Made by a program: the position numbers and the translations under genes
Source: a virus
DNA length: 41,987 nt
IMG/VR virus record: IMGVR_UViG_3300034220_000012
Location: 1-41,987 of that record
Strand: one strand, 5' to 3'
The notes under the pieces: generated by a model
Seen by the model: only the letters and a program-made list of their open reading frames with translations
What the model was told of the DNA's origin: nothing
Databases searched by the model: none
Shown here: positions 1-41,987 of the stretch, piece after piece
How the letters are laid out: each line of letters opens with the position of its first letter
How positions within the stretch are numbered: the stretch's first letter is position 1

Positions 1-557
1 CGGCGAACCCCAGCTGGACGGCGCTCCCTGGATACGTGACCGGGGCAATCGCCTACACGGGCAACGCGACGAACGGGATCAAGCTCACCAGCTCGACCGG
101 TGGCGGCATCGTCGCACCTCAGCAGGGCGACACAGTGGAGCAGCGGGCGCAGTGGACCCACTTCGCCGCTTCCTCGCCGAACGGCGCGATCTGCCCGCTC
201 ATTCTGGATGCCGGAAACTGGATCGGCATCTCCACAAAAACGGCCTCTCTCATCACCGTTCGCTACGGCCTTGCCAATAACGGGGGCACGACGCTGGCGA
301 CATTTACCGCCCCCGGCTCCGCGTCGGGCGATACGATTGTCTGCCAGATCAAGAACATCAGCGGTGTGTACACGGTGGAGGTGTCCCTGAACGGCACCAA
401 GTTAGCTCTTGCGAGCGGCAGCGCTGACGTAACCGCGATTGTGACTGGCGGCGGGCCACTTGCTGCGGCTCGCAAGTCGGGGATCATCTGCCGAACGGGT
501 TCCTCGTCCGCATACATCCGAGCGTGGACCAACCAAGTCGCGAGTGCGCCGCTATGA
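1..557 (+). CDS. C-terminal part of the SGNH-esterase tail protein (continues from the gene at 40376-41987)
   Basis: The frame is open from the first base and joins in frame with the gene running off the other end of the window. The shared bases CGGCGAACC give ...PTANPSWTALPGYV across the join. The roughly 180 residues here are Ser/Thr/Gly/Ala-rich with alternating hydrophobic residues and look like a beta-sandwich, perhaps a lectin or LamG-like glycan-binding domain; this is inferred from composition and position only. The domain follows an Ig-like He_PIG-type domain in the other half. Its stop (555-557) overlaps the ATG of the next gene at 554. The full protein would be about 719 residues. 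Confidence 0.8.
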   Translation, partial: ANPSWTALPGYVTGAIAYTGNATNGIKLTSSTGGGIVAPQQGDTVEQRAQWTHFAASSPNGAICPLILDAGNWIGISTKTASLITVRYGLANNGGTTLATFTAPGSASGDTIVCQIKNISGVYTVEVSLNGTKLALASGSADVTAIVTGGGPLAAARKSGIICRTGSSSAYIRAWTNQVASAPL

Positions 558-1384
558 TCCTCCTAGCCCTAGCTGCCGTACTGACCTGCCCTCCCGGTAC
601 CAAGCAGGCGCGCCAGTACGGCAAACCCCGCTGCGTGAAGGTCAAGGCGTCCGTCGCCGCCCCCTGGACCCTAGCAGCCCCGCTCCGCACCTATCCGGCA
701 GGCGCAAAGCGCGTGTGGCACAACAGCTATCCCGAAAAGCCGGTCAACACGACGATCGAGCGGGTGTCGGCTGTCTGCAAGGAGACGTGCATCTGGGCGG
801 GTCGGGCGTCTACCTCGACCATCATCCGCGACGCAGAGCTGACCCGTATCGCACCCGCCAAGCCGGGCGAGATCGATGCCGGGATCAAGGTCGGCGGATC
901 GAAGGGCGGCGTGGCGACCGCAGGCGTGCTGATCGAGCGGGTCTATGCCCATGGCTGGCAGCAGGACGCCAAGCCCGGAGCCTATGCCAACGGCGACGGG
1001 ATCGTGGTCAATCGGGGCGCAATCGACGAAACGGTGCGCTTTGCTCGCCTGGACGACAACGCTGACAGCGGGATCGACAGCAAGGCCGCGTTGACGGTGC
1101 TGGAGAACGTCAGCGCGACCGGCAACGGGCACTACGGCTTCCGGTTCTGGGGCAAGGCGACCGCGACCACGCTGACGTGCATCGGCAACGCTTGGGGCTG
1201 CATCGAAGCCGAGCCGGGCGCGGACGTGACCGTAGATCGGCTGGTGATGGCGGGCGGCGAGGAATTGGTCACTGCTAAGAAGGGCGCGACCGTCACAATC
1301 CTTTCCTGCGACCTCTCGCGCTGGACCGGGAAGGCGTTGGTCAAGGGGAAGGGCAAGGTCACGCTTGGCCCTACCTGCCGATGA
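554..1384 (+). CDS. Secreted-looking right-handed beta-helix protein
   Basis: A 276-residue protein whose ATG at 554 overlaps the previous stop (ATGA); an in-frame GTG at 524 is less likely. The N-terminus (MILLALAAVLTCPP) resembles a short signal peptide with a Cys. The body has short repeating beta-strand units (for example around GDGIVVNRGAIDETVRFARL and LTVLENVSATGNGHYGFRFW), typical of parallel beta-helix, pectate-lyase-like proteins. Six or more Cys residues suggest disulfides. It follows the esterase tail gene, so it may be a tail accessory, a glycan-binding protein or an exported polysaccharide-active protein. No catalytic residues can be assigned. Confidence 0.75.
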   Translation: MILLALAAVLTCPPGTKQARQYGKPRCVKVKASVAAPWTLAAPLRTYPAGAKRVWHNSYPEKPVNTTIERVSAVCKETCIWAGRASTSTIIRDAELTRIAPAKPGEIDAGIKVGGSKGGVATAGVLIERVYAHGWQQDAKPGAYANGDGIVVNRGAIDETVRFARLDDNADSGIDSKAALTVLENVSATGNGHYGFRFWGKATATTLTCIGNAWGCIEAEPGADVTVDRLVMAGGEELVTAKKGATVTILSCDLSRWTGKALVKGKGKVTLGPTCR

Positions 1385-1470
1385 CCCACCTCCAACGCGA
1401 GCGCCGCATTGCCTGGGCCGCGATGCTGTGGACGGGGGTGTGGGTCGGGGTTTGGCGAGCCTTCATGTAA
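1381..1470 (+). CDS. 29-residue Trp-rich membrane micro-ORF
   Basis: The ATG at 1381 overlaps the stop of the beta-helix gene (ATGA) and the frame ends at TAA 1468-1470. The peptide begins with a charged stretch (THLQRERR) followed by about 17 hydrophobic residues with four Trp, so it could be a small membrane peptide. Support comes from the stop-start overlap, which is the normal gene junction in this genome. No family is recognised, and at this length coding is not certain. Confidence 0.45.
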   Translation: MTHLQRERRIAWAAMLWTGVWVGVWRAFM

Positions 1471-1518
1471 AGCAAACCGCCCATCCGGTAACACGTCGGC
1501 ACAACGTGTAAGCAATCG

Positions 1519-1695
1519 TCACACGTTCGCCGCGATCACGATCCCCGCGACGATCAGGGCCATTGTGGAGGCGAACCCCAGCCAGAAGCGGCGGTCGGAG
1601 AGCATTACAGATCCAGCCCGCGAGCCTGCCTCGCTCGCCAGATACTCGGCGCGCAGCTCGTCGTCGGGGAGGTCGGCGGGGTCGGGCTGGGTCAT
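1519..1695 (-). CDS. Small single-TM protein, 58 aa
   Basis: ATG at 1693-1695 and TGA at 1519-1521. The N-terminal half is acidic (QPDPADLPDDELRAEYLASE). The C-terminal half is one clear transmembrane helix (FWLGFASTMALIVAGIVIAA). It is the last gene of the leftward cluster that begins at 4555, starting 4 nt after the stop of the 65-aa gene. It converges on the rightward micro-ORF, leaving only 48 bp between them. Function is unknown; a small inner-membrane protein is the safest reading. Confidence 0.6.
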   Translation of the reverse strand: MTQPDPADLPDDELRAEYLASEAGSRAGSVMLSDRRFWLGFASTMALIVAGIVIAANV

Positions 1696-1699
1696 TCCC

Positions 1700-1897
1700 C
1701 TACTCTATGCGGATTGCGGGGGTGGGGGAAGGCGGCTGCGGTACCCGCAGAAACTCGCGCGCGTTCAAGGCATGGTTCCAGTAGATGCGGCTGCAATCGC
1801 ATCCTTTGTGGTAGCGCTGGCACCAATCGCGGCGCGCAGTCAGTTGCTCGACATGACGCTCCAGCGCATCTCGCGGCCATTGCCCGTAGGAGGTCAC
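1700..1897 (-). CDS. Hypothetical 65-aa protein with a Cys cluster
   Basis: The start ATG (1895-1897) overlaps the stop of the upstream gene in an ATGA junction. The protein is basic and helical at the N-terminus (ALERHVEQLTARRDWCQRYH). A Cys-rich stretch CQRYHKGCDC is followed by a Pro-rich tail. No family is recognised; the three Cys residues might bind metal. Confidence 0.6.
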   Translation of the reverse strand: MTSYGQWPRDALERHVEQLTARRDWCQRYHKGCDCSRIYWNHALNAREFLRVPQPPSPTPAIRIE

Positions 1898-2145
1898 CCC
1901 TCCCCCTCAGAGCCAGGAGCGACGCGGGAGCGGCGATACTGGGACCGTCCCCACACGTCAGGGTCGCTGCGTCGCTCCAGATAGCCCTTATCGGCCAATG
2001 CCGAGCAGACGATGCCCGGCGATTGGACATGCAGCGAAATCGCATGACTGGCGGGCCGCCACTCATTGTCCATCCGGCCTAGGACCGTGCGCTGCCGTTG
2101 GCTCAGCTTCGCCCTCCAGCCGTTGGCGTCGGGGGTATGGGTCAT
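1894..2145 (-). CDS. Small winged-helix-like protein, 83 aa
   Basis: The start ATG overlaps the previous stop (ATGA, 2142-2145). The middle (LSQRQRTVLGRMDNEW, SPGIVCSALADKGYLERR) has the helix pattern and 'A...L...GYLERR' wing turn seen in winged-helix DNA-binding proteins of the MarR/ArsR type. It is probably a small DNA-binding phage protein. The fold is inferred from residue pattern only. It lies within a chain of overlapping leftward accessory genes. Confidence 0.6.
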   Translation of the reverse strand: MTHTPDANGWRAKLSQRQRTVLGRMDNEWRPASHAISLHVQSPGIVCSALADKGYLERRSDPDVWGRSQYRRSRVAPGSEGEG

Positions 2146-2375
2146 GGCACATGCCTCCGCCAGCGGTTCTTGCCCGTGCGCGTCTCCAGTCGGATCGTGC
2201 CCTCTTCCGAGTACAGCGCGGCGTAGTGCCCCATCTCGCGCAGCATTGATGCTTTGTCAGGAGCCGTGCCGCCAGCGACCGCAGTCTCGTCCGCCCCGAC
2301 GTACTGCATGATGTGCCAGTGCCAGGGGTATGCGACCAGCCCATCACCCTCGGGGGTAGCAGCACCGGCGCTCAT
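2142..2375 (-). CDS. Hypothetical 77-aa accessory protein
   Basis: Overlaps both neighbours by 4 nt (ATGA), so it belongs to the leftward accessory chain. The protein is soluble-looking, with the aromatic/His-rich stretch YPWHWHIMQYV and a basic C-terminus (RTGKNRWRRH). No family is recognised. Confidence 0.6.
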   Translation of the reverse strand: MSAGAATPEGDGLVAYPWHWHIMQYVGADETAVAGGTAPDKASMLREMGHYAALYSEEGTIRLETRTGKNRWRRHVP

Positions 2376-2794
2376 AGCGAGGGGGACCGGGCTCGGAGCA
2401 CCGGCAGCAACTCACGCGCGTGCCCGCCAAAAGTGCTGTACATCGATTGATAGCTTTCTCCGGCGACACGTTCGACCGCAGCCGTCAGCGTCGCTAGGTC
2501 ATACCGCGTCGGCTCCCATTGCCCCTCCAGCCCGAAGCAGGAACAGTGCGAGCCCTCTGCGTAGAAGTAATCATCTCCGCGCCGGTACAGGACGGCAGCC
2601 GACCCCTCGTAATTGCCCGTCGCATAATCAGCGAGCAACACCTCGTCAGGCTCGGGCTCGGTTGCGCTGAACTCCTCCATAACGCGCTGCCATGTCTCGG
2701 CGTTCGCACGCCCATAGCCCGCATCGGCGAAGTCGTTCAGGTAGCCTGGCCCCGCCGTCCACCCGCCACGGGGTTGCTTGCTGGGGTCGGTCAT
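2372..2794 (-). CDS. Hypothetical acidic protein, 140 aa
   Basis: The ATG at 2792-2794 was chosen because it overlaps the stop of the upstream 55-aa gene (ATGA); an upstream in-frame GTG at 2830 would run deep into that gene. The protein is acidic and aromatic, with a Gly/Tyr-rich start and a central CSCFGLEGQWEPTRYDL stretch that also occurs as a motif in assorted phage hypotheticals ('x-C-S-C-x-G-L-E/DGQWEP'). I recall that motif from general experience and have not checked it. Function is unknown. Confidence 0.65.
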   Translation of the reverse strand: MTDPSKQPRGGWTAGPGYLNDFADAGYGRANAETWQRVMEEFSATEPEPDEVLLADYATGNYEGSAAVLYRRGDDYFYAEGSHCSCFGLEGQWEPTRYDLATLTAAVERVAGESYQSMYSTFGGHARELLPVLRARSPSL

Positions 2795-2958
2795 GCTGCG
2801 ATACTCCGTGGTTTGCCAGCAGCTTCCCACGATGCAACCGCCTCAAGCCAGCTTTCCTGCTCGTCCACGAGATTTTGAGCATCCTGGCGTTCGCGCTCGA
2901 TTTCTTCATCCGACATGGCGTTGAAGTCGGCGGCATATTCTTTCCATGCGTCGGTCAT
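2791..2958 (-). CDS. Small acidic helical protein, 55 aa
   Basis: ATG at 2956-2958 overlaps the upstream stop, and its TGA at 2791-2793 overlaps the next ATG, so both ends are fixed by ATGA junctions. The sequence is almost entirely charged helix (DEEIERERQDAQNLVDEQES) with two Trp. It could be a coiled-coil or an anti-host inhibitor-type small protein, but nothing specific can be assigned. Confidence 0.6.
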   Translation of the reverse strand: MTDAWKEYAADFNAMSDEEIERERQDAQNLVDEQESWLEAVASWEAAGKPRSIAA

Positions 2959-3263
2959 GCTGGGGTGTCCTGATTTTGCAGGTGCTGGTATTCCCGGAGT
3001 GCAACGTCCGCGATTGTGGCGAACCTGCCCATGGTCGTGCGCATGCCCTGCGAAGACCCAAGCTGTGTGTCCTCGCGTACGATGCGGAACAGAGCGCTGT
3101 AGAGGGTGCCCGTGCCGCGCACCTGCGGTATGATCTTGTCCTGCGCGCTGGTCAGGGCCGCCGACATTGCTTCATCGTCGTTCTGCTTCCATGCTTCCAC
3201 GGCACGGACAGCGAAGTCGTTCAGGGCGGTCAGCACAAGCTGTTCTGGCGATATTGCATTCAT
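2955..3263 (-). CDS. Hypothetical 102-aa helical protein
   Basis: The ATG at 3261-3263 sits in a TCAT (ATGA) overlap with the stop of the PP-loop gene. A GTG three codons further upstream is possible but lies inside that gene. The composition is mixed-charge and helix-forming throughout (ALNDFAVRAVEAWKQNDDEA). No signal peptide, membrane segment or family is recognised. Confidence 0.6.
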   Translation of the reverse strand: MNAISPEQLVLTALNDFAVRAVEAWKQNDDEAMSAALTSAQDKIIPQVRGTGTLYSALFRIVREDTQLGSSQGMRTTMGRFATIADVALREYQHLQNQDTPA

Positions 3264-4138
3264 GTCCCACACGCTCCCGATCCGCAGGCGTTACTCCAGC
3301 CGAGAAGCGTCCCGCGCCTCCGCTCAATCTCGGCTTTCCAGTCGATCTCCCGCAGCGGCACGAGGCTGTCGTGCATGTACGCGGGGAGCCTCACGTTCGG
3401 CAGGTCGTGCCGGATTTTCTCGTCATCCTGGCACGCGCGCTCGTAATCGTTTGGGTCGTCCCGCATCATAGACAGCCACTCTTCCGGCGATCGGAAGGGG
3501 CAGTCGATGCAGCCCGAATGCCCGAAGTGGACGCCGAACAGGTCGTAAAGGAAGCGGTCGCAGTCCTGGCGCGTCCAGCCCACCTCAATTAGCGGGTGAC
3601 GGTGATAGACCCACGGCTCCGGCGACACCGACATGCGGTGCACCTCATCTACCGTTATGCCGATCCACACCTCCACGACGGGCCCGGTCGGGAGCCGTGA
3701 GCCGGGGACATGCCCGATCATCCGCTTGGCTTCGCGGCGCACCGGCGTGATCTTGTAGTCGCGGGTGCAAGACCGATTGAGAATGCCGCGCGAGCCGTCC
3801 GGGTTCTTCACGAAGAACGGCGGATTGGGGAACCGCTTGATCCGGCCTGCCGTCGCGTCATCCAGATCATCGGACAGGTTGCCGTTGCTCACTTCCACGA
3901 CGGCCATTTGGGGCTTGGTGTTGTCGGAGCGCAGGAAGCGCAGGTTGTCGGCTTCCGAAGTGCGGCCGTTGCCGGTGTTGCCGTAGACTGCGGCGTCCGG
4001 CATCGGCCCGAACAGCCCCCGATCGGCGCCGTAGATCATCGCCATGGTCTGCACGCCAAGTCCGGCCGAAATCAGCCGGGCGCGCGGGTTTGGCAGCGGC
4101 GACGAAACACCCGGATAGAGGTTCGGCAGCGGCGTCAA
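3260..4138 (-). CDS. PP-loop ATPase of the phage 'PAPS reductase-like' family
   Basis: A 292-residue protein resembling the adenine-nucleotide alpha-hydrolase proteins often annotated in phages as phosphoadenosine phosphosulfate reductase. Near residues 24-32 is a variant PP-loop (SAGLGVQTM). NTGNGRT at 54-60 occupies the position of the usual 'aDTG' strand. NRSCTRDYKITP (121-132) and the CIDCPFRS pair (210-217) are typical of this family, and two more Cys (285, 290) lie at the C-terminus. The start is a TTG whose TTGA overlaps the stop of the upstream small membrane gene. The true substrate of this phage family is not known; sulfate reduction is unlikely. tRNA or nucleotide modification is possible. 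Confidence 0.75.
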   Translation of the reverse strand: MTPLPNLYPGVSSPLPNPRARLISAGLGVQTMAMIYGADRGLFGPMPDAAVYGNTGNGRTSEADNLRFLRSDNTKPQMAVVEVSNGNLSDDLDDATAGRIKRFPNPPFFVKNPDGSRGILNRSCTRDYKITPVRREAKRMIGHVPGSRLPTGPVVEVWIGITVDEVHRMSVSPEPWVYHRHPLIEVGWTRQDCDRFLYDLFGVHFGHSGCIDCPFRSPEEWLSMMRDDPNDYERACQDDEKIRHDLPNVRLPAYMHDSLVPLREIDWKAEIERRRGTLLGWSNACGSGACGT

Positions 4139-4254
4139 AGCCCCGGCCCCTCATCCTTGCTCGCGAATATCCAGACGAACAGGCCGATGAAGAAACACGT
4201 CATGAAGCCCGCGAAGAACACGGCAATGTCGTGCAGCGGGATGTAGACGCTCAC
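4135..4254 (-). CDS. 39-aa single-TM membrane protein
   Basis: GTG at 4252-4254 and TGA at 4135-4137, overlapping the TTG of the PP-loop gene by 4 nt. Apart from short polar ends the peptide is one transmembrane helix (IAVFFAGFMTCFFIGLFVWI), followed by ASKDEG. Tight coupling to the next gene supports translation. Function is unknown. Confidence 0.5.
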   Translation of the reverse strand: MSVYIPLHDIAVFFAGFMTCFFIGLFVWIFASKDEGPGL

Positions 4255-4291
4255 CACGCCCACCCATCAACGCGGCGCCCGGAGGGGGAGG

Positions 4292-4555
4292 TCAAGACCG
4301 ATACTCCAGCACGTAGCGCTTGGCTTCGTCCTTGGTCATGCGTTCGCCAGACCAGTCGTTCGTGATCTCGCCGTCGATGGCGTCGATCAGGTCGCACAGG
4401 GCTTGCTTCTGGTCGGGCGTGTCGTGCTGCATCGCGACGCTGACGCACATGCCATTCTCGCTTTCGGCGTATCGCTTAAGCGCGGCCAGACTGGCGTCGC
4501 TCTCGACATCCCAGCCTTTCAGCGTGCCCCATTTCAGGAGAAGGGACTCAGCCAC
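4292..4555 (-). CDS. Hypothetical 87-aa protein
   Basis: The GTG at 4553-4555 is preferred over an ATG at 4585 because GGAGG lies 5 nt in front of it. The protein is helical (LKGWDVESDASLAALKRYAES ... KQALCDLIDAIDGEITNDW). It resembles small phage proteins of unknown function that carry 'WDLES' and 'CDLIDxxdG' motifs. It is the first gene leftward of attP, so after integration it lies at the opposite prophage end from int. Confidence 0.65.
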   Translation of the reverse strand: MAESLLLKWGTLKGWDVESDASLAALKRYAESENGMCVSVAMQHDTPDQKQALCDLIDAIDGEITNDWSGERMTKDEAKRYVLEYRS

Positions 4556-4591
4556 GGGCGCCTCCCGTGAACATCGCCGGAACATCGTTCG

Positions 4592-4604
4592 GGACTATTC
4601 CGGG
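4592..4604 (+). repeat. Left copy of a 13-bp direct repeat flanking attP (candidate integrase arm site)
   Basis: GGACTATTCCGGG occurs here and again at 4812-4824, about 100 bp left and 65 bp right of the tRNA-derived core. Direct repeats flanking the core are the usual arrangement of tyrosine-recombinase arm sites. Binding is inferred. Confidence 0.5.
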
Positions 4605-4663
4605 ACTCCTGCGCACCGTTCCCGCCGCGTTCTGCCGACGATTGCCGCTCATTGGGATTGCGC

Positions 4664-4692
4664 TTGCCTCGCAGAACCGGCCTCCGCTAAGG
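4664..4692 (+). promoter_or_regulatory. Candidate phage-borne promoter reading into the tRNA-Pro half-gene
   Basis: TTGCCT (4664-4669) and CTAAGG (4687-4692) are separated by 17 bp. The predicted start is near 4700, a few bases before the first tRNA base at 4705. After integration this promoter would drive the rebuilt tRNA. The -10 is a weak match to the sigma-70 consensus, so this rests mainly on spacing and position. Confidence 0.4.
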
Positions 4693-4704
4693 GTAATGAG
4701 GCGT

Positions 4705-4745
4705 CGGGGAGTGGCGCAGTCCGGTAGCGCGCCTGCTTTGGGAGC
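4705..4745 (+). other. attP: attP core: 5' half of a tRNA-Pro(TGG) gene
   Basis: The 41 bases from CGGGGAGTGGCGCAG to TTTGGGAGC match the acceptor strand, D arm and anticodon loop (TTTGGGA, anticodon TGG) of a bacterial proline tRNA. The sequence then departs (CGAAGTGCT...), so the anticodon stem is not completed and no T arm or 3' end is present. Next to a tyrosine integrase this is the expected attP identity block. The strand exchange site probably lies in or near the anticodon loop. Confidence 0.8.
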
Positions 4746-4759
4746 CGAAGTGCTAGGGC

Positions 4760-5866
4760 TCATTTCCTCTTTTCCTTCAATGGGTTAAGTGCGACCACCG
4801 AACCAGCTACCGGACTATTCCGGGGTTCTGCGGCGATCAGCGCGTTGCGAATGTCCTCTTCATGCACATGGGCGTAGCGCGAGGTCGTCTCGATCCGGGT
4901 GTGCCCCAGCATCTTCTGCGCGACCTTGATGTTCGATCCGCGCGTGATCCGGCTGCCGGCGGTGTGGCGCAGATCGTGAAACCGGAAGTCCTCGATCCCG
5001 GCGGCAGTCAGGGCGCGCGACCAGCGGCGCTTCCAGCCCTCCTCGCTGAACGGATAGCGCTCGCCCTTCTGGCGCAGCGGCCGGTCGCCGCGCGGCGGGC
5101 TTGGGCGCTCGCACTCATAGGTGAACACCTGGGCCGCAACCTTGGGCCGGTTGGCGATGATCGCCACCATGCGCGGCGTGAGCGGGAACTTGTGCCAGAC
5201 GTTGCCCTTGGTCAGTACCTCCGCCCAGCCCTTCCGCAGATCGACCTTGCTCCACAGGAGCGTGATCACGGCACCCCGGCGCTGCCCGGATAGCAAGGCG
5301 AACTCGGCGACGGCGGCAAGGTCGGTGTCCAGATGCCCGAACAGCCGCGTCTCCTCTTCGGCGGACAACTCGCGGATGCGCTCTTGCGGTTCGCGCAGGA
5401 ACAGCTTGGTCCAGCCGATCACCGGCACCGAATAGGCGTCCTCCAGGTGACGCACGATCCGGCGCAGCACCTGCATTTCGCGGTTGACCGTCGCGGCCGA
5501 TACCAGCCGGTCGCTGTTGCGGGCCGTCTCGGCGCGGCGCTTGGCGATGTAGGCGTTGAGGTCCACGGCGGTCACGTCGACGATCATCTTGCCGGGGCCG
5601 AGCCGCTGCGCCAGCCGCAGAAGCTGGCCCTTCAAGGTGTTGCCGCGCTCGAACTGCCCCTTGTGATCCCAATAGAGGCTGCACGCGTCGTCTATCGTGA
5701 TCGACGGCTTGACCTTGGTCCCCAGCGCTACCTCGGTTCGCCGGCCACGCTCGTAGCGTTCCGCGTCCCGCTTGGCCTGGCACCCGGTAGAGCCGTGGAA
5801 CCGTTGCCCCCGGAACTGGAAGTCATAGTGCCAGAAGCGGCTGTTCCGGGGCTTGTAGATCGTCAT
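4760..5866 (-). CDS. int: Tyrosine-recombinase integrase
   Basis: Protein of 368 aa, typical for a phage tyrosine recombinase. After a small N-terminal arm-binding/SAM-like region (about 55-160), the catalytic domain carries Arg196 (SGQRRGAV), Lys220 (TKGNVWHKF), the HDLRHT box (His297, Arg300), His322 (MLGHTRIETT) and the nucleophile Tyr331 (SRYAHV). All core residues are intact. It catalyses integration and, with the excisionase, excision at the adjacent attP (4705-4745), only 15 bp beyond its stop. Its start ATG overlaps the stop of the excisionase gene (ATGA), so it is the last gene of the PL operon before attP. Confidence 0.95.
   Translation of the reverse strand: MTIYKPRNSRFWHYDFQFRGQRFHGSTGCQAKRDAERYERGRRTEVALGTKVKPSITIDDACSLYWDHKGQFERGNTLKGQLLRLAQRLGPGKMIVDVTAVDLNAYIAKRRAETARNSDRLVSAATVNREMQVLRRIVRHLEDAYSVPVIGWTKLFLREPQERIRELSAEEETRLFGHLDTDLAAVAEFALLSGQRRGAVITLLWSKVDLRKGWAEVLTKGNVWHKFPLTPRMVAIIANRPKVAAQVFTYECERPSPPRGDRPLRQKGERYPFSEEGWKRRWSRALTAAGIEDFRFHDLRHTAGSRITRGSNIKVAQKMLGHTRIETTSRYAHVHEEDIRNALIAAEPRNSPVAGSVVALNPLKEKRK
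4812..4824 (+). repeat. Right copy of the 13-bp direct repeat flanking attP
   Basis: GGACTATTCCGGG, identical to 4592-4604. This copy lies inside the 3' end of int, as arm sites of compact attP regions often do. It is a candidate integrase arm-binding site by position. Confidence 0.5.
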
Positions 5867-6129
5867 GGCTTGCCGAACCGCTGGGTGAACGGGACGATGG
5901 TCCCCGGCTTCGCACGACGACGCGGACGGGGCGGCGCCGGCTGGTCGACAGGTTCCTCCTGTCGGACTCGACTGTCAACGTATTCGTCCAGATCGTCGGC
6001 GCGATAGGCGATGCGGCGCGCGCTGATAGCGACGTAGCGGATCGCCCCCATGCGTTTCAGGTCGCGCAAGGTCCGCTCGCTGACATGGAGGCGGGCCGCA
6101 GCTTCCGCTGGGCGTAGCAGCGCGCTCAC
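5863..6129 (-). CDS. xis: MerR/AlpA-type HTH protein, probable excisionase
   Basis: An 88-aa protein beginning LLRPAEAAARLHVSERTLRDL, the classical HTH_17/excisionase motif (PxEAAxxLxVSxRTLR). A wing follows (RRIAYRADDLDEYV) and then a basic Pro/Arg tail. Such proteins bend DNA at att sites and turn integrase towards excision. It sits directly upstream of int with a 4-nt ATGA overlap, the usual place for xis. A transcriptional regulator role cannot be excluded. Confidence 0.8.
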   Translation of the reverse strand: MSALLRPAEAAARLHVSERTLRDLKRMGAIRYVAISARRIAYRADDLDEYVDSRVRQEEPVDQPAPPRPRRRAKPGTIVPFTQRFGKP

Positions 6130-6485
6130 CGCCCAGCCTCGCCGTCGCGGGGTGGGGTGGAACGCATTTCGGCCATGGCAGCATCGTAGCGAGCCTTGTC
6201 GGCAGCGCGTTGCTCGTCATCGATCAGCCATTGCGGCTTGTGAGCAGTCCAGTCGTGGCCGTCTTCCCATTCCGACAGTCGCCAAACCGTAGGCGCGAAC
6301 GTGGCCTCGATATCGACGTGGCAGAGACAGGAGTCGCCGTCGCCGATCAACTCGGCTCGGTCATCAACTTCACCATCTTCGGCCTTGTGGAAGATGATCG
6401 CTTCCAATCCACCGACCAGCGCCGCCAGTTCAGCGATGCTGCCGGCAACCGTGCGCTCGTGCTTGAAATAGACCTCAGTGCACAT
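6126..6485 (-). CDS. Hypothetical acidic protein, 119 aa
   Basis: Starts at ATG 6483-6485 in a TGATG junction with the upstream stop; a GTG one codon earlier is also possible. It ends in an ATGA overlap with the excisionase gene. The protein is acidic, with DGDSCLCHVDIEATFAP in the middle and a charged helical C-terminus (DDEQRAADKARYDAAMAEM). No family is recognised. Confidence 0.6.
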   Translation of the reverse strand: MCTEVYFKHERTVAGSIAELAALVGGLEAIIFHKAEDGEVDDRAELIGDGDSCLCHVDIEATFAPTVWRLSEWEDGHDWTAHKPQWLIDDEQRAADKARYDAAMAEMRSTPPRDGEAGR

Positions 6486-6799
6486 CACCGCCCCTCCCCC
6501 GCTGTCACGGCGGCGAGGGCTGCATCTCGCATCTCAGCGGCTTGCGGGTAGCAATCGCACCAGTCCGCTGCATCGAACGCTTTGACGGCCTCCCGTAGCC
6601 GCTCCACCGTCGCCTCGTCCCCCGCGCCTCCCTGCGCTGCGAGGCGGGCACAGATCGCACGGTCACAATCGGGGCAGGTGATCTCGCGCACCCGCCAGCC
6701 GTTGCCACGCATCGGGAAGACTTGCGGCAATCCACAGGCAGTCACGTTGCCGGGGTTGATCGGATCGCGGCTGATCCAGTGAACGACTGCCCCGCTCAT
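6485..6799 (-). CDS. Hypothetical protein with a zinc-finger-like CxxC pair, 104 aa
   Basis: The ATG at 6797-6799 was selected because it overlaps the upstream stop (ATGA). The N-terminal half contains HWISRD, TACG and ITCPDCDRAICARLA, giving a CxxC pair plus further Cys/His that could form one zinc site. The C-terminal half is a charged helix ending DCYPQAAEMRDAALAA. Function is unknown. Confidence 0.6.
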   Translation of the reverse strand: MSGAVVHWISRDPINPGNVTACGLPQVFPMRGNGWRVREITCPDCDRAICARLAAQGGAGDEATVERLREAVKAFDAADWCDCYPQAAEMRDAALAAVTAGEGR

Positions 6800-6999
6800 T
6801 TCGCACCCCCGGAGATGGTGGACGGGGCGGCGGGTACACGCTCCCAACAATAGTCGCACCGCATGGCGCACATATCACACCCGCTTTCCGGATCGACGCA
6901 GCACCCGTCGATGCAGTCGTACACGAACCCAGCTTCGTCGCAGAAGCCAGGGCAGCCCTCACCGTCTTGGGGCAGGACGCGACGCCAACCGCCCTTCAT
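6796..6999 (-). CDS. Cys-rich small protein, 67 aa
   Basis: ATG at 6997-6999 overlaps the upstream stop (ATGA), and its own stop overlaps the next ATG. It contains about nine Cys, spaced CPGFC, CIDGCC, CDMC and CDYC between residues 16 and 60, enough to bind two zinc ions. No known ring or ribbon family can be named. Confidence 0.6.
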   Translation of the reverse strand: MKGGWRRVLPQDGEGCPGFCDEAGFVYDCIDGCCVDPESGCDMCAMRCDYCWERVPAAPSTISGGAK

Positions 7000-8018
7000 C
7001 GTACCGTCTCCTCGCCCACGGTGCCGGGGGATGCGAGGAGGGCGAGTTCCTCCTCCGCGAACGCCACCAGCATGAGGGCGCGATAGTGATCTCCGCCCCA
7101 TCGCGTGAGAAAGTCCTGTGCGCGTTTGATCCTAGCAACCGAGGTAGGTTCTTCGTCCTCCCCCACCCCGCCTACGGGATGAGGCGCGGGCGAGGAGGCG
7201 GCGAGGAGGCGGGTTACTTCGTCGCATTCCGGCATGTGCTTGCCGGGATTGCACCAGTCGCCGCACATAATCCGCTGGTATGCCTCCAAACGGGCGCGTG
7301 GCACCAGCACGTACCCTTCCGGCACCCCCAAATGCCCGCTGTCGGCGTGGTCGAGGGGCACCAGTGGCCCCTCCGCTTTCGGTGCCGCGTCAACGGCGCG
7401 CTGCCACTGTGCGTCGGTGATGTCGGGAGCCTCGGGCGGCGGCGATGCGGGTAGACGGTCGAGGGCAAGCGCCTTTACCAGCGCGTCGATAGCGCAACTG
7501 GCAATCCAGCTTTCCGGGTCGCTGAACAGGCGCACTTCGTTGTCGGCTATGGCGTTCCTAAGCGGTGCCCAAGCCGTCTGGTCGGGGATGGCGTCGAGCA
7601 GCAACTGTCTTGCCTGCCGATCAAGGTCCGCCTCCACGAGCCCCGCGTCCGCTCCCGCCGGTGGGGAAGCTGGGGTGCGGGCATCCGCCAGCCCACGCTC
7701 ATACCCAAGTTCTTCTGCGGCGATCAGCGCCTGACTATGGCGAGCGACCGCAGCATGGTAAGCCTTGGCGGCATCAGTACATTCGTCGGCGACTGCCTGA
7801 ATAGCACGGTCCGCCTCCGCCTCGGCGTCACGAAGAGCGCGTAGTATCCTGCCCTCCGCGCCAGCCTTGATCTGGCAAGCCGGGGCGCTGTCTTCGTTCG
7901 CGCCGAAATGCAGCCGAGCGCGCCGCTCATCGGTGAACACGTCGTCACAGTGGAAGCAGCGCCATTCCGCCCGCAGCGCATCGGAGGCGCTATCGCTGGT
8001 GGGAGTCGGGCTATTCAT
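6996..8018 (-). CDS. Multidomain Ala-rich hypothetical protein, 340 aa
   Basis: The ATG at 8016-8018 overlaps the TAG of the HNH gene (ATGAATAG); an upstream ATG at 8108 would run about 100 bp into that gene. Near the N-terminus is a C2H2-like element (WRCFHCDDVFTDERRARLHF). A long Ala-rich coiled-coil-like part follows (about 60-150), then a C-terminal region with PEGYVLVPRARLEAY, which resembles the short 'VPREPTxxMxxA' tail domains of many phage hypotheticals. It could be a scaffold for several small functions. No enzyme motif is seen. Confidence 0.6.
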   Translation of the reverse strand: MNSPTPTSDSASDALRAEWRCFHCDDVFTDERRARLHFGANEDSAPACQIKAGAEGRILRALRDAEAEADRAIQAVADECTDAAKAYHAAVARHSQALIAAEELGYERGLADARTPASPPAGADAGLVEADLDRQARQLLLDAIPDQTAWAPLRNAIADNEVRLFSDPESWIASCAIDALVKALALDRLPASPPPEAPDITDAQWQRAVDAAPKAEGPLVPLDHADSGHLGVPEGYVLVPRARLEAYQRIMCGDWCNPGKHMPECDEVTRLLAASSPAPHPVGGVGEDEEPTSVARIKRAQDFLTRWGGDHYRALMLVAFAEEELALLASPGTVGEETVR

Positions 8019-8664
8019 GGCTGGCGTCCTGTGTGAGGATTTGGCGGACGGCGACTGTGGCGTCGCTCCACAGGGTTCCTCGTTTGATTTTACGAATGGC
8101 TGCTTCATCCACGCCGAACTCTCGGGCGAGTACCCGAATTACTTCACCAGCTTGGGCACGCTGGTATATTGCGATGGCCTTCTCGACCGTCAGCTTAGCG
8201 CCCGGCACCGCCTCACCAGTGAGATGAGTGCCGTGACGGCGCTTGTCCGCCATGTTGTCGGCTCGGCTTTTCCATGCCAGATTCGCCGGCGCGGTATGCG
8301 TCTTGTCGCCGTCTAGGTGCGCGGCTTCGGCGTCCTCGGTTGGCTCGCCGTGGAAGGCGCGGCAGACGATCCGATGCACTTCAAACGTGCGCCCTTTGTT
8401 GCCCGCATAGAGGCGGACGAAAGGATAGCCGTTGCGGTTCAAGCACTGTGTCAGGCGCCGAGATGGAACACGCACCACTTGCTGCCGGCCGCGATTGTCT
8501 CGCTCGAACGTCCTAGCGATCGAGAACACTTCGCCGCGATCATCGACGCAGTAACGACCCTCGTATTCAGGGACCCAGCGCTGCGCCTTGCTCAGACCCG
8601 CCGCGATGCGGGCTGCGTCATCGGGCACCTCCCGCGCCAGCTCGTCCGCTCGGGGGTCGGTCAT
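8011..8664 (-). CDS. HNH homing-type endonuclease with NUMOD4 and HTH domains
   Basis: A 217-aa protein with the free-standing HNH layout. The N-terminal NUMOD4-like motif (WVPEYEGRYCVDDRGEVFSI, from residue 30) is followed by the HNH_3 core HRIVCRAF...AAHLDGDKTHTAPANLAW (His97, His116, Asp118, Asn128). A C-terminal helix-turn-helix follows (KLTVEKAIAIYQRAQ ... LAREFGVDEAAIRKI). It probably makes a nick or break at a specific DNA site and may spread itself among related phages. Start ATG 8662-8664 overlaps the upstream stop (ATGA). It is embedded in the early operon with no sign of a surrounding intron. Confidence 0.85.
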   Translation of the reverse strand: MTDPRADELAREVPDDAARIAAGLSKAQRWVPEYEGRYCVDDRGEVFSIARTFERDNRGRQQVVRVPSRRLTQCLNRNGYPFVRLYAGNKGRTFEVHRIVCRAFHGEPTEDAEAAHLDGDKTHTAPANLAWKSRADNMADKRRHGTHLTGEAVPGAKLTVEKAIAIYQRAQAGEVIRVLAREFGVDEAAIRKIKRGTLWSDATVAVRQILTQDASHE

Positions 8665-8969
8665 CGGGCGGCCTCGATCCGCTGGAGACGACAAACGCTC
8701 TCGTACAGCGTCCATGCGACCTTCTTGACGGGCTCCAGTGACATCGCGCGTTCGGCGTCAGTGCCGGCCGGCTTTCGAAAGTCCATAATCGCACGATTGA
8801 TGTCGGCAAAGTCGCGGAACGGCTCGCCCTCACGTTGCCCGCGCGACGCCATCGCGACCATGTAGAGCACGCCGAGGCTACGCACGGTTGCCTTGCCGCT
8901 CTCGATCTCGGCCTGGATCATCAGTAGCGGATAGTCCGGCTCTTGCCCCCGCAGATCGGCGCTACCCAC
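8661..8969 (-). CDS. Hypothetical 102-aa helical protein
   Basis: The GTG at 8967-8969 overlaps the TAG of the upstream gene (GTGGGTAG); the open frame further upstream runs through that gene. The sequence is helical and soluble (PDYPLLMIQAEIESGKATVRSLGVLYMVAMA; AWTLYESVCRLQRI). No family is recognised. It follows the NinB and HNH genes in the recombination part of the operon. Confidence 0.6.
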   Translation of the reverse strand: MGSADLRGQEPDYPLLMIQAEIESGKATVRSLGVLYMVAMASRGQREGEPFRDFADINRAIMDFRKPAGTDAERAMSLEPVKKVAWTLYESVCRLQRIEAAR

Positions 8970-9165
8970 CAGCCCGCCCTCCGTTGCCCACGGCACCCGC
9001 CTCGAAGGTGCCGCAGAGGTTGGCGTTGCGCGCGGTGGCGCACGAGGCACGCTTGAGGTCCGCCCAAGTCACGCCAGCGGCGTTGCGCAGGGGGAATACG
9101 GGGCCGGGGATGTGCGGGAGAAAGCCTCGCGCGTGGGCGAGCGCTTTGGTGGTCGCGGGGATCAT
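8962..9165 (-). CDS. Hypothetical 67-aa protein
   Basis: The ATG at 9163-9165 overlaps the stop of ninB (ATGA), and its TAG overlaps the next GTG. It begins IPATTKALAHARGFLPHIPGP and has two Cys near the C-terminus and a Gly-rich tail. No recognisable family; coding is supported by the junctions. Confidence 0.55.
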   Translation of the reverse strand: MIPATTKALAHARGFLPHIPGPVFPLRNAAGVTWADLKRASCATARNANLCGTFEAGAVGNGGRAGG

Positions 9166-9563
9166 GCGGCTGCCCTCTCGTCGGTGGGTTCGGACCAGAC
9201 GACGCCGTGCTCGGCACCGTAGGCGTACAGGGCCTCGATCAAGTCGCTCACCGCCGCCTTGGTGAGGTGAGAGGACCGGAAACCGATGGCGACGACGCCC
9301 TGCCCGTCCAGCGCGGGTTCGAAGCGGACGCGGTGTCCGAGCGACGCCATGAACAGCGCCTTCCACGTATCGGTGTCGAGCACGCGGCCCTGCGGCTTTG
9401 CACGCGCCACGTCGGACAGCATCGCCCACAGCTTGGCGTTCTGGTCGCTGGTCCGGGTGGCTTCGCGGACGTTGAGCACGGCGCCGGCGGGCGCGCGCTC
9501 GATCAGGTGATGCGCGAGTTGGCGCTGGTAGGCGCTATTGAGGCGTACGGTCTGACCCTTCAT
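9162..9563 (-). CDS. ninB: NinB-type recombination protein
   Basis: A 133-aa protein with the NinB family signature: a basic N-terminus (VRLNSAYQRQLAHHLIERAP), the central TRTSDQNAKLWAMLSDVA box and a C-terminal DLIEALYAYGAEHGV. NinB (lambda Orf) binds single-stranded DNA and SSB and helps load recombinase, and it is usually 130-150 aa. The ATG at 9561-9563 was chosen for the ATGA overlap with the HNH gene. Neighbours encoding an HNH protein and an SSB-like protein fit a recombination module. Confidence 0.85.
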   Translation of the reverse strand: MKGQTVRLNSAYQRQLAHHLIERAPAGAVLNVREATRTSDQNAKLWAMLSDVARAKPQGRVLDTDTWKALFMASLGHRVRFEPALDGQGVVAIGFRSSHLTKAAVSDLIEALYAYGAEHGVVWSEPTDERAAA

Positions 9564-9928
9564 GCCCGATCCTCCTGCTTGCGTTTCCACGCGACCCGTC
9601 CCGGCCATGCGCGCCAGAAGTCGGCGGCAAGCGCGACGGCGTTGATCCCGTGTCGCATCTCGAATGTGCGCCAGCCCGCGCTATGCTGCGCACGGTGAGC
9701 GCCGGAGCAAAGCGGGATGGCGTGGCAGTCGGCGACCTTCGTACCGATACCCTTGCCGCCCGCATGGTCGACGTGCGCGGCTTCGATCTTGCCCTCGCAC
9801 TCGTGACCGGGAAGGCTGGCGAGCACGCAGGCGCGGCCCCGGAGCCATTGGAGGAAGGCGGGCGCGCTCTTATCGAGCGGGCGGCCGGCGTTGCGGTGCC
9901 GCGGTGCGATCTTGGCGCGGGTGAGCAT
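9560..9928 (-). CDS. HNH-type small nuclease (DUF968/Ref-like)
   Basis: A 122-aa protein with the motif EAAHVDHAGGKGIGTKVADCHAIPLC followed by HRAQHSAGWRTFE. This is the HNH pattern H-x(n)-D...G-KG-G-K-D...C...H...QH seen in phage DUF968 and Ref-like nucleases, often found beside ninB. It probably cuts DNA during recombination; activity is inferred. Its ATG (9926-9928) overlaps the stop of the SSB-like gene by one base (TGATG). Confidence 0.75.
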   Translation of the reverse strand: MLTRAKIAPRHRNAGRPLDKSAPAFLQWLRGRACVLASLPGHECEGKIEAAHVDHAGGKGIGTKVADCHAIPLCSGAHRAQHSAGWRTFEMRHGINAVALAADFWRAWPGRVAWKRKQEDRA

Positions 9929-10542
9929 CAGAACGGCACGTCGTCATCGAGGTCGTCGAAGCCGCCAGTGTTCTGCGGCTTGGGCGCATCCTTCACTTGC
10001 GCATCGACCTTTGTGCGAAGCCACTCCGGCAGATCGTCGTAGGCGCTGGGGTGATCGCCGTCGTAGATCAACAGCGGCTGCTCGGTTTTCTCCGGGCGAT
10101 TGAGTCCCTTGGGCCATCCGGCGAGCGACTGGACGTTGGCGTAGACCTTGCCCGCACGCTCGGCGTGGACGACGGTGAGCTGGCACGCCTTGCCGAGCAG
10201 GGCCGCTACGTCGAAGCCCTTCAACTCGTCGGCGGTGAACGCCCGCCCGCGCCATGCTTCCAGGTCGCCGCGAAGCGCCGCCTTCTCGTGAAGCGACAGC
10301 GTGTAGGTCTTGCCAATGCTCATCGGCCCTTCCCGCTCCACGCCGTCGCGATCGGTCCAAGTCAGTCGTTCGGTGGGCAGTTCCCAGCGGATATAGACCT
10401 TGTGCTGGACCTTGCCCTGCCCCTGAAATTCGGTGTTCTGCTTTCCAAGGTCCACGACGGTGTTGCACACCGCTTGATGCGTGCCTTGCGGGACCAACTT
10501 ATACTCGCCGCCACCGCCGCTATCAGACGCCACGATTGCCAT
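9928..10542 (-). CDS. Phage ssDNA-binding-like protein with SSB-type acidic tail
   Basis: A 204-aa protein with an OB-fold-like body: a beta-rich start (GEYKLVPQGTHQAVCNTVVD), then KVYIRWELP and CQLTVVHAERAGKVYANVQS. It ends in a disordered tail closing FDDLDDDVPF, nearly the DDDIPF tail by which bacterial SSB recruits partners. The ATG at 10540-10542 has GGAGGA just upstream, so the longer ATG at 10581 is rejected. It likely coats single-stranded DNA and recruits the NinB and HNH proteins encoded next to it. Confidence 0.8.
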   Translation of the reverse strand: MAIVASDSGGGGEYKLVPQGTHQAVCNTVVDLGKQNTEFQGQGKVQHKVYIRWELPTERLTWTDRDGVEREGPMSIGKTYTLSLHEKAALRGDLEAWRGRAFTADELKGFDVAALLGKACQLTVVHAERAGKVYANVQSLAGWPKGLNRPEKTEQPLLIYDGDHPSAYDDLPEWLRTKVDAQVKDAPKPQNTGGFDDLDDDVPF

Positions 10543-10543
10543 G

Positions 10544-11041
10544 CTATTTCCTCCGGATGGTGAGAGACGGGCGCGGATCATCGATCCGAAGCCAATTCGG
10601 GAGCGCGGGCGTGTCCACCGAGAACGCGGCCTTGATCGCGTCCATTGACGGCTTCCACGACTGCACGGCGTATTCGTGCGGGACCGCCGCCGGGTCGTTG
10701 ACGACCAGCTTGGGGGCGGTTTCGCGAAGGGTGATCGTCGCTTCCGGGAGCGGCAGCTTGTCCAGTCCGGCGCACTTCATCACCGTGGCGATGGCTTCCC
10801 GCTGGGCGGCGATACGGGCGTCGCACCGATCCCGGCGGACCTTGCGGGCCTCCATCTGCTCGGTCAGCGCGGCGCGGTCGCCTTCCTCCGCTTCGATGCG
10901 ATGCAGCAACCGACGTACCAGTTCGAACGCGTCCGTCTCGCCTTCCAACGCGTCGATCCAGCCGCGCTCGTCGTCCTCGAATTGGTCGGCAAGCATGGTG
11001 CGCAGCGCGGTGATCTGCACCAGGGTCAGGTCAGTACGCAT
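10544..11041 (-). CDS. Siphovirus Gp157-like protein
   Basis: A 165-aa protein with a long N-terminal coiled coil (FELVRRLLHRIEAEEGDRAALTEQ ... CDARIAAQREAIATVM). The typical Gp157 end follows (LDKLPLPEATITLRETAPKLVVNDPAAVPHEY). Gp157 proteins occur next to phage ssDNA-binding proteins, as here. In a Streptococcus thermophilus phage they were linked to host or phage resistance, but the molecular role is unclear. Start ATG 11039-11041, 11 nt inside the previous gene. Confidence 0.8.
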   Translation of the reverse strand: MRTDLTLVQITALRTMLADQFEDDERGWIDALEGETDAFELVRRLLHRIEAEEGDRAALTEQMEARKVRRDRCDARIAAQREAIATVMKCAGLDKLPLPEATITLRETAPKLVVNDPAAVPHEYAVQSWKPSMDAIKAAFSVDTPALPNWLRIDDPRPSLTIRRK

Positions 11042-11213
11042 GGCGGTATCCCATCCGATGCTCGAGGGCGCGCAGGCGGCGCAGGGCCTCCCGGCGGGTG
11101 CGGGCGAATGCGACGTGCGCGGGGAAGAGGGACTTGACCGGCTCGGCATACCAGCCGCCGTCACGCTCGAAGGTGACGACCGCCGGGGTGTCGTTGGCGA
11201 GCGGACGGGTCAC
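11031..11213 (-). CDS. HicB-like small protein, 60 aa
   Basis: The GTG at 11211-11213 overlaps the stop of the 22-aa ORF (GTGA). AVVTFERDGGWYAEPVKSLFPAHVAFARTRREALRRLRAL resembles the partial RNase-H-like fold of HicB antitoxins (beta-beta, then 'T..EAl..l..al'). No HicA partner is seen, so it may be a stand-alone regulator or an anti-toxin decoy. Family assignment is tentative. Confidence 0.55.
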   Translation of the reverse strand: MTRPLANDTPAVVTFERDGGWYAEPVKSLFPAHVAFARTRREALRRLRALEHRMGYRHAY

Positions 11214-11278
11214 AGGTCCACCGCAACACAGGCGACCGCGAGGGCATCCCGGACGGTGGCGCGACGGAGGGCGGTCAT
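11210..11278 (-). CDS. 22-aa micro-ORF
   Basis: ATG at 11276-11278 lies in an ATGA overlap with the upstream stop, and its TGA overlaps the next GTG (GTGA). The peptide MTALRRATVRDALAVACVAVDL is amphipathic. It exactly fills the space between two coupled genes, which suggests that it is translated, at least to pass ribosomes along. Confidence 0.4.
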   Translation of the reverse strand: MTALRRATVRDALAVACVAVDL

Positions 11279-11517
11279 GGGGCCACCCGTGCGCGCACGG
11301 CGAGCATGGCGTCTGCGGTTTCGAATGCGTCATTGGCAAAGCCGACGACCCGATAATCCCCGTCTACCATCCGGTGGTATGCGTTGGCATACATGCCCGC
11401 CAGCGCCTGCCCCGCGAACCAGTCGCGAAGGGACATGCCAAAGTGGTGCATCGGCATGTCGTAGGAAGGATGCTCTTCGATACTCGGGAATGCGGGTGGG
11501 TTCTCAGGCTGCGCCAT
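11275..11517 (-). CDS. Conserved phage hypothetical, 80 aa
   Basis: The ATG at 11515-11517 (MAQPENPPAFP) lies 14 nt inside the end of the upstream gene. The motif GMSLRDWFAGQALAGM is common in small phage proteins ('GMTLRDYFAAKAM'), whose function is unknown. The C-terminal half is DAFETADAMLAVRAR, the usual 'yeiADAMLaaR' ending of the same family. Confidence 0.75.
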   Translation of the reverse strand: MAQPENPPAFPSIEEHPSYDMPMHHFGMSLRDWFAGQALAGMYANAYHRMVDGDYRVVGFANDAFETADAMLAVRARVAP

Positions 11518-11764
11518 CTTCAAGGCTCCTGATGGCAGGGTTATCGACGGCACCGATCACGCGACTAAGGCAGTCGCTGGCGCTGATCCCATCGGGTGGG
11601 AGGTAGTCGCGCACCGCATCGAGAACGGCGAGCAGGGCCACAGCGAGCGGAGTTATTGCGGCAACGGCGGCCTTTTCGCCGTAGCGCTCCAGCGTTCCCC
11701 GATCTCCGGGCTGGCAGTGGCCGAGGAATAGAGCACGCGCCGCCGGGTCCTCCACCCCCCTCAT
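11504..11764 (-). CDS. Hypothetical 86-aa protein
   Basis: The ATG at 11762-11764 overlaps the upstream stop (ATGA). The core is hydrophobic and helical (KAAVAAITPLAVALLAVLDAVRDYLPP), which could be a membrane-associated or buried helix, flanked by charged ends. No family is recognised. Confidence 0.55.
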   Translation of the reverse strand: MRGVEDPAARALFLGHCQPGDRGTLERYGEKAAVAAITPLAVALLAVLDAVRDYLPPDGISASDCLSRVIGAVDNPAIRSLEDGAA

Positions 11765-11967
11765 CGCCCCGTACCTACGCGGGCGAGGGCTGCGAACCGT
11801 GCGGCGCGCTTGGCCTGCTCATTGGCGTGCCATGCGTAGAGCCCCGGCATGATAGCGGCATCAGCGGCGAGCGCTTGCGTGAAATCCGCGTCGAAGTCCC
11901 GGCCCGCGTCACGCAGGATCGCCGCGCTGGCGAGAAGGCTGTCGGCGGGGGTGTAGGGGGTGGGCAT
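11761..11967 (-). CDS. Hypothetical 68-aa Ala-rich helical protein
   Basis: ATG at 11965-11967, one base after the stop of the 48-aa gene (TGACATG). Its stop overlaps the next ATG. Mostly amphipathic helix (ADSLLASAAILRDAGRDFDADF; HANEQAKRAARFAALARV). Function is unknown. Confidence 0.55.
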   Translation of the reverse strand: MPTPYTPADSLLASAAILRDAGRDFDADFTQALAADAAIMPGLYAWHANEQAKRAARFAALARVGTGR

Positions 11968-11968
11968 G

Positions 11969-12115
11969 TCAGGCCTTCCCGCTGTGAGGCTTGGGCGCGC
12001 GCGGGTTGACCGTACCCAGCTTCTGACCGCGCTTCTGATTACGCAGCCGGCGACCGGTCGCGGGGTCCTTGGCGCGGACGTTGCGCAGCTGCATGCGGCG
12101 GGTGAGACTGGACAT
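11969..12115 (-). CDS. Very basic small protein, 48 aa
   Basis: ATG 12113-12115 overlaps the upstream stop by one base (TGATG); TGA at 11969-11971. The protein is strongly basic (TRRMQLRNVRAKDPATGRRL and RNQKRG), about a quarter Arg plus Lys and with no acidic patch, so it probably binds nucleic acid. No family can be named. Confidence 0.55.
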   Translation of the reverse strand: MSSLTRRMQLRNVRAKDPATGRRLRNQKRGQKLGTVNPRAPKPHSGKA

Positions 12116-12309
12116 CACGCGTTCTCCATGGTCTGGTGTACGAAGCGCTCACCGACCCGCGTCAGGCCGGGTGCCGGAAACCCCATCATCGCCAGCACGT
12201 CCCCCGGCTCGACATTGCCGTCCGCGTCGGTCAGCTCGGCGAGACGCGCGCGGCGGTTCTCGCGGGCGGCGTCGGCCTGCCAGCGGGAGAGGGTTGGGGC
12301 GTAGGTCAC
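12115..12309 (-). CDS. Hypothetical 64-aa protein
   Basis: ATG 12307-12309 overlaps the stop of the first PL gene (ATGA). A basic helix (RWQADAARENRRARLAELTD) is followed by DADGNVEPGDVLAMMGFPAPG. Function is unknown. Confidence 0.55.
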   Translation of the reverse strand: MTYAPTLSRWQADAARENRRARLAELTDADGNVEPGDVLAMMGFPAPGLTRVGERFVHQTMENA

Positions 12310-12842
12310 TTGTACCGGCCTTCAGCCTTGTCCTGCGCCGTCTGGACGTGGAACAGGTTGCCCATCATCGCGTCGACACGGGCGCGCAGTTCGTTGCGCA
12401 GGCCATCCTTGAAAGACGCCGCCGAACGGATGAGGTGCTGTTCGAGGTTCTTGATGAAGTCCTCGCCGGCAATCCGGGTCATCTGGTATTCGACGCGGGT
12501 GACAGCGCCGTAGCCGTCCGAAGGCTTGCCCTGCTTGTCCACCTTCTGCTGCCAGAAGTTGGCGAGCAGAGTTTCCAGTTCCTTGCGGATGGTCGACGTC
12601 GGTCCCTGCTGTTCGCCCCAAGGTGTGACCTTGGCGAACTCACGATCGAACGCATTGTCGAGAGCGGTGTCGACCGCAGCCGCTATCGCAGTCTCCGCCT
12701 TCTCGGCGAACAGGGTGTTGATGCGCTTCTCGACCGCAGTCTTGAGCGTCGCGCCGAAATCGTAATGCTCATCGAAAAAGCGATCGACGGCGCGCTCTAC
12801 GACCGCCGTTTCGATGCTCTTGACGTCGAGTGTGAGGTCCAC
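12306..12842 (-). CDS. First gene of the PL operon: hypothetical 178-aa protein
   Basis: The GTG at 12840-12842 is preferred over an ATG at 12923 because AGGAGG sits 8 nt upstream and because the longer form would start upstream of the PL -10 box. The protein is helical and mixed-charge (SIETAVVERAVDRFFDEHYD ... FGATLKTAVEKRINTLFAE). It ends with VDAMMGNLFHVQTAQDKAEG. It is the first product made from PL, a position often used for host-takeover or recombination functions, but no family is recognised. Confidence 0.7.
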   Translation of the reverse strand: MDLTLDVKSIETAVVERAVDRFFDEHYDFGATLKTAVEKRINTLFAEKAETAIAAAVDTALDNAFDREFAKVTPWGEQQGPTSTIRKELETLLANFWQQKVDKQGKPSDGYGAVTRVEYQMTRIAGEDFIKNLEQHLIRSAASFKDGLRNELRARVDAMMGNLFHVQTAQDKAEGRYK

Positions 12843-12892
12843 CGGTCCTACCTCCTGCACGCCCGCCGGGATGGCTGGGCTGTGGGGAGGTG

Positions 12893-12920
12893 TATGTACC
12901 CGGACGGGGTACGCTGTCAA
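12893..12920 (-). promoter_or_regulatory. Leftward early promoter PL
   Basis: On the minus strand a perfect TTGACA (12915-12920) is followed after 16 bp by TACATA (12893-12898). It is the best sigma-70-like promoter in the immunity region and points at the 178-aa gene starting at 12842. Operator O1 occupies the spacer and the first part of the -10. Confidence 0.75.
12896..12912. promoter_or_regulatory. Operator O1 (GTACCC-N5-GGGTAC palindrome)
   Basis: GTACCCGGACGGGGTAC, identical to O3 at 13602-13618 and centred in the PL spacer. A repressor bound here would block PL. The palindrome and its exact repetition are seen directly; which protein binds is inferred. Confidence 0.8.
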
Positions 12921-12939
12921 CACACCGACGAAAATAAAT

Positions 12940-12956
12940 CTACCCTGTAGGGGTAC
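12940..12956. promoter_or_regulatory. Operator O2 (CTACCC-N5-GGGTAC)
   Basis: CTACCCTGTAGGGGTAC has the same half-sites and 5-bp spacer as O1/O3, with one half-site base changed. It lies 19 bp upstream of the PL -35, where it could support cooperative binding or a second weak leftward promoter (TAGATT lies just past it on the minus strand). Confidence 0.7.
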
Positions 12957-13029
12957 ATGCCGTCATCTATTGCGATGTAGGAAAATTCTCGCCACATAGA
13001 ACGAACGCGGAACACGGGAGTCGGCAGGC

Positions 13030-13329
13030 GTGAGTCAGAACGTGCTAATGCGAGAACCCGCCTGCGATGTAGGGTGCCGTACGTGCCTGTTGGAGTGCGC
13101 AATCCTTCCCCAGCGACTCGCGTGGTGGGCCAGCGAGGTCGAGCGACTGCTACGTGAACGTCCGGCTTCGACTAGCCGGCGATATCCACACTGGCGCGAT
13201 CACTTACGAGCGTGCGAAGCCGCATGTGCAGACCTGAAGCAACAGCTCGCGGCCACTCGGAATAAGGCAGACCCGCTGGCAGCGTCTGTTGCGCGGATGC
13301 GATCATTTCCGCCAGCTCATCCTCATTAG
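13030..13329 (+). CDS. Doubtful 99-aa ORF, converging with and overlapping the repressor gene
   Basis: GTG at 13030 with GGGAG 8-12 nt upstream. The translation has a Cys-rich start (CDVGCRTCLLEC) and a charged helix with several Trp (WWASEVERLLRERP ... HWRDHLRACEAACADLKQQL). It overlaps the 3' end of the repressor gene by 158 bp on the opposite strand, which argues against it. It is the only candidate gene in the stretch 12957-13171; otherwise I see nothing there beyond the promoter and operators. Confidence 0.3.
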   Translation: MSQNVLMREPACDVGCRTCLLECAILPQRLAWWASEVERLLRERPASTSRRYPHWRDHLRACEAACADLKQQLAATRNKADPLAASVARMRSFPPAHPH

Positions 13330-13585
13330 GGAGCGCGCCCGGCGGAGCGATCAAGAGGTGCGGTGCTATACCAACCGCATCGCCGATCTTTTCAAGCCAA
13401 TCGCCGGTGAGAGGGCGTTCATCGCGCTCCAGCTTGACCAGCATGCTCCTGGACGTGCCGATCGCGGACGCAAGCGCTTCCTGGGTCAACCCAGCCGCTT
13501 TCCGGTACATTGCGATGTTGTTCGGCAGCACGTCGTCGGGATGACGAAGAGGCCTTAGCGGCTCAAGGCCCCCAATAGTACACAT
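13172..13585 (-). CDS. XRE-family repressor (CI-like, short)
   Basis: A protein of 137 aa if started at ATG 13583-13585, or 119 aa from GTG 13529-13531. An XRE helix-turn-helix is clear: NIAMYRKAAGLTQEALASAIGTSRSMLVKLERDERP, followed by WLEKIGDAVGIAPHLLI. There is no LexA/S24 peptidase domain, so RecA-driven self-cleavage is not expected and induction must work differently. It is divergent from the Cro-like gene across operator O3 and reads away from it, as an immunity repressor should. The ATG choice gives an almost leaderless message and puts the start inside a 25-bp inverted repeat; the GTG start better matches usual XRE N-termini but has no clear ribosome site. Confidence 0.8.
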   Translation of the reverse strand: MCTIGGLEPLRPLRHPDDVLPNNIAMYRKAAGLTQEALASAIGTSRSMLVKLERDERPLTGDWLEKIGDAVGIAPHLLIAPPGALPNEDELAEMIASAQQTLPAGLPYSEWPRAVASGLHMRLRTLVSDRASVDIAG

Positions 13586-13592
13586 TGGGGGC
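13568..13592. repeat. 25-bp inverted repeat over the repressor start
   Basis: GCCCCCAAT (13568-13576) and ATTGGGGGC (13584-13592) are perfect 9-bp arms around a 7-base loop. The repressor ATG (13583-13585, minus strand) lies at the loop edge. It could be an RNA hairpin controlling repressor translation or a second operator type. Confidence 0.6.
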
Positions 13593-13621
13593 TTGTAAGA
13601 TGTACCCGGACGGGGTACGTA
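13593..13621 (+). promoter_or_regulatory. Rightward early promoter PR
   Basis: TTGTAA (13593-13598), a 17-bp spacer and TACGTA (13616-13621). The predicted start falls at about 13628, the first base of the Cro-like ATG, so the message may be leaderless. O3 fills the spacer and overlaps the -10 by 3 bp, exactly as O1 does at PL. Confidence 0.6.
13602..13618. promoter_or_regulatory. Operator O3 (GTACCC-N5-GGGTAC palindrome)
   Basis: GTACCCGGACGGGGTAC between the divergent repressor and Cro-like genes, identical to O1. On the minus strand TTGCAC and TACATC flank it at 18-bp spacing, a possible repressor promoter (PRM), so one operator may control both directions. Confidence 0.8.
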
Positions 13622-13627
13622 AGTGCA

Positions 13628-13834
13628 ATGACGCTTCGAGATCACCTTAGCGGCTCCAAAGAGACCGTCGTCGCATTCGCGGAGCGGCTCGGCGAGAGCC
13701 CCAACACGATCCGCAAGATCGTATATGGACAGCGAACGCCATCGGCCAAGCTCGCGGCGAAGATCGTCGCCGCGACAGACGGCGGTGTTGGTATCGCTGA
13801 TCTGGTCGTTGCTCCGGTGGAGCGGGCGGCATGA
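13628..13834 (+). CDS. Cro-like HTH regulator, 68 aa
   Basis: A small protein dominated by one helix-turn-helix (ETVVAFAERLGESPNTIRKIVYGQRTPSAKLAAKIVAATDG). Its size and its position opposite the repressor, across O3, fit a Cro or YdaS-type regulator that turns off the lysogenic program. No ribosome-binding site precedes the ATG, and the predicted transcript begins at or next to it. It is the first gene of the rightward early operon; its stop overlaps the next ATG (ATGA). Confidence 0.8.
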   Translation: MTLRDHLSGSKETVVAFAERLGESPNTIRKIVYGQRTPSAKLAAKIVAATDGGVGIADLVVAPVERAA

Positions 13835-14814
13835 GCGTCTATTTCGTTCAGCGCGCCGACGGCGGCCCGATCAAGATCGGTTGCACGGCGTTTCTTGACC
13901 AGCGGATGGCGCAACTCGCCGTCGACACGAAGGCCAAGCTGGTGCTGCTCGCATCGGCGCCGGGTAGCTTTCGCGACGAGGGGCGACTGCATCGTCAGTT
14001 CGCCCCCCATCGCGTCGAGGGCGAGTGGTTCGCCGACTGCGCCGATATTCGCGCCGCCATCGGCCACATCCAGCGGAAAGGCATCTTGCCTCCGCCCGTC
14101 GAGGAAGACCGTGAGGTCGTCATGGCGGCTCGCTATCTCTCCGGCGAGACATTGAACGCGATCGGTGTTGACTTTGGGATGACGCGCGAGCGGGTCCGTC
14201 AAATTCTTCGCGCGACCAATATTCCCTCGCTGGGGCTGCGCAAGGATCACCGGAGGCAGGCGGCACCCGTTACCGATGCCGAGCACGAGATTGCGGCAGC
14301 CTATGCCGCTGGCGATGTCACGCCCGCCGCGCTCTGTGAGCGGTACGATATCACGGCGGCGCGGCTGAACATCATCCTTCGCCGGACACAGACCAAGCGC
14401 TACGGTGTGCGCTATTGGCTCACTCGCGCTGACGACGCTGAGCGGACCGCCAAAGTCGTAGAGCTTTATCAGGCCGGGCTTCCCTCGCCCCAAATCGCGG
14501 AGGTTGTCGGGCTCAGTCATCAGACCGCCGTCTACCGCTACCTCGCTAAAGCCGGAATGGCTCCCGAGCGACTTAGGCGGAGTGCATCCCGCCCGGACAC
14601 TGACTCGGTGGTGTCCCTTTATCGCGGCGGCCTGACGCTCGACGCCATCGCCGCTCGCTTCGGCGTGTCGGATAAGATGATTCACGGGATTGTCCGGCGG
14701 GTCGGGTGCCTGCGTACTCGGAAAGAGAACGAAGCCATTCGGGTCGCTGCGGTTCGCGCCGCAAACCTTCGCCGCAAGGGCGCCTCCCCAAGCGAGCCGC
14801 AGGTCGCAGCATGA
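13831..14814 (+). CDS. GIY-YIG (T5orf172/MUG113-like) domain fused to about four HTH units
   Basis: A 327-aa protein. Residues 2-75 (VYFVQRADGGPIKIGCTAFL ... Arg25 ... ASAPGSFRDEGRLHRQF ... GEWF) match the GIY-YIG-superfamily T5orf172/MUG113 domain, with the conserved Arg and Glu50. The rest contains repeated helix-turn-helix units at about 95-130 (IGVDFGMTRERVRQILRATNIP), 150-185, 205-243 (IAEVVGLSHQTAVYRYLAKAGM) and 257-295 (IAARFGVSDKMIHGIVRRVG), separated by short linkers. It is second in the rightward operon, joined to cro by ATGA. It could be a site-specific nuclease or a regulator that uses a repeated reader; activity is inferred. Confidence 0.75.
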   Translation: MSVYFVQRADGGPIKIGCTAFLDQRMAQLAVDTKAKLVLLASAPGSFRDEGRLHRQFAPHRVEGEWFADCADIRAAIGHIQRKGILPPPVEEDREVVMAARYLSGETLNAIGVDFGMTRERVRQILRATNIPSLGLRKDHRRQAAPVTDAEHEIAAAYAAGDVTPAALCERYDITAARLNIILRRTQTKRYGVRYWLTRADDAERTAKVVELYQAGLPSPQIAEVVGLSHQTAVYRYLAKAGMAPERLRRSASRPDTDSVVSLYRGGLTLDAIAARFGVSDKMIHGIVRRVGCLRTRKENEAIRVAAVRAANLRRKGASPSEPQVAA

Positions 14815-14945
14815 GCCCGAGAGACGAAAAGCCCCTGCTGGCCACCCCCGCCCCTCACTGGACCGACCGCATACCGACGTGGCTGTTCATCACCGCCGGG
14901 GTCGCGGCTGCGCTGGGGATGCTGGCGATAGGGTGGTGGGGGTGA
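14811..14945 (+). CDS. 44-aa single-TM protein
   Basis: ATG at 14811 overlaps the previous stop (ATGA); TGA 14943-14945. A polar N-terminus is followed by one membrane helix (WLFITAGVAAALGMLAIGWW). Function is unknown; it could act on the host membrane early in infection. Confidence 0.55.
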   Translation: MSPRDEKPLLATPAPHWTDRIPTWLFITAGVAAALGMLAIGWWG

Positions 14946-15142
14946 TGCCGCTCTGTTCCGTCTGCGAGCATTGGGATGAAGGCGACGCCTGCGCGTATCA
15001 CGCCTGCCCGGGTCGGTCGCTTCGTCCGAAATCCGTCGCGTCCCTTCCTCCGCGACCGATCGCTGCCCCGTGCAGCGTCTCCCCCGTCGCCGGCCTTGCA
15101 TCCCCTGCGGTCGGCGGCGGGGATTTTGGGGGGAGGGCGTAG
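14945..15142 (+). CDS. Small Cys-rich N-terminus protein, 65 aa
   Basis: ATG 14945-14947 overlaps the previous stop by one base (TGATG). The N-terminus MPLCSVCEHWDEGDACAYHACPG holds a possible zinc-binding CxxC...CxxxC set. The remainder is Pro/Ser/Gly-rich and probably disordered. No family is recognised. Confidence 0.55.
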   Translation: MPLCSVCEHWDEGDACAYHACPGRSLRPKSVASLPPRPIAAPCSVSPVAGLASPAVGGGDFGGRA

Positions 15143-15637
15143 ATGCTGCTCGCGCTCGACACATGGGTGCCGATCCTCGATGGCGACCCCGCAGCTGCCG
15201 CGATGTACGAGCGGCATTATTCCAGCGCCCGCAGCCGTTCCCGTAGGCGCGCGCGCGGCACTCTGCTCATCATGGGGCCGGGCTACAAGCTGTTGCTCAT
15301 GACGCCGTGCCGTCGCGCGCTGTTCGCCTGGCGCAAGCAAAAGTTCGTGCCGGGTGTCGAGTGCGCGATCTTCCGCAACGAGGGCGCAGGCCTGTCGTCG
15401 GACTTGATCCGCGCGGCCGATGCCATTGCCGACGCGCGTTGGCCGGGCGCGCGGCATTACACCTACGTCGATCCGGCGGCGGTCGCCAATAGTAATGCCG
15501 GTCGGTGCTTCGTGCGCGCCGACTGGCGATACGTCCGCATGGGTGAGAGCAAATACTCGCCACGGCTGCGCACTTCTCGCGGGCTGTTCGTGTTGGAGCG
15601 CAATCACCTCGCCTCCCCCCTGGCGTCCGCAGCATGA
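15143..15637 (+). CDS. Conserved phage protein, 164 aa
   Basis: ATG 15143 directly follows the previous stop (TAGATG). Recognisable blocks are ERHYSSARSRSRRRA, IMGPGYKLLLMT, RRALFAWRKQK, GVECAIFRNEGAGLSSDLI and GARHYTYVDPAAVANSNAGR, ending CFVRADWRYVRMG. This pattern occurs in many phages as a hypothetical protein with a GNAT-like layout (the last blocks resemble an acetyltransferase core). Family and activity are not established. Its place in the early operon suggests a regulatory or host-modifying role. Confidence 0.7.
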   Translation: MLLALDTWVPILDGDPAAAAMYERHYSSARSRSRRRARGTLLIMGPGYKLLLMTPCRRALFAWRKQKFVPGVECAIFRNEGAGLSSDLIRAADAIADARWPGARHYTYVDPAAVANSNAGRCFVRADWRYVRMGESKYSPRLRTSRGLFVLERNHLASPLASAA

Positions 15638-15816
15638 CCGCCCTCGCCACAGCCCTCGCCTGGACCGCCGCGTACGTCGTCGTGATGTGCGGGCTGGCGT
15701 GCGTCGTGGGCGCCTTCCTCCGCTTCGGCACCGCGCATGACGAGCTGGTCGATGACCTGTCTCGCGAGCACGGCGAAGGGTTGGGGGCGCTTCATGGACA
15801 GGATATCTACCGATGA
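15634..15816 (+). CDS. 60-aa membrane protein
   Basis: Starts in an ATGA overlap and ends in another. One transmembrane helix (ALAWTAAYVVVMCGLACVVG) is followed by a charged cytoplasmic-looking tail (DELVDDLSREHGEGLG). Function is unknown. Confidence 0.55.
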   Translation: MTALATALAWTAAYVVVMCGLACVVGAFLRFGTAHDELVDDLSREHGEGLGALHGQDIYR

Positions 15817-16289
15817 CCGGCACCAACGTATTGCGCGTCAACACGGTCGAGGAACAAGCCGACTACCGTAAGGCGGTCGCTGAAATCCTGATCACGATCC
15901 AGTCGGATCATCGCGTTACCCTGCAGGAAGTCGCCGAACGCATTGACGTGTCGCTGGGCACGATCAGCAATGCGGCGAACAAGAAAGCGGACCTAGGCGC
16001 GATCTACCTCAACCGGTTGGGCCGGGTGTACGGCGTGCATCATCTCGACCCATACGCGCGCCTTGCCGGTGGTCGGTGCCTTCCTGTCGCTGCGGATGGG
16101 GAAGCCGACGTGCTCCCCGTGCTCAACATGGCAGCCTACCGCGTGTCGTCGGCGCGCACATCGTCATCGCCCGGCGGCGTGGCGGAAACGCTCAAGGAAC
16201 AGCTCGACTATCTGCCGGACCTTCGCCGGCTCCGTCGTGATGTCGAGGCGCTGATCTGCCGCATCGAAGCGCGGGAGAAAGCCGCGTGA
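15813..16289 (+). CDS. HTH protein, possible CII-type regulator, 158 aa
   Basis: Residues about 15-60 form a helix-turn-helix (TLQEVAERIDVSLGTISNAANKKADL). A region with YLNRLGRVYGVHHLDPYARL follows, and a C-terminal coiled coil (TLKEQLDYLPDLRRLRRDVEAL) probably gives oligomerisation. Place and domain order resemble small phage regulators encoded between cro and the replication genes, such as CII. No sequence identity to CII is claimed. Joined to both neighbours by 4-nt overlaps. Confidence 0.65.
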   Translation: MTGTNVLRVNTVEEQADYRKAVAEILITIQSDHRVTLQEVAERIDVSLGTISNAANKKADLGAIYLNRLGRVYGVHHLDPYARLAGGRCLPVAADGEADVLPVLNMAAYRVSSARTSSSPGGVAETLKEQLDYLPDLRRLRRDVEALICRIEAREKAA

Positions 16290-17062
16290 CCACCTCCACC
16301 ATCACCGACGCGGGGCGGGGAGAAGCGCCTCTCGCGATGACGCGGGTGCCGAGTGCTGCTCAGATCGAACAGCGCCGCAACGCCGCACAAGCCCCGCGCT
16401 TCGGCAAGCATCGGCCGGTGCCCGACGACTTCGCGGAGCACATGGGCGAGCCCCTCACGGACCTGCGCAAGAGGTATGCGACCGGCGGTGGTACCATCCT
16501 TCGCTGGCTCGCCAAGTGCGGCACACCCCGCCCGGAGAACAAGCGCGGCCCGCGCATGAACACGCAGACGCACGAGCGCATTCGACAAGCGATCGCGGAT
16601 GGGCTGACCACCAAGCAAGCGGCTGAGCTCATCGGCTATTCGGTCTGCGCGATCACCCGCGCGGCCAGGAAGCACGGGCTCGGGACGTGGGCCAAGACCA
16701 TCATTCCCGGCGAGGTCACGTATCGCGAGCGTGTGGCGTCGGAAAAGCGCGAGCGTGCCCTAGCGCGCAAGGTGGGGCGGATCGTCGCCCCGGCGAAGGC
16801 GCAAACGCCCAAGTCGGGGCGTATCTGGGCTGCCAATCGTGGGCACGAACGCATCGTGACCCAGCGCTACGATCGTGACACGAGCCCGGACGGCGAGGCG
16901 GCGGACTATTTGCGGCGCTTCGGGCCGGTCTACCGATGCAATAGCGTCGGCCGACCGGATATCGCGGGGAAGTTCTGGCGGCGCGGTTCGGCGGTGCTGA
17001 CCAGCGCCGAGCTGATCGAGCGCGCGGACTATCTGCGCTCGCGTGAGGCTGTGGCGGCGTGA
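16286..17062 (+). CDS. DNA-binding protein with central HTH, 258 aa
   Basis: GTG start in a GTGA overlap with the previous stop. A basic N-terminal region with DDFAEHMGEPLTDLRKRYATGGGTILRWLAKCG looks like one helix-turn-helix. A second is TTKQAAELIGYSVCAITRAARKHGLG. A basic linker follows, and a C-terminal part with DYLRRFGPVYRCNSVGR. It probably recognises DNA during early rightward expression or replication; no family is named. Confidence 0.6.
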   Translation: MTTSTITDAGRGEAPLAMTRVPSAAQIEQRRNAAQAPRFGKHRPVPDDFAEHMGEPLTDLRKRYATGGGTILRWLAKCGTPRPENKRGPRMNTQTHERIRQAIADGLTTKQAAELIGYSVCAITRAARKHGLGTWAKTIIPGEVTYRERVASEKRERALARKVGRIVAPAKAQTPKSGRIWAANRGHERIVTQRYDRDTSPDGEAADYLRRFGPVYRCNSVGRPDIAGKFWRRGSAVLTSAELIERADYLRSREAVAA

Positions 17063-17511
17063 GGGCGGCTCTTGCCTTTGCCCAGGACGACGCGGCGTTC
17101 CTGACCTTCCATGTGGACGGGGTGCCGGTCGCCAAAGGCCGCGCGCGCGCCACGACGATCGGGGGAATGGCTCGCCTCTACACCCCCGGCAAGACTCGCG
17201 CCTATGAGGACAGGATACGGTGCGCCGCTGCGATGGCCAGGGGAGAGCGCCCGCCCTTCCAAGGTGAGGTCACGCTTACGGTCACCGCTCTAGTCGCAAT
17301 CCCTGCGTCATTCTCGAAGCGGAAGCGCGCGAACGCCGTCGCCGGGATCATCCGTCCCACGACGCGGCCGGACGCCGACAATTACGCGAAGGCGGCGCTC
17401 GATGGCTGCAATGGCATTCTGTTCCGCGACGACGCTCAGGTCACCGACTTGATCGTCCGCAAGCGGTACGCCGCGGAGCCTCGCCTTGTCATCACCATGG
17501 AGGCTTTGTGA
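17059..17511 (+). CDS. rusA: RusA-family Holliday-junction resolvase
   Basis: A 150-aa protein with the RusA fold signature VDGVPVAKGRARAT near the start and the catalytic block TRPDADNYAKAALDGCNGIL followed by FRDDAQVTDL. The three Asp of PDADN and DD are intact. RusA cuts four-way junctions formed by replication and recombination. GTG start within a GTGA overlap. A second, unrelated junction- or branch-processing candidate (the HNH protein beside ninB) is encoded in the leftward operon. Confidence 0.9.
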   Translation: MRAALAFAQDDAAFLTFHVDGVPVAKGRARATTIGGMARLYTPGKTRAYEDRIRCAAAMARGERPPFQGEVTLTVTALVAIPASFSKRKRANAVAGIIRPTTRPDADNYAKAALDGCNGILFRDDAQVTDLIVRKRYAAEPRLVITMEAL

Positions 17512-18170
17512 GCCGCTGGTTCCGCCACTACGCCGGCATGGCACGTGACGACAAGCTCGTGCGCGTTTCGATCAAGTCGAAGCAGTCGGTTGAGCGGGTC
17601 GTCTGGGTCTGGGCGGCTGTACTGGAGAGTGCGGCTGAGATTGATGACGAGGGCCGCTACGAAGTCGAAGCGGAGGAGATCGCGCGCTTTCTCCGGTGCC
17701 CCGCGACAAAGATCAGAGCAGTCCTGGATGCGCTGGTCGAGATGGGCCGGATGACCGATGGGCGCGTTACGAAATGGGACGCGCGGCAATTCAAATCGGA
17801 CCGGAGTAACGCGCGCGTCGCCGAATTTCGTGAGCGGAAACGTAACGGCGGAAACGGCGCTGTAACGTTACCGGAACGTCACGGTAACTCACCAGAGACA
17901 GAGACAGAGACAGAAGTTCCGTTATCTAAAGATAACGGCGCGAAATTCGATTCCGATCAGGTGTTCTGGGACGGTGCCAAGGCCTTCGTCCAGCCTGAAA
18001 GCAAAAACCCCGGTGCGATCATCGGTAAGTGGGTCCGGGATCATGGGAAGGATGCGACGGCGCAAGCGATCACCCGCGCTCAGCTTGAGCGACCGGCCCA
18101 ACGGCTTCCGTTTATCGCCGGATGCTTGAAGAAATCGAAGGAGGCGGAGCTTGAATACCCAATCGCTTGA
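17508..18170 (+). CDS. Replication initiator / replisome organiser (lambda O or DnaD-like)
   Basis: A 220-aa protein. The N-terminal half is a winged-helix domain of the phage replisome-organiser type (SRWFRHYAGMARDDKLVRVS ... EEIARFLRCPATKIRAVLDALVEMGRM). The middle is a polar linker with GNSPETETETEVPLS, whose DNA carries inverted repeats and a hexamer repeat. A C-terminal helical part follows (GAIIGKWVRDHGKDATAQAI ... FIAGCLKKS). It probably binds the origin inside its own gene and brings in the adjacent primase-helicase. GTG start at 17508 (GTGA overlap). Confidence 0.75.
   Translation: MSRWFRHYAGMARDDKLVRVSIKSKQSVERVVWVWAAVLESAAEIDDEGRYEVEAEEIARFLRCPATKIRAVLDALVEMGRMTDGRVTKWDARQFKSDRSNARVAEFRERKRNGGNGAVTLPERHGNSPETETETEVPLSKDNGAKFDSDQVFWDGAKAFVQPESKNPGAIIGKWVRDHGKDATAQAITRAQLERPAQRLPFIAGCLKKSKEAELEYPIA
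17842..17938. other. ori: Candidate replication origin inside the initiator gene
   Basis: About 100 bp contains repeated TAAC-type elements: GTAACGG 17842, the palindrome GTAACGTTAC 17862-17871, CGGTAAC 17882-17888, and CCGTTATCT-AA-AGATAACGG 17919-17938. It also holds three AGAGAC units (17894-17913), and is richer in A+T than its surroundings. Lambda-type phages carry their origin in the linker of gene O, as here. Function is inferred. Confidence 0.5.
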
Positions 18171-18303
18171 AGCCTTGCTGGGGCGGATCGAGGATCGTCT
18201 GGCGAAGCTCGAGAAGAACTCGCATCCACCTGTGGACCTCACCCCACATATCCGTCGCATCGTCCGAGAAATGCTCGACGATGGCGAGGCGAGGACCCGA
18301 TGA
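18151..18303 (+). CDS. 50-aa coiled-coil protein with TTG start
   Basis: The TTG at 18151 lies 6 nt after a strong AAGGAGG (18138-18144), inside the 3' end of the initiator gene. The frame runs to TGA 18301-18303. The peptide is a charged helix (LEALLGRIEDRLAKLEKNSH) followed by VDLTPHIRRIVREML. It may be a small replisome adaptor given its neighbours. No family is recognised. Confidence 0.65.
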   Translation: MNTQSLEALLGRIEDRLAKLEKNSHPPVDLTPHIRRIVREMLDDGEARTR

Positions 18304-18852
18304 GTGCTGATCTGGGAAGCCCTCGCAGCGGCTCGGATCGTGCTGCGATCGCATGCGCCTGGCGAGCACCGCGCGACCTGTCCGGCGTGCTCCCACACCC
18401 GCCGGAAGAAGACCGAGCGGTGCCTTGCGGTGCTGATCGACGAAGATGGATGGGCGGCATTCTGCCATCATTGCCAATGGATTGGAGGGCATCGTGGAGC
18501 TGAAGAAGCCGCACGCGGATTGGCTGGACGGACGTGGGATCGACCCGACCCTGGCCGCAAAATTAGGGCTTCACACCGTGCAGCAAGGTGGCCGTCATTG
18601 GCTGGCGGTGCCCTACCCGGAGCAGGGGCGCGTGGTGAATCACAAGTACCGGGTCGTCTCGGAGTCGCATGCCTATCGGATGGACGACGACGCGCCGCTG
18701 ACCCTGTGGAATCACGACGTGCTCCTGGACGGATCGCTGGATCAGCAGCCGCTGATCGTAACCGAGGGGGAGTGGGATGCGCTCACGATCCTGACCGCCG
18801 GCAAGCGCCGGGTCGTCTCCATTCCGAACGGCGCCCCGCAGAAGTCGAGTGA
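18304..18852 (+). CDS. Primase zinc-ribbon reading frame (separated by frame from the helicase)
   Basis: GTG at 18304 follows the previous stop directly. Residues 1-66 are the N-terminal primase zinc ribbon: CPAC (Cys26, Cys29) and FCHHCQW (Cys54, Cys57), with the usual REKTERCLAVL-like strand between. The frame stays open to 18852, but after about residue 66 its translation is an Arg/Pro-rich shadow of the helicase gene. The functional continuation (KKPHADWLDGRG...) is in the +1 frame. Either the ribbon is a separate product with a meaningless tail, or a +1 frameshift or a sequence error joins the two frames. Confidence 0.65.
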   Translation: MLIWEALAAARIVLRSHAPGEHRATCPACSHTRRKKTERCLAVLIDEDGWAAFCHHCQWIGGHRGAEEAARGLAGRTWDRPDPGRKIRASHRAARWPSLAGGALPGAGARGESQVPGRLGVACLSDGRRRAADPVESRRAPGRIAGSAAADRNRGGVGCAHDPDRRQAPGRLHSERRPAEVE

Positions 18853-19933
18853 CGATGCCGGGCTGACCGAGGGCAAGCGGTACGCCTGGTATTGGCGCTG
18901 CGAAGCCCTGCTGGCCAAGGTCGGCAAGGTGATCCTGTGCGTCGATGCCGATGCGCCAGGGCAGGCCCTCGCCGCCGATCTGTGCCGGCTATTCGGGCCT
19001 GAGCGGTGCTATTTCGTCGACTACCCCGAGGGCTGTAAGGACGCGGGCGACGTCGCCGCCCTGGTCGGTCACGACGCGCTGGTCCGCATGCTTGACGAAG
19101 CGAAGCCCTATCCGATCAAGGGGCTGTACACGCTCGCCGACTTCCCGGAGCGGGGTGAAGTCACCGCGCTTTCGACCGGCATCCTCGCGCTCGACGACAT
19201 GATGGCAATCGTCCCCGGCACTCTCACGGTATTCACCGGCTACGCCAATATGGGCAAGTCGAGTGTGATGAATGCCATCGCGGGGCACCTCATCCGGCAC
19301 AATATCCCGCTATGCATCGCCAGCTTCGAGACGGACGTGAAGCCGATTCTTCGCGACCATCTGCGTGCGGCCGTCGCGGCATGCTCGCTGCACGAAGCCC
19401 GAACCCGCGACATGCGCGCGGTCGATGCGCTGATCGAGGACAATGTGAGGCTCATCACGCAGCTCGTCGACGAGGACGACGAGATGGATTTGGACTTCTT
19501 CCTGGATCTGTGTCGCACGGCGGTGATCCGCGATGGCGTCAAGGTGGTGATCCTCGATCCGTGGAATGAGCTGGAGCACAAGCGCCGCCGCGACGAGACC
19601 GAGACGGACTATATCAGCCGCGCGCTACGTGCGATCAAACGCTTCGCCAAGGCGTATCAGGTCGCATTCTGGGTGGTGGCGCATCCGACCAAGCCGCAGG
19701 AAGGCAAGGCCCGAGTCCCCGGGCTGTACGACATCAGCGGCTCGGCGAATTGGGCGAATAAGGCGGATTACGGGCTGACCTACCACCGCGCGCGGCCCGA
19801 CGAAAATTGTGCCGAGATGCGCGTCACCAAGGTCCGCATGGGCTTGCCCGGCAAGAAGGGCAGCGTCTTCGTGACGTACGATCATCGCGACAGCAGCTTC
19901 CGTGTCGACGACAGCGCGGCGGCTTTCGCATGA
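18494..19933 (+). CDS. T7 gp4-type primase-helicase (TOPRIM plus DnaB-like helicase)
   Basis: GTG at 18494 with GGAGGG just upstream; 479 aa. N-terminal part: a TOPRIM domain with VTEGEWDAL (Glu about 91), CVDADAPGQALA (Asp151, Asp153) and GCKDAGD. C-terminal part: a RecA-like hexameric helicase with Walker A GYANMGKS (249-256), Walker B VVILDPWNEL, FWVVAHPTKP and SANWANKADYGL. It would unwind the fork and make primers. The zinc ribbon needed for template recognition is encoded just upstream in another frame (18304). It is the last gene of the rightward early operon. Confidence 0.9.
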   Translation: MELKKPHADWLDGRGIDPTLAAKLGLHTVQQGGRHWLAVPYPEQGRVVNHKYRVVSESHAYRMDDDAPLTLWNHDVLLDGSLDQQPLIVTEGEWDALTILTAGKRRVVSIPNGAPQKSSDDAGLTEGKRYAWYWRCEALLAKVGKVILCVDADAPGQALAADLCRLFGPERCYFVDYPEGCKDAGDVAALVGHDALVRMLDEAKPYPIKGLYTLADFPERGEVTALSTGILALDDMMAIVPGTLTVFTGYANMGKSSVMNAIAGHLIRHNIPLCIASFETDVKPILRDHLRAAVAACSLHEARTRDMRAVDALIEDNVRLITQLVDEDDEMDLDFFLDLCRTAVIRDGVKVVILDPWNELEHKRRRDETETDYISRALRAIKRFAKAYQVAFWVVAHPTKPQEGKARVPGLYDISGSANWANKADYGLTYHRARPDENCAEMRVTKVRMGLPGKKGSVFVTYDHRDSSFRVDDSAAAFA

Positions 19934-19967
19934 CCCCCTCCCCCACGCTCGCGAGCCCGGCGCGGGG

Positions 19968-20123
19968 TTACAGGCCGAGGGCGGTGCGGAGCAGCTGGTC
20001 GTACGTACGACCGTCCGCCTTGACCGCAGCGATGGTGCTCGGGCGAATGCGGACGGTACGATTGATCCCCGCGTCGGGTTCACGGGGGCGGCCTGGGCCG
20101 CGCTTGGGGGTGTCTTCGGGCAC
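19968..20123 (-). CDS. Ribbon-helix-helix-like small protein (BrnA/Arc type), 51 aa
   Basis: GTG at 20121-20123 with GGAGA 5 nt upstream; the open frame continues further without a good start. After a Pro/Arg start (PEDTPKRGPGRPREPD), the segment INRTVRIRPSTIAAVKADGRTYDQLLRTALG has the strand-helix-helix pattern of BrnA/CopG/Arc proteins. It converges with the helicase gene and may regulate the antisense island, much as Arc and Mnt do in P22 immI. No toxin partner is apparent. Confidence 0.6.
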   Translation of the reverse strand: MPEDTPKRGPGRPREPDAGINRTVRIRPSTIAAVKADGRTYDQLLRTALGL

Positions 20124-20206
20124 TGGACTCTCCGTCTCAAATGTGATGGATAGGTGCGGCCCGTCTCGCGGGGATGGTCCGACTTCGGAAACGCGTACAT
20201 CTACTC

Positions 20207-20242
20207 CCCCACATGCGTGGGGATGGCCCAAGTATTTGGCCA
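20207..20242. promoter_or_regulatory. Two adjacent inverted repeats upstream of the RHH-like gene
   Basis: CCCCAC-ATGC-GTGGGG (20207-20222) is directly followed by TGGCCCAAGTATTTGGCCA (20224-20242), the latter a 19-bp near-palindrome. They sit in the only sizeable gap of the island (20124-20313) and may be operator sites of the RHH-like protein. No convincing promoter was found beside them. Confidence 0.45.
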
Positions 20243-20313
20243 CCGTCCAGGCAGAGGCTTTTAGTGACGGCTCCGCCGCTCTCGCGGTGAACGGCGGTGG
20301 GGATGGGCAAGAC

Positions 20314-20730
20314 CTATCTCCACCGCCAAGCCGGCCGCAGATCATTGCCATGATCGTCCAGGACACGCCCGTGGTCGGCATCGGCGGCGGCGGGCTTGTA
20401 GCGCAAGCCGCGCCCCTCGACGGCTGCCGCGATGATCGCGTGAAGTCGCTTCACTTCGGCGCGCCAGTCGATCGCGGGCTGTCGAAGCTCGCGCTCGCGC
20501 GCCTCCATCTCGGCCTGGACCTTTTCCGCCGCTTCAAGCTGCCGCCGCAGGCTGCTGACCGTCTGGCGGTGGAGGGCCGCCTTGACTTCGACACTGGCGT
20601 GCTCCCGCTCGGCGTCGGGATGGGCAGCATTGGCGAAGCTGCCGATCGTGGATGCCAGGATAGCGCGGGCCTCCAGCTCGGCGTCGAAAGCGTCCGGGTC
20701 GAGGGCGACGGTAGGGAATGCTGTGCTCAT
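20314..20730 (-). CDS. Coiled-coil hypothetical, 138 aa
   Basis: ATG 20728-20730, 24 nt after the stop of the upstream gene. A long charged coiled coil spans about 55-110 (RQTVSSLRRQLEAAEKVQAE and AIDWRAEVKRLHAIIAAAVE). The tail contains LDDHGNDLRPAWRW. It may be a dimeric structural or anti-host protein; no family is recognised. Confidence 0.65.
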   Translation of the reverse strand: MSTAFPTVALDPDAFDAELEARAILASTIGSFANAAHPDAEREHASVEVKAALHRQTVSSLRRQLEAAEKVQAEMEARERELRQPAIDWRAEVKRLHAIIAAAVEGRGLRYKPAAADADHGRVLDDHGNDLRPAWRWR

Positions 20731-20754
20731 GTCGAATACTCGGGTAAGAGAGGA

Positions 20755-21123
20755 TCAGGCGTAGGCCGGCGCGACGCGAGCGACGGGGTGCAGCCGCCCA
20801 TCGCTGCCCAGCTCCTGCACGATCAGCCGCACCCCGTCGCGGTACACGGGGAAAGCCGACGTGCCGTGCTGATACCCATTCGCGGGGTCGGCAAAGCCGT
20901 AGGTCGCAGCGTCGGTGTCGTAGACATTGCGACCCGCATAGCCCGGGAAAGCGCCGGCCATATTCTCAGCGTCGAAAGCGCGGGCGATGCGCTCCCCGTA
21001 GGCATTGCGCGCGTCCTCCATGACGATGGCGCGCGCCTCACCGGCCGGGCGGGTCATGATTGCGGCGTATGCAGCTTCCCAGTCGGCCTGGGCGTTCGCG
21101 AGCGTGTCGATGTAGGTGGTCAT
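20755..21123 (-). CDS. Hypothetical 122-aa protein, first gene of the antisense island
   Basis: ATG 21121-21123 has GGGGAG 5 nt upstream, so a much longer form starting at 21276 (which would cross the promoters) is rejected. Helical start (TTYIDTLANAQADWEAAYAA), then many Tyr/Asp/Gly (YAGRNVYDTDAATYGFADPA) and a C-terminal strand-rich part (AFPVYRDGVRLIVQELG). No family is recognised. Confidence 0.65.
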   Translation of the reverse strand: MTTYIDTLANAQADWEAAYAAIMTRPAGEARAIVMEDARNAYGERIARAFDAENMAGAFPGYAGRNVYDTDAATYGFADPANGYQHGTSAFPVYRDGVRLIVQELGSDGRLHPVARVAPAYA

Positions 21124-21171
21124 CTGGGCTCCCCTGTGAGCGGGTGGCAGGCCTCCAAGGCCGATGCACTG

Positions 21172-21227
21172 GATATATGCCACGGCGACTATCCCGTCAA
21201 TAGAGCCGTGGCGATTATTGGTGTCAA
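21172..21227 (-). promoter_or_regulatory. Tandem leftward promoters with an embedded inverted repeat
   Basis: On the minus strand, TTGACG (21195-21200) and TATATC (21172-21177) are 17 bp apart; TTGACA (21222-21227) and TCTATT (21199-21204) are also 17 bp apart. GCCACGGC (21179-21186) and GCCGTGGC (21205-21212) form an inverted repeat, extended by inner CTAT/ATAG, that spans both promoters and is a likely operator. Confidence 0.65.
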
Positions 21228-21257
21228 TTTCGTACTGCCTGCGCGGGGAGAGGGGTG

Positions 21258-21524
21258 ATGGGGGTGCAATCGACAATCGCGCACTTCGCCGGGGAGGTGC
21301 AGCGGGTCCGTCCTCTCACGCCGGCGGAGTCCGACATGCTCGGGCGCGCCCTGTCGCGGGGCAAGTCGACCCGCACATTCTGGACGGCGGCGGATGACCG
21401 GCTGCTGACCCGCTACCTGCGCAGGCGGATGACGGCGGTGCAGATCGGGGAAGCGATGGGGCGGACGGCATGGGCTGTGCGGTCGAGGGTCAGGGCGCTG
21501 AAGCGGAGGGCTGGGTGTGCCTAA
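21258..21524 (+). CDS. SANT/Myb-like HTH protein, 88 aa
   Basis: ATG 21258 has GGGGAGAGG upstream; a GTG one codon earlier is the alternative. TRTFWTAADDRLLTRYLRRRMTAVQIGEAMGRTAWAVRSRV is a Myb/SANT/GcrA-like helix-turn-helix (W..ad..Ll...... t...IA..lGRt..aVr.R). It is the first gene of the late operon, just before terS, so it may regulate late expression or help pac-site recognition. Its stop overlaps the terS start. Confidence 0.7.
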   Translation: MGVQSTIAHFAGEVQRVRPLTPAESDMLGRALSRGKSTRTFWTAADDRLLTRYLRRRMTAVQIGEAMGRTAWAVRSRVRALKRRAGCA

Positions 21525-21996
21525 TTTGACCGTGCGCACTCCCGAGGTGGTGGCGTCGATCCTTGATCGCTTGGCGAGCGGCGAGCCGCTGGCGCAGATA
21601 TGCCGCGACCAAGGCATGCCGCATCCGACGACATGGCGGGATTGGTGCCACGCCGACGAAGCCCTTTCCATCGCGTATGCGCGCGCGCGGGACGACGGCT
21701 TCGACGCAATTGCGGGCGAGGCCCTGCGCATCGCGGACACACCTCGGATGGGCGAGATCGTGACGGAGAAGGGGGACGGCACGGTGGAGCGGCGCGAAGA
21801 GGATATGCTGGGGCACCGCCGATTGCAGATCGAGACGCGCTTGAAGCTCCTCGCGAAGTGGGACCCCAAGCGGTACGGCGACAAGGTACAGCTTTCGGGG
21901 GATGGTGGAGGCCCGATCCAGCTGGAGGCGGTGAAGCGCGACGCGGAGGCCTTCCGGCGTCGCCTCGGGCTTCTGCCCGCCCCTGATGCGTCGTGA
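21517..21996 (+). CDS. terS: Terminase small subunit
   Basis: GTG 21517 lies 8 nt inside the previous gene; 159 aa. It has the Sf6 gp1-like layout: an N-terminal HTH (EVVASILDRLASGEPLAQICRDQGMPHPTTWRDW), a helical middle (SIAYARARDDGFDAIAGEAL) and a C-terminal segment RRLQIETRLKLLAKWDPKRYGDKVQL, followed by an acidic-basic tail. TerS recognises phage DNA and feeds it to TerL, whose GTG overlaps its stop. Confidence 0.9.
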   Translation: MPNLTVRTPEVVASILDRLASGEPLAQICRDQGMPHPTTWRDWCHADEALSIAYARARDDGFDAIAGEALRIADTPRMGEIVTEKGDGTVERREEDMLGHRRLQIETRLKLLAKWDPKRYGDKVQLSGDGGGPIQLEAVKRDAEAFRRRLGLLPAPDAS

Positions 21997-23324
21997 CCTC
22001 GATCGTCGAAGCCTTGCGCCGCATGACGCCCGGGCAGCGCGCGGCGGAGATCGCGTCCCTGTCCGAGGACGTGCAGGCGGCGCTGTATTACGATTGGACG
22101 GCATGGGCGCGCGACGATCAGCTACCCCCACCGGGCGACTGGCGCACGTGGCTGATCCTCGCCGGCCGTGGCTGGGGCAAGTCACGCACGGGCGCGGAGT
22201 GGGTCCGCACCAAGGCGCTGGGAGAATCGTGCCGCATCGCGCTGGTGGGCCTGACCGCAGCCGATGCCCGCGACGTGATGGTGGAGGGTGAAAGCGGCAT
22301 CCTTGCCGTTCATCCCGAGCACGAGCGCCCCCTATACGAGCCGTCCAAGCGCCGTCTCACCTGGCCAAATGGTAGCATCGCGACGTGCTACAATGCGAGC
22401 GAGCCGGATCAGCTGCGCGGGCCGCAGCATCATTACGCGTGGGTCGACGAGCTCGCCAAGATGCCCGCCGCGCAGGAGCTGTGGGACCAGCTCGCGTTCG
22501 GGCTGCGTCTCGGGCTTGATCCTCGATCTGTGGTCACGACGACGCCCCGCCCACTTCCGATCATCAAGCGGCTGATGGCGGACAGGGGCACGGTCACGAC
22601 GCGCGGAGCGACGCGGGACAATACCGCCAATCTGGCACCGGGCGCGGTCGCGGCGCTGATGGAGCGGTACGAAGGCACGCGCCTGGGTCGGCAGGAGCTG
22701 GACGGCGAGATCGTGGACGACGTGCCCGGCGCGCTGTGGACCCGCGACATGCTGGATCGGCTGCGCGTGCGAGAGGCGCCCGAAATGGCGCGCGTGGTCG
22801 TCGCAGTCGATCCGAGCGGTACGTCGGGCGGCGATGATGGCGACGATATCGGGATCGTCGTGGCAGGGCGCGGGATCGACGGTCAGGGCTACGTGCTGGA
22901 GGACGCGACCTGCAAGCTGTCGCCGGAAGGATGGGCGCGGCGCGCGATTACTGCGTATCACCGCTGGGGTGCGGACCGGCTCGTCGCGGAGCGCAATTTC
23001 GGGGGCGCGATGGTCAAGGCCGTGATCCGCACCGCCGATGCCTCGGTGCCCTACAAGGAGGTGACCGCCAGCCGGGGCAAGTGGGTACGCGCCGAGCCGG
23101 TGTCCGCGCTGTACGAGCAAGGGCGGGTGCATCACGTCGGCGGGCTGCCGGACCTGGAGGATGAGCAGGTGTTATTCACGGCGGGCGGCTATGCTGGCGA
23201 GGGCTCGCCCAATCGCACCGATGCGCTGGTGTGGGCGCTGACGGAGCTGATGCTGGGGCACCAGCGCGCCGAGCGGGTCGCATCGCCCGCGTCCGTCCCC
23301 ACCATGGCCGGCGGCTGGCGCTAA
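21993..23324 (+). CDS. terL: Terminase large subunit
   Basis: A 443-aa protein. The ATPase half has Walker A LAGRGWGKS (57-64) and Walker B HYAWVDELAKM (Asp152, Glu153). The nuclease half has RNase-H-like Asp273 (VAVDPSGTSGGDD) and Asp410 (SPNRTDALVWAL). The GRGWGKSRTGAEW form is the type found in alphaproteobacterial phages and gene transfer agents, not P22 gp2 itself. It cuts and pumps DNA into the procapsid through the portal encoded next. GTG start in a GTGA overlap with terS. Confidence 0.93.
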   Translation: MTSIVEALRRMTPGQRAAEIASLSEDVQAALYYDWTAWARDDQLPPPGDWRTWLILAGRGWGKSRTGAEWVRTKALGESCRIALVGLTAADARDVMVEGESGILAVHPEHERPLYEPSKRRLTWPNGSIATCYNASEPDQLRGPQHHYAWVDELAKMPAAQELWDQLAFGLRLGLDPRSVVTTTPRPLPIIKRLMADRGTVTTRGATRDNTANLAPGAVAALMERYEGTRLGRQELDGEIVDDVPGALWTRDMLDRLRVREAPEMARVVVAVDPSGTSGGDDGDDIGIVVAGRGIDGQGYVLEDATCKLSPEGWARRAITAYHRWGADRLVAERNFGGAMVKAVIRTADASVPYKEVTASRGKWVRAEPVSALYEQGRVHHVGGLPDLEDEQVLFTAGGYAGEGSPNRTDALVWALTELMLGHQRAERVASPASVPTMAGGWR

Positions 23325-23378
23325 GCCTAACCCAAGCCTAACTGCACCGCGCGCCGCCATCCCGTATGGTCCGCGGCG

Positions 23379-25634
23379 ATGGCAACCGCCCCCGATGCCC
23401 CCGCCCCACGCCGCACCCGCGCCGATCGCCATGCGGAGATCCACGACCTCGCCATGCGCCGCTTCGACGACATCTACACCGCCGAGCGCGACGTGCGGCA
23501 GCAGGCGCTAGACGACCGGCGCTTCAGCACGGTACGTGGCGGCATGTGGGCCGGGCAATACGCCTACGGTGCCAGCGAAGACGAAGGCGATGCGGTCAAG
23601 CCTCGCTTCGAAGTGCCGAAGATCGCGAAGGCCCTCACCCGGATTTTCAGTGAGTATCGCGCCAATCGGGTCACGGTCGACTTCAAGGCGAAGGACCGGG
23701 ACAGCAACGCGCGCGACGCGGACAATCTCGACGGGCTGTTCCGCGCCGACATGGAAGAGACGGACGGCGGCGGGCAGGACGCGTTCGATACGGCGTACGA
23801 CGAGGGCACCAACGGCGGCATGGGCGCGTGGCGGCTGCGCTCCCGGTACGAGGACGAGAGCGACGAGGACAACGACCGCCAGCGCATCGCAATCGAGCCG
23901 ATTTACGATGCGGATCAGACCGTGTGGTTCGACCGCAGCGCCAAGAATTACACCAAGTCCGACGCCCGTTTCGCCTTTCACCTGATCCCGATGACGCGGG
24001 AAGCGTTCGAGGACGAGTACCCCGATGCCGCCGCGTCCAGTGTCGACCGGCCGGTGACGCAGTTCGAGTGGTGGACCTCCGACGACCTGTGGCTCGCCGA
24101 ATATTACGTCGTCGAGGACAAGTCGGTCGTGCGCGTCACGATGGAACGCACGATCCTGGAGGGCTTGCCGGGCGGGAGCGACGAGCCCGAGGTTGCGACC
24201 TACGACCTCGCCGATCTGGAGGACGAGCGCGACGACGGCACGACGCTATTGGCCGAGCTCAACGCGACCGGCTGGAAAGAGACCAGGCGCCGGCGCATCA
24301 AGCGCCAGCAGGTGCGCAAATACTTGTTGAGCGGCGCGGAGGTGCTGAGCGACGACGGCATCATCCCTGGCAAGCATATCCCGATCGTGCCCTTCTACGG
24401 CAAGCGCTGGTTTATCGACGGGGTCGAGTGGTTCAAGGGTCACACCCGCGACAGCATCGACGCGAGCCGCCTCTACAACATGATCGTGTCCGACCTTGGC
24501 GAGGCGGCTTCGGGCCCAGCGGATCAGACGCCGATCCTGCTACCCGAGCAAGTGCAGGGCTATGCCGACGTGTGGGCGCGGCGCCGCATCGACCGCCCCG
24601 CGTACCTTCCCCTCAATCCCGTGCTCGACAACGACGGCAACATCATCGCGTCGCAACCGGTCGGTTTCCTGCCGGTCGCCCAAGTGCAGCCGAACATGGC
24701 CGCGCTGTTGCAGGTGTCCGCGTCCGACATTGCCGAGCTGACGGGCGAGTCCGATCAAGTCGAGACGATCCCCGCCAATACCTCCGACGACGCCATCGCG
24801 CTGGTGCACGACCGCGCCGACATGCGGACGTTCATCTACAAGGACAATTTCCGCAAATCGATGGAGTGGTGCGGCACCGTCTATCAGGGGATGGCGAGCG
24901 AGCTCTACGTCGAGGATGGCCGCAAGATGACGGCCATCGGCGCGGACGGGAAGAAGTCACAGGTCGAGCTCAATCAACTGGTCACGACCCCGGATGGCGG
25001 CGAGTTCCGCAAGAACGACTTCACCAGCGGCACCTATGACGTGATCGTTGATGTGGGCCCGTCGAGCAAGACGCGCGCGGAAGCGACGAACCGCAGCCTG
25101 GAGAAGATCACCGCGACCGCCGCGCAGATCGGCGCCAACGACCTCGCCCGCCCAGCCCTTGGCATAATGGTGATGAACCTGGACGGCGAGGGCTTGGAAG
25201 GCCTGAAAGCCATGGAGCGCCGCGCCGGGCTCGCTGGCGGCTATGTCGAGCCCACCGAGGACGAGGCGCGCGAGATCGAAGCGGCGAAGGGCGAGCCGCA
25301 GCCGGACCCGAACATGCTGATCGCGCAGGCGCAGCTTGAGGTTGCGAGGGCGGAGACGTTGAAGGCGCAGGCGCAGCTTGCCGAGGCGGAGACGAAGCGC
25401 ATCACGGCGGAAGCCAACGCCGAACTGGCGCGCGCCCGCACCGCGCAGACGCTGGCGCTGATCGACCAGAAGGACCGCGCGACGATCCTGGCGGAGGTCA
25501 AGGCCGCGACCGAGATGGAACAGCGAGACGAGGAACACGGGCATGCCCGCACCATGGACGCGGTTCGCGCGTCGACGGAGGTTGAGCGGCATGATCGGGA
25601 TATGACGGGAGCCGACAATGGCAACGCAGCCTGA
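23379..25634 (+). CDS. P22-type portal protein
   Basis: A 751-aa protein, close to P22 gp1 (725 aa). Family features include the early LTRIFSEYRANRVTVDFKAKD region, DGLFRADMEET, the clip/wing segments PIVPFYGKRWFIDGVEWFKG and LYNMIVSDLGEAA, and a long C-terminal helical barrel (about 640-740: LEVARAETLKAQAQLAEAET repeats). Twelve copies form the DNA channel at one capsid vertex. ATG 23379 lies 55 nt after terL, a gap containing two AAGCCTAAC copies. Confidence 0.9.
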   Translation: MATAPDAPAPRRTRADRHAEIHDLAMRRFDDIYTAERDVRQQALDDRRFSTVRGGMWAGQYAYGASEDEGDAVKPRFEVPKIAKALTRIFSEYRANRVTVDFKAKDRDSNARDADNLDGLFRADMEETDGGGQDAFDTAYDEGTNGGMGAWRLRSRYEDESDEDNDRQRIAIEPIYDADQTVWFDRSAKNYTKSDARFAFHLIPMTREAFEDEYPDAAASSVDRPVTQFEWWTSDDLWLAEYYVVEDKSVVRVTMERTILEGLPGGSDEPEVATYDLADLEDERDDGTTLLAELNATGWKETRRRRIKRQQVRKYLLSGAEVLSDDGIIPGKHIPIVPFYGKRWFIDGVEWFKGHTRDSIDASRLYNMIVSDLGEAASGPADQTPILLPEQVQGYADVWARRRIDRPAYLPLNPVLDNDGNIIASQPVGFLPVAQVQPNMAALLQVSASDIAELTGESDQVETIPANTSDDAIALVHDRADMRTFIYKDNFRKSMEWCGTVYQGMASELYVEDGRKMTAIGADGKKSQVELNQLVTTPDGGEFRKNDFTSGTYDVIVDVGPSSKTRAEATNRSLEKITATAAQIGANDLARPALGIMVMNLDGEGLEGLKAMERRAGLAGGYVEPTEDEAREIEAAKGEPQPDPNMLIAQAQLEVARAETLKAQAQLAEAETKRITAEANAELARARTAQTLALIDQKDRATILAEVKAATEMEQRDEEHGHARTMDAVRASTEVERHDRDMTGADNGNAA

Positions 25635-26466
25635 CGACCTCGACGACGACGCGATCGACCAAACGGCGGATGATTCCGGCGAGGACGATGCGGCCGTCAA
25701 CGACAACGCCGATGCGGGCGATGGCGACGACGAACAGCAAGCCGACGACGAGGAAGATGTCGTATCCTTCGCCGGCACGGAAGCCACGGGCGAGGTCGAA
25801 CCCGAGGGTCTGCGCAATCTTCGCACCCGCCTGCGCCAGGTCGAGCAGGAAAAGCGCGAGCTCGAACAGCGCATCGCGCCCAAGGCCGATGATGTCGGCG
25901 CCAAGCCGAACATCGACGACTATTGGGAAGACCCGGACAAATACGACACCGACCTGCTCGCGTGGAACGAGCGCAAGCGCAAGGCGGACGAGCGCGTCAG
26001 TCAGCAGGACGCCGCCAACCGCGCCGCTCAGGAGCGGTGGCAGGCCCAAGAGCGCGAGTTCGAGACGTCGTGGGGCTCGCTGCGCAATGCCGCGAAGGAC
26101 GCAGCGCGCGCCAAGGTGGAGGATGCGTTCGACGCGACGCAGCAGGCGATGCTGGTCAAGGCCGCGCGCGGCAATGCGGCGGGCCTGTTCTTCATGCTCG
26201 GCAGCAGCGACGAGCGCCGGGCCGAGCTGCTGAAAGTGGCGGGCGATCCCGTGGAATTCGTCGCGACGGCGGCGGTGATGGCAAAGGATATTCAGGTGAC
26301 CAAGCGGACCCCTTCCACACAGCCCGAGACGGTGCACCGCGGATCGGGCGGCAGCGCCGGCAAGGTCGACGCCAAGCTGGAGCGCTTGGAACGCGAAGCC
26401 GCCAAGACCAACGACCGCACCGAGTTGATCGCGTACAAGCGCGAGCTCCGGGAGCGGGGCAAGTAG
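25618..26466 (+). CDS. Scaffolding protein (P22 gp8-like)
   Basis: A 282-aa protein with a very acidic first 60 residues (DDLDDDAIDQTADDSGEDDA), coiled coils (LRNLRTRLRQVEQEKRELEQ) and a basic C-terminal helix-turn-helix-like end (LERLEREAAKTNDRTELIAY), as in scaffolds that bind coat by a charged C-terminus. It lies between portal and coat, the P22 position. ATG 25618 overlaps the end of portal by 17 nt and has GGGAG upstream. Confidence 0.85.
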   Translation: MATQPDDLDDDAIDQTADDSGEDDAAVNDNADAGDGDDEQQADDEEDVVSFAGTEATGEVEPEGLRNLRTRLRQVEQEKRELEQRIAPKADDVGAKPNIDDYWEDPDKYDTDLLAWNERKRKADERVSQQDAANRAAQERWQAQEREFETSWGSLRNAAKDAARAKVEDAFDATQQAMLVKAARGNAAGLFFMLGSSDERRAELLKVAGDPVEFVATAAVMAKDIQVTKRTPSTQPETVHRGSGGSAGKVDAKLERLEREAAKTNDRTELIAYKRELRERGK

Positions 26467-26480
26467 GGTATTGCGGAACG

Positions 26481-26579
26481 GCGGCGGGTGCTGTAAATCC
26501 CGCCGCACAAGCCATCGGTCCCCGTCGTACCGTAAACGACGCGTAGCGGCACCATCGGGCGGGAACGCCCTTGCTACGC
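26481..26579 (+). promoter_or_regulatory. Two stem-loop structures in front of the coat gene
   Basis: GCGGCGGG (26481-26488) pairs with CCCGCCGC (26499-26506). Further on GCGTAGC (26541-26547) pairs with GCTACGC (26573-26579) and encloses GGGCG-GGAA-CGCCC (26557-26570). The second ends just before the coat ribosome-binding site. Neither has a T-run, so they look like mRNA structures for stability or translation control more than terminators. Confidence 0.6.
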
Positions 26580-26589
26580 AGGGACCATC

Positions 26590-27858
26590 ATGGCCAACAA
26601 CTTCACCAAGCAGGAGCTCGTCATGTTTGACGAGCTGGTCGACGGCTTCGACGATGCGCTCGTCATCGCCAAGCAGGCCACCAAGTACACGCCGGACAGC
26701 CCCGAGGCGATGCAGCGTGGGCGTGACCAGTTCTGGATTCCCGCTCCGATGATCGGCGCGACGTTCAGCGGCGTGGACCAGTCCGCCAACTTCGGCGACA
26801 TCACGCAGACCCAAGTCCCGGTGCAGATCGGCTATTTCGAGTCCGCGAACGCCAAGGTCGGCCCGTTTGACGCGCGCAACGAGTCCGCGCTTCGCCAGTG
26901 GATCGACGCCGCCAAGCAGAAGCTGGCGAGCCGGATCAACTACACGCTCTACCAGACGGTGGCGCTTCAGGGCTCGATCACGGTCAAGCGCACCGTGTCG
27001 CCGACCGGCTACGACGACGTGGCGCTCGCCGATGCGGCCATGACCGAAATCGGCGCGTCGATGCTCGATCGCAAGATGGCGCTGGCCCCGCGCGTCGCGA
27101 ACGCCATGGCGGGCAACCTGGCCAGCCGCAACGAAGCGACCAAGCGCAGCAGCGACGCCTACGAGCGCGCCATGATCAACAGCGACGTGGCCGGATTCGA
27201 GGTCTTCAAGAACGACCAGACGATCCTGCTCGCCGCGGCGACCGGCGGCACGACCACGGTCAACGGCGCGAACCAGCGCTACGTCCCCAAGGCGACCGTG
27301 CTCGACAATCTGGGCGTCGAGCAGAACGTCGACAACCGGTACAGCGATCTGGTCGTCACCGCCGTGTCGTACGCGAACATCAAGCCGGGCGACGCCTTCA
27401 CCATCGCGGGCGTCAATTCGGTGCACATGATCTCGAAGGAGGATACGGGGCAGCTCCAGACCTTCCGCGTGATCTCCAAGCCGGCGGCGAACACGATCCG
27501 CATCGCGCCCGCGCTGATTTCGGCGGACTCCTCGCCGACCAAGCCCGAGACCGAGTACAAGAACGTGACCGCCACTCCGGCGAACGGCGCAGCGATCACG
27601 TGGCTCAACACCACGGCGGCGGCGCTCAACCCGTTCTTCGTGAAGGGCTCGCTGCTGCTCATTCCGGGCAGCTACGTGGTCAACGGGTCGGACGGCTGGA
27701 ATGTCACGCAGGCGACGACCCCGCTCGGCATCGCGCTGACCATGGTGGCGCAGGGCGAGATCAACGACCTGTCCCGCAAGCTCCGCATCGACGCACGCTG
27801 GGGCACGGCGCTCACCAACCCCCAGCTCGCCGGTGTCGAGCTGTTCAACCAGGCCTAA
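26590..27858 (+). CDS. Major capsid (coat) protein, P22 gp5-like
   Basis: A 422-aa protein (P22 gp5 is 430). The start ANNFTKQELVMFDELVDGFDDALVIAKQ, the segment QVPVQIGYFESANAKVGPFDARN and the C-terminal TTPLGIALTMVAQGEINDLSR are characteristic of the P22 coat family, with an HK97 fold and an inserted I-domain (here probably about 220-340). ATG 26590 is preceded by AGGGA and by a structured leader. Confidence 0.92.
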   Translation: MANNFTKQELVMFDELVDGFDDALVIAKQATKYTPDSPEAMQRGRDQFWIPAPMIGATFSGVDQSANFGDITQTQVPVQIGYFESANAKVGPFDARNESALRQWIDAAKQKLASRINYTLYQTVALQGSITVKRTVSPTGYDDVALADAAMTEIGASMLDRKMALAPRVANAMAGNLASRNEATKRSSDAYERAMINSDVAGFEVFKNDQTILLAAATGGTTTVNGANQRYVPKATVLDNLGVEQNVDNRYSDLVVTAVSYANIKPGDAFTIAGVNSVHMISKEDTGQLQTFRVISKPAANTIRIAPALISADSSPTKPETEYKNVTATPANGAAITWLNTTAAALNPFFVKGSLLLIPGSYVVNGSDGWNVTQATTPLGIALTMVAQGEINDLSRKLRIDARWGTALTNPQLAGVELFNQA

Positions 27859-27869
27859 TGGAGGGCAAC

Positions 27870-28307
27870 ATGGCAACGACCAAGGACATCCCGGACGGCG
27901 CCGCTCCCAAAGGGCTGGGCCTGACCGACGCGGAACTCGCCGCGGCTCGGCATGAGGGCGCGAAGGAGGACGCGAAGGAAGCGGCCAAGGACGCGCATCG
28001 CTTCCTGACCGATGGCCAGAACCTGGGCGAACCGCCGCGCCAGCAGTGGACCGGGCACGACGACATCATGCAGTATGCCGGCGCGCTGGACCTCAGCGTC
28101 GCGGATTTCGAGAAGCGCATCAAGGCGGACGCCGAACCCGCGCTACCGGAGGAGAAGGTCTACGGCCTGCTCGCGCTGGAGCGCAACGGCCGCAACCGTA
28201 CGCCGTACGTCAAGGCCGCGATGAAGCGGCTTGGGCTCAAGGCGGACGAGCTCCCCGGCGGCGGACCGGCGTACACGAACGACCTGACCAGCATCACCGA
28301 CCTGTGA
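27870..28307 (+). CDS. Hypothetical late protein, 145 aa
   Basis: The ATG at 27870 has GGAGGG upstream; an ATG at 27858 (TAATG) is the alternative. An N-terminal charged Ala-rich helix (RHEGAKEDAKEAAKDAHRFL) is followed by a folded-looking C-terminal part (YGLLALERNGRNRTPYVKAA). It sits between coat and gp4, where P22-like phages carry small decoration or completion proteins. Role inferred from place only. Confidence 0.65.
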   Translation: MATTKDIPDGAAPKGLGLTDAELAAARHEGAKEDAKEAAKDAHRFLTDGQNLGEPPRQQWTGHDDIMQYAGALDLSVADFEKRIKADAEPALPEEKVYGLLALERNGRNRTPYVKAAMKRLGLKADELPGGGPAYTNDLTSITDL

Positions 28308-28534
28308 GCGACGGGCCGGACAGCTACCCGAGGATGCTGTACCGGCCCGGTTCGTCGCTGGTGATCTGGGGCGAGGCGGTCGACACGCTGATCGTCGACG
28401 ATGCGGAGGCCGAGACGGCGGCGGCGGATCAAGGCTGGCGTCGCTCGCCCCTTCCCGATCCTCACCCGCTGGACCGCGACGGCGATGGCAATATCGGCGG
28501 CTCGCTACCGAAACGGCGACGGAGAGAGACATGA
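28304..28534 (+). CDS. Hypothetical late protein, 76 aa
   Basis: GTG 28304 overlaps the previous stop (GTGA) and its own stop overlaps the next ATG. MLYRPGSSLVIWGEAVDTLIVDDAEAETAAADQGW resembles the small 'YHpGe..vv.seeE...L...GW' proteins found near head genes of many phages. The C-terminus is basic (LPKRRRRET). Confidence 0.65.
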   Translation: MSDGPDSYPRMLYRPGSSLVIWGEAVDTLIVDDAEAETAAADQGWRRSPLPDPHPLDRDGDGNIGGSLPKRRRRET

Positions 28535-28815
28535 ACGTCAAGATCGTCGACCCGACCACCGGAGAGCCGGTGGACCTGAACAACCAGGCGCTCGCCAAAG
28601 AGGCGTTCGAGCATACGCCGGCGGACGCTGACCTCCCCGCTGGCGTCAAGGCCGTCGTGTTCGACGCCAACGGCACGATGTCGTACAAGAACGCGACCGG
28701 CTCGGCGATCACCGGCTATCCGGTGTCGGCGGGTGTGCCTCTTCCCTTCATCCCAACCCGTATTACCGCGATGACGGGCCCCACCAAGTGCTTCATCCAT
28801 ACCGGCAACCGGTGA
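28531..28815 (+). CDS. Hypothetical late protein, 94 aa
   Basis: Start in an ATGA overlap. Beta-rich, with VKIVDPTTGEPVDLN at the start and ATGSAITGYPVSAGVPLPFIPTRITAM near the end, a layout like small structural or decoration proteins that display a beta-sandwich. One base separates it from the gp4-like gene. Confidence 0.6.
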   Translation: MNVKIVDPTTGEPVDLNNQALAKEAFEHTPADADLPAGVKAVVFDANGTMSYKNATGSAITGYPVSAGVPLPFIPTRITAMTGPTKCFIHTGNR

Positions 28816-28816
28816 C

Positions 28817-29221
28817 GTGACCACTCGGGGGTCTATCCTCGACGACGCGTTCGAACCGCTCGGGCTCGCCGATTGGGTCTTCACGCTCACGCCGGACGAG
28901 CAGGCGAAGGCGTTCCGCGCGCTGGATCGGATGATGTCGACGGCCCCATGGGAGGGGGTCGTCGATTACGTGCCCGGTGATGCGTCCCCGAACCGCGGCG
29001 ACGATATCGGCGACCTAGAGGACGTGGCAGAAGCCATCGCAGCGAACCTCTCGCTCCGCCTAGCGCCCGGTTTCGGCAAGACGGTGAGCGGTGAGCAGCG
29101 CCGCATTGCACGCGCGGGGCTCAACCGGGTCACGGCCGCAACACTCGTCATCCCGCAGGACCAACGCGCGGCCTCACAAATCGCGGGCGCCGGCAATCGC
29201 TGGTACGGCGAGGTGGTGTAG
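28817..29221 (+). CDS. Tail accessory / head-completion protein, P22 gp4-like
   Basis: A 134-aa helical protein with the gp4 layout: SILDDAFEPLGLADWVFTLTPDEQAKAFRALDRMMS, then the central EDVAEAIAANLSLRLAPGFGKTVS (in P22 '...av..nLA.riAPdy...'), then a C-terminal arm. P22 gp4 binds below the portal, starts tail assembly and has a cell-wall hydrolase activity; hydrolase activity is not evident here. GTG start at 28817. Confidence 0.8.
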   Translation: MTTRGSILDDAFEPLGLADWVFTLTPDEQAKAFRALDRMMSTAPWEGVVDYVPGDASPNRGDDIGDLEDVAEAIAANLSLRLAPGFGKTVSGEQRRIARAGLNRVTAATLVIPQDQRAASQIAGAGNRWYGEVV

Positions 29222-30619
29222 GTGCAAGTCGCCATTCTGTCGGGAATCGTCAGCCGCGCGACCCCCGATCTCGTCCGCTCGCATCCGACCAACGTCATGC
29301 CGGTGGTCGAAAGCGGCGACGGAGGCGGCACCGGAATTTCGAAGGGTTATCTCCGCACTCCACCCGGTGTTCGCACCGTCGCCGCCATCACGGGCCCGGA
29401 TCGCGGCGGCACCGACTGGAACGGCGCGCATTACCGGGTGATCGGTGCGAGCCTCGTCACGGTCGCGAACGACGGCGCAACGACGACCATCGGCGCTATC
29501 CTGAACGACGGAAAGCCGGTCACCTTCGCCACCTCGTTTGACCGCCTCGCTATCGCAGGGTCCGGCAACCTCTACTATTACGACGGCACGGCGCTGGTGC
29601 AGGTGACCGACCCCGACCTTGGCGCCGCGCTGTCCGTCGTGTGGCAAGACGGCTATTTCCTGACGACGGATGGAACGAGCATCGTCGCGACGGAGCTCAA
29701 CGACCCGACCGCCGTGGACCCGCTGAAATATGGGTCATCGGAAGCCGATCCCGATCCGGTCGTGGGGCTCCTATCCCAGCGCAGCCGGCTCTACGGCATC
29801 AATCGTTACAGCATCGAGGTGTTCAACAACGTCGGCGGCACCGGCTTCCCGTTCGCGGTTAGCCGGGGTTCGCAGATCCCCAAGGGAGCGGTCGGGCCCC
29901 ACGCCTACAGCCCTTTCGTGGAAACTTTCGCGTTCGTCGGGTCCGGGCGTAACGAGGCGCCGGCCGTTTACCTCGCCGGGTCCGGGCAGGGCATCGGGAT
30001 TAGTCCGCGCGCGCTCAACATCGAACTGGAAGCGCTGAACGCGGACCAACTTGCGGCGATCGAGGTCGAGACGCGCAACGTTGGCGGACTGGTCGAATTG
30101 CTGGTGCACCTCCCGAACGTCACGTGGGCGTACGGCTGGACATCATCGCAGCAGGCGGACTTGCCGGTGTGGTACAGGCTGGCGGCGCAGAACGGCCCGT
30201 ATGTTCCGCGTCACCTGACCCTTTCCGGCGGGCTGTGGTGGGTCGGTTCAGCGACCGCGCTGGGCGTGATCGACGACACGATATCGGCGGTATTCGGCGA
30301 GGACCTGGCATGGAGCTTCGATACGCCCCTCACCTACAATGCGGGCAATGGCGCGATCTTCCATGCGGTCGAGCTCGTGACCATCGGCGGGCGGAGTGAG
30401 GAGGGCGATACGGTCGCGCTGTCCTGGACCGATGACGGAGTGACCTACGGCGGCGAGCGGTTCACCAGCACCGGCATTGCGGGACAGCGGGCGGTGCGTC
30501 CGGCCTGGCGGAGGTTGGGCCGTATGCGGTCGTGGCGAGGGTTGCGGTTCCGGGGCGTGGCGCGGTCCCCGGTCGCGTTCGCGCGGCTGGAGGCGACGTT
30601 GGAGGGCCTGAATGGCTAG
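29222..30619 (+). CDS. Tail hub / packaged-DNA stabilisation protein, P22 gp10-like
   Basis: A 465-aa protein (P22 gp10 is 472), almost all beta structure. Features are an early VESGDGGGTGISKGYLRTPPGVRTVA, beta-propeller-like repeats (SFDRLAIAGSGNLYYYDG; VWQDGYFLTTDGTSIVATEL), the RSRLYGINRYSIEVFNNVGG block and a C-terminal RRLGRMRSWRGLRFRG. gp10 plugs the tail tube and holds the tailspikes. GTG 29222 directly follows the gp4-like stop (TAGGTG). Confidence 0.85.
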   Translation: MQVAILSGIVSRATPDLVRSHPTNVMPVVESGDGGGTGISKGYLRTPPGVRTVAAITGPDRGGTDWNGAHYRVIGASLVTVANDGATTTIGAILNDGKPVTFATSFDRLAIAGSGNLYYYDGTALVQVTDPDLGAALSVVWQDGYFLTTDGTSIVATELNDPTAVDPLKYGSSEADPDPVVGLLSQRSRLYGINRYSIEVFNNVGGTGFPFAVSRGSQIPKGAVGPHAYSPFVETFAFVGSGRNEAPAVYLAGSGQGIGISPRALNIELEALNADQLAAIEVETRNVGGLVELLVHLPNVTWAYGWTSSQQADLPVWYRLAAQNGPYVPRHLTLSGGLWWVGSATALGVIDDTISAVFGEDLAWSFDTPLTYNAGNGAIFHAVELVTIGGRSEEGDTVALSWTDDGVTYGGERFTSTGIAGQRAVRPAWRRLGRMRSWRGLRFRGVARSPVAFARLEATLEGLNG

Positions 30620-31112
30620 GCTTGACCAGAACGACTATACCTATCTGACCGACCGCGAAATCGCGAGCACCGGACTAGGTTCGACCCCGGCGGCGGTCAG
30701 CTTCGTCGCGGACCTGCAACGCGCGGTCTACACCGACCAGCCGGCCGATACGGCGGTCGCACAAGAGACAGCCGAACAAGGCGTGACGGTCGGAACGGCA
30801 GCGCAGGTTGCGGCGGACACGGCGCAAACGACCGCGGATCAAAGCCTGACCGATGCCGCGACGGCACAAGTCCGCGCCGACGATGCCTACGACCTAGCCG
30901 AAGGAAAGGTGCAGAAGGATGCCGGACCCGCGTTCGCCGCGCCGCTTGCCACGACCTCGCGAGCCGCGCTCCCGGCCTATGCCGGTGGTGTCGCTGCCGT
31001 TGCCTATGACGCGGCCGAAGTCGGCGCGTTGAAGGCGCAGGTGGCGGTCCTGACGGCGCAGCTCGCGGCGGTGGTGACGGATTTGCGCGGGAACCACGCG
31101 CTCACGCCGTGA
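30612..31112 (+). CDS. Probable tail needle / plug (gp26 position)
   Basis: A 166-aa protein, mostly heptad-like Ala/Thr/Asp-rich helix (TAEQGVTVGTAAQVAADTAQTTADQSLTDAATAQ) with a second coiled coil at the end (GALKAQVAVLTAQLAAVVTDL). It lies right after the gp10-like gene, where P22 encodes the trimeric coiled-coil needle gp26. No sequence similarity to gp26 is claimed; place and coiled-coil nature suggest the role. Confidence 0.6.
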   Translation: MARLDQNDYTYLTDREIASTGLGSTPAAVSFVADLQRAVYTDQPADTAVAQETAEQGVTVGTAAQVAADTAQTTADQSLTDAATAQVRADDAYDLAEGKVQKDAGPAFAAPLATTSRAALPAYAGGVAAVAYDAAEVGALKAQVAVLTAQLAAVVTDLRGNHALTP

Positions 31113-31663
31113 TCGATGTCCGCCCGTTGCGGTCGCGCGCGTTCGTCGACCGCATCCTGACCGACCCCGCCATCGGCCCCAAGATCGCGCACGACGACCG
31201 CTCGCCGGGGTTCATCGATCACCCTTCGGTCAGCTACTGCGGCGGCTATGTCGACGGGCGGCTTGCGGCGGTGTTCACTGCGGTGCAGTTCAGCCGGTGG
31301 GAAGTGGAGGTGCACGGTGCGGTGTTGCCGGTGGCCTTGCGACACGGCCGGGCGCTGGGGCGGTTGTTCCTGGACCGGGTGTTCGCCGATCCTGATGTGA
31401 TGCGCTGCACCGCGTACGTGCTAGGCTCGCTGCCGAGCGCGGCGAACTGGGTTCGGAAGCTCGGCTTTACCGACGAAGGGCGGCGGCGGGAGGCTTGCCG
31501 GGTCGACGGGGTGGCGTGCGACGTGCTGGTGTTGGGGGTGACGCGGGGGGAGTGGTTAGCGGCGCTCCAACAGCGCGATGATCCGGTCGAGCTTGGTTGC
31601 GATGATCCAGAGCAGGCCGCCGGCACCACCAATAAGCAATCGAAGAACCATGTCATCGTCTAA
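31109..31663 (+). CDS. GNAT-fold protein, P22 gp14-like (DUF2824 type)
   Basis: A 184-aa protein with a GNAT acetyltransferase pattern: FIDHPSVSYCGGYVDGRLAAVFTAVQFSRWEVEVHGAVLP (strands), HGRALGRLFLDRVF (acetyl-CoA-binding helix region), and SLPSAANWVRKLGFTDEGRR. P22 gp14, needed for head assembly and DNA ejection, belongs to a GNAT-like family and has the same gene position. Its last 36 codons overlap a membrane-protein gene on the other strand, and those residues (GCDDPEQAAGTTNKQS) look unstructured. GTG start (GTGA overlap). Confidence 0.7.
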   Translation: MIDVRPLRSRAFVDRILTDPAIGPKIAHDDRSPGFIDHPSVSYCGGYVDGRLAAVFTAVQFSRWEVEVHGAVLPVALRHGRALGRLFLDRVFADPDVMRCTAYVLGSLPSAANWVRKLGFTDEGRRREACRVDGVACDVLVLGVTRGEWLAALQQRDDPVELGCDDPEQAAGTTNKQSKNHVIV

Positions 31664-31765
31664 ATCGGGCAGCAATGCCTGCGCTACCAACAGGAGGACG
31701 ACTAGCCCGGCAAGAACCGCGACAACGCCGGCAATCGTGACGAATCGATGCATGGCGCGGCGCAT
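31556..31765 (-). CDS. Two-helix membrane protein on the opposite strand, 69 aa
   Basis: ATG 31763-31765 is a likely start; a TTG at 31789 and an ATG at 31753 are alternatives. Two hydrophobic helices, FVTIAGVVAVLAGLVVLLLV and LRLLIGGAGGLLWIIATKL, are separated by LLPDLDDDM, with positive residues at the ends. It is the only leftward gene among the late genes, lies in the one 195-bp gap of the tail-machine operon and overlaps the gp14-like gene by 108 bp. It may be a moron expressed in the lysogen or a holin-type protein. Confidence 0.6.
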   Translation of the reverse strand: MRRAMHRFVTIAGVVAVLAGLVVLLLVAQALLPDLDDDMVLRLLIGGAGGLLWIIATKLDRIIALLERR

Positions 31766-31858
31766 AGCGGCTTGCCCGAGACGTAGCAACGTGGTAGCCG
31801 ATACCCGCCCGCGTAAAGCCCCTCCGGCAAGGCTCCAGAACCAAGGTTCGGAGCACGC

Positions 31859-32479
31859 GTGTCCTTCATCGGCGATGCCATAGGTTCAGTGATCGGTGGT
31901 ATCACCGGCGCCAAGCAGTCCGCCAAGGGCGCGCAGGCGGCGGCGCAGACACAGGCGACCTCGGCGGACAAAGCCATCGCGGAGTCCCGACTGGCCCGCG
32001 AAGAAAACCGCGAAATACAGCAGCCGTTCGTTGACGCGGGCTCCAAGGCCATCGCGCAGCAGATGGGGCTGATCGGCCTAAACGGTACCGGCGCGCAGAC
32101 AAGCGCTGTCAATGGTCTCCTGACCTCCCCCGAGTACACCACCGGTGTCCAACAGGGCGAGGAAGCGATCCTCGCTAACGCGGCGGCGACGGGCGGACTG
32201 CGCGGTGGCAACACGCAGAACAGCCTCGCGCGTTTCCGGTCGGACCTTCTCGCGCAGGTGTTCAACAACCAGTTCCAGCGGCTCGGTCAGGTCACCTCGA
32301 TCGGACAGAACGCGGCGGCTGGCGTGGGCAACGCGGGCATCCAGACCGGGCAGATCATCGGCAATCAACTGACGCAGCAAGGCGCGGCCCTCGCTGGCGG
32401 CCAGCTCGCGGCAGGCAACATGGTCGCGAACAACTTCAACACCGGCATCAAGCTGGCTAGCGCAGTGGCGGCGTTCTGA
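31859..32479 (+). CDS. Ejection protein, P22 gp7-like
   Basis: A 206-aa protein with a Gly-rich amphipathic start (SFIGDAIGSVIGGITGAKQS), long Ala/Gln helices, and LLTSPEYTTGVQQGEEAILANAAATGGLRGGNTQNSLARF. This is the signature block of phage DNA-transfer/ejection proteins near the gp7 position, followed by FNNQFQRLGQVTSIGQNAA. Ejected with the DNA, it helps form the channel across the envelope. GTG start at 31859. Confidence 0.85.
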   Translation: MSFIGDAIGSVIGGITGAKQSAKGAQAAAQTQATSADKAIAESRLAREENREIQQPFVDAGSKAIAQQMGLIGLNGTGAQTSAVNGLLTSPEYTTGVQQGEEAILANAAATGGLRGGNTQNSLARFRSDLLAQVFNNQFQRLGQVTSIGQNAAAGVGNAGIQTGQIIGNQLTQQGAALAGGQLAAGNMVANNFNTGIKLASAVAAF

Positions 32480-33267
32480 TGGCTATTGGCCCGATCGATT
32501 ACGGCTCCATGCTGACACAGCTGGACGTGACCCCTCTGCTACAGGCGTCCCAAATTCGCGGCCAGCGCAAGCAGGGCGAAGCGCAGACCGCTGCCATTCA
32601 GGCGCGTACACAACTCGCGAAAACCGAGCTGGAAGCCAAGGCGGCTAAGGAGGCCGCGTGGACCGCCTCTATCGGCGATGTAATGAAGAACCCCACGACG
32701 CAGGGCTTCAACAACCTCCTACTCCGGTATCCCGACGAAGCGGCGGCCATCAAGGCTGCATCGGACGCGCAGACGGCCGGCCAGCGCACGCGCAACGTCC
32801 AAGCCGCGATGACACTCGGCGGGCTGGTCAACTCGGGCATGACCGACCGCGCCCTCGCCTTCCTGCAAGAGCGGAAAGGTGCATTGGTCGAGGGCGGCGA
32901 GTCCACGGAAGTCACCGACGACCTGATCGACGCGCTGAAGAAGGGCGACACAACCCGCGTCAAGGCGCTGTCGGGGCTGGTGATCGCGGGCACGCTCGGC
33001 GACGGCGCGGGCGATGTGCTCGAAACACTCGGCTGGGGTCCGAAGGCGCAACGCGACGCGGCGAAGGATGAGCGGGACGCCGAACGCCTCCGACTAGCGC
33101 AAGAGCGTGAGGACCGCATGGAGCGCGCCACGAACGCCGCCATTGCCGGGCGCAACCGCGATGACGCGCGACAGGACCGGAGAGCGACGGGCGGCGGCGG
33201 CTCTGGCGGCGGGCCGAGCGGTTTCATCACCGTGAACGGGCGCCTGTACCGAAAGAAGCAGCCGTAA
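32479..33267 (+). CDS. Ejection protein, P22 gp20 position
   Basis: A 262-aa protein. Starts MAIGPIDYGSMLTQLDVTPLLQASQIRGQRKQGEAQ, then long helices. The C-terminus is basic and Gly-rich (RRATGGGGSGGGPSG, FITVNGRLYRKKQP). It is shorter than P22 gp20 (471 aa) but occupies its place between gp7- and gp16-like genes and has the same Gln/Ala-rich helical nature. Start in a TGATG overlap. Confidence 0.7.
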   Translation: MAIGPIDYGSMLTQLDVTPLLQASQIRGQRKQGEAQTAAIQARTQLAKTELEAKAAKEAAWTASIGDVMKNPTTQGFNNLLLRYPDEAAAIKAASDAQTAGQRTRNVQAAMTLGGLVNSGMTDRALAFLQERKGALVEGGESTEVTDDLIDALKKGDTTRVKALSGLVIAGTLGDGAGDVLETLGWGPKAQRDAAKDERDAERLRLAQEREDRMERATNAAIAGRNRDDARQDRRATGGGGSGGGPSGFITVNGRLYRKKQP

Positions 33268-36137
33268 TGCAGCAGCTTGATGAGGTACCCGAGGGCTACG
33301 AGCCTGTAACCGATCCGACCGAGGTGCCGGAAGAAATCCGCAAGAAGGTGGGTGTCGCTGGCGTTCGAGCATTGCTTGGCATGACCACGGGCACCGGCGC
33401 GTCCGGCAAGGCCATGCCCGAATGGGCAGACAAGAAGTATTCTCCGCAGATCGAGACGTACGGCGGTCTTTCGACAGCTTTGAACACGTTCAAGGACGAC
33501 TTCGGCGGCAACACTCTTACGGGCGGTCTTGAGAACACCATTCAAGGGGCGTGGGGAGGCTTCGGTTCCGAAGGACAGCGCGATTGGTGGGCGCAGTTCA
33601 AGAGCAACGACAACCAGATCAGGAACAAGCTGTTCGGCTCTGCGCTGACGGAAACGGAAAAGGCCGCTTACGAGTCCACGACGGTCAGCCCGTCGATGGA
33701 CCCGGCTGAAATTCGGCGAAATCTCGCGAGCCGCAAAGCCATCGTGCAGAAGGCGCTCCAGAGAACGACCAAGTTCCTGAAAGCGCAGGGCTACAACCCG
33801 GACTCAATCTCGGCGCTGGCTGGCGAGTATGCGCCTGAATTGGGTGCAATTGACGACGAGCCCAAGGAAGGAGGTGATCCAGCATCTACCGCAGCGGGGG
33901 CAGCCGATGGAAGCGGCACGCCCCCGCCCGGTCCCGATGGCCGTACGGCACCCCCCGGCACCGAACTGAAGTTCAACGACGAGATTCCGCCCGAGATCTC
34001 GAACGCCGTTCACCTGACCGACGAGCAAAAGGCGACCATCGCCCGCGTCGCTCAGTCCGGGGCGAGCGCGGAAGAGATCAGGGGCGTGTATCAGGGCATG
34101 GACCTGCCCGGCCCGTCCGTCGAACAGCTTGCGCCCATCGTCGCCTTCTATGCCGACCCGGCGAAGCGGGGTGTGGCGCCCATCGTCGGCGACGTCGACA
34201 ACAGCATCAAGCCTGTCGACTCCGGGCAAGGCGCCGGCGCGGCGTTCGCGGAAGGCGTGGCGAGCTGGATTCCGTTCAGCACCGAAGCCGGGGCGATCGT
34301 GGACACGGTCCGCAATGGCGACACCTACGACAAGAACCTGGACATCCGACGCGGCGAGCGGCTGTTTAACCAGCAAGAGCACGGGTTCGCGCGCGAGGCG
34401 GGAGCGTTCGTCGGCAGCTTGCCCATCGGCGGCATGCAGTTCGCAGGCGCAAAGGCGGCGGCTCGAGCGGCTGGCGTCGCGGCGATCCGCTCCGGTGTCG
34501 GGCGGGGCGCGGCGGAACTGGCGGCGGCGCGGGTATTCGCGTCCCGAACTGCGGTGGAAAGCGCGGCGATCTCCGGCGCGTACGGGTTCGGGAATGCGGA
34601 GGGCGATCTAGGCGACCGGCTCGGCAAGGGAGCACTGGACGCTGGGGTCGGTGCCGTCGCGGGTGGCGCGCTGGCGTATGGCGGGTCGCGGCTGGCGTCG
34701 CGGCTGGGCAATCGCGCGGCGGCAGTGCCGGCGCTGACCGACCAACAGGACGCGCTACAGGCGGCGGAGCGGCAGGACATCATCCCCTTCCCTGCCGATA
34801 TGGGCGGCGGGGCAACGCGGCGACTGACTGGCGCGGTATCGCAGACCATGGCCGGCGCGGGGCCGATACGTGCGGGTGCCGAGGCGACGCTTGCCAGCGC
34901 AGAGGCCGTGCGTAATCGCGTCGCGGCCTCCATCGGCCCGGCGACGAACAACGCCGAAGCGATTGGCGAGACGGCGCGCACCGGAGCTCGAGCATTCATC
35001 GCGCGCACGGGGCAGCGGATCGGGCGCATCTATGACGCTGCGGCGGCGACTGCGGGCCGCGCGACCGTCGACACCCCGGAAGCGCGGCGCGTGCTCGACC
35101 AGGAGCTGGCGCCCCTGCTGGAATCGCCTGTGCGCGGACCCGGCGTCGGTATCCTCCAAGGCCTGCGCGATGCGCTGGACCAGCCGCAGACCGTGCGCGG
35201 GCTACGGGAAGCGCGGACGCAGATTCGCGAGCAATTCGAGAACGCAGGACTGCGCGGTTCCAACCTCGAGCGCGTCGCCGGGCGTGTGGTCGACGCCGCG
35301 ACCGACGATCTGGTCAACGGGCTGCGTGCCCAGGGGCTCGACCGCGCCGCGACGCAGTACCGCGTGGCGGATCGCATGTGGCGCGAACGGCTGGCGACGA
35401 TTGACGATCACCTGACGCCGATCATTGGCGATGCCGGAGGTCCGGGCATGAAGTCCGGCGAGCAGATCGTGACCGGGCTCAAGTCGGCGATGGCGGGCAA
35501 CAATCGCCGCTTCGCCGGGTTCATTCAGGCGCTACCGCCCAACGAGCAAGCCATGGTGCGCGCCTCGCTCATTCAGCGGCTCGGCATGGCGACCAAGGGG
35601 CAGCAGGATCAGGGCGGCGAGGTATTCTCGCTGGCGACGTTCCTGACCAACTGGAACGACATCGGCGCCCGCGCGAAGGATACGCTGTTCGGCGCGGAGG
35701 GTCGGGCTGCGCTCAACGACCTCGCGACCTACGCCAACCAGGCGAAGCAATCGCAGAAGTTCGCCAATCACTCGAACACCGGCGGCGCGATGGCGAACCT
35801 GTCGGCGATCTACAATTTCACAACGCTGGGTACAACACTGGTCGCTGAAAACCTGGGCGGTCGCCTACTCGCGTCCCCCCGCTTCGCCCGGTGGCTAGCG
35901 CGCCCTCCCCGCGTCGCCAATCCCGTCGCGGCGCAGGCGCATATCGCCCGCCTGTCGCGCATCGCCCGCGCCGAGCCTGCCATCGCGAACGACGTTCTCG
36001 CGCTCCAGACGCGGCTTGCCGACGCGTTCGGGGGCACGTCGACACGACTCGCAGCGGAAGAAGGCAACCCAAAAGCCGATGTAATCGATCGGCAGCGCGG
36101 TGAGGACGACCGCCAGCAAGGCGGGACGCAGCCATGA
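33267..36137 (+). CDS. Large ejection protein, P22 gp16 position
   Basis: A 956-aa protein, larger than P22 gp16 (609). Region 1-200 is mixed helical. Region 205-245 is a Pro/Gly/Ala linker (GSGTPPPGPDGRTAPPG). Region about 390-480 is Ala/Gly-rich and membrane-active looking (GAFVGSLPIGGMQFAGAKAA; GALDAGVGAVAGGALAYGGS). Region 500-800 is Arg/Ala-rich helix. No lysozyme or transglycosylase motif was found. It probably enters the cell with DNA and forms part of the trans-envelope tunnel. Start in a TAATG overlap. Confidence 0.75.
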   Translation: MQQLDEVPEGYEPVTDPTEVPEEIRKKVGVAGVRALLGMTTGTGASGKAMPEWADKKYSPQIETYGGLSTALNTFKDDFGGNTLTGGLENTIQGAWGGFGSEGQRDWWAQFKSNDNQIRNKLFGSALTETEKAAYESTTVSPSMDPAEIRRNLASRKAIVQKALQRTTKFLKAQGYNPDSISALAGEYAPELGAIDDEPKEGGDPASTAAGAADGSGTPPPGPDGRTAPPGTELKFNDEIPPEISNAVHLTDEQKATIARVAQSGASAEEIRGVYQGMDLPGPSVEQLAPIVAFYADPAKRGVAPIVGDVDNSIKPVDSGQGAGAAFAEGVASWIPFSTEAGAIVDTVRNGDTYDKNLDIRRGERLFNQQEHGFAREAGAFVGSLPIGGMQFAGAKAAARAAGVAAIRSGVGRGAAELAAARVFASRTAVESAAISGAYGFGNAEGDLGDRLGKGALDAGVGAVAGGALAYGGSRLASRLGNRAAAVPALTDQQDALQAAERQDIIPFPADMGGGATRRLTGAVSQTMAGAGPIRAGAEATLASAEAVRNRVAASIGPATNNAEAIGETARTGARAFIARTGQRIGRIYDAAAATAGRATVDTPEARRVLDQELAPLLESPVRGPGVGILQGLRDALDQPQTVRGLREARTQIREQFENAGLRGSNLERVAGRVVDAATDDLVNGLRAQGLDRAATQYRVADRMWRERLATIDDHLTPIIGDAGGPGMKSGEQIVTGLKSAMAGNNRRFAGFIQALPPNEQAMVRASLIQRLGMATKGQQDQGGEVFSLATFLTNWNDIGARAKDTLFGAEGRAALNDLATYANQAKQSQKFANHSNTGGAMANLSAIYNFTTLGTTLVAENLGGRLLASPRFARWLARPPRVANPVAAQAHIARLSRIARAEPAIANDVLALQTRLADAFGGTSTRLAAEEGNPKADVIDRQRGEDDRQQGGTQP

Positions 36138-36162
36138 TCGCATTCACACAGGATAGCAGCCG

Positions 36163-38559
36163 ATGACGGCCGTCGCCAACCCTTTCCCGCTGTTCAGCGA
36201 TACCCAGGCCCGTCTGATCGACAACGGTCAGGTGTTCATCGGCGCGCCCGACATGGACCCACAGACCTCGCCCAAGGCTGCGTTCTGGGATGCGGCGCGC
36301 ACGATCCCCGCGACCCAGCCGTTGCAGACCATCGCGGGCTATATCGTCAACGCGGGCGCCCCGGCCGTGCCCTATGTCGATGGCGACTATTCGATCCGGG
36401 TCCGCCAGAACGACGGCACGCAGGTCTATTATCGGGCGCGGGTCAGCAACGACGCCACGCAGGTCAGCGCCTCGCTTCCGCTGTTGAAGGAAGCCGATAT
36501 TATAGGCGGAGTCCGCTTCTATGACGGCTCGTGGTGGTTCTGGGCCGCTGGCGACTACACCGGCAAGGCGGACGATATCGACATCGTGAAGGCGAACAGC
36601 ACCGCCCTCACGACCGGCGCATGGGTACGTCAGCTCGCCGGCAGCACCATCGCGCGCCAGTCCACCAGCGCGCCCTACATTCCCGCCGACCGCCTGTTCG
36701 GCCGCACCCAATTCGCCGACGACTGGACCCGCGCGAGCCACGACAGCGACGCCGACACCATCATCGAAGCGCTGGCGGACGTGGCGGCCGGCAACACGCA
36801 GGGCAAGGGCAAGCTGCAACTGCTCGGCCGCGACTATACGCTCGGGCAGACCGTGTTCGTGCCCAGCCTGACCGCGCTGGAAGGTGTGGGCGCCGAGTCC
36901 GTCCTGATCTTCGACGGTGTGGACCCGGCGACGATCACCGGCAGCGGATCGAGCCCGCGTTGGGGCAACCTCCGCACGACCGCGCTCTGCATGGCGGGCA
37001 CGAACCCCGACGACATGGCGGGCGGCACCTACAGCGACGGCCACACCGGGGATTACCCCATCGCGGACCTGCGTGCCTTCGCGGCCGCGACGACGCTTGC
37101 CGAGGGCGCGACGCAATTCTCCGTCCCCGCCGGGACTGCGAACGACGTGGCGGCGGGCGACTTCATCCGCGTGGAAAAATGGGTCATCGGCTGGCACTAC
37201 GCGGTGCATGAGATCGCCCAGGTCGCGGACAAGATCGGCGACACGATCAACCTGACCAAGCCGCTGCGCTACGCCTACACCAACGCGAGCGGCGACGCTG
37301 GCAACGACTTCATGGAGCTGTTCGCCTATGCGGGCGGCCCTCCCCCGGGTGTCCTGAGCGGGACGTTCTTCGCGCGGCGGCAATCCGGCTGGCGGCGTGT
37401 GGCGCCATGCGAGGGCGCGTCGGTCCGCAAGCTGGCAATCCGCAACGTCAACACGTGGCCGCAGTACGCGAACCTGTCGCTGGGCATCTTCCGCGGCTTC
37501 AAGTGCTCGGCGGAGGACATCTGGTGCCAGGGCGGCGGCGTGTGGAACCTGGACAGCGACAACACGACCTTCACCAACCTGCGCATGGACCGGATCGACT
37601 CCGCCTACGCGCAGACCGATTTCCTGCCCGCGAACGGCTCGACCAATACCCGGATCACCAATCCGTACCTCAAGGGCGGCAACACCGACCTAGAGGAAGG
37701 GACGTGTGATCTGGAGATCAACGGCGGTACGTTCTTCGGGCACATCTTCGTCAACTATTTCAACCGCGACGTGCGTATCCGCGACGTGTCGGTGACGCTC
37801 AACAGCGGCTATGCCCTGCGGATCGACAGGAGCGCGAACGTCTCGGCGCATGGCGACTTCGTATCGCCCCAGCCGGCGGTGCAGTCGGGTTCGGAGGACT
37901 TCTTCTCGCTCTACCCCGGCGCGACGCTGGCGCACTGGCTGGCGGTCGGCGGCTATTGGGACGGCGCCGGGGTTCGGCTCATGCCCGGCAGCTACGCCTA
38001 TTCGACCGCGAACAACGGCTTGGACATCTATACCGAGCAGACGATGATCGCGGACGGCGCCGAGGTCGGTGGCCCGTTCGGCGATGTGGTGGACGTGGAC
38101 AGCGCGGCGGCAACCTACGTCGTGGGCACGCTGCGCCGGCGCCAGGACGGGATGCAGGCGGGCTCCCCGGCGGTCACGGCCAAGCCGACGTTCTTCCCCG
38201 CGCACCCCGCGCAGGAGGTCCGCGACACGACGACGGGCAAGCTGTGGCGGCAGGTCAACCGGAACGCGAAAACGGCGGTCGCAACGGCGCTGACCTCCAC
38301 AACGTTCACGGTCAACGCGAACACTACCAACGGCGGGGTCGCGGTCGGCGATGTCGCCAAGGTGCTGATCGAGAACACCGCGTCGGTCACCATCAACGCC
38401 GTGGTCTACACGTCCGGCAACGCCCGGAAGTGGCATTATTCGGCCGTGCAGGCGATCGACACTGGTAGCGGCCTGGTGACGATCACCACCGCCGTCCCCG
38501 CGAATTGGTCGGTCAAAACCGGCGCCAACGGCATCCAGTATTTCGCGAGGTGGGGATAA
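36163..38559 (+). CDS. Tailspike with P22-type head-binding domain and beta-helix
   Basis: A 798-aa protein. Residues 1-110 resemble the P22 gp9 head-binding domain (NPFPLFSDTQARLIDNGQVFIGAPDMDPQ; ATQPLQTIAGYIVNAGAPAV). From about 200 on there is a parallel beta-helix with NDFMELFAYAGG, LAIRNVNTWPQYANLSLGIF, WNLDSDNTTFTNLRMDRIDS and more strands. A Thr/Val-rich C-terminal domain may trimerise (LTSTTFTVNANTTNGGVAVG). It likely binds or cleaves surface polysaccharide; catalytic residues cannot be named. ATG 36163 is 25 nt after the gp16-like stop. Confidence 0.85.
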   Translation: MTAVANPFPLFSDTQARLIDNGQVFIGAPDMDPQTSPKAAFWDAARTIPATQPLQTIAGYIVNAGAPAVPYVDGDYSIRVRQNDGTQVYYRARVSNDATQVSASLPLLKEADIIGGVRFYDGSWWFWAAGDYTGKADDIDIVKANSTALTTGAWVRQLAGSTIARQSTSAPYIPADRLFGRTQFADDWTRASHDSDADTIIEALADVAAGNTQGKGKLQLLGRDYTLGQTVFVPSLTALEGVGAESVLIFDGVDPATITGSGSSPRWGNLRTTALCMAGTNPDDMAGGTYSDGHTGDYPIADLRAFAAATTLAEGATQFSVPAGTANDVAAGDFIRVEKWVIGWHYAVHEIAQVADKIGDTINLTKPLRYAYTNASGDAGNDFMELFAYAGGPPPGVLSGTFFARRQSGWRRVAPCEGASVRKLAIRNVNTWPQYANLSLGIFRGFKCSAEDIWCQGGGVWNLDSDNTTFTNLRMDRIDSAYAQTDFLPANGSTNTRITNPYLKGGNTDLEEGTCDLEINGGTFFGHIFVNYFNRDVRIRDVSVTLNSGYALRIDRSANVSAHGDFVSPQPAVQSGSEDFFSLYPGATLAHWLAVGGYWDGAGVRLMPGSYAYSTANNGLDIYTEQTMIADGAEVGGPFGDVVDVDSAAATYVVGTLRRRQDGMQAGSPAVTAKPTFFPAHPAQEVRDTTTGKLWRQVNRNAKTAVATALTSTTFTVNANTTNGGVAVGDVAKVLIENTASVTINAVVYTSGNARKWHYSAVQAIDTGSGLVTITTAVPANWSVKTGANGIQYFARWG

Positions 38560-38735
38560 TGACCCAGCAGCAGCTTGCAGACCTGAAAGCGCAGGCCGGT
38601 GCCGCGCGCGTGTGGGCGGATCGGCCCCTGTCCTATTGGGGCGATATCCAGGACCGGGACGCGGCGCGGGTGGCGGCGAACGATCTGGCGGAAGAGTATT
38701 TCGCGGCGCTGCGCGCGTCGAAGGGGACGGCGTGA
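38559..38735 (+). CDS. Small hypothetical late protein, 58 aa
   Basis: Start in a TAATG overlap with the tailspike stop and stop in a GTGA overlap with the next gene. Helical and charged (TQQQLADLKAQAGAARVWAD ... AANDLAEEYFAALRASKG). No family is recognised; possibly a lysis-module leader protein. Confidence 0.6.
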   Translation: MTQQQLADLKAQAGAARVWADRPLSYWGDIQDRDAARVAANDLAEEYFAALRASKGTA

Positions 38736-38989
38736 CCGCCCTCCTCGCCCTGAACGTCGTGCTTTGGGCATGCGTGCTGGCGCTCCTTGTCCCGCCTCTG
38801 TGGCGATCGGTGCGCCGGTGCCCCCGTTCTCTCGATAGCCTGTGGGTCGTGTGCCTGATCGGCGTCTGCAACCGGCTGGCACTGGCGATGGTGGCCGTGC
38901 CCCCGATGCTGGCAACCATCGCCTCGGCTCTGCTGGCGCTTCTCTTCGGCACCGTCGTGTGGAGCTACCAGCGTGACGATCGCAGCTAA
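38732..38989 (+). CDS. Membrane protein with about three TM helices, holin candidate
   Basis: GTG 38732; 85 aa. Hydrophobic helices near residues 3-23 (LLALNVVLWACVLALLVPPL), 37-56 and 58-80 (MLATIASALLALLFGTVVW). A short basic link (RSVRRCPRS) separates the first two. Size, membrane content and location just before a spanin-like gene and an endolysin gene fit a holin; other membrane roles are possible. Confidence 0.65.
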   Translation: MTALLALNVVLWACVLALLVPPLWRSVRRCPRSLDSLWVVCLIGVCNRLALAMVAVPPMLATIASALLALLFGTVVWSYQRDDRS

Positions 38990-39440
38990 GGTGGGCGACT
39001 TCACATGGAGCACGCTGTTCGGCGCGCTGGTGGTGCTTATCAACGGCACGGCTTTCGGCGTCTGGCTCAAGACACGCCCGCGCATGGCTGAAATCCAGTC
39101 GCATCGCGAGGAAAGCGAGGCCGCACGGCTGGGCGCCCGCGTCGACACGTTGGAGAAGATGGTCGACCGTCTTCATAGCAAGATCGACCAGGAACGCGCC
39201 GAACACGATGCGCTGATTACGGTCATGCGGCACCGGCTGAACAACAGCCGCGAAGTGCTGCGCTCGATGATTACGCTGCTGAGGGTGGCGCCCGAGAAGG
39301 TCAGCGTCGCGCTGGACCGGATCGAAGCGATGATGGCCGAGCAGGAAAAGCAGGAGGCGGCGGAAAAGGCCGCGTTCCATGCCGTGCGACTTGCGGCGGT
39401 CGCGGCAACCGATGATCGGGTGAGGGGAACGAGCGTATGA
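38973..39440 (+). CDS. Membrane-anchored coiled-coil protein, spanin (Rz)-like or holin-associated
   Basis: GTG 38973, inside the end of the previous gene; 155 aa. A single N-terminal TM helix (FGALVVLINGTAFGVWL) is followed by about 90 residues of coiled coil (EESEAARLGARVDTLEKMVD and KVSVALDRIEAMMAEQEKQE). This layout matches inner-membrane spanins, and also the DUF2730-type proteins found near lysis genes. No outer-membrane lipoprotein partner was found nested in it. Confidence 0.65.
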   Translation: MTIAAKVGDFTWSTLFGALVVLINGTAFGVWLKTRPRMAEIQSHREESEAARLGARVDTLEKMVDRLHSKIDQERAEHDALITVMRHRLNNSREVLRSMITLLRVAPEKVSVALDRIEAMMAEQEKQEAAEKAAFHAVRLAAVAATDDRVRGTSV

Positions 39441-39940
39441 CCGAACCACGCTGGCTAACCGCCGCGCGAGCAAAGCTGGGCACCCGTGAGGCGTCCGGTG
39501 CCGCGAACAACCCGACGATCATCGGCTGGGCAAAGCGGCTCGGGAAGAAGGTGCTCGGCATCGCGTACAATGCGGATGCGACCCCTTGGTGCGGGGTGTT
39601 CGCCGCCGCGTGCATGCAGGAAGCGGGCATCGCCCCGCCGCCTATCGCCGTGCGCGCGAAGGCATGGGCGGAATGGGGTTCGCGCCTGCGGATCGACCGC
39701 CTCGCACCTGGCGCCGTGCTGGTGTTCCAGCGCGACGGCGGCGGGCATGTCGGGTTCTACGTTGGCGAGGACGCGACCGCCTATCACGTGCTCGGCGGGA
39801 ATCAGGGCGACTGCGTGTCGATCACCCGCATCGCCAAACTGCGGCTGATCGCGGCGCGCTGGCCCAAGGGTGAGCCGGTGATCGGCGGGCCGGTGGCGAT
39901 GACGACGTGGGGCAAGCCGCTTTCGAGGAATGAGCTGTGA
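39437..39940 (+). CDS. Endolysin: TIGR02594/CHAP-like peptidoglycan peptidase
   Basis: A 167-aa single-domain protein of the NlpC/P60-CHAP type. The catalytic Cys52 lies in TPWCGVFAAACM, His104 in GGGHVGFYVG and a polar Asn122 in LGGNQGDCVSI, with the early WLTAARAKLGTREASGAAN block typical of TIGR02594 proteins. It would cut peptide bonds of the wall at lysis. There is no signal peptide, so a holin is needed. ATG 39437 in an ATGA overlap. Confidence 0.85.
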   Translation: MTEPRWLTAARAKLGTREASGAANNPTIIGWAKRLGKKVLGIAYNADATPWCGVFAAACMQEAGIAPPPIAVRAKAWAEWGSRLRIDRLAPGAVLVFQRDGGGHVGFYVGEDATAYHVLGGNQGDCVSITRIAKLRLIAARWPKGEPVIGGPVAMTTWGKPLSRNEL

Positions 39941-40227
39941 GGGACCACCGCCCATGGTGGGCACCCGACGCGCGCGGCTGGATCGGTATCGGCGTGTTCG
40001 CGCTCTCCGTCCTGCTGCTGGCGATGATGTACCGCAACACCGCCTTCCGCAACGACGAGTTCATTCAGACCATCGCAACGCTGGTAATCGGGACGGCCTT
40101 CGTCGGTGGTGTCGTCGCTTGGGCCTACGCCGCGACCAAGGGCGGTGGCGAGCTGGCTGAGCGCAATGCCGACATCGTGAAGAAGCAGGCGGAAGCATCG
40201 CCGCCCATATCGGAGGACAAGCCATGA
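39937..40227 (+). CDS. Two-TM membrane protein, holin or antiholin candidate
   Basis: GTG 39937 (GTGA overlap with the endolysin stop); 96 aa. Two TM helices: GWIGIGVFALSVLLLAMMY and IQTIATLVIGTAFVGGVVAWAY. Between them is RNTAFRNDEF, and the tail is polar (ERNADIVKKQAEASPP). It follows the endolysin gene, a usual place for small phage holins. Confidence 0.7.
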   Translation: MRDHRPWWAPDARGWIGIGVFALSVLLLAMMYRNTAFRNDEFIQTIATLVIGTAFVGGVVAWAYAATKGGGELAERNADIVKKQAEASPPISEDKP

Positions 40228-40379
40228 AATTCGGCAAGCTGCTCGGCAAGGGCGTCAGCGTCGTCAAGGCGAACCCCGAACTGGCACTGATGCTGGCGGG
40301 GCTCCTGGCTCCGAAGCTGGTCGCAAAGGCCGCGCCCAAGATCGCCACGGCCATCGCGGTGGCGAAGGCGGTCAAGTGA
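40224..40379 (+). CDS. 51-aa basic hydrophobic peptide
   Basis: ATG 40224 in an ATGA overlap; stop TGA overlaps the next GTG. The peptide is Lys/Ala/Leu-rich (KFGKLLGKGVSVVKANPELA; LAPKLVAKAAPKIATAIAVA) and can form amphipathic helices like membrane-active peptides. It could aid lysis or virion entry; no family is named. Confidence 0.55.
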   Translation: MKFGKLLGKGVSVVKANPELALMLAGLLAPKLVAKAAPKIATAIAVAKAVK

Positions 40380-41987
40380 TCGGGCTCGGCCTCTCCATTC
40401 CGGCGCTGGCGTACCGGCGGGGCGGCGGGGGTACGCCTACGCCGGCCGAGCGCTTCATCGCCTCGATGAATTACACGCCGACCAGCGAAGGCACGATCAA
40501 CGCGGCGTATCTGACCCACGTGTTCAGCTTCTCCAGGTATCTGCCGGTTGCCGCCAAAGACGTGACCTTTGCTTGGACGGGTTGCCGGATTTCGCCATCG
40601 ACCGGCAGCGGGCCGCACATCAACAACGCCTACGCTATCCCGATCTCGCAGGCATATGCCAAGATCGACGGTGCTCCCACTTCCGTGGTGCCACTGACGT
40701 TCGGGGGCGTCGCTCCTAGCATTGGAAGCCCCAAGCTGGTCAATCCCGGCGATATCATTGTTCGGGCAGATACGCTCACGCCTGAGATGTTTGGCTACAG
40801 CGGCCAGTTTCCGGCAGGCACGATTATTCGCTCCGAAACCCGGCACGACTTTCCGGGGACGACGCTAAGCTATGCCTATCCGATTTCGCACGAGACAACG
40901 GACGGCACTAACCGGCTCCGTCGATTTGACCCCGCCGTTGGAAACGCTGACCTTACTCAGCCCGGCCTGTTCACGACCAGCGGTACGATCGGAAGCAATC
41001 CGGCTGTTGGCATCGTGCCGTTCCTTATTGGAACGCCGGTCAGCGGCGCCCAGCGGGTGGCGATTGCACGCGGCGGATCAAATACGGCGGGAACGGGCGA
41101 CTCAACTCCCAACCGCGATGGCCGCGGCTTCTTCCAGATGGCGATGTCGACGCTGGGCTGGCCCTGCGCCAACTTCGGTGTGCCGTCTAGCACATCGCTC
41201 ATGGGCTCAACCTCTGACTACGTAGCGTATTACTATCGCTTCGCCACAGACGGCTTCCTCAACGGCGGCAGCAACGACATGCCCGGCGTGCCCTACACGA
41301 CCGTGCAGACGCGCAACCAGGCCGAGCGTGATCGCATGAAGTCGGCGGGCATCGCGCGCGTGTATGTCGGCGCGCTCCCGCCTGAGACAACTTCCGCGAC
41401 GGATTGGACGACCGAAGCGGCGCAATCGTACACGGCGAGTAACGGCCCCGGCGGCAACCTCGAATTGTACAATGCGTCGCTGCCAACACTCGGCTTCGAT
41501 GGAAATACGACCGAAACCGCGATCCGGGGTGTCAACACGTCCAAGTGGAAAGAAATCACCCCCGCCTATACGAACGACGGGCAGCACCGCACGACGGTGG
41601 CGCACGCGCTCAGTGCGACGGCGTTGGCAAGCGTCATTAGCGCCGGTTCGGTCACTCCCGTTTCGATCAGCGGCACCCCGCCTTCGGCTGGAACCGTGGG
41701 CGTCGCCTATAGCTTCACGCCAACGACCTCGAATGGGTCGGGCACGAAGACGTTCGCCCTCACCGGCACGCTGCCTGCCGGCCTGTCCTTCTCTACGTCA
41801 ACGGGAGCTATCAGCGGCACACCCACCACAGCGGGCACTGTGACGGGCCTCAACATCACGGTCACGGATACGAGCGGAAGCGCCTCTCTGGGCACGTTCT
41901 CCATCGCGGTGGCTGCTGCTCCGTCCGGCTTCACCGATGCCATGGGCACCGCCTACGCGGCGGACAGCGACGTCCCAACGGCGAACC
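40376..41987 (+). CDS. Tail-associated SGNH/GDSL esterase with Ig-like domain (continues at position 1)
   Basis: GTG 40376 (GTGA overlap); 537 residues here and about 182 more across the junction. The middle carries all SGNH marks: GDS (241-243, Ser243), GGSND (297-301, Asn300) and DGQH (401-404, Asp401/His404). Such esterases remove acetyl or other acyl groups from surface glycans. Residues 430-512 form an Ig-like He_PIG domain (SGTPPSAGTVGVAYSFTPTT ... LPAGLSFSTSTGAISGTPTT). The first 200 residues may attach to the virion. Virion location is inferred from the late position next to tail and lysis genes; a secreted enzyme is the alternative. Confidence 0.8.
   Translation, partial: MIGLGLSIPALAYRRGGGGTPTPAERFIASMNYTPTSEGTINAAYLTHVFSFSRYLPVAAKDVTFAWTGCRISPSTGSGPHINNAYAIPISQAYAKIDGAPTSVVPLTFGGVAPSIGSPKLVNPGDIIVRADTLTPEMFGYSGQFPAGTIIRSETRHDFPGTTLSYAYPISHETTDGTNRLRRFDPAVGNADLTQPGLFTTSGTIGSNPAVGIVPFLIGTPVSGAQRVAIARGGSNTAGTGDSTPNRDGRGFFQMAMSTLGWPCANFGVPSSTSLMGSTSDYVAYYYRFATDGFLNGGSNDMPGVPYTTVQTRNQAERDRMKSAGIARVYVGALPPETTSATDWTTEAAQSYTASNGPGGNLELYNASLPTLGFDGNTTETAIRGVNTSKWKEITPAYTNDGQHRTTVAHALSATALASVISAGSVTPVSISGTPPSAGTVGVAYSFTPTTSNGSGTKTFALTGTLPAGLSFSTSTGAISGTPTTAGTVTGLNITVTDTSGSASLGTFSIAVAAAPSGFTDAMGTAYAADSDVPTAN
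41979..41987 (+). repeat. Terminal 9-bp repeat, same as bases 1-9
   Basis: The last nine bases CGGCGAACC equal the first nine. Overlapping them continues the esterase gene without a frame break, so the window is a closed circle cut inside this gene. The repeat most likely reflects assembly or circular permutation and not a cos end, because it lies in a coding region far from terS. Confidence 0.75.

Follow-up and report, generated by a model that had tools for sequence, protein, structure and literature searches.

The attachment site (attP) in the window, that is the whole 41,987-nt stretch of DNA analysed, very probably brings the 5' half of a tRNA-Pro(TGG) gene together with a promoter of the type used by host tRNA genes, and integration would rebuild the tRNA gene behind phage DNA. 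We give this reading, which includes the assignment of the window to a temperate sphingomonad phage, a probability of about 0.9. The phage is probably P22-like, judged by its relative VSN-002. In textbook integration into tRNA genes the host promoter remains in charge. The features of the region are listed in Table 1.

Table 1. Features of the attP region and neighbouring genes in the window
Feature	Position	Strand	Details
Left arm-type repeat	4592..4604	+	GGACTATTCCGGG; probable integrase arm site
Host-type tRNA promoter	4664..4692	+	TTGCCT 4664-4669, N17, CTAAGG 4687-4692
5' half of tRNA-Pro(TGG), attP/attB identity block	4705..4745	+	reads CGGGGAGTGGCGCAGTCCGGTAGCGCGCCTGCTTTGGGAGC; anticodon loop TTTGGGA
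int, tyrosine recombinase, 368 aa	4760..5866	-	Pfam PF00589 1.3e-23; PHROG integrase 1.3e-54
Right arm-type repeat	4812..4824	+	GGACTATTCCGGG; within int 3' end
Probable excisionase (HTH_17)	5863..6129	-	PHROG excisionase 4.8e-9; PF12728

The original prediction described a tRNA-Pro(TGG) 5' half broken at the anticodon stem and called for a search of sphingomonad genomes for the 41-bp block. Such a gene was found: bases 1-41 of a complete sphingomonad tRNA-Pro(TGG) (L035, genome G038) are identical to the window block, with zero mismatches. The two sequences part (CGAAGTG in the window, AGGATGTCGCAGG in the host) once the first two bases of the 3' strand of the anticodon stem are passed. Neither ARAGORN nor Rfam identified a whole tRNA in the 41,987-nt window. 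The int stop codon lies about 15 nt from the tRNA core, on the opposite strand to the half tRNA. The integrase has the tyrosine recombinase domain expected of enzymes that target tRNA genes and, when aligned, shows the invariant R, K, H, R, H and Y residues. The excisionase gene and the start of int share 4 nt. The 42-kb window has exactly two copies of the 13-mer GGACTATTCCGGG, both of them within attP, and the pair looks like integrase arm sites; repeats spaced 222 bp are also present in VSN-002 and L016. They delimit an attP of about 235 bp (4592-4824) that includes both the promoter and the half tRNA. As arm sites flank the core on both sides, the site is a true attP rather than a junction.

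Before integration the tRNA promoter of the phage aims at the int 3' end. No intrinsic terminator was found behind the half tRNA, on the way from the promoter to int, and the RNA fold of positions 4699-4800 is no better than that of shuffled sequences. In the prophage it is the host promoter, not that of the phage, that aims at the int 3' end. Judged from this arrangement, int may face convergent transcription in either form.

A promoter motif was trained on the sequences that precede 41 tRNA genes in genome G141, tRNA-Pro(TGG) being left out. A scan with the E. coli sigma-70 consensus had found no promoter; this consensus is not suited here and was replaced by the host-trained motif. In its own frame, the learned motif reads GCTTGCCA-N15-GCTAAGGGC. 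The candidate promoter predicted just before the half tRNA, whose CTAAGG box lies 12 nt upstream of tRNA base 1, scores 14.1 against a median of 17.1 for host tRNA genes. Random 100-mers of the window have a median of 2.4 and a 95th percentile of 8.0, and 0.3% of them reach 14.1. It is the fourth-best site for this motif on both strands of the 42 kb.

The boxes are conserved among relatives. A host-type promoter precedes the tRNA in 16 of 17 elements, the exception being L170; 11 of the 16 were found via integrase or tRNA sequence and 5 came from a pattern scan that itself required CTTGC and CTARGG. Scores range from 12.2 to 21.4; when the upstream sequences are shuffled, on average 0.16 out of 16 attain a score of 12. 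The second box ends 9-10 nt before the tRNA in all 16. Identity among these elements is 97% and 91% in the two boxes and 35-36% in the spacer (35%), the leader and the upstream DNA, a contrast which is partly due to the choice of the best-scoring site and for which the shuffled sequences serve as control.

In two relatives, L162 and L168 (integrases 53-54% identical), attP holds the 3' half of tRNA-Pro(TGG) instead. They exhibit no host-type promoter facing int: their scores of 7.6 and 3.5 compare with a median of 5.7 and a 95th percentile of 11.7 for random 330-mers. The presence of the promoter therefore follows the half that is carried, a pattern which, on sequence grounds, we read as probable selection for tRNA transcription. 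This bears on the idea that TTG-N17-CTAAGG is mainly an antisense promoter opposing int rather than a tRNA promoter. Its direction towards the int 3' end, together with the missing terminator, would suit such a role. However, int is equally opposable in L162 and L168, where the promoter is absent, and the fixed distance of 9-10 nt to tRNA base 1 and the resemblance to the promoter type of host tRNA genes also argue against it. An antisense function as the main role is thus improbable.

The promoter might also be a neutral leftover of host DNA captured along with the 5' half. More distant integrases (39-46% identical) adjoin the 5' half of tRNA-Val(TAC), and in these elements the promoter motif is weaker and its position less fixed than in the tRNA-Pro elements. 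In two of the lysogens, G074 (L142, L148) and G048 (L154, L155), the promoter region is near-identical at attL and attR, which suggests that promoter and 5' half were captured together from a host. Capture alone, however, would not explain the tRNA-Pro elements: boxes kept amid diverged DNA are not expected of a neutral remnant, and a mere leftover is very improbable there, even more so than an antisense role. A promoter retained for the tRNA is the reading that we prefer.

The exchange itself is documented by VSN-002 (MZ127829), a phage isolated from Lake Biwa (PMC9302152), whose integrase is 55% identical to that of the window and whose attP carries the same kind of half tRNA and promoter. 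A VSN-002 prophage is present in G474 at C1:194726-236497 (L251, L252), with 99.9% identity over the two junction stretches compared. The distance from core to core, 41,771 bp, is exactly the length of the VSN-002 genome. The block CGGGGAGTGGCGCAGCCCGGTAGCGCGCTTGCTTTGGGAGCA is common to attP, attL and attR. At attL, the int-distal end, the tRNA is complete and preceded by phage sequence; at attR a half tRNA lies beside int with host sequence upstream. Since the free and integrated forms are compared, the exchange of promoter and 5' half can be followed within a single phage.

The closest lysogen is Sphingomonas sp. Leaf10, with an integrase 67% identical to that of the window. It contains two direct copies of the identity block, 47.3 kb apart. 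The int-distal copy belongs to a complete tRNA-Pro(TGG), and the element DNA upstream of it includes CTTGC...GCTAAGGG. The int-proximal copy is preceded by host DNA (tRNA-Met and a promoter-like site) and consists of a half tRNA followed by int. As in VSN-002/G474, the identity block thus lies in a tRNA gene that is complete at one junction, and int stays open in both prophages. The same layout is found in G141, G091 (where the two junctions sit on separate contigs), G281 and G007, and in a 2.5-kb remnant in G302. Seven tRNA-Pro lysogens (these five, G474 and Leaf10) and five tRNA-Val(TAC) lysogens read at both ends (G038, G074, G201, G062 and G048) therefore share a reversed organization, in which the 5' half comes with the element and the 5' fragment that it displaces is located upstream of the complete tRNA.

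These junctions come from relatives, the nearest having the 67% identical integrase, and the search found no prophage of the window's own phage. In these prophages the swap of promoter and 5' half put forward in the original prediction can be read at both junctions; no junction was located elsewhere and no rebuilt tRNA kept the host promoter. A conventional integration, in which the phage carries the 3' half while the 5' half in the window is only a junction by-product or a captured tRNA fragment, would agree with the 3' half in the close relatives L162 and L168 and with the Islander collection (3760 islands with a 3' and 159 of 3919, about 4%, with a 5' tDNA fragment, PMC4383910, in line with the predominance of 3' ends that the original prediction took as known), but it is the least probable of all, being refuted in relatives by junctions that place the complete tRNA behind phage DNA (VSN-002/G474, Leaf10 and others) and opposed in the window by the arm sites on either side of the core, which make it an attP.

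A duplication and an unrelated element were set apart from these lysogens. G011 was rejected, its two full tRNA-Pro copies with identical flanks corresponding to a duplication. In G212 an unrelated 5.4-kb element with a P4-type integrase (L135, 854-6345) occupies tRNA-Pro(TGG) in the 5'-half orientation; it was left out of the count, given its integrase type and a promoter score of only 3.5 by the host motif.

The proposed mechanism starts with recombination, by the integrase, between attP and the anticodon region of the host tRNA-Pro(TGG), as the junction sequences of relatives show; the crossover probably takes place in the anticodon loop of 7 bp. In these relatives the tRNA is restored at the int-distal end, where the phage promoter and 5' half are joined to the host 3' half, and the int-proximal end leaves the host promoter side with a half tRNA aimed at the int 3' end. 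In the lysogen the rebuilt tRNA would be transcribed from the phage promoter. A viable lysogen would need this promoter because tRNA-Pro is usually single copy and in many hosts follows tRNA-Met and lacks its own promoter.

The host genomes are consistent with such a need. A tRNA-Pro(TGG) match is present in 238 of 299 family genomes, and nearly all of these 238 have one copy. The CCA codon is expected to be read by tRNA-Pro(TGG) only, and the gene is presumably essential in the host. It begins 8-37 nt after tRNA-Met in 48 of the 299 genomes, and empty sites (G074, G062 and G301) exhibit tRNA-Met followed by a complete tRNA-Pro. In the tandem hosts that were scored, no promoter was found between the two genes (scores of about 4-5). 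Integration in a tandem host parts tRNA-Pro from the tRNA-Met promoter, so that the phage promoter should be needed. In Leaf10 tRNA-Pro had its own promoter, as it probably had in G474, and in such hosts the phage merely replaces one promoter by another.

Since integration severs the only tRNA-Pro(TGG) from its own promoter or from that of the tRNA-Met operon, we lean slightly towards a lysogeny in which the attP promoter is required for viability and the prophage controls the transcription of an essential tRNA. If this is true, the promoter faces int before integration and drives the tRNA after it. A direct prediction is that loss of a 6-bp box would make lysogeny fail.

The organization is widespread among related integrases. 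A supported clade (SH-aLRT 98) includes 49 relatives from viral contigs and genomes with a readable attP or junction; 47 of these sites carry the 5' half and 2 the 3' half. Beyond this clade, 5' and 3' halves are mixed. The still more distant element G229/L033 (integrase 33% identical) is conventional, with a complete tRNA-Pro(GGG) behind the host promoter. In L162 (2620-2690) and L168 (2620-2690) the carried half has switched within the clade, the core being inverted relative to int. The attP region of L170 past int (about 2530-2950) includes a 5' half and an arm site with no recognisable tRNA promoter; it is the sole exception found among the tRNA-Pro elements.

A study by Zhao and Williams in 2002 (J Bacteriol 184:859) reportedly described elements that reverse the usual tRNA orientation. 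A passage of PMC6563490 cites it for the rarity of 5'-half elements. Like the window, the reversed elements of that study and of Islander give the 5' portion of the tRNA, displace the 5' end and use a site centred on the anticodon. However they form a minority among islands, while the 5' half prevails in the integrase clade of the window, whose attP sites in addition include a conserved host-type tRNA promoter. According to a review, there are very few exceptions to the rule that a rebuilt bacterial tRNA gene keeps its original promoter, and pTN3-like archaeal integrases are named as the 5'-half case (PMC8371274). The suicidal integrase of pTN3 from Thermococcales has an attP that shares with attB a 41-bp 5' half of tRNA-Leu (Cossu 2017, PMC5495485). 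As in the window clade, the rebuilt tRNA is parted from its original promoter. pTN3 is, however, an archaeal plasmid whose attP lies inside int, so that integration disrupts int and leaves the tRNA under the control of the integrase promoter, whereas in the window clade int stays whole, with the window core outside the gene, and a separate tRNA-type promoter is carried.

Mycobacteriophages with tRNA-dependent lysogeny bring a complete tRNA gene and its promoter (Guerrero-Bustamante and Hatfull 2024, PMC10865867). They share with the window phage the obligation to supply a means of keeping an essential host tRNA working after integration. Their core is about 10 bp and the host gene is not rebuilt, whereas the window phage brings the promoter and the 5' half alone, without any complete tRNA, and in its relatives the host gene is rebuilt. 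Conventional anticodon-loop integrases (G229/L033, L162 and L168) also combine a tyrosine integrase, a tRNA target and a crossover near the anticodon. Unlike the window, they carry the 3' half and leave the host promoter in charge.

Carrying the 5' half is therefore already known, from Zhao and Williams 2002 and from pTN3. What is new is a phage clade with the 5' half as the rule and a conserved host-type tRNA promoter in attP; an earlier description of a phage-borne bacterial tRNA promoter is possible, for example in Zhao and Williams 2002 or Williams 2002. On sequence grounds, a large and easily sampled phage clade appears to seize the transcription of a single-copy host tRNA. Natural relatives with the other half and without the promoter exist, so that the long-standing question of why the 3' half is nearly always the one carried can be tested directly. 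The price of the 5' half would be the need to bring, and to maintain, a functional tRNA promoter. These properties are also relevant to the use of such integrases as genetic tools.

The VSN-002 integrase (L253, MZ127829, 14717-15835) is annotated as a telomere resolvase. Both its sequence and its location at attP mark it as an ordinary tyrosine integrase. G474 is possibly BSN-002, the isolation strain of VSN-002, in which case the phage may have come out of its own indicator host.

Follow-up and report, generated by a model that had tools for sequence, protein, structure and literature searches.

A putative GIY-YIG nuclease with four helix-turn-helix units overlaps cro in the immunity region of a temperate phage

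The window, by which we mean the whole 41,987-bp virus record that was analysed, encodes a tyrosine integrase (4760-5866) and carries the features of a cI-cro immunity region, namely a divergent repressor, a cro-like gene and operator repeats. The repressor ORF lies on the minus strand (13172-13645; HTH_3, 8.5e-10), its real start probably being internal, and the cro-like gene lies on the plus strand (13628-13834; 68 aa; HTH_3, 6.4e-7; phrog_35 repressor, 3e-10). The operator-like palindrome TACCCNNNNGGGGTAC, to which no strand is assigned, occurs in three copies, one between repressor and cro (13600-13619) and two beyond the repressor gene on the side away from cro (12894-12913 and 12938-12957). 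With up to two mismatches it gave eight strand matches in the window, six of them at these three sites, against 1.6 expected, and none of 100 shuffles gave eight.

Behind cro lies an open frame with an ATG start on the plus strand (13831-14814; 327 aa), encoding a GIY-YIG (MUG113/T5orf172) domain followed by four helix-turn-helix (HTH) units. An earlier note on this DNA had claimed that the gene is coupled directly to cro, and the start codon does overlap the cro stop by 4 bp, in an ATGA at 13831-13834. A second ATGA joins the end of the gene to a 44-aa ORF on the plus strand (14811-14945), probably part of the same operon, for which PHROGs gave no match. The early operon runs on toward a toprim/DnaB-type primase-helicase (18446-19933) and includes an ORF (15143-15637) that belongs to the unnamed phrog_24928, has no Pfam match and presumably resembles the Mu Mom protein; about 250 bp of that region share 72% DNA identity with a Pseudanabaena phage. 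PHROGs also assigned an HNH endonuclease (8011-8715, minus strand), a Mu Gam-like end-protection protein (10544-11164, minus strand) and a RusA-like resolvase (17059-17511, plus strand).

The N-terminal domain (residues 1-83; 13831-14079, plus strand) had been described as T5orf172/MUG113-like, and Pfam bears this out with matches to MUG113 (1.1e-9, residues 15-77, 39.2 bits against a cut-off of 22.3) and T5orf172 (1e-4, 23.2 bits against a cut-off of 20). Y4, K15, G17, R25, E50, H54 and E65-W66-F67 are invariant in an alignment of 15 sequences, mostly from named phages and plasmids, and in a separate alignment of 25. The residues that the earlier note had proposed as catalytic, Arg25 and Glu50, are unchanged throughout the alignments of 15, 19 and 25 sequences. 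The tyrosine of YIG is replaced by Lys15 (K-I-G), likewise invariant across the aligned family members and, to judge from the sequences, a trait of the MUG113/T5orf172 branch rather than decay. In ICP1 Odn the T5orf172 domain cuts DNA, and the E180A change of its conserved glutamate abolishes cutting (sections of PMC8263062). Comparison with the closest relative, L296, gave a dN/dS of about 0.10 for the GIY domain (approximate, as dS exceeds 1), suggesting roughly estimated but strong purifying selection.

The structure of the whole protein was predicted by AlphaFold2 from 19 sequences, with a mean pLDDT of 88.6 and a pTM of 0.44, the latter meaning that the relative placement of the domains is not defined. 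The model shows a GIY-YIG-like fold at residues 1-83 and four tri-helical HTHs, in keeping with the architecture originally proposed, and residues 1-90 modelled alone reached a pLDDT of 96.7. With VIA-align, the top five rows for residues 1-90 were Slx1 (two entries, Z 5.7 and 4.7), EF2693, BH0048 and UvrC, EF2693 and BH0048 being proteins that we take to be of the GIY-YIG type, and I-TevI was the seventh row (Z 3.4), the Z-scores being modest (5.7 at best). Foldseek against the PDB returned no match at E <= 0.001 for either the whole model or the GIY domain, and searching PDB sequences with a profile of the GIY domain found no relative (best row 0.08).

At least three, probably four, HTH units had been counted from the translation, and exactly four are predicted by AlphaFold2, all on the plus strand: unit 1 (residues 94-128; 14110-14214), unit 2 (residues 149-185; 14275-14385), unit 3 (residues 200-240; 14428-14550, also recognised by Pfam) and unit 4 (residues 257-291; 14599-14703). 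The Pfam HTH matches were to Sigma70_r4 (2e-10, residues 97-127), HTH_23 (9e-11), HTH_7 and HTH_28. The one match of the window to PADLOC defence families was mad1 (9e-4), over residues 268-289, which lie in unit 4. Within the protein the units share 7-14 identities per approximately 41 residues, with shuffle z-scores of 4.9-7.1 for four pairs, 1.5 for units 1 and 3 and 0.0 for units 2 and 3. In their residues the units are alike as HTHs, yet a recent duplication is excluded; the description of the units as repeated thus stands for their HTH character, but the repeats are unequal, unit 1 resembling region 4.2 of sigma-70. Against L296, unit 1 had a dN/dS of 0.14, and units 2, 3 and 4 had values of 0.30, 0.40 and 0.35 (all rough, dS exceeding 1), which suggests that the nuclease domain and unit 1 are held, and that the later units drift.

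The likeness of unit 1 to sigma-70 lies in its fold and in a TRER[VI]RQ helix. The predicted recognition helix, T118-R-E-R-V-R-Q124 (14182-14202, plus strand), aligns to T583-Q589 of sigma-70, so that T118, R119, E120, R121, R123 and Q124 correspond to T583, R584, E585, R586, R588 and Q589, and all six are invariant in 10 of 10 family members. The six are among the E. coli RpoD residues that PMC4943231 (seen in part) lists as interacting with the -35 box; the -35-contact positions E574, E575 and K593 are not kept in unit 1. Sigma70_r4, MUG113 and T5orf172 were each found by Pfam in all ten members. When the PDB was searched by sequence with the family that bears unit 1, the best 60 of 88 matches were all sigma-type factors, and VIA-align rows for region 4 of sigma-A/70 cover residues 90-132 at approximately 28-36% identity and include the DNA complexes 3n97 and 1rio. 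Unlike a sigma factor, unit 1 is fused to a nuclease and lacks the other sigma regions; Pfam gave no row at E <= 1 for sigma region 2, which reads the -10 element and binds core polymerase.

A ten-member profile run against 397 genomes of one bacterial family had matches in 382, which is no count of relatives, since approximately ten of the genomes listed match in the nuclease part. Most of the listed matches cover the first-HTH stretch only, typically in open frames of approximately 670-720 aa, and the five such RpoD-sized loci that were read are all RpoD region 4, with TLEEVGQQF.VTRERIRQIEAKALRKL. A search for the first-HTH helix led to 17 loci, of which 16 had an ORF to read (L378 had none); eight ORFs have a GIY domain in front, and the other eight are phage HTH proteins without a nuclease that nevertheless carry TRER[VI]RQ, so that the helix need not mean -35 binding. 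Given this, and given matching contact residues alongside the loss of E574, E575 and K593, binding of a -35-like hexamer by unit 1 is a reasoned guess. The same sigma-4-like helix stands before a different, unassigned C-terminal part in L373 (2455-3309) and L377 (5159-6013).

Searches of viral contigs and genome contigs with the window protein alone gave no relative, and phage and plasmid tblastn matches span at most 38% of it, nearly always the GIY domain only. Relatives surfaced after a DNA pattern search for LHxxF...R..GEWF followed by a three-sequence alignment search; this search for the same domain order, which the earlier note had called for, recovered proteins with one to five HTH units and conserved catalytic residues. 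Units in the relatives were counted by eye on the alignment, aided by Pfam, and those of the window protein were taken from the structural model. The closest relative, L296, is 63% identical and has four HTHs. L269 has five, L284 three, and L270 four, with an additional unit in front and the last unit missing; L369, added by the first-HTH-helix search, has two, and L316/L317 (one protein), L320, L325, L326 and L330 have one each. L262, L269, L271, L272 and L281 are one contig, and for the proteins of L371, L374, L375 and L380 the starts were read at L270, L316, L317 and L320. From these alignments unit 1 appears as the element common to the group, with the remaining units coming and going and evolving faster. 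For this reason the long or repetitive DNA site envisaged earlier is likelier to be composite than repetitive, the first half of that idea surviving in that a tandem reader probably needs a long site.

Two further proteins with HTH units were seen in passing. In L327 (4995-6488) one open frame of 498 aa combines MUG113, an HTH_3-like unit, a sigma-4-like HTH and a match to C5 DNA methylase (1.6e-5). It may be a fusion of nuclease and methyltransferase, and its start overlaps a short upstream ORF by 1 bp. The 252-aa gp458 of Caulobacter phage C1 (L367:1965-2723) has approximately five tandem HTHs and no enzyme domain.

The position behind cro recurs well beyond the window. We compared two sets of MUG113 genes, one of 48 distinct genes chosen solely by the sequence of the nuclease domain (set A) and a broader one (set B), after dropping repeated domains and loci whose upstream DNA was shorter than 1300 bp. 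In set A, 38 of the 48 genes begin in an ATGA shared with the end of a preceding ORF at least 45 aa long, the other ten being without such coupling, against 12 of 84 in set B (Fisher p 1.5e-13, a value that is only indicative, as set A members partly share ancestry). Likewise, when the longest divergent ORF was taken from the 1.6 kb upstream of each gene, it was a Peptidase_S24 protein in 24/48 of set A and 4/74 of set B, and matched HTH_3 in 17/48 and 6/74, respectively; the scan covered all 48 loci of set A and, for set B, 74 of 78 (six of 84 have no such ORF, and four repeats or second ORFs were dropped). Among the coupled upstream genes scanned (37, being the window and 36 of the 38 coupled loci), YdaS was matched by 12, HTH_3 by 9, P22_Cro by 8 and other HTH families by some, these categories overlapping. 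In 22 hand-picked loci, kept out of these statistics, the overlap is 4 bp in 20 and 1 bp in two. MUG113 genes of other phages occupy different positions, as in HK106, where the gene follows the lysis genes. No link to DNA methylation is claimed, a methyltransferase lying within 3.5 kb downstream in 14 of 45 loci against 6 of 44 (p 0.07).

An isolated phage shows the same arrangement: in Rhizobium phage RHph_I1_23 the MUG113 gene EVC28_053, annotated as a hypothetical protein, overlaps by 4 bp an annotated 'cro-like repressor protein', with a divergent HTH regulator upstream. Its seat is like that in the window, but no HTH was found in its C-terminal part. L273 and P0002 are also cro-coupled MUG113 proteins without a recognised HTH, and many such exist.

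The genes around the nuclease gene change while it stays. The window and L296 are similar in DNA, at 73%, from 13825, which is 6 bp ahead of the start codon, to 14472; cI, cro and the genes directly behind the nuclease gene gave no DNA match. The nuclease genes of L269 and L270 are 58% identical, and their cI and cro are without match at E <= 1e-6. In the compared pairs cro and repressor are unrelated, and the nuclease gene keeps its seat as the surrounding immunity genes change.

A constant catalytic domain, a modular reader and a seat in the cro operon together point to an aimed nuclease at lytic onset. We consider the chances about even that the product of the gene, co-translated with cro, serves this temperate phage as a sequence-specific GIY-YIG endonuclease or nickase early in the lytic cycle. 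Its N-terminal domain would cut DNA, and unit 1 would dock through its sigma-70 region 4.2-like helix, probably on a -35-like (TTGACA-type) hexamer, with units 2-4 reading adjacent DNA and so lengthening the site. The nuclease would be produced alongside cro within the first minutes and may act on foreign DNA, be it that of a rival phage, a prophage, a satellite or a host locus, rather than on the genome of its own phage, much as Odn serves ICP1. A bolder form of this proposal, which we offer tentatively and regard as doubtful, is a promoter-reading nuclease that borrows the -35-reading head of sigma-70 and would find phage or host promoters irrespective of the gene behind them; extra HTHs would tune the site, and the protein, made with cro, would cut or block the early promoters of rivals as the immunity region is exchanged around it.

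The alternative that fares best, though in itself unlikely, is a homing-type selfish endonuclease gene bordering the immunity region, which, by having co-infecting phages cut, would spread itself together with the neighbouring immunity genes. The homology between window and L296 is gene-sized, beginning at 13825 with flanks that do not match, and the sections of PMC10448857 consulted treat T5orf172/MUG113 genes whose readers are modular and repeated as putative homing endonuclease genes at exchange boundaries; on these two grounds homing stays, on our analysis, a serious rival. The variation in HTH number from one to five, and the variable presence of the gene among primase-helicase relatives, would fit as well. 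However, homing requires homologous flanks and a shared target; flanks are unrelated in the compared pairs, and no pair of intact and empty target sites was found among the compared loci. Moreover, the gene mostly occupies one and the same position, joined by an identical 4-bp overlap, and a fixed seat with unrelated flanks suggests a job in the cro operon. Homing of T5orf172/MUG113 genes is itself experimentally unverified, according to the same sections of PMC10448857.

We think it improbable that the protein is a transcription regulator of the lytic switch, its HTH array binding promoters through the sigma-4-like unit and its GIY-YIG domain a weak or idle passenger. The seat behind cro and the sigma-4-like unit would suit such a role, as would the resemblance of the tandem HTHs to phrog_323 D5-like regulators (7e-7) and to Cbp1 (model NF040595, matching five of ten family members), and I-TevI is both endonuclease and repressor (PMC10448857, in part). 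A pure regulator is nonetheless less likely because conservation is highest in the catalytic domain, and because cro-coupled members without a recognised HTH exist, the constant element being the GIY domain and not the reader. A nickase for replication or packaging, directed at the DNA of the phage itself, is very improbable: the early operon does run to the primase-helicase, and p19 of Myxococcus phage Mx8, a MUG113 fusion called 'replication initiation protein' in one record, adjoins a DnaC-like gene, but a MUG113 match occurs only in L132 and L148 of 52 primase-helicase loci (many of them partial), the gene is variable and missing from most near relatives by helicase, and separate replication genes are present.

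An aimed, cro-coupled nuclease would have partial counterparts among known systems. I-TevI of phage T4 is an intron-encoded enzyme with the canonical GIY-YIG motif, a Zn-finger linker and an HTH-containing C-terminal domain. The window protein shares with it the order of a GIY-YIG domain followed by an HTH-bearing DNA-binding part, arranged as 'beads on a string'. Arrays of small HTHs are likewise found in T5 D5-like proteins (phrog_323), Cbp1 and C1 gp458, the last having no nuclease domain, unlike the window protein. The homing-type endonucleases ICP1 gp174 and Helene (sections of PMC10448857) have the same nuclease domain, modular, repeated readers of variable number, and genes at exchange boundaries. 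Their readers, however, are zinc-finger-like (CapR/DUF723/DUF4397), whereas the window protein has HTHs of the sigma-4/HTH_23 type, with no Pfam match to DUF723 or DUF4397 at E <= 1, and a fixed seat behind cro. ICP1 Odn (gp88) also joins a T5orf172 domain, with the catalytic Arg and Glu kept, to a specific reader and is a phage-beneficial, aimed, origin-directed nuclease (PMC8263062, in part), but its reader is RepA_N and its nuclease C-terminal, whereas the window protein has an N-terminal nuclease and an HTH array without a Pfam match to RepA_N at E <= 1.

The earlier note knew of no described system with this architecture. That has to be narrowed, for T5orf172 domains with repeated readers or RepA_N are published (PMC10448857 and PMC8263062, both seen in part). 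It holds for the version with an HTH/sigma-4 reader and the seat behind cro, which we found undescribed in the literature covered, mostly outside subscription papers. A GIY-YIG domain with repeated modular readers is thus already known; what is new, on the literature covered, is a reader of the HTH/sigma-4 type and the position of the gene behind cro.

The natural series of one, two, three, four and five HTH units makes the dependence of cutting specificity on reader length measurable, and that a sigma-factor helix could steer a nuclease is a testable idea. The classical lysis-lysogeny switch gains a gene, the partner of cro in a group of temperate phages being a probable nuclease. If the nuclease aids the exchange of immunity regions, this would bear on the mosaicism of those regions.
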